Under the pieces are notes generated by a model that saw nothing but the letters and a program-made list of their open reading frames with translations, made no database searches and was not told the DNA's origin. Source: Bacteroidaceae bacterium (GTDB lineage: Bacteria; Bacteroidota; Bacteroidia; Bacteroidales; Bacteroidaceae). From it: a DNA stretch of 49,596 bases. The stretch spans positions 1 through 49,596 of the forward strand of contig JAGCGS010000044.1 of the NCBI GenBank assembly GCA_017649485.1, in the 5' to 3' direction. Below, in pieces: positions 1 through 49,596 of this stretch; position 1 is the first letter of the stretch; the number at the start of each line of letters is the position of its first letter. The translations under genes were made by a program, and so were the position numbers.

Positions 1-360
1 ACAGCTTTTCATAGGGCGTAGAGCAAGGAAAGCTATGATATGGCAAAGAAATTGGTAATATCATAAGAAAGTGTTTAAGTCCTATCTACTTTTCCACGTT
101 AATGCTTGCATGAGTGACACAAATATTTTGTTTTTGCCACATAACTAAAATGTACAAAAGATGATTATTTTTGAAGGAACAGTTTTAAAAGGTTTGACGG
201 TCCGTTAAACATATTGTCATCCCCAACAATGTGACCAAAATAGGGAATTATGCATTTTCTGGCTGTACGTCTTTAGATAGTATCAAATATACCAGATTGC
301 GTTACTAATATTGGGCGAGACGCTTTTAGGGGTTGTTCATATGAAGAAATGTACAGATAA
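1..360 (+). pseudogene. Relic of a BspA-type leucine-rich-repeat surface protein gene
   Basis: Reading from 213 gives IVIPNNVTKIGNYAF followed by SGCTSLDSIK, a textbook BspA-type (LRR_5) repeat. After one extra base at 288 the next repeat continues in a shifted frame as IPDCVTNIGRDAF and then RGCS, ending at a TAA at 358-360. At positions 1-20 a third trace, TAFH, precedes a stop. No open frame spans the stretch and the segment between about 30 and 200 shows no repeat, so this is a decayed gene or its tail. Intact BspA proteins are exported adhesins of oral and gut Bacteroidales. The left end of the original gene lies outside the window. Confidence 0.7.
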
Positions 361-430
361 TATAAAAGTAGAAAACCCATAAACAATGTGAACAGATTCC
401 CAATTGGGATACACCTCTACACCGATGGAA

Positions 431-460
431 AAGGTGGGCTTATCGGCTCACCTTATTTTT
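431..460. terminator. Terminator hairpin downstream of the unknown gene at 459-1085
   Basis: AAGGTGGGC (431-439) pairs with GCTCACCTT (446-454) with one G-T wobble. A T-rich run follows on the plus strand and a shorter T run follows on the minus strand, so it can end transcription from both sides, including the minus-strand gene stopping at 459. Confidence 0.6.
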
Positions 461-1085
461 AGCGCTTTAACAGAAGCAGTTCGTTCTCGATTTCTTCAAG
501 TCGTTTGCCTATCCTGGCTTGACGATTCATCATTTCAGCATATTCCTCATCTGAAATTGGCTCACCGCTTTTAGCCTTCTCCACTCTTCTTCTAAATGAT
601 TGAATTTGTTTTTCAATATCTTCAAGTTCATCCAACTTACTATAAAAGACGTTGAAGAACTCCAACTTCTTAAGACACATCTTCTTCAACTCTGTCAACT
701 GAACGTTGATGATATAGTCAATAGTGTCTTTTTTTTTCGGGTCACTCTCCTTGAATTGTGAGAATAGTTCTACAATGGTATCAATCATCGCAAGGGATTC
801 CGTATAGTTGGCTATACTCTCATCGAGGGATGCTCTCATTTCGTTACACAGTGTCGTCTTGCCATTCTCAACCTTGACGTTTGTAGGCTTAGTTTTCTTT
901 TGTATATGCTTCGTGTACGGTTCTTTTTTCCTAGTAGTGTTGCCTTTCAACAAGGAATCCAATAACCTAATCACATCAGACTCATCATTAATCGATTGGT
1001 TGATACTTTCAATGTTCAATCTCAACGCTTCTGCAAACCGCTTCTGCTCCTCTATTTCCTTGGTGGTTTTAATGTTTCGTCTCAT
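459..1085 (-). CDS. Unknown coiled-coil protein, 208 aa
   Basis: I do not recognise a family. The protein is highly charged, with long Lys/Glu-rich helices predicted by eye, above all residues 1-40 and 140-208, where a leucine-rich tail (ending LLLLKR) looks like a coiled coil. No signal peptide, membrane segment or catalytic motif is visible, so it is probably cytoplasmic. It starts with MRRNIK and ends 5 bases from a hairpin terminator. It lies in the same orientation as the two genes to its right but about 160 bp away. The AT-rich composition resembles the islet around it rather than the core genes further right. Function unknown. Confidence 0.6.
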   Translation of the reverse strand: MRRNIKTTKEIEEQKRFAEALRLNIESINQSINDESDVIRLLDSLLKGNTTRKKEPYTKHIQKKTKPTNVKVENGKTTLCNEMRASLDESIANYTESLAMIDTIVELFSQFKESDPKKKDTIDYIINVQLTELKKMCLKKLEFFNVFYSKLDELEDIEKQIQSFRRRVEKAKSGEPISDEEYAEMMNRQARIGKRLEEIENELLLLKR

Positions 1086-1244
1086 GGCTATGATTTAATA
1101 ACTAATTTGAGCGTAAAGATAAGTAAAAACTTCCAATAATCTTGTGTTTTGTTGGAGAAAAACCTAAGGTACTCATTTTTCTCTTAAAAATGATATTATT
1201 ATTTTTCTTTATTATAAAAAGTATGTATCACAGATTATGGGAAA

Positions 1245-1838
1245 TCATGGTTGCTGAGGCTTGTATTTGTCGAGCAAGGGCAAAACTTGCTTGAAGCGAG
1301 TGGACATAAATTTACAATCGGGCTTGCCCTTATCTATGTTGGTATAATCATCGGTACTGCCGAAGAACATCTCTTGCAACTTGGGAGAGCCCACAGGTGG
1401 CAGCATTCTATTATATATAAGGTATCCTATCAGGTTCTGCCAGGTAATCCGTACAGAGTCACCCTTTCTGTGCTCCAACAGGTTCCAAAGCGTATCCGAC
1501 ATACTCAGGTCATCATCCTGCAAAGCATACACTCCCACGTTGAGCACATCCCTCATCATCCGTTTGATGTTATTTGTTGTGGCTGGCTTCATCCACTCAC
1601 CCTTGGCAATCAGGATATCCAGTCGGTCAAGTATGGCTTGCCGCCTTTCAGAAAGCACATGGTCATTCTTCACACGCTTTTCTTCAGTAGTATCAACCAC
1701 TTCTGCATCTTCTGCCTCGTCCTTCAGGAAACCACGCAAAAATTGCTGTAAGTCGCTCCCCTGCAGCTTGTCAATATGGATTACCCGCTTATGGTCGTTG
1801 TGGATGGCTCCTTCTTCGTAGTGGTAATTGTCACTCAT
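1245..1838 (-). CDS. Unknown protein, second gene of an overlapping pair, 197 aa
   Basis: No family recognised. The N-terminus carries the motif YHYEEGAIHNDH (residues about 5-16), followed by an acidic linker containing EDAEVVDTTEE and a mostly helical C-terminal part from about residue 60. The same motif, YNYEAGAIHEDH, stands at the very end of the 463-residue protein encoded just upstream, so the two copies flank the gene junction. The start ATG at 1838 overlaps the upstream stop by 8 bases, which points to translational coupling and one transcript. No export signal. The shared motif suggests gene fission, a tandem duplication or a docking element for a common partner. Confidence 0.6.
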   Translation of the reverse strand: MSDNYHYEEGAIHNDHKRVIHIDKLQGSDLQQFLRGFLKDEAEDAEVVDTTEEKRVKNDHVLSERRQAILDRLDILIAKGEWMKPATTNNIKRMMRDVLNVGVYALQDDDLSMSDTLWNLLEHRKGDSVRITWQNLIGYLIYNRMLPPVGSPKLQEMFFGSTDDYTNIDKGKPDCKFMSTRFKQVLPLLDKYKPQQP

Positions 1839-3222
1839 TGCCAGTCAGTTTTAGAAGATTGCTATTTTGGTTTGTTTCAAGCATCACTTGATTGCGATGA
1901 TCCTCATGGATAGCACCTGCCTCGTAATTGTAAGTCGGTCTTCTTGCCAATTCCTTTATTAATTCATGCTCCTCCTGTTGTTTTTTCTCCTTCACTTGTT
2001 TTTCTCTCATCTCCTCCTCTTGTTTTTCCAATATGCTTTGTTGAATCATGGGAGCATATTTCTGCCAAGTGGGATTTAGGGCCAACAATGTTGACATGCT
2101 ACCAAAGAAACTCAGTGCCAGGTCAACAGGAAATCGCAGGAAGGCATCTATCAGATCTTTACCTGTTATTATGTCGTTATCCACATCTTTCACCACCTTG
2201 GTCAATTGGGCAAGCACCTTGTTGTATTGGTCGGTAATGTCATCTATGGCATATTCCAGTTCCTCATAAGTTCTTGGCCTGGCTTGTTTCAAAACATCAC
2301 TCATGATTTTTGGGAAGAGAATGGAGCAGAGTTCCTCCAGCTCATTGGAAGGTGGTGTCGATTTTATGATATCTTCCATTTTGGCTTTATGCACCAATGC
2401 CTGTTGCCTGACGCTGTTGCCGCTTCTCATATCTATGAGTCCTTCAGGACAAAGTCTGTCGAAATTCGTGTTGAATGCCTTGTACAGCAGGTGCATGTGT
2501 GGATAAGCCGATTTCAGGTTGCAAGCCGTGAATGCTAATGATGCAAAATTATCTACCTTCAAGCCCACAATATACTGAATCATTGCAGAATACATATACC
2601 TCATGAATGCCCAATTATATCTCATAAGAGAAAACAATTCGTTTTTTCTCTTCTTGGGTAAACTACTAAGTTCAATCATGGTGAGTCCCATCAATATGCA
2701 ATACAATTCATGCTTTTTGAAGTTCCCATAATGTCGTGCTTTGATGAGCTTTTCCTTCAGCGCGTTATAAATGCTGTTCCAGTCAGGGTTATAGTCACGT
2801 TGGATAATGACGTTAAGCAGCATGAAGAAGTAGGTCGGTTCGTGATTATTTACTATCAGTCGGTCGGCCCAATTCTCAGCAGCTTTTACCAAATCCAATT
2901 GTTTGAACAGGCGACCGGCATAGTTGCCCTCTTTCTCAATCGTGGCGAGTAAGGCATTTTTCAATTGAACATCAGTGTTCCCATTACGGAAGAAACGCTT
3001 GTCTGCCATGAAGAAATCATGATAATAAGGAACCAGAACGTCTCTTACTCCGTAAAAGTCTTTTTTACGCAACTCATAAATGGCATACTTCCAGCCACTC
3101 CAATCGATTTCTTTCTCTGGGATATCCCCCGCAAGACATTGTTCCAAGGGAGCAATTATGTCTTTTTGAATGCAGTATCTTTCTTGCATAAAATTAAAAA
3201 ATAAATTGATACTATATTCCAA
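1831..3222 (-). CDS. Unknown protein, first gene of an overlapping pair, 463 aa
   Basis: No family recognised. It is a largely helical cytoplasmic protein; residues about 320-385 include a possible hydrophobic helix (DLALSFFGSMSTLLAL), followed by a Glu/Lys/Gln-rich coiled-coil stretch (EKQEEEMREKQVKEKKQQEE) and the C-terminal signature YNYEAGAIHEDH. This signature recurs at the start of the next protein. The start at 3222 gives MEYSIN; an internal Met 12 codons later is an alternative. A -7-like TAGCTTTG lies about 95 bases upstream on the minus strand. The pair resembles accessory genes of integrated elements, but no mobility gene is nearby. Confidence 0.6.
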   Translation of the reverse strand: MEYSINLFFNFMQERYCIQKDIIAPLEQCLAGDIPEKEIDWSGWKYAIYELRKKDFYGVRDVLVPYYHDFFMADKRFFRNGNTDVQLKNALLATIEKEGNYAGRLFKQLDLVKAAENWADRLIVNNHEPTYFFMLLNVIIQRDYNPDWNSIYNALKEKLIKARHYGNFKKHELYCILMGLTMIELSSLPKKRKNELFSLMRYNWAFMRYMYSAMIQYIVGLKVDNFASLAFTACNLKSAYPHMHLLYKAFNTNFDRLCPEGLIDMRSGNSVRQQALVHKAKMEDIIKSTPPSNELEELCSILFPKIMSDVLKQARPRTYEELEYAIDDITDQYNKVLAQLTKVVKDVDNDIITGKDLIDAFLRFPVDLALSFFGSMSTLLALNPTWQKYAPMIQQSILEKQEEEMREKQVKEKKQQEEHELIKELARRPTYNYEAGAIHEDHRNQVMLETNQNSNLLKLTGNE

Positions 3223-3316
3223 AAAATTCAGATCTCTCTACATAATTGCTACGGGGATGTTTTTAGTATCGTTTAGCGATATCTGTATAAATTTCCAAAA
3301 GTTTTAAAACTGGCTG

Positions 3317-3324
3317 CAAAGCTA
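3317..3324 (-). promoter_or_regulatory. Possible -7 element for the 3222-1245 gene pair
   Basis: The minus strand reads TAGCTTTG, matching the Bacteroidetes -7 consensus TAnnTTTG. No convincing -33 TTTG is seen at the expected distance. Confidence 0.35.
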
Positions 3325-3441
3325 CGCATAAATAATGACATAATCTACATTTACCTGGTTTATTTTCAAGAGAGACATCCAAAAAGAGATAAATATAATG
3401 AGAGAAATAGATAATACATCGGCTCAACTAACGTATGACGT

Positions 3442-3503
3442 TTAATCACAAAGAAATTAATTCACTAATCAGTGAATTTTTCTTGCGTTTTTTTTGTGAT
3501 TAA
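3442..3503. promoter_or_regulatory. Nested inverted repeats, likely operator of the higBA locus
   Basis: A perfect 11-bp inverted repeat, TTAATCACAAA (3442-3452) and TTTGTGATTAA (3493-3503), encloses a second perfect 8-bp repeat, AATTCACT (3459-3466) and AGTGAATT (3471-3478). The right outer arm contains the -33 TTTG of the promoter at 3493-3523. HigA-type antitoxins are known to repress their own operon by binding such dyads, so this is a natural operator candidate. Confidence 0.55.
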
Positions 3504-3523
3504 GAAATACGTTCGTATATTTG
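3493..3523 (+). promoter_or_regulatory. Promoter of the higBA locus
   Basis: -33 TTTG (3493-3496) and -7 TATATTTG (3516-3523) are separated by 19 bp, an exact match to the Bacteroidetes promoter pattern. The toxin remnant starts 22 bp downstream. Confidence 0.7.
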
Positions 3524-3545
3524 CGCAGTCATAACAAGAACAACT

Positions 3546-3673
3546 ATGAAAGTAGTATTTTCAGAAATAATAAACGATTATGCCGAGAGACATCCCGATG
3601 CCAAACCTGCATTGGAGCGATGGAGTACCATCATAAAGAATATGACAAAATAAAAGACATAAAAACAATTTAG
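3546..3673 (+). pseudogene. higB: higB toxin gene with internal deletion and frameshift
   Basis: The frame opens MKVVFSEIINDYAERHPDAK and continues through PALERW, the usual start of a HigB-family mRNA interferase. It then shifts: from 3632 another frame reads HKEYDKIKDIKTI and stops at 3671, which is the usual HigB C-terminus (family motif THxEYDKI). Intact HigB is about 95-105 residues; here roughly the central 55-60 codons are gone, with a frame change, and the residual frame ends after 35 residues at 3653. The catalytic centre is lost. The antitoxin gene follows 4 bp after the old stop, the normal higBA order. Confidence 0.8.
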
Positions 3674-3677
3674 AGCT

Positions 3678-4055
3678 ATGGTGATAAAAAGCGAAAAAGA
3701 ATACAAAGACTACGAGGCACGCATGGAGGCACTTATTCAGCGAGGCAACGAATTAGGTGACATGGAGTTTCTATCCGAAGAGGACAAGAAAGAGTTTGAT
3801 CGTTTGAGTAATGCTTTAGATGAATATGCATGTGCTTATCATCCCTTGCCTGGCCAGATGAGTTCAATGCTTACTGAAGCCATCCTCAAGCAGGTCAAGC
3901 AGAAAGGTTTGAAGCACAAAGATGCTGCTCACATGATTGGCATCAGCTCCACGATGTTCAGCGATTTAATTCATGGGCGACGTACGCTGAGTTTTGAGGT
4001 AGCTCGTAACATCTACAAGGTTCTTGGTGTACCAGCGGAAGTGGTATTGGCATAA
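3678..4055 (+). CDS. higA: HigA-family antitoxin, XRE helix-turn-helix protein, 125 aa
   Basis: The C-terminal half (residues about 65-125) holds a clear XRE helix-turn-helix: KQKGLKHKDAAHMIGISST, then the recognition helix region MFSDLIHGRRTLSFEVAR and the closing KVLGVPAEVVL. The N-terminal half is a helical charged segment typical of the Bacteroidetes HigA type. The protein should neutralise HigB and bind the operator upstream. Because the adjoining toxin is destroyed, it is now an orphan antitoxin that may still repress its promoter or act on a toxin elsewhere. The frame is intact, which hints at recent toxin loss or retained use. Confidence 0.8.
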   Translation: MVIKSEKEYKDYEARMEALIQRGNELGDMEFLSEEDKKEFDRLSNALDEYACAYHPLPGQMSSMLTEAILKQVKQKGLKHKDAAHMIGISSTMFSDLIHGRRTLSFEVARNIYKVLGVPAEVVLA

Positions 4056-4089
4056 AAAGTGTACCCAACCTCCTTGTCATCTCTCTTCC

Positions 4090-4167
4090 GTTTACCTATG
4101 CAAGGCTCTTGGTGTATCAACTGCAACGCTTGATTTAGGCAGCATAGGCAAGATTCCTTTGTGGTAA
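4090..4167 (+). pseudogene. Tail fragment of a second XRE antitoxin gene
   Basis: The frame reads VYLCKALGVSTATLDL and stops at 4165-4167. KALGVSTATL is the usual end of an XRE helix-turn-helix domain and parallels KVLGVPAEVVL at the end of the intact antitoxin just upstream, but the bases differ enough that it is not a recent copy. No start or body is present. Confidence 0.45.
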
Positions 4168-4459
4168 TACCCAATTCAATGTGTTAAACATCAAAATGTA
4201 ATTTGGAGTTTGGAGTTTGGAATTTGGGCGTCATCCCATTTGCAAATCTTCCAAGTGATAGCACAATTTTGGCTCTTTGGAAGCTTGTCTGTCAATGAAG
4301 GGTCTTTCAGAACCATACCAAAAACGTTAAGCATTAATTATTATAAGTCTTCACAATTGTATGTTTCGCATTTAATTTATAATCATATTTCATTGATATT
4401 TAGTGTGTTAAACCAAATATATAGATTAAGGGGATTCAAACATGCTTAATATTTATCTT
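4168..4459. other. AT-rich intergenic DNA without a supported gene
   Basis: A three-unit heptamer repeat (4205-4225) is the only structure seen. An open frame on the plus strand crosses the stretch but starts inside the repeat and its product has no family features, so it was not called. Confidence 0.4.
4205..4228. repeat. Heptamer tandem repeat (GGARTTT)
   Basis: Units GGAGTTT, GGAGTTT, GGAATTT follow without gaps. The same family recurs at 14557-14584, 14729-14751 and 21940-21977. Confidence 0.7.
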
Positions 4460-4588
4460 TCATTCTTGAAGCTTTTGATGCAACTCATACTTCCTGCGAG
4501 TTTGCCTCTCTGTTCGACATTTCCTTTCCAAAGAATTAATATGACCAAGCAAAGCTTCTTTTTCTTTTGCTAAGACAAATCCATATTT
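4460..4588 (-). pseudogene. 3' gene fragment, 42 codons, coiled-coil tail
   Basis: The minus strand is open from just after a stop at 4589-4591 and reads KYGFVLAKEKEALLGHINSL, then a Lys/Arg/Glu-rich helix ending KLQE before a TGA at 4460-4462. It has no start codon and looks like the C-terminus of a truncated gene. Family unknown. Confidence 0.35.
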
Positions 4589-4612
4589 TTATGTTAAGAT
4601 TTAATCGTTTTC

Positions 4613-4643
4613 TTTGTTATGTCATTTTGTTGTCGTATCTTTG
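4613..4643 (+). promoter_or_regulatory. Orphan promoter with no coding sequence downstream
   Basis: -33 TTTG (4613-4616) and -7 TATCTTTG (4636-4643) are 19 bp apart. Downstream lies a perfect 9-bp inverted repeat (TTGGTGTAA 4661-4669, TTACACCAA 4706-4714) but no plus-strand gene for 500 bp. It may drive an untranslated RNA or be left over from a lost gene. Confidence 0.5.
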
Positions 4644-4652
4644 CGTTTAGAA

Positions 4653-4886
4653 TCAAGCTGTTGGTGTAATGTCTGCCCCTTGGATTGCAGTTCCTTGGGT
4701 TACGGTTACACCAATTTGTTTGGCAATAATATAGTAGTTGGCACAAATCATAGTTGAAACACAAGAAAAGCGTCCCAATCGGAACACTTCGCTGATATAT
4801 TCTCTAAGTCCATTTGTCTTATAAATCTCCGTAAAGCTGGCCTTAAAGCTATCATGAAAAATACATGAATCGTTGATTATAACTCT
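4653..4886 (-). pseudogene. 3' gene fragment, 77 codons
   Basis: The minus strand is open from after a stop at 4887-4889 to a TGA at 4653-4655. It reads like real protein (VIINDSCIFHDSFKASFTEI, later NYYIIAKQIGVTVTQGTAIQ and finally ADITPTA) but has no start codon before residue 46. It is most simply the truncated C-terminus of a gene whose 5' part was removed. I do not recognise the family. It ends right beside the orphan plus-strand promoter at 4613-4643. Confidence 0.45.
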
Positions 4887-5150
4887 TTAGGCAACCATTT
4901 AGATAACTAATCAGGTAAGTTGTCTATTTCTTCTGTTTGTTTTGTTCATAATATAAAAAACTAAGTATAGCAGAACACTTAAAGAACGACATCATTATCT
5001 TCAATGTATCAACGCTTTCTTTCTATTCTCTTTGTTATTTCTTTTACGTCTCTTTGTAAAATGTTTATTAAAGATTTAACCTAAACGGAATCCTTAACAG
5101 AACCTATATTACAAATAAATAAAAAAAATTCATATTTTTTTCGAGAAGTA

Positions 5151-5182
5151 TTTGGTTGTTAAAATACAAACACTTACCTTTG
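5151..5182 (+). promoter_or_regulatory. Promoter of the 134-aa unknown gene
   Basis: -33 TTTG (5151-5154) and -7 TACCTTTG (5175-5182) are 20 bp apart and lie 21 bp before the start codon at 5204. Confidence 0.7.
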
Positions 5183-5203
5183 CAAAAAATTAATTTTAAA
5201 ATT

Positions 5204-5608
5204 ATGAAAATATCTATTATCAGCGCAAAACAATTTACAACAAAATTGAAAGCGACTATACAGAGCACTGGCAAGTTAGGTTTTACTGGTGAAACAGCGA
5301 AACATCTCAATCTACAAGCTGGGAAACATGCAAAGTTTGCAAAAGACGACGAGACGGGAACTCTATATTTCATTCTTGTTGACAAGCCAAACGAGGATGC
5401 ATTCCCAATTAAGGAAACAAGTGGTTATTTCAATGTGGCTACCACCAGGATGTTCGATATGTTGGGATTTAATTATAAAAGCAAGACCATCATGTTTGAC
5501 CTTATCAGGCAGATATCTCTCGATGCAGAGCTCAATGGTGAGGTTTATATGATGAAACAGCGAAACGGCAAATTAAAGGAGAAGAACAATGAAGATGAGA
5601 TAGTATAA
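5204..5608 (+). CDS. Unknown small protein, 134 aa
   Basis: I chose the ATG at 5204 (MKISIISAKQF) because the promoter -7 box ends at 5182, which excludes a start further upstream. Residues 1-60 alternate short hydrophobic strands with Lys-rich turns (GKLGFTGETAKHLNLQAGKH), reminiscent of a small beta-barrel DNA-binding fold such as SpoVT/AbrB, but this is only an impression. The C-terminus is polar (QRNGKLKEKNNEDEIV). No export signal. It is a single-gene unit with its own promoter; its stop meets the terminator of a candidate small RNA coming from the opposite strand. Confidence 0.6.
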   Translation: MKISIISAKQFTTKLKATIQSTGKLGFTGETAKHLNLQAGKHAKFAKDDETGTLYFILVDKPNEDAFPIKETSGYFNVATTRMFDMLGFNYKSKTIMFDLIRQISLDAELNGEVYMMKQRNGKLKEKNNEDEIV

Positions 5609-5708
5609 GAAAAGAGCCCCGATCATTTGGGCAATGAAACGGGGCTGGGCATGAAGTCTCTATTAGGGCATTGAGACTTCAAACAATCCCATCGGGCAGA
5701 CAGAATTG
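5607..5708 (-). ncRNA. Candidate small RNA, two hairpins with GCCC loops
   Basis: A consensus promoter on the minus strand (5715-5746) would start an RNA near 5708. The RNA would fold GAAGTCTC/GAGACTTC (5673-5680 with 5653-5660) with a 12-nt loop AATGCCCTAATA. It would then form a second hairpin, AGCCCCG/CGGGGCT (5640-5646 with 5615-5621), whose inner TCATT/AATGA stem presents the loop GCCCA. The second hairpin is followed by CTTTTCTTA, an intrinsic terminator. TGCCC occurs four times, twice in loops and twice in linkers. No open frame of note is inside. The length of about 100 nt, own promoter and own terminator fit a trans-acting or protein-titrating small RNA. Confidence 0.6.
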
Positions 5709-5714
5709 TTGGTG

Positions 5715-5746
5715 CAAAGGTATGACAAATACCCTAAACCAGCAAA
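5715..5746 (-). promoter_or_regulatory. Promoter of the candidate small RNA
   Basis: On the minus strand, TTTG (plus CAAA 5743-5746) and TACCTTTG (plus 5715-5722) are separated by 20 bp, a full match to the Bacteroidetes consensus. No gene lies in its path before the convergent gene ending at 5608. Confidence 0.65.
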
Positions 5747-5788
5747 TTCCTGTCGTTAATACTAGGTATAATTTTATTTTTTTAAGGT

Positions 5789-6523
5789 ATGGAAAAAAAA
5801 GATTTTATTTTCGACAGGAAGGAGCTCTTTAGAATGGAGCACACCCCAAAAGGCAAATCCTACAGGACAGCCTTGATGCCTGAACGCACAAAGCGGAAGG
5901 TAATCTACAACAACATGAATCTCATGGATGGCATCACCTTCACACCGTCAGGTATTCCACAAATGGCCGCCTATACAGGCACCACTGATTTTGAGTTAGT
6001 GCCATACTCTGAATGGCGCAAGCATGATGGGCACAATCAGGCTCTTATGTTCTTTCTGGATGATTATAGATTTAGAGAGGCTTTATGGTTAAAGCTGGAA
6101 CAAACAACACTCAAGATCCTCCATTATGACTATTTCTTTACTCCAGACTTTAGTTTGTGGCGTGATTTACCTACTGAGTTCTATAATAGGCAGAACATCT
6201 TCTATACACGATTCGTCGGGGCGTATTGGCAGGTTAATGGACTTCAAGTAATCCCCACATACAGCTTCGGGAGCCTACCTTCTTTCGCCTATTGTCTTGA
6301 AGGTTTGCCCTCTCACAGTGTTACTGCTGTCTGTGGATTGAGTAATCGAAAGGATACGGCAGCATACAACATATGGTGTTATGGCCTTCGGCGTTTGGAA
6401 GAAGAAAAATGCCCAACTCTTATACTGGTCTATGGTCCAGAAATAGATATACCTGGACTTCATACTCCAGTCAAATTCATAAAAGATTTTATTTCAAAAA
6501 GATTCAGATATGAAAACAACTAA
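5789..6523 (+). CDS. DUF4417 domain protein, 244 aa
   Basis: The protein matches the DUF4417 pattern across most of its length. Around residues 90-180 it has FFLDDYRFREALW, then YDYFFTPDFSLWRDLPTEF, then FVGAYWQVNGLQVIPTYSFG. Near the end are LEGLPSHSVTAVCG and a short hydrophobic strand before YGPEIDIPG. DUF4417 proteins occur mainly in phages, plasmids and accessory islands; their activity is not established. The gene overlaps the next one by 14 bases and heads a three-gene plus-strand cassette closed by the terminator at 7351. No consensus promoter was found just upstream, so the start site of the transcript is uncertain. Confidence 0.75.
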   Translation: MEKKDFIFDRKELFRMEHTPKGKSYRTALMPERTKRKVIYNNMNLMDGITFTPSGIPQMAAYTGTTDFELVPYSEWRKHDGHNQALMFFLDDYRFREALWLKLEQTTLKILHYDYFFTPDFSLWRDLPTEFYNRQNIFYTRFVGAYWQVNGLQVIPTYSFGSLPSFAYCLEGLPSHSVTAVCGLSNRKDTAAYNIWCYGLRRLEEEKCPTLILVYGPEIDIPGLHTPVKFIKDFISKRFRYENN

Positions 6524-6920
6524 AAATGAACTTTGGGATGCAGATGCCAAGCTGTTTGCATCCATGAAAGAAGGAAGCCTTACTTCTAATGAGGCAAACT
6601 TCTTTAAAAACATGCAATACAAGCAGGAATACGAGGTTACAGCCTTAAACGACCTACTTGTATCTGAGTACGAAAATGACGATGAGATTTATCTCATTCG
6701 TATGAATTACGATGAATATGTTATTGGTCATGGCATCGGAACAAACGGAGCGGAAGAAGTTCATGTTATGAATCTATCAGAAGCTCTGGCAGTCAACTTC
6801 AAGACTGAAGGATTCCTCGACCGAGACATCACCCTCTGGCAATGGCTTCGAGAGAAGGACTACAAAATTGTTAATTATGGACGAAACTATGATTTAATTG
6901 AAAATGGGAAACGGAGCTGA
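6510..6920 (+). CDS. Unknown protein, middle gene of the DUF4417 cassette, 136 aa
   Basis: No family recognised. It is acidic, with Asp/Glu-rich strands (SEYENDDEIYLIRMNYDEY) and a glycine-containing turn GHGIGTNGAEEVHVMN in the centre. No signal peptide. The start overlaps the end of the DUF4417 gene by 14 bases and its own stop overlaps the following gene, so the three are almost certainly cotranscribed and translationally coupled. The acidic character next to a basic partner would suit an immunity-type or inhibitor protein, but this is speculation from composition only. Confidence 0.6.
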   Translation: MKTTKNELWDADAKLFASMKEGSLTSNEANFFKNMQYKQEYEVTALNDLLVSEYENDDEIYLIRMNYDEYVIGHGIGTNGAEEVHVMNLSEALAVNFKTEGFLDRDITLWQWLREKDYKIVNYGRNYDLIENGKRS

Positions 6921-7344
6921 TTTTTTTTCAAGAGATGAGAAGGGCAGGCAATCGGAATACGAATCGGTAGAGCCCCCTGTAACCATCAATGGTGTGAAGG
7001 GACATGTGATTAAACGCAAAGGAGACTCTGACACGCATACAAATCTTCCTTTTTATGCAAATTCATCTGAAGTGTACTTCCGCCCAGGTCCAAACGGACC
7101 TTGCCAAGCCAGAGTGTATGCGGGCCATAAGTTATATATAGACTTTGACTGGAGCCATTTCCATACCAACAAAAAGGATGGACGCCATTTCCCAGCGGGC
7201 ACTGTTCATGTACAAATTTGGGAAGAGCAAAAAGATGGCTCTTTCAAAAGATTGACGGATGAGGCTCGCTTTATGAACAATTATGAAATGAAACGATATG
7301 GCCCAATCCTCAGATATTACTACCCTAATATAAAGTTTAGATAA
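6904..7344 (+). CDS. Unknown protein, last gene of the DUF4417 cassette, 146 aa
   Basis: I use the ATG at 6904 (MGNGADFFSRDEKGR); a TTG two codons earlier is possible. The central part has a dense conserved-looking region: YFRPGPNGPCQARVYAGHKL, then DFDWSHFHTNKKDG, then FPAGTVHVQIWE. The His/Asp/Trp-rich WSHFH segment could be a catalytic or metal site. The protein ends in a basic YYYPNIKFR. No homologous family is recognised with confidence; the compact single domain with invariant-looking polar residues is reminiscent of small effector or toxin domains. It overlaps the acidic upstream protein by 17 bases and is followed by a strong terminator. Confidence 0.55.
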   Translation: MGNGADFFSRDEKGRQSEYESVEPPVTINGVKGHVIKRKGDSDTHTNLPFYANSSEVYFRPGPNGPCQARVYAGHKLYIDFDWSHFHTNKKDGRHFPAGTVHVQIWEEQKDGSFKRLTDEARFMNNYEMKRYGPILRYYYPNIKFR

Positions 7345-7350
7345 TAATTA

Positions 7351-7384
7351 AAGATGCAGGACTATTCAGCCCTGCATCTTTTTC
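7351..7384. terminator. Bidirectional terminator between convergent operons
   Basis: AAGATGCAGG (7351-7360) pairs with CCTGCATCTT (7371-7380) and is followed by a T run. It closes the DUF4417 cassette and can also end the minus-strand restriction operon that stops at 7386. Confidence 0.8.
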
Positions 7385-7385
7385 C

Positions 7386-10300
7386 TTATTCCATTGGTTT
7401 GATCATCGACTCGATGAAGGCGATTTCGTCTTGTGAGAGATTGTACTTCTTGTAGAGTTCCTCGTCCGTCCAGGGCTTAGTGAAGTCTTGGAGGGGAACG
7501 AAACTATATGCTGGTAGAGACATACTTTGAGTTGTAGTCTTTGTCAATACTAAAAACCTAAAAAATTTTGTTTTTATATAACCAAGTAAGTTTTCTGCTT
7601 CTTCTTTAGCTAACACTCTATCAGGTGGTAATGCTACTACATAAGTATTAGAACTACAAGATCCTGGCTCACTTATTTTTGGTTTTCCAATAATAATAGA
7701 CCCTGGATTACCAGAACGGGGTAATAAGACCTTATAACTATCAACAGATTGAACATTTTTGGGAATATCATTTTTTGCTATCCAATAATATCCACCGTGC
7801 GCATAAAGTTTTACATCACTATCATTCGCTTTCATTGAATGTATAGGTATAAAATCAGAACCATCCGCTGTTTGGATTCGGCCATTATAATCATCATCCC
7901 ATTCTAATTTTGTATGGAATCCAAAGTATCTACCTGCATTTAGCCAAGTTGACAACAAGGCTTCATTTTTTATCTTAACCTTATATAAAACAGAAATTTG
8001 CGCATCACTTCTTATGAAAGTATTAACCCCATCTTCTAATAGAGGTCGTTCTGTTTTTGTTATTAAACCATTGTGATGCGAAGATACTATACATGCACCA
8101 TGATGTTTACAATCCCATAGCAAATAACATATACCACCCTTAATCTCAACACCTGGGAAACAATCACTAGCATTATAATAATCATGTAAAATTGATATTC
8201 TATCATCCATTAACATCTTTTCTCTAAAAGAATCTAAACCACGACCACCAGACAACCAACGTGAAGGCATAATCATAGAAATAAAAGATGGTTTTACCTG
8301 TATAGCTATATCTAAAAAATAGTTATATATAGGAGTAGCGCTAGCACCATTTCCCCCATCCATCACTTGATACGGTGGATTCCCTACTATTGCATCAAAT
8401 TTCATATTCTCATTATTGTTTATTTTCCAGAACCGTTTGCCATCTTTGAGAGTGTTGACAACAAGTTCTGGTCGGGTTGTTATATTTTCAATTAAATCAG
8501 GGTAATAGGCAGCATTGACTTTTGTCTTACGGAAGCCTGCCAAAGTGCGTTTGGTGATGCTCATTGCCATAGGGGTCTTGCAAACCACCAAGATATTTTC
8601 TTCTATCGTGGCATCCCACAAACTCATTGCAAAGCCATGATTCACCTCACCATACTTGGCCTTAGCTGCATCTACTCTACTCCTATATATATTATACGCC
8701 ACATAAAGCGGATAGAGACCACTCTTGGAATTGATCTCCAATATATGGCTATCTGGTTGGAACACATCTGCTGTTACCTTGCCTTGACGCACATAACGAG
8801 GCACCTGCAAGGTTTCCTTAAACTCCTCATCATAAAAACACCATCCACCCAAGCAGTCACTCATGTGCATATTCACCACTCGCCAAGGGGTCAGCACAGT
8901 TTCCTTATCTGGGTTGCGGAAAGTGTTGAAAATGGCTGCTATGCGCTCGATGCGTTCTTCAATGGTGAACTTGTCAGCAGCTTTAGCCATTTCACGAATG
9001 CGCTTTCCTGCCTCACGGAAAATATCTGGGTCGTAATATTTCTTGAACTTTTCAAACTTTTCCTTGTCTACCCCTTTTGGCATGAATTCCCCCCAAGACT
9101 GGTCATCAATCAATGAGGCAAAATTATCAATAGTAATATCTTCTTGCTCGTTCTTCAACTCAGCACCATAGATAAGTAGAGGCATACGGATAGAAATACC
9201 CCGAAGGATGCTGATGGCATTTCGACGCTGATTACTCATGGCTTTTAGCTCATCAAGTCTGGCCTGTTCTTCCGGAGTCCGTTCTTTCTTGGACTTCTTT
9301 TCCAGGCGTTCTTTCTCATCATACTGTTCTTTGGTAAAGCCTTGATTGTTCACATCAATTTCACCTGTTTTGGCCATAGCTTTTGTGGTGCCGATGGTTT
9401 TCTTCAAGTCTTCGAAGTCGCGCAGCTCCACTTCTGTTAGCTTCAACAGTTCGTCATTATAAAGAGCTCCATCTTCAAAACCACACTGAACCACTTTTTC
9501 TATCTGTGCTTTCTTCAGCTGCCCCATCATCTTATCTACATTGTAAGGTTTCATCTGCGAACCCTCAATGCTGATAATCGGACAGAAATTTAGGAAATCG
9601 CCCAAGATTCTACGATCTTCCTCTGTCTGCTTTCCAGCTTTTGCACTTACTTTTGCTGTTTCTGCCAAGACTCTAAGCGTTCGATCTGGAGCAAAGTCAA
9701 AAGCATAGCATTGTTCCTTCATACGTCCATGACAGGTAAATGGTGTCTGTACACGGAAGATGGTCTGCATATACTGCGCAGCTGAAGTACTGAAAGAACC
9801 TGCCATCATAAACACGGCTGTCCAGGGCTTAATGCTAACACCTGTTGTTAAGCGTCCACAACTAAGGGTAATGGTATAGGTTTCATCAGGGTCATCACCA
9901 ATGGCTTTATTCACCATCTGCAGAGCTTCAGCATTCTCTTCATCCTCATCGCCATTACCAGCCACATTTACAGTTTGGAACATACCAAACACGGGGTGTG
10001 CCTTCAGCTTTGCACTCAAAGCCCTTGCTGCCTTTACGCCAGGTACTACCCATAGTGTATGACGGAATATCCTACGGAAGGTTTCATTTGTATATGGATA
10101 AAGGCTACCTTTATCTTCTTTGCAGAGAAGATTCAAGAATCTATCTACATCACCGTCATGTATAAATGTATCATCTTCCCTGGTACGGAAGAACTCACGG
10201 AAATTAAAAGCCCTTTCATCTTCCACAAACTCACTCATTAGGGTACCAAGGTCATAAGTATAGATGTTGATGGCGGGAAGAGAAGCGTAAGGATTGGGCT

Positions 10301-11351
10301 CATAAGGATTATCCACTGCCCAAGCCTGTTTTGCCTTCTGTTCCATCACATAGTCCCATGTAAAGATTTCCTCCTCTGAATAATCATCAAAGAGGTTAAA
10401 TGGTGTGCCTGACAACTGAAGTACTTTCGTTGTGGGTTTAATCAGTTCACTCAACACATTCTGACCCAATTCTGTTTTAGTGCCTTCATGCGCCTCATCC
10501 ACAATCACAAAATCCCAGACAGCTTTGAATATTTCATTGTTCTTATCGAACTTACCTCCTACCTGCTCAGAGCCTCGCAGGTCTTGCATGGATGCAAAAT
10601 AGACAAACTTACATCCTTTATTTGCCAACTGTTCCAGTTTTCCGAACAGTTCACCATTGCCTTTTGAACCATAATGGTAGTCTTTACGGTCATAAAAAAT
10701 CTTGCCAAAATCCTCAAACCACCCTTTATCCACTACAGGGCGATGGGTTAAAATCAAAGTGCGGGTAAACTCTTCTTCTTTCACTACCTGCAGGGCAGAA
10801 AGCGTCTTGCCAAATCGCATCTTGGCATTCCACAACATCTGATTGCCTTTCTTGAATCGCTTGCGAGTCTTATCGATGGCTTCTTGCTGCTCAGGTCGGA
10901 AGATAATAGGTGATTGTCCGATAGTTATATCTGAAGGATGCAGACTTGTTTCACCCTTCTTAACGGCACTAATAGCTTTCTTGATCGTTTCCAAGTCACA
11001 ACAGAACCACTCATCTGCTCCTTTTACTCCATCAAACTCTTTTTTCTTGATGCCTGAACGTTCCAGCACTCGGTGCACCTGCTTGTCGTTAAAAGTCATA
11101 ATCATGCCTCCACGCACAAAGATGCTTATCTCAGTATATAACAACTGATAAGCGATGCCAGCTGTCTTGGTATATTGGCGAATGCGTTTATGCGCTGATG
11201 CTTGCAGAGCTTCCGTATTATTGAAAAGGTTACTCCCGTCGTCCTCGTCAATGGTGGTCTCTCCTACTTTTAGACAGTCTTTATGCCGTTCGTCATCTAT
11301 GGCGAAAACATAAATCAGCTTTGATTTCAGTGAGGATTCAAATGTAGCCAT
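7386..11351 (-). CDS. Restriction-modification protein: GIY-YIG-like N-terminus, SF2 helicase, N6-adenine methylase, 1321 aa
   Basis: Residues about 12-120 resemble a T5orf172/GIY-YIG nuclease-like domain (YVFAIDDERHKDCLKVGETT). Residues about 150-560 form a superfamily 2 helicase: a variant Walker A AKMRFGKT near 176-183, DEAH at 285-288, motif III as LQLSGTPF near 310, and later helicase motifs around TLSCGRLTTGV. Residues about 860-1300 are an Eco57I-like methyltransferase with a motif I-like LEINSKSGLYPLYVA near 870 and the adenine-methylase motif DAIVGNPPYQV near 990. The downstream part is a target-recognition-like segment. It is cotranscribed, 5 bp away, with a methylase-like subunit. 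Together they probably cut unmodified DNA and modify self DNA. The specificity cannot be read. Confidence 0.8.
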   Translation of the reverse strand: MATFESSLKSKLIYVFAIDDERHKDCLKVGETTIDEDDGSNLFNNTEALQASAHKRIRQYTKTAGIAYQLLYTEISIFVRGGMIMTFNDKQVHRVLERSGIKKKEFDGVKGADEWFCCDLETIKKAISAVKKGETSLHPSDITIGQSPIIFRPEQQEAIDKTRKRFKKGNQMLWNAKMRFGKTLSALQVVKEEEFTRTLILTHRPVVDKGWFEDFGKIFYDRKDYHYGSKGNGELFGKLEQLANKGCKFVYFASMQDLRGSEQVGGKFDKNNEIFKAVWDFVIVDEAHEGTKTELGQNVLSELIKPTTKVLQLSGTPFNLFDDYSEEEIFTWDYVMEQKAKQAWAVDNPYEPNPYASLPAINIYTYDLGTLMSEFVEDERAFNFREFFRTREDDTFIHDGDVDRFLNLLCKEDKGSLYPYTNETFRRIFRHTLWVVPGVKAARALSAKLKAHPVFGMFQTVNVAGNGDEDEENAEALQMVNKAIGDDPDETYTITLSCGRLTTGVSIKPWTAVFMMAGSFSTSAAQYMQTIFRVQTPFTCHGRMKEQCYAFDFAPDRTLRVLAETAKVSAKAGKQTEEDRRILGDFLNFCPIISIEGSQMKPYNVDKMMGQLKKAQIEKVVQCGFEDGALYNDELLKLTEVELRDFEDLKKTIGTTKAMAKTGEIDVNNQGFTKEQYDEKERLEKKSKKERTPEEQARLDELKAMSNQRRNAISILRGISIRMPLLIYGAELKNEQEDITIDNFASLIDDQSWGEFMPKGVDKEKFEKFKKYYDPDIFREAGKRIREMAKAADKFTIEERIERIAAIFNTFRNPDKETVLTPWRVVNMHMSDCLGGWCFYDEEFKETLQVPRYVRQGKVTADVFQPDSHILEINSKSGLYPLYVAYNIYRSRVDAAKAKYGEVNHGFAMSLWDATIEENILVVCKTPMAMSITKRTLAGFRKTKVNAAYYPDLIENITTRPELVVNTLKDGKRFWKINNNENMKFDAIVGNPPYQVMDGGNGASATPIYNYFLDIAIQVKPSFISMIMPSRWLSGGRGLDSFREKMLMDDRISILHDYYNASDCFPGVEIKGGICYLLWDCKHHGACIVSSHHNGLITKTERPLLEDGVNTFIRSDAQISVLYKVKIKNEALLSTWLNAGRYFGFHTKLEWDDDYNGRIQTADGSDFIPIHSMKANDSDVKLYAHGGYYWIAKNDIPKNVQSVDSYKVLLPRSGNPGSIIIGKPKISEPGSCSSNTYVVALPPDRVLAKEEAENLLGYIKTKFFRFLVLTKTTTQSMSLPAYSFVPLQDFTKPWTDEELYKKYNLSQDEIAFIESMIKPME

Positions 11352-11356
11352 GGTTG

Positions 11357-12370
11357 TTATTTGATTAGGTCGATAAATCTTATTTTCCGATTATTCTCTC
11401 CAGTCTTGGGGTCTTTGTGACCCCAATCCCTTAGCAAGCAGTAAACGCCATTGTGTAGTCTGATGTTGTCTTGTTGACATCCTTTGCAATGTTCGATACA
11501 TTCTGTCTCTCCAAACAAATCCATCTCTTTTACCACTATTCCTTCCTTGCAACTATTAGGCACAACGCCTTTCAGACCATCCATTTGCCAGATGTTCCAT
11601 GAGATGATGTAAGCTATGTAGTTGATGCTTTTTAGAAGGGGAGCCTTGCCAAACTTGGCCTGATAATATTCTATGAAAGTCCAAAGCATGGCCTCACGAG
11701 CTAATAGCAGGTTGTCACCTTGCCATTCAAAGCCGTATGTGTTTTTATAAGCCATTTGAGCCCATTCAAGCCATTCGCCACTTTCATCTACATTTTCACT
11801 AACGACGCGCAGCTTTCTGTCGAGCAATCCAATGCGATGCTGCAAAGGGATGGGATTTCCTGTGGTTGTATCATAACGGCTCACCAAATAAGGAGCCTCC
11901 CCACATGTCATTTCCATACGAGTAGCACGAACATAATCTTTCCAAGTCTTGCCTTCAGGGAATTCTATTTTTAGAGTATTATCTTGCCAAGTGTGATTGG
12001 CGTTGTCTTCTGTATTGAATACATCTTTTCTGCCGAACCATGCTTCATCCACCAGGTTGTTTTGAGCATTACACACCCATGAAGGAGTGAACACCTCAGC
12101 CATATCTTTGGCACGATCCGTCTGTTCTTCTTTGGTTTTCAGTACACGAGGCCTGATTACCATCCCATGTTTCCCTGTTATCAGAGCAGGGAGTATCTGT
12201 GAATGGTAATCATATTCCGAGCCGAGCGCTTCATAGTCATGCGTCGCCCAGAAGATATTGCGTCCTGTGGTATGGTCACGAAGTAGTGTGTCAAGCACCT
12301 CCGACGACAATGCCATCAGGTCATCCTCCCTAATATCAATTAAAGAAGGACTTTCGTCTTTGTTTGGCAT
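11357..12370 (-). CDS. Restriction-modification subunit M-like protein, 337 aa
   Basis: The protein shows AEVFTPSWVCN near residue 91, the FTP motif X of N6-adenine DNA methylases, then EMTCGEAPYLVSRYD near residue 155 in the place of the AdoMet-binding motif I, and GDNLLLAREA further on. It lacks a recognisable NPPY motif; that motif is instead in the large partner encoded 5 bp downstream. Related proteins in gut Bacteroidales and Firmicutes are annotated as restriction endonuclease subunit M and sit next to a nuclease/helicase protein. The start at 12370 (MPNKDESPSL) lies immediately after a very long hairpin in the leader, so its translation is probably controlled by RNA structure. Confidence 0.75.
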   Translation of the reverse strand: MPNKDESPSLIDIREDDLMALSSEVLDTLLRDHTTGRNIFWATHDYEALGSEYDYHSQILPALITGKHGMVIRPRVLKTKEEQTDRAKDMAEVFTPSWVCNAQNNLVDEAWFGRKDVFNTEDNANHTWQDNTLKIEFPEGKTWKDYVRATRMEMTCGEAPYLVSRYDTTTGNPIPLQHRIGLLDRKLRVVSENVDESGEWLEWAQMAYKNTYGFEWQGDNLLLAREAMLWTFIEYYQAKFGKAPLLKSINYIAYIISWNIWQMDGLKGVVPNSCKEGIVVKEMDLFGETECIEHCKGCQQDNIRLHNGVYCLLRDWGHKDPKTGENNRKIRFIDLIK

Positions 12371-12690
12371 TTTGCGCTTATAGCTTTTGGCATAAGCACT
12401 TATCGGATTCTTTGGGCTTACAAGTAAGAGGCCTCTATGAACGAAAGAAGCGTGAACAAACGCTTATCGAACATAGAGGCCCTGAGAAGCCCAGTTGAAT
12501 GATAAGTGATGCCCACGCCATAAGCGCAGACATTCACAATTATCGTTATTCAACTTCCAGAAATTTCTCAGGTTTCTATGTTCACCGAATAACTGCTAAT
12601 GCTGTTATTATATACCCACTAAAATCATACCGCCACCCTGCGCTCAGGGATTCTTGATATATTGTGTCCTTTAGGACAATCGGCAGTACT
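12371..12690 (-). promoter_or_regulatory. 320-nt structured leader of the restriction-modification operon
   Basis: Between the promoter and the start codon lie six nested perfect stems: TGCGCTTAT 12373-12381/12520-12528; GGCAT 12389-12393/12509-12513; CACTTATC 12397-12404/12501-12508; TGGGCTT 12413-12419/12487-12493; GGCCTCTATG 12430-12439/12472-12481; AAGCGT 12448-12453/12460-12465. The central strand 12469-12505 can instead pair with 12540-12583 (GAACATAGA, CTGAGAA, GTTGAAT and GATAA all have complements there). The outer stem ends 2 bases before the ATG at 12370. A 6-codon frame reading MILVGI (12628-12608) lies in the early leader. The layout suggests a switch between two folds, one of which would hide the start region. 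Confidence 0.6.
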
Positions 12691-12696
12691 TGATTG

Positions 12697-12726
12697 CAAA
12701 GATAAAGAAATCATTTTTCAATTCAA
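12697..12726 (-). promoter_or_regulatory. Promoter of the restriction-modification operon
   Basis: The minus strand has ATTG (TTG is plus CAA 12724-12726) and TATCTTTG (plus 12697-12704) with 19 bp between. Transcription would start near 12690, about 320 nt before the first start codon. Confidence 0.6.
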
Positions 12727-12828
12727 TACTTTTCAAGCAGTTTTTTCTTTAGGATGTCTCTTTCAATCATAATTTCTTGGGATAAATCTGCCACAGGGGT
12801 AGCAATAAAAGAACGGATTATCACATTC

Positions 12829-12870
12829 TATCGAAGAAAAATGTGTAAAAAATCACACTTTTCGACGATA
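12829..12870. repeat. Imperfect 17-bp inverted repeat
   Basis: 12829-12845 and 12854-12870 are complementary at 14 of 17 positions with an 8-base spacer. It lies between the two divergent promoters and could be a binding site; no T run follows. Confidence 0.45.
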
Positions 12871-12941
12871 AAACGTGACTTCTGCAAGACAAGGGTGGCT
12901 TATAGAGTCCTACATATAGTCCAAAAAAAAACAGAATGTTG

Positions 12942-13065
12942 AACTCGGGTGCGGAAAGTGGGGTAAAAGTAGTAGTTTCCGCACCTGAGTTGAGGGTTTT
13001 ATGCCAAAAATAGTGTAACTGAGGTGCGGAAACAACAAAAATAGTGCAGTTTCCGCACTCCAGTT
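12942..13065. promoter_or_regulatory. Two tandem GGTGCGGAAA dyads upstream of the ATPase gene
   Basis: Dyad 1 pairs 12942-12957 with 12976-12991 (15 of 16 positions; core GGTGCGGAAA). Dyad 2 pairs 13017-13033 with 13049-13065 (15 of 17). The two are about 74 bp apart and clearly duplicates of each other. The right arm of dyad 2 ends on the first base of the -33 element at 13065-13068, so a protein bound there would block the promoter. Confidence 0.6.
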
Positions 13066-13096
13066 TTGCATTTCTTAGATAAAAGCATTATCTTTG
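13065..13096 (+). promoter_or_regulatory. Promoter of the AAA ATPase gene
   Basis: -33 TTTG (13065-13068) and -7 TATCTTTG (13089-13096) are 20 bp apart; the start codon is at 13118. Confidence 0.7.
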
Positions 13097-13117
13097 CAGG
13101 TGAAAGGAAATATTGAT

Positions 13118-14551
13118 ATGGATAAGAACTTGTTTATCGGACGTGAATATGAAATCAGGCAGTTGGAGAAATATCGCAACAGCAAGGAGTCGGAATTTGT
13201 CATCGTTTATGGACGCAGACGAGTGGGCAAGACCTTCCTCATCAAAGAGTTCTTTGCTGACACATACGATTTTAAGGTGACTGGTCTCTACAAAAAACCT
13301 AAGAAAGTGCAACTTAAGAACTTCTATCTGGCTTTATTAGAGTATGGCTCGGATATTAAACGCATCCCATCCGATTGGCTTGAAGCCTTTGATGCGCTGA
13401 AGAAACTGCTTAAGGGAATTAAAGAAGAGCGTAAGAAGATAGTATTCATTGATGAACTCCCTTGGCTTGATACTCGCCAGAGCGATTTTTTGTCAGCCTT
13501 TGAAGGATTTTGGAATGGATGGGGGGCTCAGCAAAACGATATCATGCTGGTGGTTTGCGGATCTGCCACAACATGGATAACCAACAAAATCTTGTCAGAC
13601 AAGGGGGGCTTGTTCAACCGTGCCGCTCGTAGATTGTACCTGATGCCATTCACCCTTAAAGAAACAGAGCAATACTTGAATTCTAGAGGCATATACTGGA
13701 GTCGTTATGATATTGTGGAATGCTATATGATTATGGGGGGAATACCTTATTACCTGAAACTCTTAGATAACGAGCTCTCCTATCTGACCAATATCGACAA
13801 TATCTTCTTCAAGCAAAAGGGATCTTTGTGGGATGAATTCGACCATCTATATGAAACATTGTTCGGTGAATCCAAGTCTTATATGAAAGTTATAGAGGCT
13901 CTTTCAACGAAGAAATCTGGTCTGACAAGGATAGAGATTATGAAAGCGACAGGCATGGAGGACAATGGCCTACTAACAGATGTGTTGAGGAATCTGAAAG
14001 ACAGTAACTTCATCAGGGCATATAACACTTTTGGTTATGAGGAGAAGAATGTGGTTTATCAGCTTGCCGACTATTTTACCCTTTTCTACTTACGTTTCCT
14101 GAAGGGAAAGCAGAATCCCGATGAACATTTTTGGACTCACTTTCTTGACAATCCATCAAAAAGTGGATGGGCAGGGCAAACTTTCGAGCAAGTGTGTAAA
14201 GACCATATCGCTCAAATCAAGAAAGCAGCTGGCATGAATGCCATTTTAACTGACATCTCTTCATGGCGTGGAGAAACGGAAACGGGTAAGGCTCAAATTG
14301 ACCTGGTGATTGACCGACGTGACCGTACCATCAATATTTGCGAAATAAAGTGTTCTTCTTGTGAATATGCCATTACGGCTGAATATGAGGTGACTTTGCG
14401 AAAGAAAATGCAGGTGTTCCGTGAAGCCACAAAGACGAAGAAAGCCTTACATTTGATGATGATTACCACTTACGGGGTGAGACAGAACTCACATAGTGGC
14501 ATCATTCAATCGCAACTCACTATGGACGACCTTTTTGTTAGTGTGGATTGA
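13118..14551 (+). CDS. AAA ATPase with C-terminal DUF234-type nuclease-like domain, 477 aa
   Basis: The ATG at 13118 (MDKNLFIGREYE) is chosen because the -7 box ends at 13096, so upstream codons would not be transcribed in full. Residues about 1-230 are an archaeal-type ATPase (PF01637-like): FIGREYEIRQL, Walker A VYGRRRVGKTFL near 34-45, Walker B KIVFIDELPWL near 115 and sensor CGSATTW. A winged-helix-like linker follows. Residues about 340-477 match DUF234, with a PD-(D/E)xK-like pattern in QIDLVIDRRDRTINICEIKC. Such proteins are frequent in Bacteroidales and archaea, often beside restriction genes; their role is unproven. The tandem dyads at its promoter suggest tight control. It is transcribed away from the restriction operon. 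Confidence 0.8.
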   Translation: MDKNLFIGREYEIRQLEKYRNSKESEFVIVYGRRRVGKTFLIKEFFADTYDFKVTGLYKKPKKVQLKNFYLALLEYGSDIKRIPSDWLEAFDALKKLLKGIKEERKKIVFIDELPWLDTRQSDFLSAFEGFWNGWGAQQNDIMLVVCGSATTWITNKILSDKGGLFNRAARRLYLMPFTLKETEQYLNSRGIYWSRYDIVECYMIMGGIPYYLKLLDNELSYLTNIDNIFFKQKGSLWDEFDHLYETLFGESKSYMKVIEALSTKKSGLTRIEIMKATGMEDNGLLTDVLRNLKDSNFIRAYNTFGYEEKNVVYQLADYFTLFYLRFLKGKQNPDEHFWTHFLDNPSKSGWAGQTFEQVCKDHIAQIKKAAGMNAILTDISSWRGETETGKAQIDLVIDRRDRTINICEIKCSSCEYAITAEYEVTLRKKMQVFREATKTKKALHLMMITTYGVRQNSHSGIIQSQLTMDDLFVSVD

Positions 14552-14556
14552 CACTC

Positions 14557-14584
14557 CGAACTCCAAGTTCCAAGTTCCAAATTA
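14557..14584. repeat. Heptamer tandem repeat (CAAGTTC)
   Basis: Units CGAACTC, CAAGTTC, CAAGTTC, CAAATTA begin 5 bp after the ATPase stop. They belong to the same family as 4205-4228, in the opposite orientation. Confidence 0.7.
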
Positions 14585-14643
14585 CATTTGGTGAATTGAA
14601 GTTGTAGGTGAGGATAGGTTACGAATTGTTAGATATTAAATTT

Positions 14644-14680
14644 TATCTTATATTAATATTATTAATATTAATATAAGATA
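14644..14680. repeat. Perfect 18-bp AT-only palindrome arm pair
   Basis: 14644-14661 is the exact reverse complement of 14663-14680, with one central base. Apart from one G-C pair per arm the sequence is A and T only. It lacks GC-rich stem character, so a terminator role is doubtful. Confidence 0.75.
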
Positions 14681-14728
14681 AGGCTATAATAATAAGGCGA
14701 GATGATGGAAAGTGAAAAAAACGAAATG

Positions 14729-14751
14729 GAATTTGGAATTTGGAACTCGGG
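14729..14751. repeat. Heptamer tandem repeat (GGAATTT)
   Basis: GGAATTT, GGAATTT, GGAACTC: three units, inverted relative to the tract at 14557-14584, so the two tracts flank the palindrome at 14644-14680 as inverted arms. Confidence 0.65.
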
Positions 14752-14947
14752 GAAAGGGAGTGCGTTGGTGCCTTGCTCGATTAGTTCCGATAATCAAGCG
14801 TTTTAATTCTTTTAATCGGGGCATTTACTTACTCTGATTCTATGGAGGCCGCATTCCATGCCTGGATGCCTCTACAGGGCAATATAGGGCATTTTACAAG
14901 ACCAGATTACGGTTTGGAAGCAAAAAGTCCGCTTTTTTGGCTTAAAA

Positions 14948-14979
14948 TTTGGAAACCGGCCTTTTATTTTGTATCTTTG
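14948..14979 (+). promoter_or_regulatory. Promoter of the HU-like gene
   Basis: -33 TTTG (14948-14951) and -7 TATCTTTG (14972-14979) are 20 bp apart. The start codon is at 15157, leaving a leader of about 170 nt in which I see no gene. Confidence 0.65.
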
Positions 14980-15156
14980 TACTCGCAATTGAGATGCAAG
15001 GCGTTTGTTGGCATCGGCTCTGCGAAGGCCAAGCAAGGCTCCTGTCCATTCAGCACTTACATCAAGTTGCATCATGCATGATTGCGGGAGGCGGCGACCC
15101 GAGGTAGTTCGCCGCAAGTTTGCCAATTAAAATACACTTTAAAACACGACAAAACG

Positions 15157-15783
15157 ATGGCAAAAGAACGAATCGCGTTGGGGATTAATCTCCGACTGAA
15201 CAAGAACAACAAGAGTACCACCTACGGTAAGTACTACCCCGAGGTGGATGTGCAGAAGACCCTCAGCTTGCGCGGATTCGCACAGCACATGGTGGATCAT
15301 GGCTCCCGCTGGAACCGTGGCGACTTGGAGAGCGTTCTCTTTCAGATTACCGAGTGTCTGCCCGAACTGTTGGCACAGGGCGTTCCGGTACAGTTGGGTA
15401 ACTTGGGCACTTTCTACCCAACCGCACAGGTGGTGAAGGGCGCTGGCGTGGAGAGCATCGAGGCGATGGAGGGTTTGAATCCGAATGACATCGTGCAGGG
15501 CATTCACATTCGCTTCTTGCCTGACATGACCCGTCAGGACAACCTCTGCAGTCCTGCTTTCAAGAACGCTTGTTCACTGGAACTGCGTAACATTGTTGAC
15601 ACGCAGAAGGTGACTATCAATGGTAAACTGAAGACCGTGCAGACGCTGAAGCCTATTGCTACGGCTGTGGCTGAGCTCCGTGCTGGTACGGTGACTCCAA
15701 CACCTGGTGGTAATGGCGGCTCTACTGGTGGCAACGGTGGTGATAACGGCGGCGATGGTGGAGGTGATGACCTGGACATCTAA
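15157..15783 (+). CDS. HU/IHF-like DNA-binding protein with Gly-rich tail, 208 aa
   Basis: The start MAKERIALGINLRLNKNNKS is chosen at 15157; upstream codons in frame belong to the leader. Residues about 30-130 match the Bacteroidetes extended HU-like family: RGFAQHMVDHGSRWNRGDLE, then LPELLAQGVPVQLGNLGTFY. The C-terminus from about residue 180 is a low-complexity Gly/Asn/Asp tail (TPTPGGNGGSTGGNGGDNGG). HU-like proteins bend and compact DNA. In Bacteroides and Prevotella such genes often stand before a smalltalk protein gene and an N-acetylmuramoyl-L-alanine amidase; here the smalltalk gene follows after a repeat-rich gap but no amidase is present. Confidence 0.8.
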   Translation: MAKERIALGINLRLNKNNKSTTYGKYYPEVDVQKTLSLRGFAQHMVDHGSRWNRGDLESVLFQITECLPELLAQGVPVQLGNLGTFYPTAQVVKGAGVESIEAMEGLNPNDIVQGIHIRFLPDMTRQDNLCSPAFKNACSLELRNIVDTQKVTINGKLKTVQTLKPIATAVAELRAGTVTPTPGGNGGSTGGNGGDNGGDGGGDDLDI

Positions 15784-15818
15784 CCATTGACAATTGACCA
15801 TTGACGATTGACAATTAG
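15784..15818. repeat. Heptamer tandem repeat (CCATTGA/CAATTGA)
   Basis: Five units, CCATTGA, CAATTGA, CCATTGA, CGATTGA, CAATTAG, directly follow the HU-like stop codon. The reverse-strand consensus TCAATGG is the unit that also occurs inside the GH127 gene at 38101-38149. Confidence 0.7.
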
Positions 15819-15854
15819 ATAAATCGCTCACGCTCGGGATTTTGACAATTAAAA

Positions 15855-15933
15855 AGTTGCTTCGCAACTATGAGAAACTTGCTGAGCAAGTTATGAGAAG
15901 TTGCAAGCAACTTTGAGAAGTCGCAAAGCGACT
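15855..15933. repeat. Array of four short hairpins with TGAGA spacers
   Basis: Hairpins at 15855-15869 (AGTTGC/GCAACT), 15876-15892 (AACTTGC/GCAAGTT), 15899-15912 (AGTTGC/GCAACT) and 15919-15933 (AGTCGC/GCGACT) are separated by the 6-base spacers ATGAGA, ATGAGA and TTGAGA. Stem sequences vary in compensating fashion while the spacer is conserved. Confidence 0.75.
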
Positions 15934-15963
15934 ATAGCCATCCGGATGCAGCATGGCCTCAAA

Positions 15964-16080
15964 AACTCCTCCCCTAAAATAGGGGAGGTGTCCGAAGGGC
16001 GGAGGAGTATAAAAAAGCTGGCCAGTTACATGATACTCCCCCGTCGCTTTGCGACACCCCCTCTATGTTAGAGGGGGAGT
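15964..16080. repeat. Two C-rich dyad elements (REP-like)
   Basis: ACTCCTC...AGGAGT spans 15964-16007 and encloses CCTCCCCT/AGGGGAGG. ACTCCCCC...GGGGGAGT spans 16035-16080 and encloses GTCGC/GCGAC and CCCCCTCT/AGAGGGGG. A related element lies at 27619-27668. Confidence 0.65.
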
Positions 16081-16124
16081 TCTAAATCAGCTTATCTATT
16101 CATCAACCTTAGACCTAAATTATT

Positions 16125-16241
16125 ATGAAAAACAAAGAAACTTGGAAGATGGTGATACAGTTCGCCATTTCGATACTGACAGCAGCATTGACTGCGATGG
16201 GAACAACCTCGTGTATGGGGCACGGACCCATCTACCTGTAA
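16125..16241 (+). CDS. Smalltalk protein, 38 aa
   Basis: The short frame starts MKNKETWKMVIQFAISILTA and ends with a Thr-Thr-Ser-Cys motif and a small Gly/His tail. The pattern (K-E-T-W-K, then one hydrophobic helix, then TTSC) is that of the Bacteroidales smalltalk protein family. It forms a single membrane helix, or a lipoprotein-type signal with the Cys at residue 30. The function is unknown. Its place after an HU-like gene is the usual genomic context. It is missed by gene finders with a length cutoff. Confidence 0.75.
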   Translation: MKNKETWKMVIQFAISILTAALTAMGTTSCMGHGPIYL

Positions 16242-16282
16242 AGTTATCCTCCCTAAAATGAGGAATCTCAGCCAGCAAAACA

Positions 16283-16312
16283 AATGCCCTCGCTGAAATT
16301 GGCGAGGGCATT
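16283..16312 (-). terminator. Terminator of typA
   Basis: AATGCCCTCGC (16283-16293) pairs perfectly with GCGAGGGCATT (16302-16312); the minus strand continues TTGTTTTG, a T-rich tail. It lies about 40 bp beyond the typA stop. Confidence 0.75.
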
Positions 16313-16352
16313 AACTATCAGTTTACAAGTATTAGTCAGTAGCGGTGAGTTA

Positions 16353-18155
16353 TTACTCTTTATTGGCACGCTTGCGTTCAATCTCGTCGAGGATGATCTT
16401 GCGCATACGCATCGACTTAGGTGTTACCTCCACATATTCGTCCTCCTTGATGTATTCCAAGGCTTCCTCTAAAGAGAACTGAACGGGTGGGGTGAGGCGT
16501 ACCTTGTCGTCGGAACCGGAGGCACGCATGTTGGTGAGTTTCTTGGACTTGGTGACGTTGATGACCAAATCACGCTCATGCACATGCTCGCCCACCACCT
16601 GTCCGGCATACACCTCATCTTGTGGGAAGATGAAGAAGCGGCCGCGATCCTGCAGCTTGTCGAGGGCATAGGCAAAGGCTGTGCCAGTCTCCATGGCTAC
16701 CATAGAGCCGTTGATACGGCGGATTATGTCGCCCTTGTAAGGCTGATACTCCTTGAAGCGATGAGCCATGATAGCTTCGCCGGCTGAGGCAGTCAACACA
16801 TTGGTACGCAAGCCGATGATGCCACGTGACGGGATGCTGAACTCCAGGTTCACACGGTCGGCACCACCATCCTCCATCTTCAGCAAGTCACCTTTACGGC
16901 GTGTCACCATGTCTATAATCTTGCTGCTATAGTCGGTAGGCACATTGATGGTAAGCTCCTCCACTGGTTCGCACTTCACACCGTCAATCTGCTTGTAGAT
17001 TACCTGAGGCTGACCCACTTGTAGCTCATAGCCTTCGCGGCGCATGGTCTCAATCAGCACGGAGAGGTGCAGCACACCACGCCCCGATACAATCCACTTG
17101 CCTTCCACTTCGGCTTTGTCAACCTTCAGTGCCAGGTTCTTGTCCAGCTCACGCTCCAGTCGTTCCTGGATGTGGCGAGAGGTGACATACTTGCCTTCCT
17201 GTCCGTAGAAAGGAGAGTCGTTGATGGTGAACAACATGCTCATGGTAGGCTCATCAATCGTGATAGGGGGCAATGCCTCGGGATTCTCGAAGTCGCAGAT
17301 GGTATCGCCAATCTCGAAGTTGTCTAAGCCCACAATGGCGCAGATGTCGCCAGAGCCCACCTCAGCCACACGCTTGCGACCCATACCTTCGAAAGTATGC
17401 AATTCCTTGATCTTGGTCTTTGTCATCTCGCCATTTCGGTGAGAAAGTGTAACATTCATACCTTCTTTGATAACTCCACGGTGAACTCGCCCCACAGCGA
17501 TTCGTCCTGTGTAAGAAGAGTAGTCGAGCGATGTGATCAGCATCTGCACTGTACCGTCCAACTGTTCAGGAGCAGGGATGTTGTCGATGATGCAATCCAG
17601 CAAAGGTGTGATGTCAGAAGTAGGCTGCTTCCAGTCAGTGCTCATCCAACCGTTCTTGGCTGAACCATAGATAACAGGATAATCCAACTGCTCCTCGGTA
17701 GCATCGAGGTTGAACATCAGGTCGAACACCATCTCGTTCACCTCCTCTGGGCGACAGTTAGGCTTATCCACTTTATTCACCACCACTATAGGCTTCAAGC
17801 CAATCTGCAGGGCTTTCTGCAACACAAAGCGTGTTTGCGGCATGGGACCCTCGAAGGCATCCACCAACAGCAGGCAGCCATCAGCCATGTTTAATACACG
17901 CTCCACCTCGCCACCGAAGTCGCTATGCCCCGGCGTGTCGATGATGTTAATCTTCGTATCTTTATAATTAATGGAAACGTTCTTAGAAAGAATCGTGATG
18001 CCTCGTTCACGTTCCAGTTCATTGTTATCCAGCATCAGCTGACCTGTCTGTTGGTTCTCGCGAAACAGGTTTCCTGCCAGTAACATCTTATCTACCAAGG
18101 TGGTCTTACCATGGTCCACATGGGCAATAATGGCGATATTTCTTATATTCTGCAT
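16353..18155 (-). CDS. typA: Ribosome-associated GTPase TypA/BipA, 600 aa
   Basis: The start MQNIRNIAIIAHVDHGKTTL at 18155 agrees with the family; a longer in-frame extension was rejected. GTPase motifs are complete: G1 AHVDHGKTT, G2 within RERGITI, G3 DTPGHSDF, G4 NKVDKP. They are followed by EF-G-like domain II, domains III and V (SGRGVLHLSVLIETMRREGY) and the BipA-specific C-terminal domain. The protein binds the 70S ribosome at the EF-G site and supports 50S assembly and growth under stress. It is a monocistronic minus-strand gene, divergent from rpsO with 125 bp between, and ends at a strong hairpin. Confidence 0.95.
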   Translation of the reverse strand: MQNIRNIAIIAHVDHGKTTLVDKMLLAGNLFRENQQTGQLMLDNNELERERGITILSKNVSINYKDTKINIIDTPGHSDFGGEVERVLNMADGCLLLVDAFEGPMPQTRFVLQKALQIGLKPIVVVNKVDKPNCRPEEVNEMVFDLMFNLDATEEQLDYPVIYGSAKNGWMSTDWKQPTSDITPLLDCIIDNIPAPEQLDGTVQMLITSLDYSSYTGRIAVGRVHRGVIKEGMNVTLSHRNGEMTKTKIKELHTFEGMGRKRVAEVGSGDICAIVGLDNFEIGDTICDFENPEALPPITIDEPTMSMLFTINDSPFYGQEGKYVTSRHIQERLERELDKNLALKVDKAEVEGKWIVSGRGVLHLSVLIETMRREGYELQVGQPQVIYKQIDGVKCEPVEELTINVPTDYSSKIIDMVTRRKGDLLKMEDGGADRVNLEFSIPSRGIIGLRTNVLTASAGEAIMAHRFKEYQPYKGDIIRRINGSMVAMETGTAFAYALDKLQDRGRFFIFPQDEVYAGQVVGEHVHERDLVINVTKSKKLTNMRASGSDDKVRLTPPVQFSLEEALEYIKEDEYVEVTPKSMRMRKIILDEIERKRANKE

Positions 18156-18208
18156 ACCTATAGTCTTAAAAGTGGGTGCAAAATTAGTAAAAAAATCCCA
18201 ATTATCGC

Positions 18209-18238
18209 TTGTCAATTCAAATATATTGCGTACCTTTG
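18209..18238 (+). promoter_or_regulatory. Promoter of rpsO
   Basis: TTG at 18209-18211 and TACCTTTG at 18231-18238 are 19 bp apart; the start codon is 43 bp downstream. Confidence 0.6.
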
Positions 18239-18280
18239 CCCCGCATTTAACGATTTACAATCAATTTTTTATTAAACTTT

Positions 18281-18550
18281 ATGTATTTAGACGCTGCTAA
18301 AAAGAAGGAAATCTTCGAGAAGTACGGAAAGTCTAACACTGATACTGGCTCACCTGAGGCCCAGATAGCATTGTTCTCATACCGTATCTCTCACCTGACC
18401 GAGCATTTGAAGGTCAACAAGAAGGATTATAGCACTGAAAGAGCATTGACGATGTTGGTAGGTAAGCGTCGCCGCCTGCTGAAATACCTGCAGGAGCGTG
18501 ACATCAACCGCTATCGTGAAATCATCAAGGCTCTGGGCTTGCGCAAGTAA
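18281..18550 (+). CDS. rpsO: 30S ribosomal protein S15
   Basis: The 89-residue protein begins [19 protein letters not shown] and has the S15 signature with [20 protein letters not shown] and the basic [14 protein letters not shown]15 binds 16S rRNA at the three-way junction of helices 20-22 early in 30S assembly. The length is that of the family. It is a single-gene unit with its own promoter and terminator; unlike in E. coli it is not joined to pnp, which lies about 4.5 kb away on the other strand. Confidence 0.97.
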
Positions 18551-18570
18551 TCACTTGCAGCACGGTTTCA

Positions 18571-18604
18571 AAAAGGGAAGTCTTTCAAGGCTTCCCTTTT
18601 TTAT
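18571..18604 (+). terminator. Terminator of rpsO
   Basis: AAGGGAAG (18573-18580) pairs with CTTCCCTT (18591-18598), followed by a run of T. Confidence 0.85.
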
Positions 18605-18664
18605 TTACTCTTCTCCTTAACATCATTTCACTTTTTTTATTTCCCCAAATCGTGGAGTTTGTTG

Positions 18665-18672
18665 TATATTTG
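18665..18672 (+). promoter_or_regulatory. -7 element of the acyl-CoA ligase gene
   Basis: TATATTTG lies 93 bp before the start at 18766; no clear -33 element was found. Confidence 0.4.
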
Positions 18673-18765
18673 CAGCATTGAGTTTTACGCAAAACCATTT
18701 GTTGCACAATCGTTTATATTTTGTGCAATAAACGAAAAGCGTTAATTGTAAAAAGATTTTACATT

Positions 18766-20415
18766 ATGTGGCAACTATCAGAGAAAACCATTGGACAATG
18801 GCTGGAGTATTGGGCAAAGAAGACTCCTGATAAAGAATACATTGTTTACTCCGACCGTGATATGCGTTGGACATTCAAGCAATTCAATGACCGTGTTGAC
18901 CGACTGGCGATGGGCTTGTTGGCCATCGGTGTGAAAAAAGGTACCCATGTTGGCATCTGGGCAAGCAACATCCCAGATTGGAATACCATGTTCTTTGCCT
19001 GTTCTAAGATAGGGGCTATTTCCATCATGGTAAACACCAACTTCAAGCAGTATGAGATTGAAGATATGGTTCGGAAAAGTGATATGGAAGTGCTCTGTAT
19101 CATTGAGCATGAGAAAGACAACAACTTCATGGATATGACCTATCAGATGTTGCCCGAGCTGAAGACACAGGAGAAAGGGAAACTCAACAGTGCGGCATTC
19201 CCCACGATGAAGACGGTGATATATATGGGTACAGAGCAACACAGAGGTATGTTCACCATCAATGAACTGATGATGATGGGACTTACTGTGGGTGAGGGTA
19301 CCTATCAGAAGGCAAAGAACGCTTGTAGCTGCTACGATGCCATCAACATCCAATACACCAGTGGAACCACAGGCTTCCCGAAGGGGGCTACATTGTCTCA
19401 CTATGGTATCTGCAACAATGGTCACCTGACAGGTGTGCACCTTGACTTTACCCCTGATACGAAGCTTTGCATCTGTGTGCCTTTGTTCCACTGCTTCGGG
19501 TTGGTACTGGGTGTACTGAACTGCTTGACACATGGTTGTACGATGGTGGTTGTCAAACGCTTTGATCCGCTCATGGTGTTGGCCAGCATACACAAGGAAC
19601 GATGCACTTCGCTTTATGGTGTCCCCACCATGTATATTAATATCCTGAACCATCCAATGTTCGATTTGTTCGATTTGAGCAGTTTGCATGCAGGCATTAT
19701 GGCTGGCTCACTCTGTCCTGTGCCACTGATGAGGGAGGTGGAGAAGAAGATGCACATGATTGTAACCAGTGAGTATGGATTGACGGAAGCATCACCTGGC
19801 ATGACGCAGACGCGTTGGGATGATCCATTCGAGGTGCGATGCACCACTGTGGGACGCGAGTTTGAGCATACTGAGGTTAAGGTGCTGGATGAAGATGGTA
19901 ATGAATGTCCTATTGGCGTGGAGGGTGAGCTATGCAACCGAGGCTATAGCAATATGCTTGGCTATTACAAAGACCCAGAGGCTACTGCCCAGCTGATTGA
20001 CAAGAGCAACTGGCTTCACAGTGGCGATATCGGTTATAAAGATGCGGACGGCAACTTCCATGTGACTGGCCGCATCAAGGATATGATTATACGAGGCGGC
20101 GAGAATATCTATCCCAGTGAGATTGAAGATTATCTGCAGCGGATGCCTGAAATCAAGATTGTGCAGGTGGTGGGTGTGCCATCGAAGAAATATGGTGAGA
20201 GTGTGGGCGCATTCATTATGCTGAATCCTGATTGTCATCTGACAGAACTTGACATCCGAGAGTTTTGTGAAGGACAGATTGCACGCTACAAAATACCCAA
20301 ATACATTTTCTTTGTCGATGAGTTCCCGCTCACAGGCAGTGGAAAGATTCAGAAGTACAAGCTTCGTGAAATGAGCCTGGATCTTTGCAAGAAGCAAGGA
20401 ATTGAGGTAATCTAA
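18766..20415 (+). CDS. AMP-binding acyl-CoA ligase, 549 aa
   Basis: The ATG at 18766 (MWQLSEKTIGQWLEYWAKKT) is preferred to an upstream TTG. The adenylate-forming family signature is complete: the phosphate loop YTSGTTGFPKGA near 205, the A5-like YGLTEASPGM, and the C-terminal hinge and lysine region GRIKDMIIRGGENIYPSEIE, then GSGKIQKYKLRE with the catalytic Lys. The protein should activate a fatty or branched carboxylic acid with ATP and load it on CoA; the overall pattern is that of medium- or long-chain (FadD/FACL-like) ligases. No signal peptide. It is monocistronic and ends at a hairpin shared with convergent sufE. Confidence 0.9.
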   Translation: MWQLSEKTIGQWLEYWAKKTPDKEYIVYSDRDMRWTFKQFNDRVDRLAMGLLAIGVKKGTHVGIWASNIPDWNTMFFACSKIGAISIMVNTNFKQYEIEDMVRKSDMEVLCIIEHEKDNNFMDMTYQMLPELKTQEKGKLNSAAFPTMKTVIYMGTEQHRGMFTINELMMMGLTVGEGTYQKAKNACSCYDAINIQYTSGTTGFPKGATLSHYGICNNGHLTGVHLDFTPDTKLCICVPLFHCFGLVLGVLNCLTHGCTMVVVKRFDPLMVLASIHKERCTSLYGVPTMYINILNHPMFDLFDLSSLHAGIMAGSLCPVPLMREVEKKMHMIVTSEYGLTEASPGMTQTRWDDPFEVRCTTVGREFEHTEVKVLDEDGNECPIGVEGELCNRGYSNMLGYYKDPEATAQLIDKSNWLHSGDIGYKDADGNFHVTGRIKDMIIRGGENIYPSEIEDYLQRMPEIKIVQVVGVPSKKYGESVGAFIMLNPDCHLTELDIREFCEGQIARYKIPKYIFFVDEFPLTGSGKIQKYKLREMSLDLCKKQGIEVI

Positions 20416-20419
20416 CAAC

Positions 20420-20442
20420 AATCCCTCCAAATTGGAGGGATT
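20420..20442. terminator. Bidirectional terminator, acyl-CoA ligase / sufE
   Basis: A near-perfect 23-bp palindrome, AATCCCTCC and GGAGGGATT around a short AT core, lies between convergent genes. Confidence 0.7.
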
Positions 20443-20466
20443 ATTTGTGAGTTCAGAGAAGATTGT

Positions 20467-20892
20467 CTATCCTTGTTTGGCCTTGAATGCCAGGGCATAC
20501 ATCCTCATTTGCTTCATCATGGCTAACAGTCCGTTGCTTCGGGTGGGGGACAGATGCTCACGCAGTCCTATCTGCTCGATGAAGTAGAGGTCGGCATTCA
20601 GGATGTCGTCAGGAGTCTGGTTGTCGAGCACACGAATCAGCAGGGCGATGATGCCCTTCACAATCAGTGCGTCGCTCTCTGCCTGGAAATGTATCTTGCC
20701 TTCGTCGGTGAGGTCGGCTTGCAGCCATACGCGACTTTGGCAACCCTCAATGAGATTGCTTTCGTTCTTGTATTTTTCGTCTAAAGGCTCCTGTTCGTTG
20801 CCCAGGTCGATGAGTAACTGGTATTTGTCCATCCAGTCGTCGTAATCGCTGAACTCGGCGATGATTTCGTCTTGTATTTCGTTGATTGTCAT
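20467..20892 (-). CDS. sufE: SufE-family sulfur acceptor, 141 aa
   Basis: The start MTINEIQDEIIAEFSDYDDW at 20892 is chosen; an in-frame upstream extension is low-complexity repeat sequence (NPINPINSI). The active-site region NLIEGCQSRVWL contains the conserved Cys that accepts persulfide from the cysteine desulfurase SufS in Fe-S cluster assembly. The C-terminal LREHLSPTRSNGL is the second family signature. No other suf genes are in the window. The glutaminyl cyclase gene lies 47 bp upstream in the same orientation, so cotranscription is possible. Confidence 0.92.
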   Translation of the reverse strand: MTINEIQDEIIAEFSDYDDWMDKYQLLIDLGNEQEPLDEKYKNESNLIEGCQSRVWLQADLTDEGKIHFQAESDALIVKGIIALLIRVLDNQTPDDILNADLYFIEQIGLREHLSPTRSNGLLAMMKQMRMYALAFKAKQG

Positions 20893-20910
20893 GGCTATTT
20901 GTTTTATGGA

Positions 20911-20937
20911 ATTAATGGGATTAATGGGATTATATGG
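20911..20937. repeat. Nine-base tandem repeat (ATTAATGGG) in the sufE leader
   Basis: Two exact copies and one variant (ATTATATGG) lie between the glutaminyl cyclase stop and the sufE start. Confidence 0.6.
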
Positions 20938-20939
20938 GG

Positions 20940-21938
20940 CTATTTTTCTTGGTAGATTACTTGCAGTATGGTTTGGCCTACGGCTTTGAGGGTGGGTGTC
21001 GTAATGACATCCATATTGTCTTTCATCGTATGCCAATGCTCGAAGAAGGTGTATCTATCACTGGAGGGGATGATGTCGATGGTTGGGATGCGGGCAATCT
21101 GATTGATGAACAGATGGTCGTCGGTTGCGCCACCACCTCCCTTTGACACGAAATAGTTGTCGTAGCCGATAGACTTGGCTGCTTTCCATACTTTACGGTT
21201 TACATCGCGCGCATACTTCTCTGAATAATACTCATAAAGGAACTGTGCATTGGCGCCTCCCACCATATCCAACAGGATGCCGAAACGGGCGTTGTAGCCC
21301 TGCACATGAGGGTTTCGTGCCCAGTATTGCGAGCCCAAGCACCAAGAATTTTCGTCGCTGAGGTTGGAATCACGGTGGTTGCCCACATCTTCAGCATCCA
21401 AGAAAATGATGTCGATACCGATGGTTGGTTGCTGCATTTGTAACTGGCGAGCCACCTCCAACAATACGCCCACACCACTGGCTCCATCGTTGGCACCAAG
21501 GATAGGGGTATAGTGCTTGGAAACGTCTGGGTCGTTGTCCGCCCATGGGCGACTGTCCCAATGTGAGAACAAAGCCACACGCTTCTTGGCATCTGGGTTA
21601 AAAGCACCTATGATGTTGCGAGCCTTCAGCATCTTACCTTCGTAAGAGGGCAAGTCGGCATGCTGGTTATACACTTTTGCGCCAAACTGAGCCAACTTCT
21701 CAGCCAGATAGTCGCCACAGGCATCGTGGGCAGATGAGTTCATCACACGAGGACCGAAATCCACTTGTGCCTTCACATAGTTAAACGCACTGTCGGCGTT
21801 GAACTGTGGCACATTGACGATGGTTCTCGTCTCGGCATCCTCGCCTTCGCTTCCCTTGCTTTGCCCTCCGCAAGCCACAAAGCTCACCAAAGTCAAAATC
21901 ATTATCAAATTAACCATTTTCCTATTTCTTATTTTCAT
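20940..21938 (-). CDS. Glutaminyl-peptide cyclotransferase (M28-type), lipoprotein, 332 aa
   Basis: The start is uncertain: ATG at 21938 (MKIRNRKM) or 21917 (MVNLIMIL); a longer frame begins inside a repeat. The N-terminus is a lipoprotein signal (LTLVSFVACGG), so the protein is exported and membrane-anchored. The zinc-enzyme core is clear: LFSHWDSRPWAD, GANDGASGVGVLLE, DAEDVG and TDDHLF. SWCLGSQYWA matches the signature of animal-type glutaminyl cyclases, which convert N-terminal glutamine to pyroglutamate; such enzymes are known in Prevotella, Porphyromonas and Tannerella. An aminopeptidase of family M28 is the alternative. It lies 31 bp downstream of the LD-carboxypeptidase gene. Confidence 0.85.
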   Translation of the reverse strand: MKIRNRKMVNLIMILTLVSFVACGGQSKGSEGEDAETRTIVNVPQFNADSAFNYVKAQVDFGPRVMNSSAHDACGDYLAEKLAQFGAKVYNQHADLPSYEGKMLKARNIIGAFNPDAKKRVALFSHWDSRPWADNDPDVSKHYTPILGANDGASGVGVLLEVARQLQMQQPTIGIDIIFLDAEDVGNHRDSNLSDENSWCLGSQYWARNPHVQGYNARFGILLDMVGGANAQFLYEYYSEKYARDVNRKVWKAAKSIGYDNYFVSKGGGGATDDHLFINQIARIPTIDIIPSSDRYTFFEHWHTMKDNMDVITTPTLKAVGQTILQVIYQEK

Positions 21939-21939
21939 T

Positions 21940-21977
21940 TTCCAAGTTCCAAGTTTCAAGTTCCAAGTTTCAATTTC
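21940..21977. repeat. Heptamer tandem repeat (TTCCAAG)
   Basis: Five units, TTCCAAG, TTCCAAG, TTTCAAG, TTCCAAG, TTTCAAT, fill the gap between two genes and reach into the end of the LD-carboxypeptidase gene, where they encode part of its last residues. Confidence 0.7.
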
Positions 21978-22905
21978 CTATTTTCCTATCACCAAATTTC
22001 AAGGTCACTTCTTTCTTGCTTACTTTCAGTTCCACCTTAGCTCCCTCGATGATAGGCAGGTTCATTGGTACATGCCCCACAGGGAAACGGAAACAAATGG
22101 GGTAGGTGTAGCCCTTTAGCAGGTCTGCTAAAGCAGGATATAGCTCCTTGCCCAACTGCTTGTGCTCCTCAAACTCCGTGAACTGACAGATAATCAAGCC
22201 CGACAACTTGTCGAGGAAGCCACTTAGCTTGAGATTGTAGAACATTCGCTCGATGGCGTGAGGTTTCTCACCTACATCTTCCACGAAGAGGATGGTTCCC
22301 TCGGGGTTGATGTCGTAAGGAGTACCTATCAATCCGTGCCACACCGCCATATTGCCACCTCGGATGATGCCTGTTGCCTTGCCTGTGTGATTCAGGGGAT
22401 TGCCCTCGCAAGTATAATGCTGCTGAGCGTTGATGCCAAACAGGATGTCGTGAATGGCTCGGTTGCAAAAATCATCGGCTCCCTCTTGCAAAAGGTGTTT
22501 CAGCATTGGGGCATGCAGGGAAGCAAAGCCTTCGCTCTGTATGCGACAATGCAGAGCCGTGATGTCGCTGAAGCCAATCAGCCATTTGGGATGCTCGTGG
22601 AACTTGCTGAAGTCCAACTGAGCCAGCAGGTTATTGGCACCATATCCTCCACGACTGCAAAAGATGGCTCGACAATCTGCGTCATCCATAGCCCGTTGCA
22701 GGTCGCCCAAGCGTTGTTGTACCGTTCCGGCAAAGTTGCCGTAAGTGCTACGGACATATCGGCCTGTGCTGACCTTCAATCCCCAGCTTTTCAGGCATTT
22801 GATGCCTCCAGTGAGGATGGATGGCTCGATGATGCTCGATGGGGAAATCACTGTCACCTTATCTCCTTTCTGCAAGAATGGTGGGTATTGGAATGTTGTT
22901 TTCAT
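21970..22905 (-). CDS. LD-carboxypeptidase, family S66, 311 aa
   Basis: The enzyme family removes the terminal D-Ala from tetrapeptides during murein recycling, or acts in MccF-type immunity. The catalytic triad regions are present: the nucleophile Ser in WLIGFSDITALH, the Glu in ILFVEDVGEKPH and the His in FPVGHVPMNLPI. The N-terminal half has KVTVISPSSII and FCSRGGYGANNLL. No signal peptide, in keeping with a cytoplasmic recycling enzyme. The start MKTTFQYPPF is preceded by a -7-like TAACTTTG on the minus strand. The last codons run into a heptamer repeat. Confidence 0.9.
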   Translation of the reverse strand: MKTTFQYPPFLQKGDKVTVISPSSIIEPSILTGGIKCLKSWGLKVSTGRYVRSTYGNFAGTVQQRLGDLQRAMDDADCRAIFCSRGGYGANNLLAQLDFSKFHEHPKWLIGFSDITALHCRIQSEGFASLHAPMLKHLLQEGADDFCNRAIHDILFGINAQQHYTCEGNPLNHTGKATGIIRGGNMAVWHGLIGTPYDINPEGTILFVEDVGEKPHAIERMFYNLKLSGFLDKLSGLIICQFTEFEEHKQLGKELYPALADLLKGYTYPICFRFPVGHVPMNLPIIEGAKVELKVSKKEVTLKFGDRKIGN

Positions 22906-22928
22906 ACCTTATTTATATATTATGGGCA

Positions 22929-22936
22929 CAAAGTTA
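22929..22936 (-). promoter_or_regulatory. -7 element of the LD-carboxypeptidase gene
   Basis: The minus strand reads TAACTTTG 24 bp before the start codon; -33 unclear. Confidence 0.45.
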
Positions 22937-22975
22937 CAACTCTTGTCGCAATTTTCACGGTTTTTGGGGATAAAA

Positions 22976-23003
22976 AATGCTCCCGACCGAAGTCAGGAGC
23001 ATT
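22976..23003 (-). terminator. Terminator of pnp
   Basis: AATGCTCC (22976-22983) pairs with GGAGCATT (22996-23003); the minus strand continues with a T run. Confidence 0.85.
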
Positions 23004-23024
23004 GCTTTATATCAGAAGTGTATC

Positions 23025-25292
23025 TTATTGCTCTTCTTTACGAGGGTTGAATGCTGGGCGAGGACGACGTTCGCCATTGCCGCGACGCTCGTTATTGCCA
23101 CGATTCTCACCACGATTCTCCTGGCGCTCAGGACGCTCAGGACGAGGACGGCGCTCAGGACGCTCCTGATAACCCTCTGGCTTTGGCAGTAACACCTTGT
23201 GAGACAGCTTGAACTTACCAGTCTTAGGATCAATCTCCAGCAACTTAACCTCAATGTCGTCACCTTCCTTGATGCCTGCTTCCTCAACGGTTTCCAAACG
23301 TTTCCAGTCGATTTCTGAAATGTGAAGCAGACCATCCTTGCCAGGCAGGAACTCAACGAAAGCACCATAAGGCATGATAGAACGAACCTTGCCAGTATAA
23401 ACCTCACCAACCTCAGGCTGAGCTACGATAGCCTTGATCATTTGCAAAGCTGCATCGATGTTCTCCTTGTTGTTGGCTGCAATTTCAATGCGTCCACCTT
23501 CCTCAACCTCTTCGATAGAGATAACGGTCTTGGTCTCTTCCTGCATACCTTGGATAATCTTTCCACCCGGGCCAATCACAGCGCCGATGAACTCCTTAGG
23601 AATCATCATGGTAACGATGCGAGGAGCATGAGGCTTGAGGTCTTCACGAGGCTCTGCGATGCAATCGGTCAGCTTGCCCAAGATGAACTCACGACCCTGC
23701 TTAGCCTGCAGCAAAGCCTTCTCTAAAATCTCATAACTCAAACCATCTACCTTGATATCCATCTGGGTAGCGGTAATACCATCGCGGGTACCAGTTACCT
23801 TGAAGTCCATATCACCCAAGTGATCCTCATCGCCCAAGATATCAGAAAGCACTACATACTTGTCACTCTCAGAGTCCTTGATCAGACCCATAGCGATACC
23901 AGATACAGGCTTCTTAATCTTCACACCAGCATCCATAAGTGCCAATGTTCCGGCACATACAGTAGCCATTGAAGAAGAACCGTTTGACTCAAGGATATCA
24001 GAAACCACGCGAACTACGTAAGGATAATCAGCAGGAATCTGACCCTTCAAAGCGCGCCAAGCCAAGTGACCGTGACCAATCTCGCGACGACCTACACCGC
24101 GCTGAGCCTTAGCCTCGCCAGTTGAGAATGGGGGGAAGTTATAGTGCAGCAGGAAACGCATCTTGCTTTGGTCAAGTACATCGTCAACAATCTTCTCATC
24201 TTGCTTGGTACCCAATGTACAGGTAGTCAATGACTGAGTTTCACCACGGGTGAAAATTGCTGATCCGTGAGGACCTGGCAATGGGCTTACCTCGCACCAG
24301 ATAGGACGAATTTCGGTAGGCACACGACCATCCAAACGGGTACCTTCGTCGAGCACACAACGGCGCATAGCGTCACGGGTCACATCAGCGAAGTAACGGT
24401 CAATCATAGCTGCTTTCTCCTCTAATTCCTCCTCTGTGAACTGAGCCTTGAACTCGTCGCAGATGGTGGTGGCGTTGTCTTCACGCTTGTGTTTGTCGGC
24501 GCAACCTTCCTTCGCCAGGTCATACAGACGCTGGTAGCTGAAGTCGCGTACAGCTTTACGCAAATCCTCGTCGTTTTCCTCGTGGTTATACTCACGCTTC
24601 ACGGTAGAGCCAACTTCTTCTGCCAGCTCCATCTGAGCCTTGCACATCACCTTGATGGCATCGTGACCAGCCTTGAGGGCACCCAGCAGATCCTGCTCAG
24701 AAACCTCACTCATCTCACCTTCCACCATCATGATGTTATCGTAAGTAGCACCTACCATGATATCCATATCAGCTTTTGCAAGCTGTTCGAAAGTCGGGTC
24801 AATTACGTACTGGCCATCTACGCGTGCTACTCGCACCTCGCTGATAGGACCGTTGAAAGGAATGTCTGATACAGCTAAAGCAGCTGAAGCAGCGAGACCT
24901 GCCAAAGCATCAGGCATGTCAACGCCGTCGGCAGAGAAAAGGATGATGTTTACATACACCTCAGCATGGAAGTTGTCTGGGAACAAAGGACGCAAAGCGC
25001 GGTCCACCAGACGGCAGGTCAGAATCTCATAGTCTGAAGCCTTGCCCTCACGCTTGGTAAAGCCACCTGGGAAGCGACCAAATGAAGCGTATTTTTCTCT
25101 GTACTCTACCTGTAAAGGCATAAAATCTGTTCCGGGAACTGCATCTTTTGCCGCACAAACAGTAGCCAAAAGCATGGTATTGCCCATACGCAGCATCACA
25201 GAACCGTCTGCCTGTTTTGCGAGCTTTCCCGTTTCGAGTGTGATGGTTCTTCCATCAGGTAACTCGATCGTCTTAACAATTGGATTAATCAT
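23025..25292 (-). CDS. pnp: Polyribonucleotide nucleotidyltransferase, 755 aa
   Basis: The start [20 protein letters not shown] at 25292 is chosen because the likely -7 box lies at 25334-25341. The domain order is complete: RNase PH domain 1 ([16 protein letters not shown]), a helical linker, catalytic RNase PH domain 2 ([28 protein letters not shown]), KH ([14 protein letters not shown]) and S1 ([18 protein letters not shown]). A C-terminal tail of about 45 residues is rich in Arg, Pro, Glu and Gly ([20 protein letters not shown]). PNPase degrades RNA 3' to 5' with phosphate and can add tails. The tail may bind RNA or partner proteins. Monocistronic. Confidence 0.96.
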
Positions 25293-25333
25293 AAAATCTT
25301 TAAAAAACTGTGTATATCTTAATAAAAATCGCG

Positions 25334-25341
25334 CAAAGTTA
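25334..25341 (-). promoter_or_regulatory. -7 element of pnp
   Basis: The minus strand reads TAACTTTG, 41 bp before the pnp start; divergent from the plus-strand -7 at 25364-25371. Confidence 0.5.
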
Positions 25342-25363
25342 CACATTATATTTATCAAAACCT

Positions 25364-25371
25364 TATCTTTG
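25364..25371 (+). promoter_or_regulatory. -7 element of the DUF4369 lipoprotein gene
   Basis: TATCTTTG lies 31 bp before the start codon at 25403; no good -33 TTTG was seen. Confidence 0.5.
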
Positions 25372-25402
25372 CAGCGATTTTTATAAAAATGAACGGAAAA
25401 TT

Positions 25403-26554
25403 ATGAAGAAAACAGTGATTTGGGCCTTTGCTGTGGCCATACTTACCGCTTGTAGCGGGCATAGGCAGCAGTTCATCGTAGAAGGACAAGTGAGTGGAGC
25501 TAACGGTAAGACGATTTATTTTGAACAGTCAGCCTTGAATGGTATTCTGCTGGCAGACTCTGCTAAATTAGGCAGCAGTGGCTCGTTCAAATTTAATCAT
25601 GCGGCTCCTGATGCGCCTGACTTCTACCGCCTACGCATTGAAGACAAAATAATCAATTTCTGTGTGGATTCAACTGAGACAATACGTGTAAAGGCCGATT
25701 ATGCCAGATTCGCGACTGGCTATACCATCGAGGATTCCTACAATAATGACAAGATAAAGGAGTTGAGCCTGAAACTGGCTGAGTTGCAAGACAAGGTGGA
25801 TATCCTCTCGAAGAGCTATGATGACAACAAGATTTCCAACATCCTGTTCAGTGATAGCCTCGAGCGCATGATCAATGCTTATAAAGAAGAAGTGAAGACC
25901 AAGTATATCTATGCGGCACCCAACACGCCGTTTGCTTATTATGCTTTGTTCCAGCAGGTGGGACAATATACTTTGTTCGACCCTCTCAGCAGCAAGGACG
26001 ATGTGAAGGCATTCGGTGCCGTAGCTACCAGCTTCAACACACTGTACCCACATTCTGAGCGTGCCAAGAACATTTATAATATTGCCATCAAGGGTATGCG
26101 CAACGTCCGCCTGGCGGATGCTTCCATCGAGGTGGCAGATAATCAGGTAGGTGAGACTGGCATTATCGATATTGAGTTGCGCGACATCGACGGCAATGTG
26201 CGCAAGCTCAGCGAACAGAATGGCAAGGTGGTTGTGCTTGATTTCACTGCATACCAAACCGACTTCTCGGCTGACCATAACTTGGCTTTGCGTGAGGTTT
26301 ATGCTAAGTATGCCGACAAGGGATTGGAGATTTATCAGGTTTCGCTTGATAGCAACGAGCATTATTGGAAAACTGCTGCAGATAAATTGCCTTGGATTTG
26401 CGTGCGTGAGCCTCGGGGTGTTTACTCCGATTTGCTTAACCTTTACAACTTCCAGTCATTACCTGCTGTGTATATAATCAACCGTGCTAACGAACTGAAT
26501 TCACGCGTAGATAACATCGAAAACCTGGAGGCAGCCGTTAAGAAATTGCTCTAA
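25403..26554 (+). CDS. DUF4369 lipoprotein with thioredoxin-like domain lacking CxxC, 383 aa
   Basis: The start MKKTVIWAFAVAILTACSG at 25403 gives a clear lipoprotein signal (LTAC). Residues about 22-120 match DUF4369 (FIVEGQVSGANGKTIYFEQS; ADSAKLGSSGSFKF). The C-terminal 140 residues have the AhpC/TSA-thioredoxin fold of TlpA-like proteins (VVVLDFTAY, then LEIYQVSLDSN, then LPAVYIINR with the cis-Pro). The active-site Cys pair normally found after the first strand is replaced by AYQTDFSADHN, so a dithiol redox role is unlikely. The protein probably sits in the outer membrane or facing the periplasm. Monocistronic. Confidence 0.85.
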   Translation: MKKTVIWAFAVAILTACSGHRQQFIVEGQVSGANGKTIYFEQSALNGILLADSAKLGSSGSFKFNHAAPDAPDFYRLRIEDKIINFCVDSTETIRVKADYARFATGYTIEDSYNNDKIKELSLKLAELQDKVDILSKSYDDNKISNILFSDSLERMINAYKEEVKTKYIYAAPNTPFAYYALFQQVGQYTLFDPLSSKDDVKAFGAVATSFNTLYPHSERAKNIYNIAIKGMRNVRLADASIEVADNQVGETGIIDIELRDIDGNVRKLSEQNGKVVVLDFTAYQTDFSADHNLALREVYAKYADKGLEIYQVSLDSNEHYWKTAADKLPWICVREPRGVYSDLLNLYNFQSLPAVYIINRANELNSRVDNIENLEAAVKKLL

Positions 26555-26597
26555 AGCAAGAAAAATAAGTAAAAACCTTCAAAAAAACATGTAAGTT

Positions 26598-26629
26598 TTT
26601 GTTTATAACAACATAATCATTTATATTTG
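26598..26629 (+). promoter_or_regulatory. Promoter of greA
   Basis: -33 TTTG (26598-26601) and -7 TATATTTG (26622-26629) are 20 bp apart. Transcription should start near 26636, about 90 nt before the greA start. Confidence 0.7.
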
Positions 26630-26654
26630 CAGTGCAAATTGAGGTAAAAAGGGG

Positions 26655-26687
26655 TTCCAACGCAACCATGTGTTGGAATTCTTTTTT
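26655..26687 (+). terminator. Intrinsic terminator inside the greA leader
   Basis: TTCCAAC (26655-26661) pairs with GTTGGAA (26672-26678), extended by a G-T pair, and is followed by a T run (26682-26687). It sits between promoter and gene, so it can attenuate greA and release an RNA of about 50 nt. Confidence 0.6.
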
Positions 26688-26727
26688 GTTACTTTTGATT
26701 CGAAGGAAAAATTAAAAACTAAATATT

Positions 26728-27195
26728 ATGGGATACATTTCTGAAGAAGGCTACAATAAACTCGTAGCACAATTGCGACACTTGGAGGCTGTGGAGCGTC
26801 CAAAGGTCATTGAAGCCATTAGGGAGGCTCGTGACAAGGGGGACTTGTCGGAGAACGCCGAGTATGATGCTGCTAAAGAACAGCAGGGAATGCTTGAAGC
26901 GAAGATTAACCAGCTGAAGCAGACGATTGCCGATTCCAAGATTCTGGACACAAAGATGCTGAAAGCTGATACTGTGCAGATCTTGACGAAGGTAACACTG
27001 AAGAATGTCAAGGCTAATAATCAGCAAATGACTTACACCATCGTTTCTGATACAGAGGCTAACCTGCGCGAAGGTAAGATTTCAGTGAATACACCCATTG
27101 CCCAGGGACTGTTGGGCAAGAAGGTGGGTGATGTGGTGGACATCAAAGTGCCGCGAGGCATGATGACTTTCGAGATTATGGAGATTAGTTTATAA
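26728..27195 (+). CDS. greA: Transcription elongation factor GreA, 155 aa
   Basis: GreA rescues backtracked RNA polymerase by stimulating transcript cleavage through its coiled coil inserted in the secondary channel. The N-terminal coiled coil shows the family motif KGDLSENAEYDAAKEQQG with the acidic tip residues (Asp and Glu near 40-45), and the C-terminal FKBP-like domain ends VGDVVDIKVPRGMMTFEI. The start is MGYISEEGYNKL. It is followed after 23 bp by a HIT-family gene, likely in the same transcript. The leader holds a promoter-proximal terminator, an arrangement also known for E. coli greA. Confidence 0.96.
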   Translation: MGYISEEGYNKLVAQLRHLEAVERPKVIEAIREARDKGDLSENAEYDAAKEQQGMLEAKINQLKQTIADSKILDTKMLKADTVQILTKVTLKNVKANNQQMTYTIVSDTEANLREGKISVNTPIAQGLLGKKVGDVVDIKVPRGMMTFEIMEISL

Positions 27196-27218
27196 CAATT
27201 GAATTAGGAGGTAAACTT

Positions 27219-27611
27219 ATGGCAAGCATTTTCAGTAGAATCGTGGCAGGTGAGATTCCTTCTCACAAGATTGCCGAAAACGACAAGTTCTTTGCTTTTT
27301 TGGATATTAATCCATTGGTAAAGGGTCATGTACTGGTGATTCCCAAACAGGAAATTGACTATATCTTCGATGTGCCCGATGATGACTTGGCAGAGATGAT
27401 AGTGTTCGCCAAGCACATTGCCATTGCTATCAAAAAAGCTTTCCCTTGCATTAAGGTTGGCATGGGTGTTCTGGGTCTTGAGGTGCGTCATGCTCATATC
27501 CACTTGGTACCTATGCAGAGCGAGAAAGACCTCATCTTCTCTAATCCGAAACTCAAGCTCACCAATGAGGAGCTGGCAGAGATAGCAGAGAAAATTCGTA
27601 AAGAATTATAA
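27219..27611 (+). CDS. HIT-family nucleotide hydrolase (HINT branch), 130 aa
   Basis: The protein has the FSRIVAGEIPSHKIAENDKF start of HINT proteins, the HVLVIPKQEID strand, and the histidine triad in VRHAHIHLVPM. These proteins hydrolyse nucleoside phosphoramidates and related adenylates; the in vivo substrate is uncertain. The length is typical. The start at 27219 is supported by an unusually good Shine-Dalgarno sequence for this group, AGGAGG, a few bases upstream. It is the second gene of a probable greA operon and ends just before a C-rich dyad that can act as terminator. Confidence 0.92.
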   Translation: MASIFSRIVAGEIPSHKIAENDKFFAFLDINPLVKGHVLVIPKQEIDYIFDVPDDDLAEMIVFAKHIAIAIKKAFPCIKVGMGVLGLEVRHAHIHLVPMQSEKDLIFSNPKLKLTNEELAEIAEKIRKEL

Positions 27612-27618
27612 AAGAAGA

Positions 27619-27668
27619 ACCCCTTAGCTCCCCCTCTAATTTAGAGTGGGGAGCCTATAAGGTGGGGT
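27619..27668. terminator. C-rich dyad between convergent genes
   Basis: ACCCC...GGGGT encloses GCTCCCC/GGGGAGC and CTCTAA/TTTAGAG. It belongs to the same repeat type as 16035-16080 and separates the HIT gene from the convergent guanylyltransferase gene, so it probably ends both transcripts. Confidence 0.55.
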
Positions 27669-27672
27669 AGTA

Positions 27673-28752
27673 TCAAGTATATTTATCCCCATATTTCAAC
27701 TGTGCATCAGTCACATACTTGCGGATGGCACTTTCCTCATCCTTCTTGCAAATCAGCAACACATTATCGCTTTCCGCAATTAGATAACCGTCCAGTCCTG
27801 CAATTACTGCCAACTTGCCACTCGGCATCACGATAATGTTGTCCTTGCTGTCATACTGTAATGTTTGGCATTTCAGCGTCACATTGCCGTTGTCATCCTT
27901 AGGCGACAAATCATAGAGTGATCCCCAGGTACCCAAGTCGCTCCATCCGAAATCTCCTAATGATACATACACATTATCAGCCTTCTCCATTACGCCAAAG
28001 TCGATTGACACATTCGTGCAGGAGGGGAAGTGGTCGTTGATAAACGCTATCTCCTGTGCTGTTCCATAGTCGTCCGATTTAAGGTTCTTCGCTACTTCCG
28101 GTAGATAGGTTTCAAAGGCTTTAATGATGCTGTTTACGTTCCACATAAACAAGCCCGAGTTCCAGTAAAACTCACCACTTGCCAGGAACACCTTTGCAAG
28201 TTCCAGCTCTGGTTTCTCAGTAAATGTCTTCACCTTATACAAATTATCCCCCTCTTTGGAAGCAATCTGAATATATCCATAGGCTGTTTCGGGGCGGTTG
28301 GGCTTGATGCCCAAGGTAAGCAGTTTATCTGCTTTTTTCACAAACTGCAATCCGTTGCTGATGGCTGTCAAAAACTCGTCTTCCTTCAGTATCAGGTGGT
28401 CGGATGGTGCTACCACGATATTGGCATTGGGGTTCAGTGCCCTGATGTGATATGATGCCCAAGCTATGCACGGAGCTGTGTTTCTTCTGCAAGGTTCCAA
28501 CAAGATCTGTTGTGGGTGAAGCTGTGGCAACTGTTGTTGAACCAGGTTGGCATATAGCTCGTTAGTTACAATCAAAATGTTTTCGGCAGGTATCAGCTTA
28601 TTAAAGCGGTCGAAGGTTTGCTGTAACAACGAACGTCCTGTACCAAAAAAGTCCAGGAACTGCTTTGGTAAGTTCTTTCGGCTATAAGGCCAGAAGCGAC
28701 TACCCACGCCTCCGCTCATTATCACGCAATAATTGTTTCTTTTGTTAATCAT
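27673..28752 (-). CDS. manC: Mannose-1-phosphate guanylyltransferase, 359 aa
   Basis: The enzyme makes GDP-mannose from mannose-1-phosphate and GTP, the precursor of GDP-fucose and mannose-containing glycans. The N-terminal nucleotidyltransferase motif is CVIMSGGVGSRFWPYSRKNL followed by PKQF; later NIVVAPSDHLI and FTEKPELELA are family motifs, as is FGWSDLGTWGSLY. The length matches the single-domain form without the phosphomannose isomerase domain of bifunctional ManC/AlgA proteins. Monocistronic, no signal peptide. It could equally be named cpsB or rfbM. Confidence 0.93.
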   Translation of the reverse strand: MINKRNNYCVIMSGGVGSRFWPYSRKNLPKQFLDFFGTGRSLLQQTFDRFNKLIPAENILIVTNELYANLVQQQLPQLHPQQILLEPCRRNTAPCIAWASYHIRALNPNANIVVAPSDHLILKEDEFLTAISNGLQFVKKADKLLTLGIKPNRPETAYGYIQIASKEGDNLYKVKTFTEKPELELAKVFLASGEFYWNSGLFMWNVNSIIKAFETYLPEVAKNLKSDDYGTAQEIAFINDHFPSCTNVSIDFGVMEKADNVYVSLGDFGWSDLGTWGSLYDLSPKDDNGNVTLKCQTLQYDSKDNIIVMPSGKLAVIAGLDGYLIAESDNVLLICKKDEESAIRKYVTDAQLKYGDKYT

Positions 28753-28860
28753 GGAAAATCAGTGTTAGTTTTATTAGTTTGGCTAATATACATCTTTTTT
28801 TTCAACATGAGCAATATTCTTCAATAATTTACACTTTAGATGAAATTTTTATGTTTCCTG

Positions 28861-28891
28861 TTTGCTAATTCAGAAAATGTTCGTATCTTTG
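28861..28891 (+). promoter_or_regulatory. Promoter of tRNA-Leu
   Basis: -33 TTTG (28861-28864) and -7 TATCTTTG (28884-28891) are 19 bp apart; the tRNA starts 26 bp downstream. Confidence 0.75.
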
Positions 28892-28916
28892 CACCGCAAT
28901 TTTGCGAAAAGCAGTT

Positions 28917-28998
28917 GCCCAGATGGCGGAATCGGTAGACGCGCTGGTCTCAAACACCAGTGGGGCAACCCATCCCGGTTCGACCCCGGGTCTGGGTA
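28917..28998 (+). tRNA. tRNA-Leu, anticodon CAA
   Basis: The acceptor stem GCCCAGA pairs with TCTGGGT (one G-U at the first pair). The anticodon stem CTGGT/ACCAG holds the loop CTCAAAC with anticodon CAA. There is a class II long variable arm (TGGGGCAACCCAT) and a T arm with GGTTCGACC. The discriminator base is A and CCA is not encoded. Leucine tRNA 3' ends are known integration targets of Bacteroidales elements such as NBU1; the DNA behind this gene is gene-free and full of dyads, but no second copy of the 3' end is seen in the window. Confidence 0.97.
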
Positions 28999-29014
28999 CA
29001 AGTAATTGATTTAT

Positions 29015-29049
29015 AAAGCGTTGTGACTTAATCGGTTGCAACGCTTTTT
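29015..29049 (+). terminator. Terminator of tRNA-Leu
   Basis: AAAGCGTTG (29015-29023) pairs with CAACGCTTT (29039-29047) and is followed by further T. Confidence 0.85.
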
Positions 29050-29110
29050 GTTTGGTGTTGCTGAAACATTGGTGAAACAGATTTGTTTTTATTAGGTAAT
29101 TACATACTTT

Positions 29111-29156
29111 TTGACCCCAAGGGATATTTATTGTTAGCGTGACTCCTTGAGGTCAA
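29111..29156. repeat. 12-bp inverted repeat TTGACCCCAAGG
   Basis: 29111-29122 and 29145-29156 are complementary at 11 of 12 positions with a 22-bp spacer. Confidence 0.6.
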
Positions 29157-29289
29157 TCAAACGTTTTACGTTGAAGTTGGCGACTCAATGATGCGAGAAT
29201 TATGGGGTCTAACCCTATATAGGTGCCAAAGATTAAGTCCTTTCAAAGAAAAAGATGGAATAAAAAGTGCGTTTCAAATTGGGTATAGG

Positions 29290-29345
29290 CGCATGATCAT
29301 TTGCCTATAGCCGCACGATCGTTTGGGCATAGCCAAACGATTAAT
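29290..29345. repeat. 22-bp tandem repeat plus dyad
   Basis: Units 29290-29311 and 29312-29333 agree at most positions (CGCAYGATC, TTTG, ATAGC). The second overlaps a perfect 9-bp dyad ATCGTTTGG/CCAAACGAT. Confidence 0.6.
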
Positions 29346-29459
29346 TACTTGGGGGTCTCTCCCTGTTTACTACTAATTAGGTAACGTGTTTCATAAGCAA
29401 GGCATGCTGTCAACAATGTCAGTATAACTGTCAACTGGTTCAGTAAAGATCCTGGAAAA

Positions 29460-29633
29460 GGTTACAAATAGCTGCCCAAAAGGTTACACGGTTACACTGT
29501 AACCATATCCCCTCAGAGCTGTAATATCTGTACAGTTCTTGTTATAATTACTTTACATAATGGCATTTATGATAAGATAATGTTAAGATTTAAGAACCGT
29601 GCGGTTACATGGTTACACTTGTAACCTGTAACC
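29460..29633. promoter_or_regulatory. Cluster of eight GGTTACA / TGTAACC motifs
   Basis: GGTTACA occurs at 29460, 29482, 29490, 29603 and 29611; TGTAACC at 29498, 29620 and 29627. Neighbouring copies are 7-9 bp apart and form two dyads, the second (29603-29633) followed by a run of six T. Both an iteron-like protein binding array and a terminator are possible. Confidence 0.55.
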
Positions 29634-29740
29634 TTTTTTATGTCTTTATATGATTAAAATCTGTACTGCCCTAAAAAGGGAACTAAATACTTGTTGGCAG
29701 TAATTTGCTTTTGGCATTTGCTATTTTTGTTATAAAAGGA

Positions 29741-29853
29741 ATTATTGCTGTCCGCTAATGCTTAAATTGCATCAAATTAAAAAGGCTGAATACCTATGCG
29801 GGATTCAGCCTAATTTTTATTCTGATGCAAAAGTTTAACCGGACAGCAATAAT
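29741..29853. mobile_element. MITE-like nested palindrome with 14-bp terminal inverted repeats
   Basis: ATTATTGCTGTCCG (29741-29754) is the exact complement of 29840-29853. Inside are TTAAA/TTTAA, TGCATCA/TGATGCA (29768-29774, 29823-29829) and AGGCTGAAT/ATTCAGCCT (29783-29791, 29803-29811). The element is 113 bp, carries no gene and no clear target duplication, and ends 13 bp beyond the acyltransferase stop, for which its central hairpin may serve as terminator. Confidence 0.5.
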
Positions 29854-29866
29854 CTGTAATTGTGAA

Positions 29867-31021
29867 TTATCCGAAAATAATTTTGCCTGCACGTCCTAAT
29901 ATGGGCTTTGTAACTGCCACGATAATCCACGAGATAACGAGGATAAACAGGGCAGATACGGGAATCATCAATGCTACAGGTATATTCAACGAGGTAACAA
30001 GCAAAAAGCAGGGACCAACGAAAAAATAATGAATCATATAGATGCCAAAACCACAAAGAGTAAGTGAGTGCAACAGGCGGGTAGTACGGCTCTCGGCAGA
30101 CAACTTTACATGCTTGATTAACAGGAACCAAGCTGTTGTCATCAACACCACATTCAACGAGTTATAAGTCCAAAAGAGCTCAACCAGCGAAGGTGTTAGC
30201 TCGGGCAAGGCAAGAATACTATGGAAACCAGCGAAGGTGACAGCATAGCCTATTGCAAATAGGATTATTGACAGTGGCAACGTCTTAGAAAAGCTAAGGG
30301 TTACGTAATGGCGTAGATAGTATCCCAGTAGCAGATAGCCAGTGAATCCTGCGAAATAATAGAAAGTGCCGAAGGCATTCCAGTCACAGGTTCCGAAAAT
30401 AAAGGGACTTACATACTGCTGAACGTATGGAAGCAGTGTGCTCGCACCCCAAAGCAGCAGGAAAAACTCTATCTGTCGGCGAGAGGCACGTTCCACCCAA
30501 GCAGAGAGGATGGGCATGTACAAGTAGAGGCCGATAAGCATATAGATGTACCACATGTGGGTGGTTATGCTGCTGAACGTGTAAGGGATAGAGGCGATGG
30601 CTTTCAAGCAAGCATTCAAAGTCTGGGCATCGCTCTCTGCCCAGGGATAGAAGATATAAAATATATTCTCATCCACCCCCGACAACTTTAAGAACCAAGG
30701 GAAGAGGTTGTAAAGGACTGACCAAATGAGGAATGGCCACAACACTCGCCCGATGCGCTTGCGATAGAAACCACCCATAGGTTGACTGACGGGTAACAAT
30801 AGGGCTCCAGTCAACATGACAAAGAGAGGTACGCAGGGGCGCACAAAGCACCCCCACAGTTGACCCCATAACTGAGCGTCGGCCCCTACGATTTCACCTG
30901 TGCCATAAGTTGCAGCGGCATTGAAGGGATCGGCTGCATGGCACATGGCCAAACTAAAAAATGCCACGAGGCGAACGGCATCAAGCCAGACAATCTGTTT
31001 CTTTTCGGTTATCGTAATCAT
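29867..31021 (-). CDS. Membrane acyltransferase, acyltransferase-3 family, 384 aa
   Basis: The protein begins MITITEKKQIVWLDAVRLVA, the usual start of the acyltransferase-3/OafA-IcaC family, and has about ten hydrophobic membrane helices along its length, with the conserved His in SLAMCHAADPF and Arg in YRKRIGRVLWPFLIW. Family members transfer acetyl or succinyl groups to sugars of surface polysaccharides. Its ATG overlaps the stop of the esterase gene upstream (ATGA), so it is translationally coupled and the last gene of a three-gene minus-strand operon. A link to polysaccharide modification is inferred from family and neighbours. Confidence 0.85.
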   Translation of the reverse strand: MITITEKKQIVWLDAVRLVAFFSLAMCHAADPFNAAATYGTGEIVGADAQLWGQLWGCFVRPCVPLFVMLTGALLLPVSQPMGGFYRKRIGRVLWPFLIWSVLYNLFPWFLKLSGVDENIFYIFYPWAESDAQTLNACLKAIASIPYTFSSITTHMWYIYMLIGLYLYMPILSAWVERASRRQIEFFLLLWGASTLLPYVQQYVSPFIFGTCDWNAFGTFYYFAGFTGYLLLGYYLRHYVTLSFSKTLPLSIILFAIGYAVTFAGFHSILALPELTPSLVELFWTYNSLNVVLMTTAWFLLIKHVKLSAESRTTRLLHSLTLCGFGIYMIHYFFVGPCFLLVTSLNIPVALMIPVSALFILVISWIIVAVTKPILGRAGKIIFG

Positions 31022-32199
31022 TTAAAAATCAGTTGTACAAATGAGCTGAGATTGCGACGCCAAACCTTCCATTCATGACCACCTGGGTATTGTTCCCAAA
31101 CCACACCCTTGTAGCCCTTGTCGGTGAGCTTCTGCTTGAAATCCAGCATACCGTCGATGCGGTTATCCTGCTCGCCACAAGCCAGGTAGATAACATCGAA
31201 CTTATTGTATTTAGATGGGTTGGTGTACATGCCCGGGAAGTGCTGCTCGGCATCAAAAGGTGCGCCACCGATAGCAGTAGCACCAATGAGTCCCGATGAG
31301 AAGATGCCTACATTGGCAAATACATCCACGTTGCGGAAGGCAATGTAGAAGGACTGGCCACCACCCATTGACAAACCTGCTACAGCACGACCGTTGCGGT
31401 TTTTGATAACAGGATAGTTCTTCTCGATGTAAGGCAGGATGTCTGCCACTAATGACGAATAGTTGTCGAAGCCAGAGGCATACTGCTTGACATCAGTCTT
31501 GACAGGTATGCCCAAAGTTTGGGCGGCATATTGGTTAGGATTGCCATTAGGCATCACCACTATCATAGGCTTTGCCTTGCCTTGCGCGATGAGGTTGTCG
31601 AGTATCTGGCATGTGCGTCCCAAGGTTGACCAAGCATCCTCATCGCCACCGCCTCCGTGCAGGAGGTAAAGCACAGGATACTTCACGCTCTTGTTGTTGC
31701 GGTCGTAGCCTGCCGGGGTATAGACGTACATGCGTCGAGTCATGCCGTTCTCGGCAGAGTAGTACCACACATGTTCCACATTACCTGGCTTGCTGCACTC
31801 CGCATAGAGGTCAGCATAGTCGCCAGAAATCAGTAATGAGTTCATGTAGCGGGAACCGTCACGCTGCACCAGTACGTTAGAAGGGTCGAGCATGGTCACA
31901 CCATCCACCACGATGTTGTAGGTGTAAAGCTCGGGAGCCGGATGAGGGGTAGTAGCTGTCCATACACCATTCTCGTCTTGTGTCATAGGCAGCTTAGAGG
32001 CGTCATAGCCTAACCAAGAGGCGGAAACACTGACTTTGCGGGCTTTGGGTGCCACAAAGCGGAAGGTGACGTTGCCGTCTTTCAGTTCTGGGGACTTTGC
32101 TCCGGCACGGAACGCCAGCGAGTTGGCTTCCTGCGCGAAAGCAGAGAAACAAGTTACAAGGGCTAAAGCCAATGTTAAGATTCGGAATGTCTTTTTCAT
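31018..32199 (-). CDS. Secreted CE1-type esterase with N-terminal beta-sandwich, 393 aa
   Basis: A signal peptide (MKKTFRILTLALALVTCFSA, cleavage after FAQ) exports the protein. Residues about 30-130 form an E-set/CBM48-like domain (GNVTFRFVAPKARKVSVSAS). The alpha/beta hydrolase domain follows with PVLYLLHGGGGDEDAW (oxyanion region), the nucleophile elbow AGLSMGGGQSF and a C-terminal His in YPGGHEWKVWR. This is the layout of Bacteroidetes feruloyl or acetyl-xylan esterases of carbohydrate esterase family 1, which strip acyl groups from plant polysaccharides. It lies 12 bp after the EEP gene and overlaps the acyltransferase gene by 4 bp. Confidence 0.88.
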   Translation of the reverse strand: MKKTFRILTLALALVTCFSAFAQEANSLAFRAGAKSPELKDGNVTFRFVAPKARKVSVSASWLGYDASKLPMTQDENGVWTATTPHPAPELYTYNIVVDGVTMLDPSNVLVQRDGSRYMNSLLISGDYADLYAECSKPGNVEHVWYYSAENGMTRRMYVYTPAGYDRNNKSVKYPVLYLLHGGGGDEDAWSTLGRTCQILDNLIAQGKAKPMIVVMPNGNPNQYAAQTLGIPVKTDVKQYASGFDNYSSLVADILPYIEKNYPVIKNRNGRAVAGLSMGGGQSFYIAFRNVDVFANVGIFSSGLIGATAIGGAPFDAEQHFPGMYTNPSKYNKFDVIYLACGEQDNRIDGMLDFKQKLTDKGYKGVVWEQYPGGHEWKVWRRNLSSFVQLIFK

Positions 32200-32211
32200 A
32201 TATTTACAAAT

Positions 32212-33021
32212 TTAAAGTTTCGTCAGGTCGGCCTTGATGAGGCAGTGGTCGCTCAACATAGCGTTGTTGATGACCGAAACATTGCTGATGGCAAAGCCCT
32301 TGGTGATGATATTGTCGATGCAGCTGCGAGGACTGAGACCTGCGGGGTAGGTGAGCAAATCGCCCAAATATCCGTGATTCGCCATGTCGTAGCCAGCATG
32401 GATGAAAGCATCGAACTCATCGGTCTTGCCCGTGTTCCAGTCGCCACACATAATCACATATTTGTCATTCTTAAACGCCTCTATCAGCTCCTCAATCTGA
32501 ATAGCACGATAGGGAGCCCCGTTTTCACCTTGGTTCCAGTCGAGATGGGTAGAAACCACCTTTACAATGTCGCCGTCTATCCGCATGGTGGTCACTAGGT
32601 AGTAGCGTTTCTGTACCATCTTTTTGAACTCAACTATTTCAGTGGATATCACTTCGAACCCGTTACTGAAGATAGCGTTGCAGTTATATTCGTATTGAGG
32701 ACCTATCTGCGCTTCATGGTAGTTCGACAGGATAGCCTCGTAGGCGTTTACTGCTGGCTGATTATCGGTGGCATTCACCATCAGGGGATTGTACTCCACC
32801 AACGCCAGGATGTCGGCATTCAGCTCGTTGAAATAAGCACGGTATGTCTGCCGGTAGAAGTCGAATACATTATGCTTCAGCGTGGTATCGCCTGACTTGC
32901 CCAAGGCAAAATGACCGATGTTCCAACTGGCTACGGTAAATTTAGTGAACTGCTTATTCTGAGCATTTATACAAAGGCAAACAGAAGCTGCAAGCAATAA
33001 AAGAGTAAAAAACCTTTTCAT
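32212..33021 (-). CDS. Exported endonuclease/exonuclease/phosphatase-family protein, 269 aa
   Basis: The start MKRFFTLLLLAASVCLCINA at 33021 gives a signal peptide; a longer frame crosses the divergent promoter region and was rejected. EEP-fold motifs are present in order: VASWNIGHFALG, LALVEYNP with the metal-binding Glu, STHLDWNQG, MCGDWNTGKTDEF and the final SDHCLIKAD. Members cleave phosphodiester or phosphomonoester bonds in nucleic acids, lipids or inositol phosphates; the substrate here is unknown. It is first in a minus-strand operon with the esterase and the acyltransferase. Confidence 0.87.
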   Translation of the reverse strand: MKRFFTLLLLAASVCLCINAQNKQFTKFTVASWNIGHFALGKSGDTTLKHNVFDFYRQTYRAYFNELNADILALVEYNPLMVNATDNQPAVNAYEAILSNYHEAQIGPQYEYNCNAIFSNGFEVISTEIVEFKKMVQKRYYLVTTMRIDGDIVKVVSTHLDWNQGENGAPYRAIQIEELIEAFKNDKYVIMCGDWNTGKTDEFDAFIHAGYDMANHGYLGDLLTYPAGLSPRSCIDNIITKGFAISNVSVINNAMLSDHCLIKADLTKL

Positions 33022-33048
33022 AAAGTACCTCCAATTTGTTTTATAGGG

Positions 33049-33056
33049 CAAAAATA
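33049..33056 (-). promoter_or_regulatory. -7 element of the EEP-esterase-acyltransferase operon
   Basis: The minus strand reads TATTTTTG 28 bp before the start at 33021. Confidence 0.45.
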
Positions 33057-33098
33057 GTAATAAAATGGACACGAAAAGGATAACTTTCCCTTTTTTTC

Positions 33099-33129
33099 TT
33101 TGATAAATAATGAAAAGATTGTATTTTTG
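33099..33129 (+). promoter_or_regulatory. Promoter of the TIM-barrel gene
   Basis: -33 TTTG (33099-33102) and -7 TATTTTTG (33122-33129) are 19 bp apart. Confidence 0.7.
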
Positions 33130-33173
33130 CGACGATTTAGGCGAATTGTTGTAAACTTTAAATAAATAAGCAA

Positions 33174-34235
33174 ATGAACAGAAGAAATTTCTTGGGTATG
33201 GGTGCAGCTGCTTTGGCAGGTATGGCACTTGTTCCTTCACTGACCTCTTGTGGCGGTGAGAATACTAAGGTGGCTAAGCGCGATGGCGACAAGCCAAATT
33301 CTAACTTCGGTGGTGTTCACATGGGTACCATTACCTATAGCTGGCGTGACCAGAAGGGTGGTTTGGACAACCTGATTAACTATTGCAAGCAGGCTAATGT
33401 AAGCAACCTCGAGCTGATGGGCAACGACCTGGAAGCTTGTCTGGATGCCCCTCAGAGCCCTATGATGACTATCATGCAGGCCGTTAATGCTCGCTTGACT
33501 CCAGAGCAGCGTCAGGGCATGAGAGGTTTTGGTGGCTTTATGGACTTCATGAACGATAACGAGAAGAAGCAGATGAACGACTACAACGAGGCATTTGCTA
33601 ACTTCCGTAAGAACATGGATTGGGACAAGGTGGAATCAGTTCGCAAGCGTTTTGCTGCTGAGAACATCGACATCCACATCGTGAAGACCCAGCCAGGTGC
33701 TAACTCTTCTGACGAGGATTGCGACTATGCATTCAAGCTGGCTAAGGCTATGGGTGCTAAGGGTGTAACAGCTGAGTTGTCAATTGACGCAGCTAAGCGT
33801 TGCGCTCCGTTTGCTGAGAAGTACGACATGTTCTATTGCATGCACAACCACATGCAGTATTCTACTCCAGAGTGGGCAGCAGGTCCAGAACCAGTATTGT
33901 CTATTTCTCCAAACATCATGCTGAACTTCGACTTCGGTCACTATTTCGGCTCAACTGGCAAGAATCCTTGTGACTTCATCGAGAAGTACCACGATCGTAT
34001 CTTCTCTATGCATACTAAGGACAAGACCGGTCCTAATGCTGCTAAGGCTAATGAGAACCAGGTATGGGGCCAGGGTGAAACTCCTCTGGATGATGTTCTG
34101 AAGCTGGTACAGGCTAAGTATAATAACCTCTACTGCGACTGCGAGCTCGAGTATGCTGTGGCTCCTTGGAGCAACTCTATCAAGGAGGTTGGCACTTGCA
34201 TGAACTATGCACGCCGCGTATTGGAATTAGGATAA
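33174..34235 (+). CDS. Tat-exported sugar phosphate isomerase/epimerase-like TIM barrel, 353 aa
   Basis: The N-terminus MNRRNFLGMGAAALAGMALV is a twin-arginine signal, followed by a lipobox (SLTSCGG), so the folded protein is exported and probably lipid-anchored. The mature part is a xylose-isomerase-like TIM barrel (AP_endonuc_2 family): NVSNLELMGNDLEAC, later MFYCMHNHMQYSTPEW, ISPNIMLNFDFGHYFGS and SMHTKDKTGPNA, with His, Asp and Glu that probably bind a metal. Such exported family members are common in Bacteroidetes sugar-use regions but mostly uncharacterised. The gene stands alone between a divergent operon and a terminator. Confidence 0.85.
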   Translation: MNRRNFLGMGAAALAGMALVPSLTSCGGENTKVAKRDGDKPNSNFGGVHMGTITYSWRDQKGGLDNLINYCKQANVSNLELMGNDLEACLDAPQSPMMTIMQAVNARLTPEQRQGMRGFGGFMDFMNDNEKKQMNDYNEAFANFRKNMDWDKVESVRKRFAAENIDIHIVKTQPGANSSDEDCDYAFKLAKAMGAKGVTAELSIDAAKRCAPFAEKYDMFYCMHNHMQYSTPEWAAGPEPVLSISPNIMLNFDFGHYFGSTGKNPCDFIEKYHDRIFSMHTKDKTGPNAAKANENQVWGQGETPLDDVLKLVQAKYNNLYCDCELEYAVAPWSNSIKEVGTCMNYARRVLELG

Positions 34236-34259
34236 GTGTTCTAAAAACAAAAATAAGGG

Positions 34260-34300
34260 AAGGCTCTTGCAGTTTGCAGGAGCCTTTCTTTGTTTTTTCA
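34260..34300 (+). terminator. Terminator of the TIM-barrel gene
   Basis: AAGGCTC and TGCA pair with TGCA and GAGCCTT around a 3-base loop, followed by TTTCTTTGTTTTTT. The T tract also supplies the -33 element of the next promoter. Confidence 0.8.
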
Positions 34301-34319
34301 TGCGAACTAACTATATTTG
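34289..34319 (+). promoter_or_regulatory. Promoter of the glycoside hydrolase operon
   Basis: -33 TTTG (34289-34292) and -7 TATATTTG (34312-34319) are 19 bp apart; the GH13 start is 32 bp downstream. Confidence 0.7.
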
Positions 34320-34350
34320 TGGTGTAAAACCATAGATTTGATAAGTTAAT

Positions 34351-36207
34351 ATGAAAAGATGTGTTTGGGTTTGTATAGCTGCATTGTTCGCTTGTGTTTG
34401 CCAAGCGGTAGAGGTGCAACGCATGGAGCCTGCCAACTGGTGGGTAGGTATGGAGAATCCCGAGGTACAGGTGTTGCTTTATGGCAAAGATATCGCTAAT
34501 TGCCAAGTAAGTGTTGACTATCCGGGTGTGACCTTGAAGGAAATAGCCAAGGTGGAGAATCCCAATTACTTGTTTCTGTATCTCAATGTGGCTAAAAATG
34601 CACAGCCTGGCACATTGGACATTGTGTTGAAAGAGGGTAGAAAAGAGCAGAAGCAGCGTTTCGAGCTGAGGGAACGCAACCAGCGTAAGGGTGCACAAGG
34701 CTTTTCTACGAAAGATGTGATTTACCTCATTACCCCTGACCGCTTTGCCAATGGTAATCCACAGAATGACAACTTAGATGATGTGCAAGTAAATCGCCAA
34801 CGCAGTGGATCCAGACACGGCGGTGATATCAAGGGCATCATCGACCATCTGGATTATATCCAAGAGTTGGGCTTTACCACCATCTGGCTGAACCCTATCT
34901 TAGAGAACCGTCAGCCAGGTGGCTCTTATCACGGCTATGCCATCACCGATTATTATAATGTGGATCCACGCTTCGGCACCAATGAAGAGTATGTGGAACT
35001 GATAGATAAGGCTCACGCCAAAGGAATGAAGGTGGTGATGGATATGATATTCAACCATTGTGGCAGTAACCACTGGTGGATGAAGGATATGCCTTCGCAT
35101 GATTGGTTGAACAATCCTGACGAATATGTGCAGACCACCCATTTCAAGTGGACACTGATGGACGTGCATGCGCCCAAGTCGGAGAAAGATATATTGGTGA
35201 ACGGCTGGTTTACACGAGGTATGCCCGACTTGAATCAACGCAACAGGCACTTGGGGAGATACCTGATACAAAACAGCATCTGGTGGATAGAATATGCCCG
35301 GATAGACGGCATTAGGCAAGACACCCATCCGTATGCCGACTATGATTTAATGACCGAATGGTGTGAGGAAGTAGAGAAGCAATATCCCGACTTCAACATT
35401 GTGGGCGAGGCTTGGTACCCCAGGGGAACGGCATCAGCTTGGTGGCAACGCAACAACAGAATCAACGACAATAATACGAAACTGAAGACGGTGATGGATT
35501 TCGACTTGGCGTTCACCTCTGCCAAAGCTTTCATCGATGAGTGCAACAGCAGCGAGGGTTCGGAGGCAGGATTATTCAAACTGTATGAGGTGATTGCACA
35601 GGATTTCCTGTTCCCTGATCCAGACAATATATTAATATTCTTGGATAATCATGACTTGGGCAGATTCTCATTGAAAGAAGACAAAGACCTGAATAAATAC
35701 AAGCAGGCCATCGCTTTCTTGGCTACTACCAGGGGTATTCCTGAAATCTACTACGGTACAGAAATTCTGATGACAGGTACCAAGAAGGAAGGTGACGGTG
35801 TGATACGTACTGATTTCCCAGGAGGTTGGGAGGGCGATGCGCGTAATGCCTTTACGGCATCAGGACGTACAGACAAAGAGAACGAAGCATGGGATTATAT
35901 GAAGAAGTTGCTGAACTGGCGCAAGAGTAGTAAAGCCGTTACTGAAGGCAAACTGATACACTATACTCCTGACCGTAGCGGATGTTATGTGTATGCCCGC
36001 ATCTCTGGCACTAATACGGTGCTGGTTATCATGAACGGAACAGATGAGGACAAGGCGCTTGACATGAAACGCTTCCATGAGGTGATAGGAGGCAATACTG
36101 TCGGGTTGGATGTGGTGACAGGTAAGGTGGTTAACCTACAGAATCCAGTGGAGATCCCACAACGTGGAGTGTATGTTCTTAAATTGGATTCCTGGTTGGC
36201 AGAATGA
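34351..36207 (+). CDS. Exported GH13 alpha-amylase family enzyme (neopullulanase/SusA-like), 618 aa
   Basis: A signal peptide (MKRCVWVCIAALFACVCQA) is followed by an N-terminal beta-sandwich of the cyclomaltodextrinase-N type to about residue 115. The catalytic barrel starts VIYLITPDRFANGNP and holds the GH13 motifs: DMIFNHCG (region I), RIDGIRQDTHPYAD with the nucleophile Asp (II), FNIVGEAWY with the acid Glu (III) and FLDNHDLGR with the third Asp (IV). A C-terminal beta domain ends VPQRGVY-like. Relatives include SusA and neopullulanases acting on alpha-glucans. It heads an operon whose other members suit hemicellulose or pectin, so its substrate may differ from starch. Confidence 0.9.
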   Translation: MKRCVWVCIAALFACVCQAVEVQRMEPANWWVGMENPEVQVLLYGKDIANCQVSVDYPGVTLKEIAKVENPNYLFLYLNVAKNAQPGTLDIVLKEGRKEQKQRFELRERNQRKGAQGFSTKDVIYLITPDRFANGNPQNDNLDDVQVNRQRSGSRHGGDIKGIIDHLDYIQELGFTTIWLNPILENRQPGGSYHGYAITDYYNVDPRFGTNEEYVELIDKAHAKGMKVVMDMIFNHCGSNHWWMKDMPSHDWLNNPDEYVQTTHFKWTLMDVHAPKSEKDILVNGWFTRGMPDLNQRNRHLGRYLIQNSIWWIEYARIDGIRQDTHPYADYDLMTEWCEEVEKQYPDFNIVGEAWYPRGTASAWWQRNNRINDNNTKLKTVMDFDLAFTSAKAFIDECNSSEGSEAGLFKLYEVIAQDFLFPDPDNILIFLDNHDLGRFSLKEDKDLNKYKQAIAFLATTRGIPEIYYGTEILMTGTKKEGDGVIRTDFPGGWEGDARNAFTASGRTDKENEAWDYMKKLLNWRKSSKAVTEGKLIHYTPDRSGCYVYARISGTNTVLVIMNGTDEDKALDMKRFHEVIGGNTVGLDVVTGKVVNLQNPVEIPQRGVYVLKLDSWLAE

Positions 36208-36238
36208 TAAAGATTATTAACAATAAACCAAGATAAGT

Positions 36239-38053
36239 ATGAAAACACTGAAATCAATGATAGTGATTGCTGGTTTGCTGATGAGTAGCCAGCTGTTTGC
36301 TGAGCAAGTCCCTTTGGTAACTAATATTTTTGCTCGTCCTTCTATTTCCCTTTGTGGCAAATGGAACTATATTGTTGACCCACTGGAGAATGGATATTAT
36401 GACTATCGTCATAGACCTTGGGATACCAATGGGTTCTTTGAGAACAAGAAACCTGCTAATCCTTCTGAACTGGTAGAGTATGATTTCGATACTTCACCTT
36501 ATATGACCATACCTACTGACTGGAATACAGCTGACGATCAGTTGTTCTTCTATGAGGGAACTGTGTGGTTTAAGAAAAGCTTTAACTATCAGCTTAAAAC
36601 AGGTAAGCGTGCCATCCTTTATTTCGGAGCGGTGAACTACGATGCTAAGGTGTATGTAAATGGCAAGAAGGTAGGTGAGCATGTGGGAGGATTCACGGCT
36701 TTCAATTTCGATGTGACTGATGTGTTGAAAGATGGTGAGAACTTCGTGATTGTGAAGGTGGATAACAAACGTGCGCAAGATAATGTACCAACATTGAACT
36801 TTGACTGGTGGAACTATGGAGGTATCACACGCGAAGTGCTTGTAGTGGAGGTGCCAGACACTTATATCGAGGATTACTATTTACAGTTAGCCAAAGGAAA
36901 TGCAGGTCAGATAGAAGGCTGGGTAAAGCTCAACGAGCCAAAGGCTGGTGTGGAAGTAACGGTTGACATTCCAGAGCTGAAACTGAAACAGACACTCAAA
37001 ACAGGGGTAGATGGCAAAGCACAATTCTCGGTGAAAGCGAAACTGGAACTGTGGTCGCCAGAGAACCCTAAATTGTATAAGGTGTTTGTGAGCAAGGCTG
37101 ACGAGCAGATGCAAGACGAGATAGGTTTTCGAACCATTGAGACTCGTGGCAGGCAGATACTCTTGAACGGTAAGCCTGTTTTCCTGCGTGGGGTTAGCAT
37201 CCATGAAGAAGCTCCTTTCCGTCAAGGCAGGGCTTGGAGTGAGGCTGATGCGCATACGCTGCTGAGTTGGGCAAAAGAATTGGGGTGTAACTATGTGCGA
37301 TTGGCTCATTATCCGCACAATGAACACATGGTGCGTGAAGCAGAGAAGATGGGAATCATGGTGTGGAGCGAAATACCTGTTTATTGGACCATCTCTTGGG
37401 AGAACGCTGAGACATACAAGAACGCCGAGGCGCAGTTGCGGGATGAGATTGCGAGAGACCGCAACCGTTGCGCCATCATCATCTGGTCGGTGGCTAACGA
37501 GACTCCTCACGGTGAGGCAAGGGATAAGTTCCTGAGCAGTTTGGCGAAGTATTGTCACGACAACGATCCTGTACGTCTGGTAAGTATGGCGATGGAGGTA
37601 ACATCTACTACCTCTGGCAACCTCAACCGTTTGCAAGACAATATGCATCAGTATGTGGATGTAGTAAGTTTCAACGAGTATGTGGGTTGGTATCGTGACA
37701 CCAAAGCTGCCCGCAATATGGTTTGGGAGATTCCTTATGAGAAACCTGCTATCATCAGTGAGTTTGGAGGTGGAGCGTTGCAAGGTTGGCACGGTTCTGT
37801 TGACCAGCGTTTTACCGAAGAATTTCAGGAAGATCTCTATAAGGCAAATGTGGATATGTTCGAACGCATTGAGGGCTTGGCTGGCACATCACCTTGGATA
37901 TTGATGGATTTCCGTTCGCCCAGGCGACAGCTTTATGGAATCCAAGATTTCTTTAACCGCAAGGGTTTGGTATCAGAGAAAGGGATTAAGAAATTGGCAT
38001 TCTATGTGATGAAGGATTGGTATGAAAAGAAGAAGAAAGAGTATGAGAAGTAG
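36239..38053 (+). CDS. Exported GH2 enzyme, beta-glucuronidase-like, 604 aa
   Basis: The signal peptide is MKTLKSMIVIAGLLMSSQLF (cleavage after FAE or nearby). The sugar-binding, immunoglobulin-like and barrel domains of GH2 follow in order: FYEGTVWFKKSF, VYVNGKKVGEHVGGF, then FLRGVSIHEEAPF and NYVRLAHYPHNE. The acid/base Glu is in IIWSVANETPHG, the nucleophile Glu in PAIISEFGGGA. FNRKG near the end matches the NxKG motif that binds the carboxylate of glucuronides in beta-glucuronidases, which favours a uronic-acid substrate over beta-galactose. The gene is 31 bp after GH13 and its end overlaps the GH127 start. Confidence 0.87.
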   Translation: MKTLKSMIVIAGLLMSSQLFAEQVPLVTNIFARPSISLCGKWNYIVDPLENGYYDYRHRPWDTNGFFENKKPANPSELVEYDFDTSPYMTIPTDWNTADDQLFFYEGTVWFKKSFNYQLKTGKRAILYFGAVNYDAKVYVNGKKVGEHVGGFTAFNFDVTDVLKDGENFVIVKVDNKRAQDNVPTLNFDWWNYGGITREVLVVEVPDTYIEDYYLQLAKGNAGQIEGWVKLNEPKAGVEVTVDIPELKLKQTLKTGVDGKAQFSVKAKLELWSPENPKLYKVFVSKADEQMQDEIGFRTIETRGRQILLNGKPVFLRGVSIHEEAPFRQGRAWSEADAHTLLSWAKELGCNYVRLAHYPHNEHMVREAEKMGIMVWSEIPVYWTISWENAETYKNAEAQLRDEIARDRNRCAIIIWSVANETPHGEARDKFLSSLAKYCHDNDPVRLVSMAMEVTSTTSGNLNRLQDNMHQYVDVVSFNEYVGWYRDTKAARNMVWEIPYEKPAIISEFGGGALQGWHGSVDQRFTEEFQEDLYKANVDMFERIEGLAGTSPWILMDFRSPRRQLYGIQDFFNRKGLVSEKGIKKLAFYVMKDWYEKKKKEYEK

Positions 38054-39977
38054 TTGGTTATTTACATTGCTCATCCTGCTGGCCAGTTGTTCGAATAATA
38101 GTCAACGGCCAATGGTCAATGGTCAAAGGTCGATCGTCAATGGCCAATACCCCATCGACCCAGTACCTTTCACTAGCGTGAAGGTGAGCGAGGGCTTTTG
38201 GGGGCAACGCTTGCAGGCCAGTAGGGAAGTGACGGTGCCTTTGGCTTTCAGCAAATGTGAAGAAACAGGCCGTTATCGTAACTTCGAGAATGCGGCTCAT
38301 CCAAGTGATACCATTCATGTGGGTGGTTATTCGTTCGATGATACAGATGTCTATAAAACCATTGAGGGAGCCAGTTATCTCCTGCAAACCTATCCTGATG
38401 TCAAGCTGAAAAGTTATATCGACAGTGTATTGGTGATAGTGGCTGGGGCGCAGGAGCCTGACGGATATCTATATACTGCCCGAACCATGAACCCCAAGCA
38501 TCCTCACGAATGGGCAGGTACCAAGCGATGGGAGAAAGTGGAGGAGTTGAGTCATGAGTTCTATAATTTGGGACACATGTTGGAGGCAGCTGTTGCACAT
38601 TATCAAGCGACAGGCCAGCGAAACTTCCTCGATATCGCCATCCGTTATGCCGATTGTATAATAAGGGAGGTGGGACCTAATCCAGGGCAGGTAATCAGGG
38701 TGCCGGGACATCAGATTGCAGAAATGGGATTGGCTAAGCTTTATTTGGCTACTGGAGAAAAGAAATACTTAGATCAAGCGAAGTTCTTCCTCGACTATAG
38801 AGGCAAAACAGAGCATCGCGACCCTTATAACCAGACTCATTTGCCCGTATTGGAACAGAAAGAGGCTGTGGGGCATGCCGTTCGTGCTACTTACATGTAT
38901 GCAGGTATGGCCGATGTTGCGGCACTCACTGGCGACCAAGGATATATCAATGCCATCGATACCATTTGGGATAATATTGTCTCCAAGAAGATGTATATTA
39001 CGGGTGGTATCGGTTCCACCAACAACGGTGAAGCATTTGGAGCAGACTATGAATTGCCCAATTCTACGGCCTATAATGAAACATGTGCCGCTATCGGTAT
39101 GGTTTATGTGAATCATCGATTGTTTTTACTTCATGGAGATTCAAAATATTACGATGTGCTGGAGCGCACCTTGTATAATGGTTTGATATCGGGAGTATCA
39201 TTAGAGGGCGATGCCTTTTTCTACCCCAATCCGTTAGAGGTGAGTAAGGAACGCAAGTATCAACGTCAGGCTTGGTTTGGCTGTGCTTGCTGTCCGTCAA
39301 ACATCTCACGCTTCATTCCCTCATTGCCTGGCTATGTTTATGCAGTTAAGGACAACGATGTGTACGTGAACCTCTTTATGGGTAACAAATCTACCTTACA
39401 GGTGAACGGCAAGCCTGTGGTACTGAGTCAAGAAACAGCTTATCCCTATAGTGGAGATGTGAAGCTGAAGGTGGAACAAGCTGATCAGTCATTTACTTTG
39501 AAAGTACGTATCCCTGGATGGGCTCGTGATGAAGCGATGCCTTCAGACCTCTATACCTTTACCGATGGATTACAGAGTAATTATAGCGTGAAGGTTAATG
39601 GTGAGGATGTGAAGGGGGATTTGCAGCAGGGCTATTGCTCCATTACCCGCAATTGGAAAGCTGGGGATGTGGTAGAGGTGAGCTTTAATTTGCAACCACG
39701 TTTGGTGAAGGCTAATAACCAAGTGGAAGCAGATAGGGGTTTAGTGGCTATCCAATATGGTCCTCTTGTGTATTGTGCAGAGTCACCCGACAATGCGAAA
39801 GCAATCAAAAGCATTGCCATCTCTCCCAATACTCAATTGAAGGTTGAGTGGCAACCTGAGAAATTACATGGCATCAATCAGATTATAACAGACGATGGTG
39901 TGACTCTGATACCTTATTATGCTTGGGCACATCGGGGAGTGAGTGATATGAGAGTATGGATCCCTTTCAATAAGTGA
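38043..39977 (+). CDS. GH127 beta-L-arabinofuranosidase-like lipoprotein, 644 aa
   Basis: I use ATG 38043 (MRSSWLFTLLILLASCSNN), preceded by a purine-rich AAGAAGAAAGAG; an ATG 21 bases earlier also fits. The lipobox LLASC anchors the protein. Directly behind it a DNA heptamer repeat is translated as QRPMVNGQRSIVNGQ. The GH127 (DUF1680) barrel follows: VKVSEGFWGQRL, EELSHEFYNLGHMLEA, AYNETCAAIG with the conserved Glu, and the zinc-binding FGCACCPSN whose last Cys is the proposed nucleophile. GH127 enzymes remove beta-L-arabinofuranose from plant glycans and glycoproteins. The start overlaps the GH2 gene by 11 bases and GH31 begins 5 bases after the stop. Confidence 0.88.
   Translation: MRSSWLFTLLILLASCSNNSQRPMVNGQRSIVNGQYPIDPVPFTSVKVSEGFWGQRLQASREVTVPLAFSKCEETGRYRNFENAAHPSDTIHVGGYSFDDTDVYKTIEGASYLLQTYPDVKLKSYIDSVLVIVAGAQEPDGYLYTARTMNPKHPHEWAGTKRWEKVEELSHEFYNLGHMLEAAVAHYQATGQRNFLDIAIRYADCIIREVGPNPGQVIRVPGHQIAEMGLAKLYLATGEKKYLDQAKFFLDYRGKTEHRDPYNQTHLPVLEQKEAVGHAVRATYMYAGMADVAALTGDQGYINAIDTIWDNIVSKKMYITGGIGSTNNGEAFGADYELPNSTAYNETCAAIGMVYVNHRLFLLHGDSKYYDVLERTLYNGLISGVSLEGDAFFYPNPLEVSKERKYQRQAWFGCACCPSNISRFIPSLPGYVYAVKDNDVYVNLFMGNKSTLQVNGKPVVLSQETAYPYSGDVKLKVEQADQSFTLKVRIPGWARDEAMPSDLYTFTDGLQSNYSVKVNGEDVKGDLQQGYCSITRNWKAGDVVEVSFNLQPRLVKANNQVEADRGLVAIQYGPLVYCAESPDNAKAIKSIAISPNTQLKVEWQPEKLHGINQIITDDGVTLIPYYAWAHRGVSDMRVWIPFNK
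38101..38149. repeat. Heptamer tandem repeat (GTCAATG) inside the GH127 gene
   Basis: Seven units, GTCAACG, GCCAATG, GTCAATG, GTCAAAG, GTCGATC, GTCAATG, GCCAATA, follow without gaps. Three units make seven codons, which produces the heptapeptide repeat Q-R-P/S-M/I-V-N-G behind the lipobox. Confidence 0.8.
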
Positions 39978-39982
39978 ACGTT

Positions 39983-42901
39983 ATGAAGAAGTTTTTATTT
40001 GGCTTATTGGCAGTTTGGTGCATGGTATCATGCGACAAGGGTTTTCACCGGACAGAGCGGGGCGTGATAGTTGATATCGACCTGAGCGGCAATTATGACC
40101 GGGTTGACCAGACCAGCCGTGTGATGCTGGAAGTGATGGGTGACAAACTGATTCACGTGAGGGCTGTGCAAGACCTAGACTTATCAACAGATGATGATGA
40201 ATGGCCGACACCCAAGCAGCTGTTGGAATTTCCACAGGATAGCAGTTTGATTATCGTTCCCAATTTACCCAAAGTTCCTTTCAAGGTAGAGAGCACCGAA
40301 GACTCTGTTTTTGTGATGACAAGTGCTGTGATTGCAGGTGTGGAGCGAAAAACGGGTAGCGTGAGGTTCCAGAATGCTGTAACGGGCGAGGTAATCTTGT
40401 CGGAGTTGGAAAACGGACGTACTTTCCAGCCAATAGAGGTGGGTGATGAGTGGAAGTTTAGTGTGACGCAAGGTTTCTTTGGTCAAGAAGATGAGGCTTT
40501 GTACGGATTGGGTCAACACCAGGCAGATGAGTTCAATTACAAGAACAAGAGTGAGGAACTGTTTCAGTATAATACCAAGGTGTCGGTGCCATTTATTATG
40601 TCAACCAAGGGTTATGGTATCTTGTGGGACAACTATTCTTTGTCGAGCTTTGGCGAAACAGGCTATCGTCAATTGAGTGAATGGTTTGAATTGTATAACA
40701 AGGAGGGTGAGCAAGGCTCACTCACAGGCACTTATATACCAGCAAAGGGAAAGACATTGGTGCGCAATGAGTCCGATATCTATTTCGAACATTTGGATCG
40801 TGACAATGGCTTGCAGACTGTTGTGAACTTGCCTCAGAATTTCGACTTCAATGGGGCGAAAGTGATCTACGAGGGTGAGTTGGAACCGTATGATGAAGGT
40901 CTGTTCCGCTTTATACTCTACTATGCAGGTTACATGAAGGTGTATATTGACAACGAATTGGTGGTGCCAGAGCGTTGGCGAACGGCTTGGAATCCTAATA
41001 GCTATAAGTTTGAGGTGGAAATGGCTGCTGACCGTCGTGTGCCTATTCGTATAGAGTGGGAGCCTGACGGTAGCGTGTCGTATTGTGGCCTGCGTGTGGC
41101 ACAGCCAGCTGAGGGCAGAGGTTTCATCTATTGGTCGAGCGAGGTGGCGAATGCAGTGGATTACTACTTCGTGGATGGTGACTCGATGGATGAGGTCATC
41201 AGTGGCTATCGTACCCTGACGGGCAAATCTCCTATCATGCCTAAGTGGGCGATGGGCTATTGGCAGAGCCGGGAGAAGTATAATACCCAGGAGGAACTGG
41301 TCTCTACTTTGCGTGAGTTCCGCAAGCGACAGATACCTATTGACAATATTGTGCAGGACTGGTTCTACTGGCGTGAGGATCAGTGGGGCAGCCATGAGTT
41401 CGATCCAACACGCTTCCCCAATCCCAAGCAGATGGTGGATGATGTGCACAATATGGGCGGTCATATCATGATTTCCGTTTGGCCCAAGTTCTATACCAAT
41501 ACAGAGCACTACAAGGAATTCGACTCTAACGGATGGATGTATAGGCAGGCTGTTCAGGACGGCATTCGCGACTGGGTGGGCCCCGGCTATGTGGGCTCGT
41601 TCTATGATGCCTACTCTGCTCCTGCACGCAAGCTGTTCTGGAGTCAGATGAAGGACCATCTCTACCCCTTAGGCTTTGATGCCTGGTGGATGGATGCCTC
41701 TGAACCGAATATCCGTGACTGTACGGATATGGAGTATCGCAAGCTGCTTTGCGGACCTACGGCTTTGGGTTCTTCCGACCAATATTTCAATGCTTACGCC
41801 TTGATGAATGCTGAGGCTATCTACGATGGGCAGCGTGGTGTAGATAACGACAAGCGCGTGTTCCTGCTGACACGCTCTGGTTTTGCCGGCTTGCAACGCT
41901 ATTCTACCGCTACGTGGAGCGGAGACATCGCTACCCGTTGGGAGGATATGAAAGCGCAGATTTCAGCTGGCTTGAATTTTGCCGCATCGGGCATTCCTTA
42001 TTGGACAATGGATATTGGCGGTTTCTGTGTGGAGAACCGTTATGTGTCTGCTCAGCGCCTGTTTGACCGCACAGGTGTTGAGAATGCAGATTTGAAGGAA
42101 TGGAGAGAGCTGAACACCCGTTGGTATCAGTTTGGCGCATTCTGTCCGTTATTCCGGGCGCATGGTCAGTATCCGTTGCGTGAGGTGTGGAATATCGCGC
42201 CTGATAACCATCCTGCCTATAAGAGTATCGTGACATATACTAAGCTGCGCTATAGTCTCATGCCCTACATCTATTCTTTGGCAGGCATGACCTACTTTAA
42301 GGATTATACCATCATGCGTCCTTTGGCAATGGACTTTACCACCGATCAGCGTGTGTATGACATTGGTGACCAATATATGTTTGGCCCATCGTTTATGGTG
42401 GTTCCTATTTATAAATATGGTGCACGCACAAGGGATATGTATTTCCCAGCTGGCAAGGGTTGGTATGATTTCTATACCGGTAAGTTCGTGCAAGGAGGTC
42501 AGCAGCTTACCGTTGAGGCACCATACGAGCGAATGCCTCTGTACGTGAAGGCTGGTAGCATTGTACCTTTCGGGCCAGATATCCAGTATGCGATGGAAAA
42601 GCAACCTGAAGAGATAACCCTTTATGTCTATGCCGGAGCTGATGCTGACTTTACCCTCTATGAGGATGAAGGAGTGAACTATGGCTATGAGCAAGGCAGG
42701 TATGCTGAGATTCCGATGCATTATAGCGATGCTGATGGAAAACTGACAATCGGGAAGCGAGAAGGTAGCTTCCCCGGTATGTTGCAGCAAAGGGTATTCA
42801 AGGTGGTAAAAGTGTCGAAGAATAATCCAGTTCCTTTTGATTTGGATGCTTCTTCAACCCGTGTGGATTATGACGGTAATGCTGTAACATTGGGAATTTG
42901 A
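39983..42901 (+). CDS. GH31 alpha-xylosidase-like lipoprotein with PA14 insert, 972 aa
   Basis: ATG 39983 (MKKFLFGLLAVWCMVSCDKG) gives a lipoprotein signal; a GTG three codons earlier overlaps the GH127 stop. An N-terminal GH31 beta domain is followed at about residues 255-375 by a PA14-like insert (VIYEGELEPYDEGLFRFILY; AGYMKVYIDNELVVP). The catalytic barrel has PKWAMGYWQSREKYNTQEEL, DNIVQDWFYWRED, and the nucleophile Asp in FDAWWMDASEPN; RSGFAGLQRYSTATWSGD follows. The PA14-containing layout is that of xyloglucan alpha-xylosidases such as those of Bacteroides ovatus and Cellvibrio. It is the last gene of the operon. Confidence 0.9.
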   Translation: MKKFLFGLLAVWCMVSCDKGFHRTERGVIVDIDLSGNYDRVDQTSRVMLEVMGDKLIHVRAVQDLDLSTDDDEWPTPKQLLEFPQDSSLIIVPNLPKVPFKVESTEDSVFVMTSAVIAGVERKTGSVRFQNAVTGEVILSELENGRTFQPIEVGDEWKFSVTQGFFGQEDEALYGLGQHQADEFNYKNKSEELFQYNTKVSVPFIMSTKGYGILWDNYSLSSFGETGYRQLSEWFELYNKEGEQGSLTGTYIPAKGKTLVRNESDIYFEHLDRDNGLQTVVNLPQNFDFNGAKVIYEGELEPYDEGLFRFILYYAGYMKVYIDNELVVPERWRTAWNPNSYKFEVEMAADRRVPIRIEWEPDGSVSYCGLRVAQPAEGRGFIYWSSEVANAVDYYFVDGDSMDEVISGYRTLTGKSPIMPKWAMGYWQSREKYNTQEELVSTLREFRKRQIPIDNIVQDWFYWREDQWGSHEFDPTRFPNPKQMVDDVHNMGGHIMISVWPKFYTNTEHYKEFDSNGWMYRQAVQDGIRDWVGPGYVGSFYDAYSAPARKLFWSQMKDHLYPLGFDAWWMDASEPNIRDCTDMEYRKLLCGPTALGSSDQYFNAYALMNAEAIYDGQRGVDNDKRVFLLTRSGFAGLQRYSTATWSGDIATRWEDMKAQISAGLNFAASGIPYWTMDIGGFCVENRYVSAQRLFDRTGVENADLKEWRELNTRWYQFGAFCPLFRAHGQYPLREVWNIAPDNHPAYKSIVTYTKLRYSLMPYIYSLAGMTYFKDYTIMRPLAMDFTTDQRVYDIGDQYMFGPSFMVVPIYKYGARTRDMYFPAGKGWYDFYTGKFVQGGQQLTVEAPYERMPLYVKAGSIVPFGPDIQYAMEKQPEEITLYVYAGADADFTLYEDEGVNYGYEQGRYAEIPMHYSDADGKLTIGKREGSFPGMLQQRVFKVVKVSKNNPVPFDLDASSTRVDYDGNAVTLGI

Positions 42902-42913
42902 TGTCAAGTTTGC

Positions 42914-42944
42914 TTGCAAATATAGCGAATTACTTATATCTTTG
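42914..42944 (+). promoter_or_regulatory. Promoter of the Na/Pi cotransporter gene
   Basis: TTG (42914-42916) and TATCTTTG (42937-42944) are 20 bp apart; the start codon is 29 bp downstream. Confidence 0.6.
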
Positions 42945-42972
42945 CGAAAAAATAACTTAAACTTTCCATAGT

Positions 42973-44694
42973 ATGTCTATTTGGATTCTTTTTAAACTTC
43001 TCGGCTCCCTTGCCCTGTTGATGTTCGGTATGAAGTCAATGAGTGAGGCGCTTCAGAAGATGGCTGGTCCCCAATTACGTCACGTCTTGGCCGCTATGAC
43101 CACCAATCGCTTTACAGGTATGCTGACAGGTATGCTCGTTACGGCTTCCGTTCAGTCTTCTACCGCAACCACAGTGATGACTGTGTCTTTCGTTAATGCC
43201 GGATTGCTTACATTGGCGCAGGCTATCTCTGTAATCATGGGTGCCAATATCGGTACAACCCTGACGGCTTGGATTATGTCGGCAGGCTTTTCCTTCAACA
43301 TTACCGACTTTGTCTATCCCGCTTTCTTCTTAGGTATCATCTTGATATATATGAAGAAGCGCCGTTTCATCGGTGACTTCTTGTTTGGTATATCTTTCAT
43401 GTTCCTTGGTTTGGGAACATTGAGGCAGACGGGTATTGACATGCATTTGGGAGAGCAACAGGCTGTGCTCGACTTTTTCGCTTCATTCGACCCTAATTCT
43501 TTCTCTACTACGATTCTGTTTTTGCTGTTGGGTGGTGTGCTCACATTCTGTGTACAATCATCTGCTGCAGTAATGGCTATCACCATGATTCTTTGCTCCA
43601 GTGGCGTGTTGCCAATCTATCAAGGCATTGCGTTGGTGATGGGTGAGAACATAGGAACAACTGTTACTTCAAATTTAGCGGCTCTCTCTGCGAATACGCA
43701 AGCCCGAAGAGCGGCTCTGGCTCACATGTTCTTCAATGTGTTCGGCGTGGTTTGGATACTCTTCGTCTTTCGTCCGTTTGTAGATATGGTTTGCGGAATG
43801 GTGGGATATGACACGGATATGAGCATCGAATCCGTTAGTCATGAAGTTTATCTTGCCAATGCCGCTAAGCTTTCGTTTGTGTTAGCTGCCTTCCATACCT
43901 GCTTTAATGTGGTGAATACCTTTATATTGATTTGGTTCATTCCTCAAATCGAGAAATTCGTTTGCTGGGTTATCAAACCTAAGAAGGTGGATGAGGAAGA
44001 GGACTTCCGTTTGCATTTCATCACTGCCGGCTTCATGAAGACTCCCGAGTTGTCTGTACTGGAGGCACAGAAAGAGATTCAGGCTTTTGCAGAAAGAATG
44101 CAAAGAATGTTTGGTATGGTCAAAGATTTGCTGGTAGAGAAGAACGATGAGAATTTCACGAAAGAATATTCGCGCATTGAGAAGTATGAAGGCATATCCG
44201 ACAATATGGAGATTGAAATTGCCAAATATCTGGAGTCTGTCAGTGATGCTCATCTGTCTGATGACACCAAAGCTAAGATTCGAGCTATGTTGCGTGAGAT
44301 ATCAGAGTTGGAGAGTATCGGTGATGCCTGCTATAATATGGCGCGTACCATTAATCGCAAGTTCCATGGGAAGCAGGATCACTTTACTGAGAAACATTAT
44401 GAGCGAATACATCACATGATGGATCTTACAGACCAGTCTTTGAGCCTGATGAATGAACTGATGGCAGGTCGCAAGAGTGATTTTGATGTGAACCGCACGT
44501 TTAATAAAGAGATTGAAATAAATAACTATCGCGACTTGCTGAAGTCTCAGAATATCCTTGATATAGAGAAAAACGAATACACCTATGGCGTGGGTACCAT
44601 CTATATGGACCTTATCAACGAGTGCGAGAAGCTGGGCGACTATGTGGTGAATGTGGTTGAGGCCCGCACCAATACCAAGGAGCGAAAGGAATAA
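42973..44694 (+). CDS. Na/Pi cotransporter family protein with PhoU-like tail, 573 aa
   Basis: The membrane part (residues about 1-340) has two related halves, each with the QSS motif of NaPi-II-type transporters: TASVQSSTATTVMTVSFVNA near 57-76 and CVQSSAAVMAITMI near 195. Both are followed by glycine-rich GANIGTT / GENIGTT motifs. From about residue 355 a cytoplasmic PhoU-like helical domain follows (ELESIGDACYNMARTINRKF; EKLGDYVVNVVEAR). The protein couples sodium entry to phosphate uptake or export. It is monocistronic with its own promoter and terminator and separates the hydrolase operon from susCD. Confidence 0.92.
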   Translation: MSIWILFKLLGSLALLMFGMKSMSEALQKMAGPQLRHVLAAMTTNRFTGMLTGMLVTASVQSSTATTVMTVSFVNAGLLTLAQAISVIMGANIGTTLTAWIMSAGFSFNITDFVYPAFFLGIILIYMKKRRFIGDFLFGISFMFLGLGTLRQTGIDMHLGEQQAVLDFFASFDPNSFSTTILFLLLGGVLTFCVQSSAAVMAITMILCSSGVLPIYQGIALVMGENIGTTVTSNLAALSANTQARRAALAHMFFNVFGVVWILFVFRPFVDMVCGMVGYDTDMSIESVSHEVYLANAAKLSFVLAAFHTCFNVVNTFILIWFIPQIEKFVCWVIKPKKVDEEEDFRLHFITAGFMKTPELSVLEAQKEIQAFAERMQRMFGMVKDLLVEKNDENFTKEYSRIEKYEGISDNMEIEIAKYLESVSDAHLSDDTKAKIRAMLREISELESIGDACYNMARTINRKFHGKQDHFTEKHYERIHHMMDLTDQSLSLMNELMAGRKSDFDVNRTFNKEIEINNYRDLLKSQNILDIEKNEYTYGVGTIYMDLINECEKLGDYVVNVVEARTNTKERKE

Positions 44695-44713
44695 GTATGG
44701 TTGATATACGATC

Positions 44714-44745
44714 GAGACGGGGATAGCATCTCCGTCTCTTTTTTT
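44714..44745 (+). terminator. Terminator of the Na/Pi cotransporter gene
   Basis: GAGACGG (44714-44720) pairs with CCGTCTC (44732-44738), followed by a long T run. Confidence 0.88.
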
Positions 44746-45037
44746 GCCTCACTGGTTCTGATGCTTGCCATTCGTCGTTCCTTTGGGGAGAACGACTTGT
44801 TCGCTTGCCGAGGACAGTCAGTTTCTATGCTTGGAACAGCCAGTTCTAATGCCTGGAACTGGCTGTTCTGACGCCTGGAACTGGCTGTACATAATGGTGG
44901 GACCAGCGTTTCATCGCGGTGGAACTGAGAAGGGATCACGGCGTTACTGCGAAAACATCGTGATGTTATGATTAAGCGGAAGGATGATTGTGTTAACTGG
45001 GATAGCAGAAGGCGGGATTTGCTGTTGGTTTAAGCAT
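44746..45037. other. Gene-free gap between convergent transcripts
   Basis: It contains a small dyad (TCGTTC and GAACGA, about 44777-44797) and the 22-bp tandem repeat at 44827-44892; no supported gene. Confidence 0.5.
44827..44892. repeat. Three 22-bp tandem units, first one inverted at its core
   Basis: Units start at 44827, 44849 and 44871 and share the frame ATGCCTGGAA. The core of unit 1 (GGAACAGCCAGTTC) is the exact complement of the core of unit 2 (GAACTGGCTGTTC plus flank), giving a strong hairpin with an 8-base loop. Confidence 0.65.
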
Positions 45038-45069
45038 AAAAAGAGAGGGAGGCGATATTGCCTCCCTCT
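45038..45069 (-). terminator. Terminator of susD
   Basis: AGAGGGAGGC (45044-45053) pairs with GCCTCCCTCT (45060-45069); the minus strand continues CTTTTTATG. Confidence 0.88.
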
Positions 45070-45097
45070 GACATTATGAATCCATTAAACCTTGGAT

Positions 45098-46765
45098 TTA
45101 GTTGAATGCTGGATAACCAGGATTCTGTGTCAGTTTAGGATTGGTCTGCCAAGCTGTCAATGGAATTGGGAACAGCTTCAGATACTCATCTGATTTACGG
45201 TTCCAAGCACTTGGGTTGATAGTGTAGGTCTTTGGAATACCCCACTCGTCAACATCCTGGCTAACTGTTGCACGCAACATGCTCCACATATCCTTGTCGT
45301 AGCATCCGAAGCGGATATCGTCCTCACGAGACACGCCTTCCCAAGCCAGCTCTAAACGACGCTCCAACTGTACGTCAGCCAGAGTTACTGTAGCGTAGTT
45401 GTGAGAAGCATTGCCCCAAGCGCGCTGACGAACAGCGTTCACCAGACGGGTGGCTTCAGCCACGTCACCACCTGAACGGAGCAGAGCCTCTGCACGTACC
45501 AGGTAGAAGTCAGCCAGACGGAAGATAGCGAAGTCGTTGTTCATGGCACTGGTCAGAGAAGCGTCATACTCCCACTTGCCTACACGGCCACCATCCTGCT
45601 GCTGAACGTCAGCCCAGATGGTACCGTCACGCTGTGCGCCGTAGAGAGGGAATACCTCAGCATAGTGGTTCATTGGCAGAGAGTGACCTGTCATCAAGAT
45701 TTCAGAAGTACCCTTCTTGTACTGCTGACCCAGACGGAATGATGCGATACGTGGATCGTTCTCTGGATCGTCATAGTAAGTGTAAGTAGGATCGCTTGCC
45801 TTGCTTGGGTCGTGCATAAACAGCTTCACATAGTCAGGCTGTGCGCAGAAACCGTTCCAAGCACCGAAGCTTGCACCGATAGCCTGGTTCTCAACATAAC
45901 CCAGTGTACGGAAGTGCAGTGAGTTGGTGTTGCTGGTATCGCTTGATGAATACTGTGCGCAGAGGATTGATTCCTTGTTGCCGGAGTTGTTCCAAGAGAA
46001 GTTGTCGCTCCAGTTGCTCAGCAGCTCCAGACCTGGGTCATTGATGACCAGAGCAGCCTCGCTGGCAGCCTCGGCATACTTATTGCCAAGACCCCAAGAT
46101 TCAGCGTTCAGGTACAGCTTAGCCAACAGTGCGTGAGCAGAAGCCTTGGTGAACTTACCGTAGTTGCCATCAGCCTCTGGCAGGGCAGATACCAGTGAGT
46201 TAACCTCACCTACCAGCCAGTTATAAACCTCAGCACGGCTTGAGTTGGTAGGCAACTCCTTGTCGTTATAGTCGATAACCATAGGGACATTGCCCCATCC
46301 ATTTACCAAGAAATAGTACCAATATGCGCGGATACCGCGGATTTCAGCAGCCATCTGATCCTTGTTCGCCATATCTGAACCCAGCACGGTGTTCAGGTTA
46401 GCGTTGCAGGTACCGATTGACTCCATGGCAGCGTTCCATGCGCCACGGTTACAAGAGGTCATGCTGGTGTAGGTGTGCATGAACATCTGCAGGTACTGAC
46501 CACCGTCCCACCAGTCACCACCCTTACGGGTTGGATAGATCTGAACGGATCCAGCAGATTCGCTCATGGTCAGTCCGTCAGACGGGAACACACGCTTCAA
46601 TGTGTTGTAGCAGGTACCTACCAGAGCGTTGATCTCTGTAGTTGTGCTACCGAAAGTCTCTGCCGGCAGCTGGTCGTAGATACGCTCGTCCAGGTTCGTG
46701 CAAGAAGGCACTGTAATCACCAGGGCAGCGGCAGCCAGCAGACTGAATATCTTATTCTTTTTCAT
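45098..46765 (-). CDS. SusD/RagB-family glycan-binding lipoprotein, 555 aa
   Basis: The lipoprotein signal (MKKNKIFSLLAAAALVITVP, then SCTNLD) places it on the outer membrane. The SusD fold is evident: ERIYDQLPAETFGSTTTEIN, AEIRGIRAYWYYFLVNGWGN, the tetratricopeptide helices ASAHALLAKLYLNAESWG, and the C-terminal RLADFYLVRAEALLRSGG and QLERRLELAWEGVSREDD. SusD proteins cap the SusC barrel and hand over oligosaccharides (or other nutrients). It follows susC by 23 bp and is closed by a terminator. No surface glycan-binding protein or hydrolase follows in the same transcript. Confidence 0.95.
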   Translation of the reverse strand: MKKNKIFSLLAAAALVITVPSCTNLDERIYDQLPAETFGSTTTEINALVGTCYNTLKRVFPSDGLTMSESAGSVQIYPTRKGGDWWDGGQYLQMFMHTYTSMTSCNRGAWNAAMESIGTCNANLNTVLGSDMANKDQMAAEIRGIRAYWYYFLVNGWGNVPMVIDYNDKELPTNSSRAEVYNWLVGEVNSLVSALPEADGNYGKFTKASAHALLAKLYLNAESWGLGNKYAEAASEAALVINDPGLELLSNWSDNFSWNNSGNKESILCAQYSSSDTSNTNSLHFRTLGYVENQAIGASFGAWNGFCAQPDYVKLFMHDPSKASDPTYTYYDDPENDPRIASFRLGQQYKKGTSEILMTGHSLPMNHYAEVFPLYGAQRDGTIWADVQQQDGGRVGKWEYDASLTSAMNNDFAIFRLADFYLVRAEALLRSGGDVAEATRLVNAVRQRAWGNASHNYATVTLADVQLERRLELAWEGVSREDDIRFGCYDKDMWSMLRATVSQDVDEWGIPKTYTINPSAWNRKSDEYLKLFPIPLTAWQTNPKLTQNPGYPAFN

Positions 46766-46788
46766 AATGTATGTCCTGTTTTTAAAGG

Positions 46789-49596
46789 TTAGAATGTTAA
46801 GTTTACACCGAAGATGAATGAGCGAGACTTCGGGAAGTACTCGCGTGCCTCGATACCTGGAGACAGACCTGAGGTTGAAGAGTAGTTCACTTCAGGATCC
46901 AAGCCCTTGTAGCCAGTGATCACGAACAGGTTCTGTGCGGTCACGTACAGGCGGGCCTTGCTCAGCCAGTCGATCTTCTTGGTGTCGAAGGTATAACCCA
47001 GTGTCATGTTGTCCAGACGAGCGAATGAGCCGTTCTCAATCCAGAATGAGCTAACCTTTGCAGACTCAGCGATCTTGGTCAGGTTGTCATTCTTCATAGC
47101 GTTGGTACCGGTGATGTAGTTAGGAGTACCATAAGCAGCCAACGGGTTGTTCAGCACCTTGTTGCCCAGTGTACCGCGGATGAAGAAGCTGAAGTCCCAG
47201 TTCTTCCAGCTGAAGTTGTTGGTCCAGCCGAACTCAGCCTTAGGCAGTGCATTGCCGATGTATGTACGGTCGTTATCAGAAACGACACCGTCACCATCTA
47301 CATCCTGATAGATGAAGTGGCCGTCAGCGTCAAGGCCTGTGCACTTCAGGTTGTAGAAGTTACCCAATGAGCGGCCTTCCTCAACGATGTGAGAGGTCTG
47401 ACCTGACTGGCCGCGGATCCATGGGTTACCGGTATATACAGCAGAAGTTGAATAGAAGTCATTTGACAAGCGGGTCACGCGGTTCTCGTTGTGAGACAGG
47501 GTCAGCGTGGTGGTCCAGTCGAAGTCGCGGGTCTTGATGACGTTCCAGTTCAGAGTAACCTCGATACCCTTGTTGGTCATATCACCTACGTTAGCGGCGA
47601 TTGAGTTATATACATAGGTAGGAGTAGGAACAGAGTAGTTGTACAGCATGTCCTTGGTCTTCTTAGCATAGTACTCGATGGTACCGCCGAAGCGTCCATG
47701 GAACAGAGAGAAGTCCAGACCGATGTTGAACATGTGGGTTGCTTCCCACTTCAGGTCAGGGTTGGCATTCTGAGAAACGCGGAATGCTGTCTGAGCAGAA
47801 CCGCCAGAGATATATGTTCCATTAGCTTCATACAACTCCAGTGACTTGTAAGGAGACAGACCGTCCTGGTTACCGGTTACACCGTAACCTGCGCGCAGCT
47901 TCAGGTCGTCCACCCAGTTCACGTTCTGCATGAAGGCTTCCTGAGAGATGCCCCAAGCAGCAGATACTGACGGGAAGGTACCCCACTTGTGGTTCTTACC
48001 GAACTTAGAGGAACCGTCTCGACGGATTGTGGCTGTTACCATATAGCGTTCCTTGAACGAATACGTAGCACGACCGAAGAATGAGATCAGCTTGTAAGCG
48101 TTGCGTGCTGAAGTAGCGTTACCGACCTTCAGGTTCAAACCTGCCTGGATGTTATCTGCACCCATTGAGGTAACAGCAAAGTTCTCAACGTAAGTCTCAT
48201 GGTTAGCATACTCGTTGTTCTCCCAAGAGTAACCTGCCAGGGCACCCACGTGGTGATCACCGAAGGTCTTGTCGAAGTTCAGGGTCCACTCCATCAGGAT
48301 GCGGTCGTTGGTCCAGTTGCGACGACGAGCGTTACTGTTAGAACCAGCACCTGCATAGTTGGTAGCCGCGTTCCAGGCGCTACGGTCGTTGGCAGCACGG
48401 CTCTTGTAGAGGTTAGCATTGATGTTCAGACCGTCGATAATGTCGTACTGAACCTCACCACGTCCGTAGAATATGGAAGACTTAGTACGGTCGTAGTTCT
48501 CGGCCATAGCGTGAACAGGGTTACCCATATCGTACTCGTTGAACAGAGCGCCGGTAGCACCCTCGAACCATGAACCGTCAGCATTATAGACAGGATACAG
48601 AGGAAGCATGTTGTATGCGCGGATGAAGTCACCGCCCTGAGGACGGTAAGAGTCGGTCAGTGTGCCGGCAGCATCCAAAGTCAGACGCAGCTTGTTGTTC
48701 AGTGCGCGCTGCTGTACCTGGAAGCGGAAGCTGTGACGACGCAACTCGTTGTTGCGGGCAACACCCTGACGGTCCAGATAGGTGTAGGATGCACGGTAGT
48801 TGCTGGTAGAAGAACCACCGGTCAGGGAAACAGAATGGCTCTGTGTGAATGCTGTGCGCAATACCTCACCGAACCAGTCGGTATCAGCATGGTAGTTATT
48901 CACGATACTCTGAACAGCCTCTGTTTCATAATTACCCAGCTGCTTGTTCGTTTCGATCCATCCCTTGGCATCCAGCATGTCAGGCTTGTTGGCAGCTACG
49001 TCAATGCCTACATAACCGTCATAGTTTACAGTAGTGCGGGCACCTGTACCCTTCTTGGTGGTGATCAGGATGACACCGCCTGCAGCACGGGAACCGTAGA
49101 TGGCCTGTGAAGACGCGTCCTTCAACACGGAGATTGACTCGATATCGGAAGGAGCCACACTTGACATATCACCGCCAGGAACGCCGTCGATAACGATCAT
49201 AGGACCCTGGTCGTTCATCAGGGTTGAGGTACCACGCAGGCGGATCATTGATCCCTGGGTGATATCGGCAGAACCTGATGTGATTGACAAGCCGGCAACC
49301 TTACCACGCAGCAGGTCGGATGCGTCGCGGGAGATACCCTTGTTGAATGAAGCCTCATCTACGTTAGCCACAGAACCGGTGATCTCACGGCGGGTCTGGG
49401 TACCGTAACCGATGGCCACGACCTCACCCAGGTTGATAACGCCTGAGGAAAGCTGAACATTGATAGTAGTGCGTCCGCCGATGTTTTCCTCGGTCGTGTT
49501 GTAACCGATGAATGAGAACTGCAGAACGCCGTTCATGTTGGTAACCTGTAGGGTGTAGTTACCATCGATGTCAGTGATAGTACCGTTGGTACTACC
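46789..49596 (-). CDS. SusC/RagA TonB-linked outer membrane transporter, partial (N-terminus beyond the window)
   Basis: The frame is open to the right edge: the codons before the first internal Met read GTITDIDGNYTLQV, the carboxypeptidase-D-regulatory-like domain typical of SusC proteins, so signal peptide and start are missing. The plug domain follows with IESISVLKDASSQAIYGSRA and GGVILITTKKG. The rest is a 22-stranded barrel with SusC motifs (RDGSSKFGKNHKWGTFPSVS; AWGISQEAF; LRAGYGVTGNQDGLSPY) and ends with a terminal Phe (FIFGVNLTF). It imports ligands bound by SusD with energy from TonB. 935 codons are visible. Confidence 0.96.
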   Translation of the reverse strand, partial: GSTNGTITDIDGNYTLQVTNMNGVLQFSFIGYNTTEENIGGRTTINVQLSSGVINLGEVVAIGYGTQTRREITGSVANVDEASFNKGISRDASDLLRGKVAGLSITSGSADITQGSMIRLRGTSTLMNDQGPMIVIDGVPGGDMSSVAPSDIESISVLKDASSQAIYGSRAAGGVILITTKKGTGARTTVNYDGYVGIDVAANKPDMLDAKGWIETNKQLGNYETEAVQSIVNNYHADTDWFGEVLRTAFTQSHSVSLTGGSSTSNYRASYTYLDRQGVARNNELRRHSFRFQVQQRALNNKLRLTLDAAGTLTDSYRPQGGDFIRAYNMLPLYPVYNADGSWFEGATGALFNEYDMGNPVHAMAENYDRTKSSIFYGRGEVQYDIIDGLNINANLYKSRAANDRSAWNAATNYAGAGSNSNARRRNWTNDRILMEWTLNFDKTFGDHHVGALAGYSWENNEYANHETYVENFAVTSMGADNIQAGLNLKVGNATSARNAYKLISFFGRATYSFKERYMVTATIRRDGSSKFGKNHKWGTFPSVSAAWGISQEAFMQNVNWVDDLKLRAGYGVTGNQDGLSPYKSLELYEANGTYISGGSAQTAFRVSQNANPDLKWEATHMFNIGLDFSLFHGRFGGTIEYYAKKTKDMLYNYSVPTPTYVYNSIAANVGDMTNKGIEVTLNWNVIKTRDFDWTTTLTLSHNENRVTRLSNDFYSTSAVYTGNPWIRGQSGQTSHIVEEGRSLGNFYNLKCTGLDADGHFIYQDVDGDGVVSDNDRTYIGNALPKAEFGWTNNFSWKNWDFSFFIRGTLGNKVLNNPLAAYGTPNYITGTNAMKNDNLTKIAESAKVSSFWIENGSFARLDNMTLGYTFDTKKIDWLSKARLYVTAQNLFVITGYKGLDPEVNYSSTSGLSPGIEAREYFPKSRSFIFGVNLTF

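Follow-up and report, generated by a model that had tools for sequence, protein, structure and literature searches.

The window, the whole stretch of 49,596 nucleotides of Bacteroidaceae DNA that was analysed, harbours on its minus strand a two-gene restriction-modification (RM) operon. The first gene (11357..12370) encodes a Type II methyltransferase-like protein of 337 aa, the 'subunit M' P0001 (PADLOC MTase_II, PDLC03390, E 1.2e-122), for which no Pfam match was found. The second gene (7386..11351), 5 nt away and behind the same leader, encodes P0002, a protein of 1321 aa with ResIII helicase (Pfam, 6.1e-13) and Eco57I methylase (8.6e-33) domains. The methylase seems to be split: the NPPY motif, which we take to be catalytic, is found in the helicase protein P0002, and P0001 looks like another part. 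The first ~150 residues of P0002 gave no Pfam match; they are presumably GIY-YIG-like, a candidate assignment. The divergent neighbour on the plus strand (13094-14551) encodes an AAA ATPase matching the PADLOC candidate PDC-S27 (1.5e-196), suggesting that this may be a defence region.

The operon is preceded by a leader of approximately 320 nt, lying on the minus strand between a promoter box (12704-12697) and the ATG at 12370. The box, TATCTTTG, fits the consensus of the Bacteroidetes -7 box, and the transcript start is predicted at ~12690, consistent with the promoter proposed in the earlier note. In the wider family described below, 81 of 88 leaders have a TAnnTTTG box no further than 260 nt upstream; the corresponding rate in 1224 control windows, drawn from these loci and in many cases coding, was 9.4%. 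The 5' domain of the leader (12627..12690), predicted from fold and alignment, consists of a terminal stem AGTACTGCCG...GGCGGTAT with two inner hairpins and is variable or absent among homologs. It is followed by a small hairpin, hp0 (12589..12608; ATAAC...GTTAT), with 94.1% of its alignment cells paired and a two-sided change in one of five pairs. Strand A (12566..12583), the partner of strand B, comprises A1 (GAACATAG, 12576-12583) and the A-loop CCTGAGA (12566-12572); it is transcribed before B and C, as had been pointed out earlier. Pair counts in leader alignments delineate a variable stem V (12493..12555), formed by 12548-12555 with 12493-12500, and the hairpin H that it encloses, in which H5 (12524-12532) pairs with 12510-12518. 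The latter segment, the 3' arm of H, is called t5 and doubles in the family as the 5' arm of a terminator-like hairpin. Strand B (12469..12487) harbours TCTCAGG (12481-12487) and CTATGTTC (12469-12476), and covariation and base triples indicate either A or C as its partner. A terminator-like 3' arm, weak in the window, follows at 12442..12458 and consists of t3 (TGTTCACGC, 12450-12458) and an imperfect U-run (UUCUUUCG, 12442-12449). Strand C (12373..12439), with segments 12430-12439, 12413-12419, 12397-12404 and 12373-12384, is the predicted partner of B and H in the full-length fold.

Competing folds of the leader

The minus strand from 12690 to 12340 folds with an energy of -121.9 kcal/mol, compared to -85.0 +/- 4.5 kcal/mol for 100 dinucleotide shuffles, none of which matched the leader (z -8.27). 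A nested hairpin runs from 12528 to 12373 and indeed ends 2 nt before the ATG. The earlier description of six perfect stems with 45 bp was right about the presence of this hairpin but undercounted it, since 58 pairs in nine uninterrupted runs were found, and its arms are partly imperfect, e.g. 87% and 92% complementary. The second, upstream complements that had been claimed for the middle strand were recovered as three fully complementary segment pairs (12575-12583 with 12469-12477, 12565-12572 with 12481-12488, and 12548-12555 with 12493-12500). The energy of -121.9 kcal/mol is reached with B:C paired, and the best value is -110.3 kcal/mol when B:C is forbidden. A local hairpin just 5' of the AUG remains in the latter case, so that a distinction between an open and a closed start region is not clear-cut. 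In prefix folds, which represent minimum-energy, equilibrium folding of growing chains and not kinetics, the whole A:B hairpin is formed once the chain reaches 12469-12445, A1 is replaced by C at ~12433, and the V/H part yields only after 12361.

Relatives of P0001 were collected from genomes of the family (41 of 301 with a match), genome contigs (best 80 of 588) and viral contigs (15). Blastn of the leader gave a match in 51 of 126 P0001-type loci, including two copies of the window itself; in 46 of these the best match ends no more than 3 nt from the base that precedes the start codon, and in the other 5 only the middle is covered. With seven further loci detected by a covariance model, a leader is present near the gene in 58 of the 126, some of which are duplicates or cut short upstream. 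The earlier note had named a lack of the stems in homologous operons as a refuting outcome: a leader accompanies these 58, but many copies are without it. An obligatory RNA subunit of this RM system was considered and rejected because of this count. The 51 blastn loci were reduced to 45 by dropping six duplicates, and 41 of these were aligned with MAFFT; L041 and L080 (near-identical to others) and L102 and L077 (diverged) were left out.

Both of the proposed mutually exclusive folds show compensating changes in the 41 leaders. Fold 1, consisting of A:B, stem V and hairpin H, has 46 pairs with 93.3% of the cells paired. Two-sided changes occur in 20 of these pairs (4 of 500 shuffles were as high) and in 173 cells, counted as sequences and not as independent events, vs a shuffle mean of 57; covariation is 0.287, compared to 0.143 in shuffles. 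The number of further pair types was not above that in shuffles for fold 1 in these leaders (49 vs 51.4; 443 of 500 as high). Fold 2, consisting of B:C, has 47 pairs with 92.7% of the cells paired, two-sided changes in 12 pairs and in 41 cells, likewise a count of sequences (shuffle mean 13), and a covariation of 0.132 vs 0.105; close to the start codon, B:C hardly varies over much of its length and says little in this respect. Neither fold was equalled by any of 500 shuffles in percentage paired, cell count or covariation score, and slid controls were far lower. At one B site the A/B/C triple is T/A/T in 18 leaders, C/G/C in 14, C/G/T in 6 and other in 3, and at a neighbouring site it is A/T/A in 30, G/C/G in 4, A/T/G in 2, C/G/C in 2 and other in 3. 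Bases in B thus co-vary with their partners in A as well as in C, indicating that one strand is held to two partners.

The A:B structure was also evaluated in 67 diverse leaders, i.e. the window, five P0001-type loci and 61 loci hand-picked for diversity from the 90 family loci (L127-L216) described below. In this alignment, which was fitted to the covariance model and hence leans towards A:B, 93.6% of the cells are paired, with 843 two-sided cells vs 243 in shuffles and a covariation of 0.748 vs 0.225 shuffled and at most 0.088 slid. Two-sided changes in A1, seen in 5 of 8 pairs in the 41 leaders, extend to all 8 in the 67, and those in the A-loop from 5 of 7 pairs to all seven; the A-loop:B helix is 99.8% paired. 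These alignments point to two mutually exclusive structures in the leader, both of them conserved. A single RNAalifold consensus was not used as a model because it blends both folds. In an alternative reading, A may meet B in a loop-loop (kissing) contact beside the long A:B helix.

Distribution of the RNA and the genes behind it

R1, a covariance model trained on the A:B half of 32 of the 41 leaders, matches 229 of 399 Bacteroidaceae genomes (E <= 1e-3), often several times per genome; for P0001 itself, matches were limited to 41 of 301 family genomes. A broader model, R2, was used at E <= 1e-4, with 7-10 candidates scored per genome, and gave matches at the level of the order in 106 of 295 genomes, from 75 of 183 genera, and at that of the phylum in 44 of 395 genomes, from 19 of 170 genera. 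Some close relatives of P0001 (L034, L046 and L004; ~79-83% identical) carry, as judged by eye, a clearly different leader type, resembling the leaders of EcoRI-type methylases (L186, L187 and L189), and leaders therefore seem to be exchangeable modules.

Position and downstream genes were analyzed for 90 Bacteroidaceae loci, one of which is the window; 30 came directly from the R1 scan and 60 were picked from its listed matches mostly by score, with some complete genomes added. The RNA occupies a regular same-strand position behind the promoter box, with an ORF of at least 100 aa starting 40-140 nt downstream of the match in 78 of 87 loci. When the downstream gene was defined as the longest ORF starting within 600 nt of the match, 89 loci had an ORF of at least 60 aa. 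In 70 of these 89 it encodes a methyltransferase or RM-type helicase, and in 56 of 75 when the 14 of the window's type are set aside; this sample is biased by score, and training of R1 on leaders of window-type RM operons favours RM neighbours. The clusters comprise 17 window-type or related methyltransferases (the 14 of the window's type among them), 14 PLD/SNF2 helicases, 12 Type I-kind N6-methylases, 10 EcoRI-type and 7 MmeI-type methylases, 5 N6/N4 methylases and 4 D12 methylases, with L179 as a fifth of the D12 type. Pfam and PADLOC assignments, obtained for 79 of the 89 ORFs, agree with this (N6_Mtase 15, Eco57I 13, EcoRI_methylase 10, MmeI_Mtase 10, SNF2 8, D12 5, N6_N4 4). The PLD/SNF2 helicases were counted as RM-type by inference: three scanned helicases match the PADLOC HKD+Snf2 or DrmD models, and two loci have a gene for a Type IIG restriction-methyltransferase (1.9e-260 and 5.8e-83) directly after the helicase gene.

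The remaining downstream genes encode LRR surface proteins, acyltransferases, PAP2, DprA, DUF4011, DUF4468 and unknown proteins. In L154 an acyltransferase gene comes after the leader and the initial codons of an MmeI-type gene, by eye perhaps a replaced or decayed RM gene. Among 38 loci outside the Bacteroidaceae, inspection by eye showed RM-like N-termini in 5 (L217, L218, L220, L227 and L239), and many of the remaining loci have genes for what look like secreted proteins or lipoproteins. The downstream genes inspected in the complete genome G257 mostly encode small membrane proteins or lipoproteins. An RNA specific for RM systems, as the earlier note had it, was therefore rejected: the models match before many unrelated RM operons and before surface and lipoprotein genes as well. 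Sampling in the reverse direction, from methylase genes, is less biased than sampling by the model. It found the leader before 7 of 53 genes, i.e. 5 of 23 EcoRI-type places (partly gene fragments) and 2 of 30 N6_Mtase genes, indicating that the leader is common but optional.

A loosely defined U-run follows the match in 81 of the 90 leaders. The best 5' arm for a stem before this U-run begins at hit position 83-99, which is the t5 arm of H, in 54 of the 81, and the terminator-like stem is better than all 20 shuffles in 50 of the 90. With t5 fixed as the H arm, t5:t3 has 7.54 of 8 pairs in the 63 of 67 leaders with a U-run, compared to 7.16 (maximum 7.30 of 1000) when tails were dealt among leaders with the site chosen anew, and 5.38 with shuffled tails. 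All 8 positions are paired in 47 of the 63, vs 27.9 when permuted, and H5:t5 has 7.88 of 8 pairs vs 7.51. As t5 pairs with both H5 and t3, it appears to serve H in one fold and the terminator-like stem in the other within the family. The window's own copy is not exceptional in this respect: its t5:t3 stem scores 8.0, with a mean of 4.9 and a best of 9.0 for 20 shuffles. Of the 15 leaders nearest to the window (L127-L141), t5 is used by 3, including the window, hit position 70-82 by 11 and position 130 by one, and their terminator arm scores are mostly near those of shuffles.

Several smaller observations concern the 3' part of the leader. A second group of P0001-type leaders (L007, L010, L014 and others) has, by eye, a perfect U-run and a further GGGTATC copy that can pair with the start codon region; R2 finds only L020 of this group. 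In several of the leaders L307-L316, from two genomes (G257 and G336), t3 (e.g. AGTTCCCACGC) has a complement shortly past the terminator (e.g. GGGAACTGG), which offers, as judged by eye, a further alternative pairing.

Proposed mode of action and its alternatives

We regard the leader as a regulatory RNA that acts in cis and adopts several states, and as a member of a large, uncatalogued attenuator-type family of the Bacteroidota; we assign this reading a probability of roughly 0.63. What sequence shows is the covarying pairings, a promoter box, the location ahead of genes and, for the family at large, an arm resembling that of a terminator. From these we infer that the pairings alter expression, in the direction outlined here, and that the A/B region is the target of some protein, RNA or metabolite. 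Transcription would start near 12690, and strand A, made first, would pair with B, with hairpin H and stem V forming as well. The long A:B/H hairpin would in most of the family lock t5 and act as the default antiterminator; when A is kept from B by a bound protein, another RNA or altered polymerase or ribosome traffic, t5 would be set free and form the t5:t3 terminator. In RNA ending at the U-run, all 78 leaders tested favour A:B/H over the other fold (-62.0 vs -47.6 kcal/mol on average), so that such a switch would need an outside event or factor. In the window's subgroup the terminator arm has apparently largely decayed, and strand C (12373-12439) would displace A and pair with B and H. With C paired to a point 2 nt short of the start codon, the full-length RNA reaches its most stable predicted fold, which probably lowers translation. 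For this subgroup masking near the start codon fits better than a terminator, and C is more likely to be the control.

It is unlikely, in our view, that the RNA is mainly a free-standing, trans-acting small RNA with its own promoter and terminator, with nearness to genes as a by-product and the variable A-loop/B sequences as an address for partners. The frequent promoter box and U-run (81 of 88 and 81 of 90 leaders) would suit such an RNA, as would its presence in 3 to 21 copies in nine chosen genomes and the concentration of variability among 14 paralogs from two related genomes in their A1, A-loop and V columns. However, the same-strand ORF 40-140 nt downstream (78 of 87 loci) and, in the window's subgroup, pairing that runs up to the start codon argue against it, and the variability may be neutral drift under a constraint on structure only as well as selection against cross-talk between copies. 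A cis-acting leader remains the preferred reading here.

Autoregulation as in ribosomal-protein leaders, with the A:B/H hairpin serving as an operator bound by a product of its own operon, is improbable. The long hairpin shows by eye recurring internal-loop sequences beside variable helices, and first genes in the Bacteroidaceae sample mostly encode nucleic-acid enzymes, both of which would suit an operator; the RNA, however, also precedes genes for lipoproteins, LRR surface proteins, acyltransferases and PAP2 proteins, and no shared product could therefore bind all copies.

Copies within one genome are ~74-87% identical over roughly 130-670 nt. Many R2 matches among those listed (in G476, G414, G570, G467 and G588) lie within a few hundred bases of contig starts, which suggests repeats that break assemblies. 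These properties, and leader types that do not track the gene (L034 and L046 with their EcoRI-type leaders, by eye), recall a mobile or repetitive, MITE-like, promoter-carrying element that inserts in front of accessory genes and owes its folding to being palindromic. The distance to the gene start is fairly constant, however, and neither compensating changes over large divergence nor the maintenance of two alternative pairings is expected of a passive element, which makes this explanation very improbable. That the leader is an RM-special switch timing methylase against nuclease after entry into a new host is the least probable of all, although it precedes a methylase subunit gene, RM-type first genes dominate the Bacteroidaceae sample and the prefix folds change order, since the RNA is not RM-specific and a single leader before two genes 5 nt apart could hardly separate methylase from nuclease in time.

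Transcription attenuators and antiterminator leaders include trp-type leaders, T-boxes and the expression platforms of riboswitches. The RNA resembles them in having its own promoter, mutually exclusive hairpins that share strands and a comparable spacing from the start codon; much of the family also has a terminator-like arm with a U-run before the gene. Unlike these, it has no conserved leader ORF (leader peptide) as judged by eye in the leader alignments, matches no known aptamer, keeps a hypervariable A:B helix paired, serves many unrelated genes within one family and has a weak terminator in the window's subgroup. It also has no match in Rfam, in agreement with the earlier note's impression of novelty: Rfam 15 covariance models at the gathering score gave no match in the window and only two tRNAs in 20 loci, and at E up to 10 the region 12300-12760 gave only SNORD112 (7.1). 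Among the open-licence papers listed by literature searches, none on an RNA leader of Bacteroidota RM operons was seen. Leaders of the attenuator type are known as a kind; what appears to be new is this family and its occurrence before unrelated RM types.

To our knowledge, little is understood of what keeps restriction and other defence operons safe and of what switches them on, and most regulators described are proteins. C proteins and RptR are DNA-binding proteins controlling RM operons (PMC12255303). The kind of target is the same here, whereas the candidate control element is an RNA common to unrelated RM types. FopS and GibS form a Bacteroides small-RNA family, of which FopS has been deposited in Rfam; FopS is described as having a single-stranded 5' stretch and a terminator hairpin and as acting in trans on susC mRNAs (PMC11697453). 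The leader RNA is likewise a multi-copy, Bacteroides-type family with its own promoters and, in much of the family, a terminator-like hairpin, but unlike FopS as described there it is long, branched and located in gene leaders, and it has no Rfam 15 match. Structured RNA candidates from the human microbiome were also found by comparative genomics, some of them upstream of genes, and the main text of that paper makes no mention of restriction, methylase or methyltransferase; an unnamed candidate in its supplementary tables could overlap the leader RNA (PMC8040213).

A wider idea, doubtful though conceivable, is that of a phylum-wide layer of control in which the leader RNA would be a plug-in switch for unrelated restriction and defence operons as well as surface genes. 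The hypervariable A-loop:B helix would then be a private address against cross-talk, and terminated leaders or foreign RNAs would tune defence genes in trans. A structured RNA family common to Type I, Type II and helicase-linked RM operons would provide one testable handle on many defence systems, and a covariance model is ready for finding such systems in the Bacteroidota, the phylum that dominates gut and rumen. The window's own genome harbours two further model matches, one in L255 (835-978, plus strand; E 1.1e-12) and a weak one in L256 (minus strand; E 2.1e-5), located upstream of a 1026-aa lipoprotein-like ORF and a 358-aa ORF, respectively.
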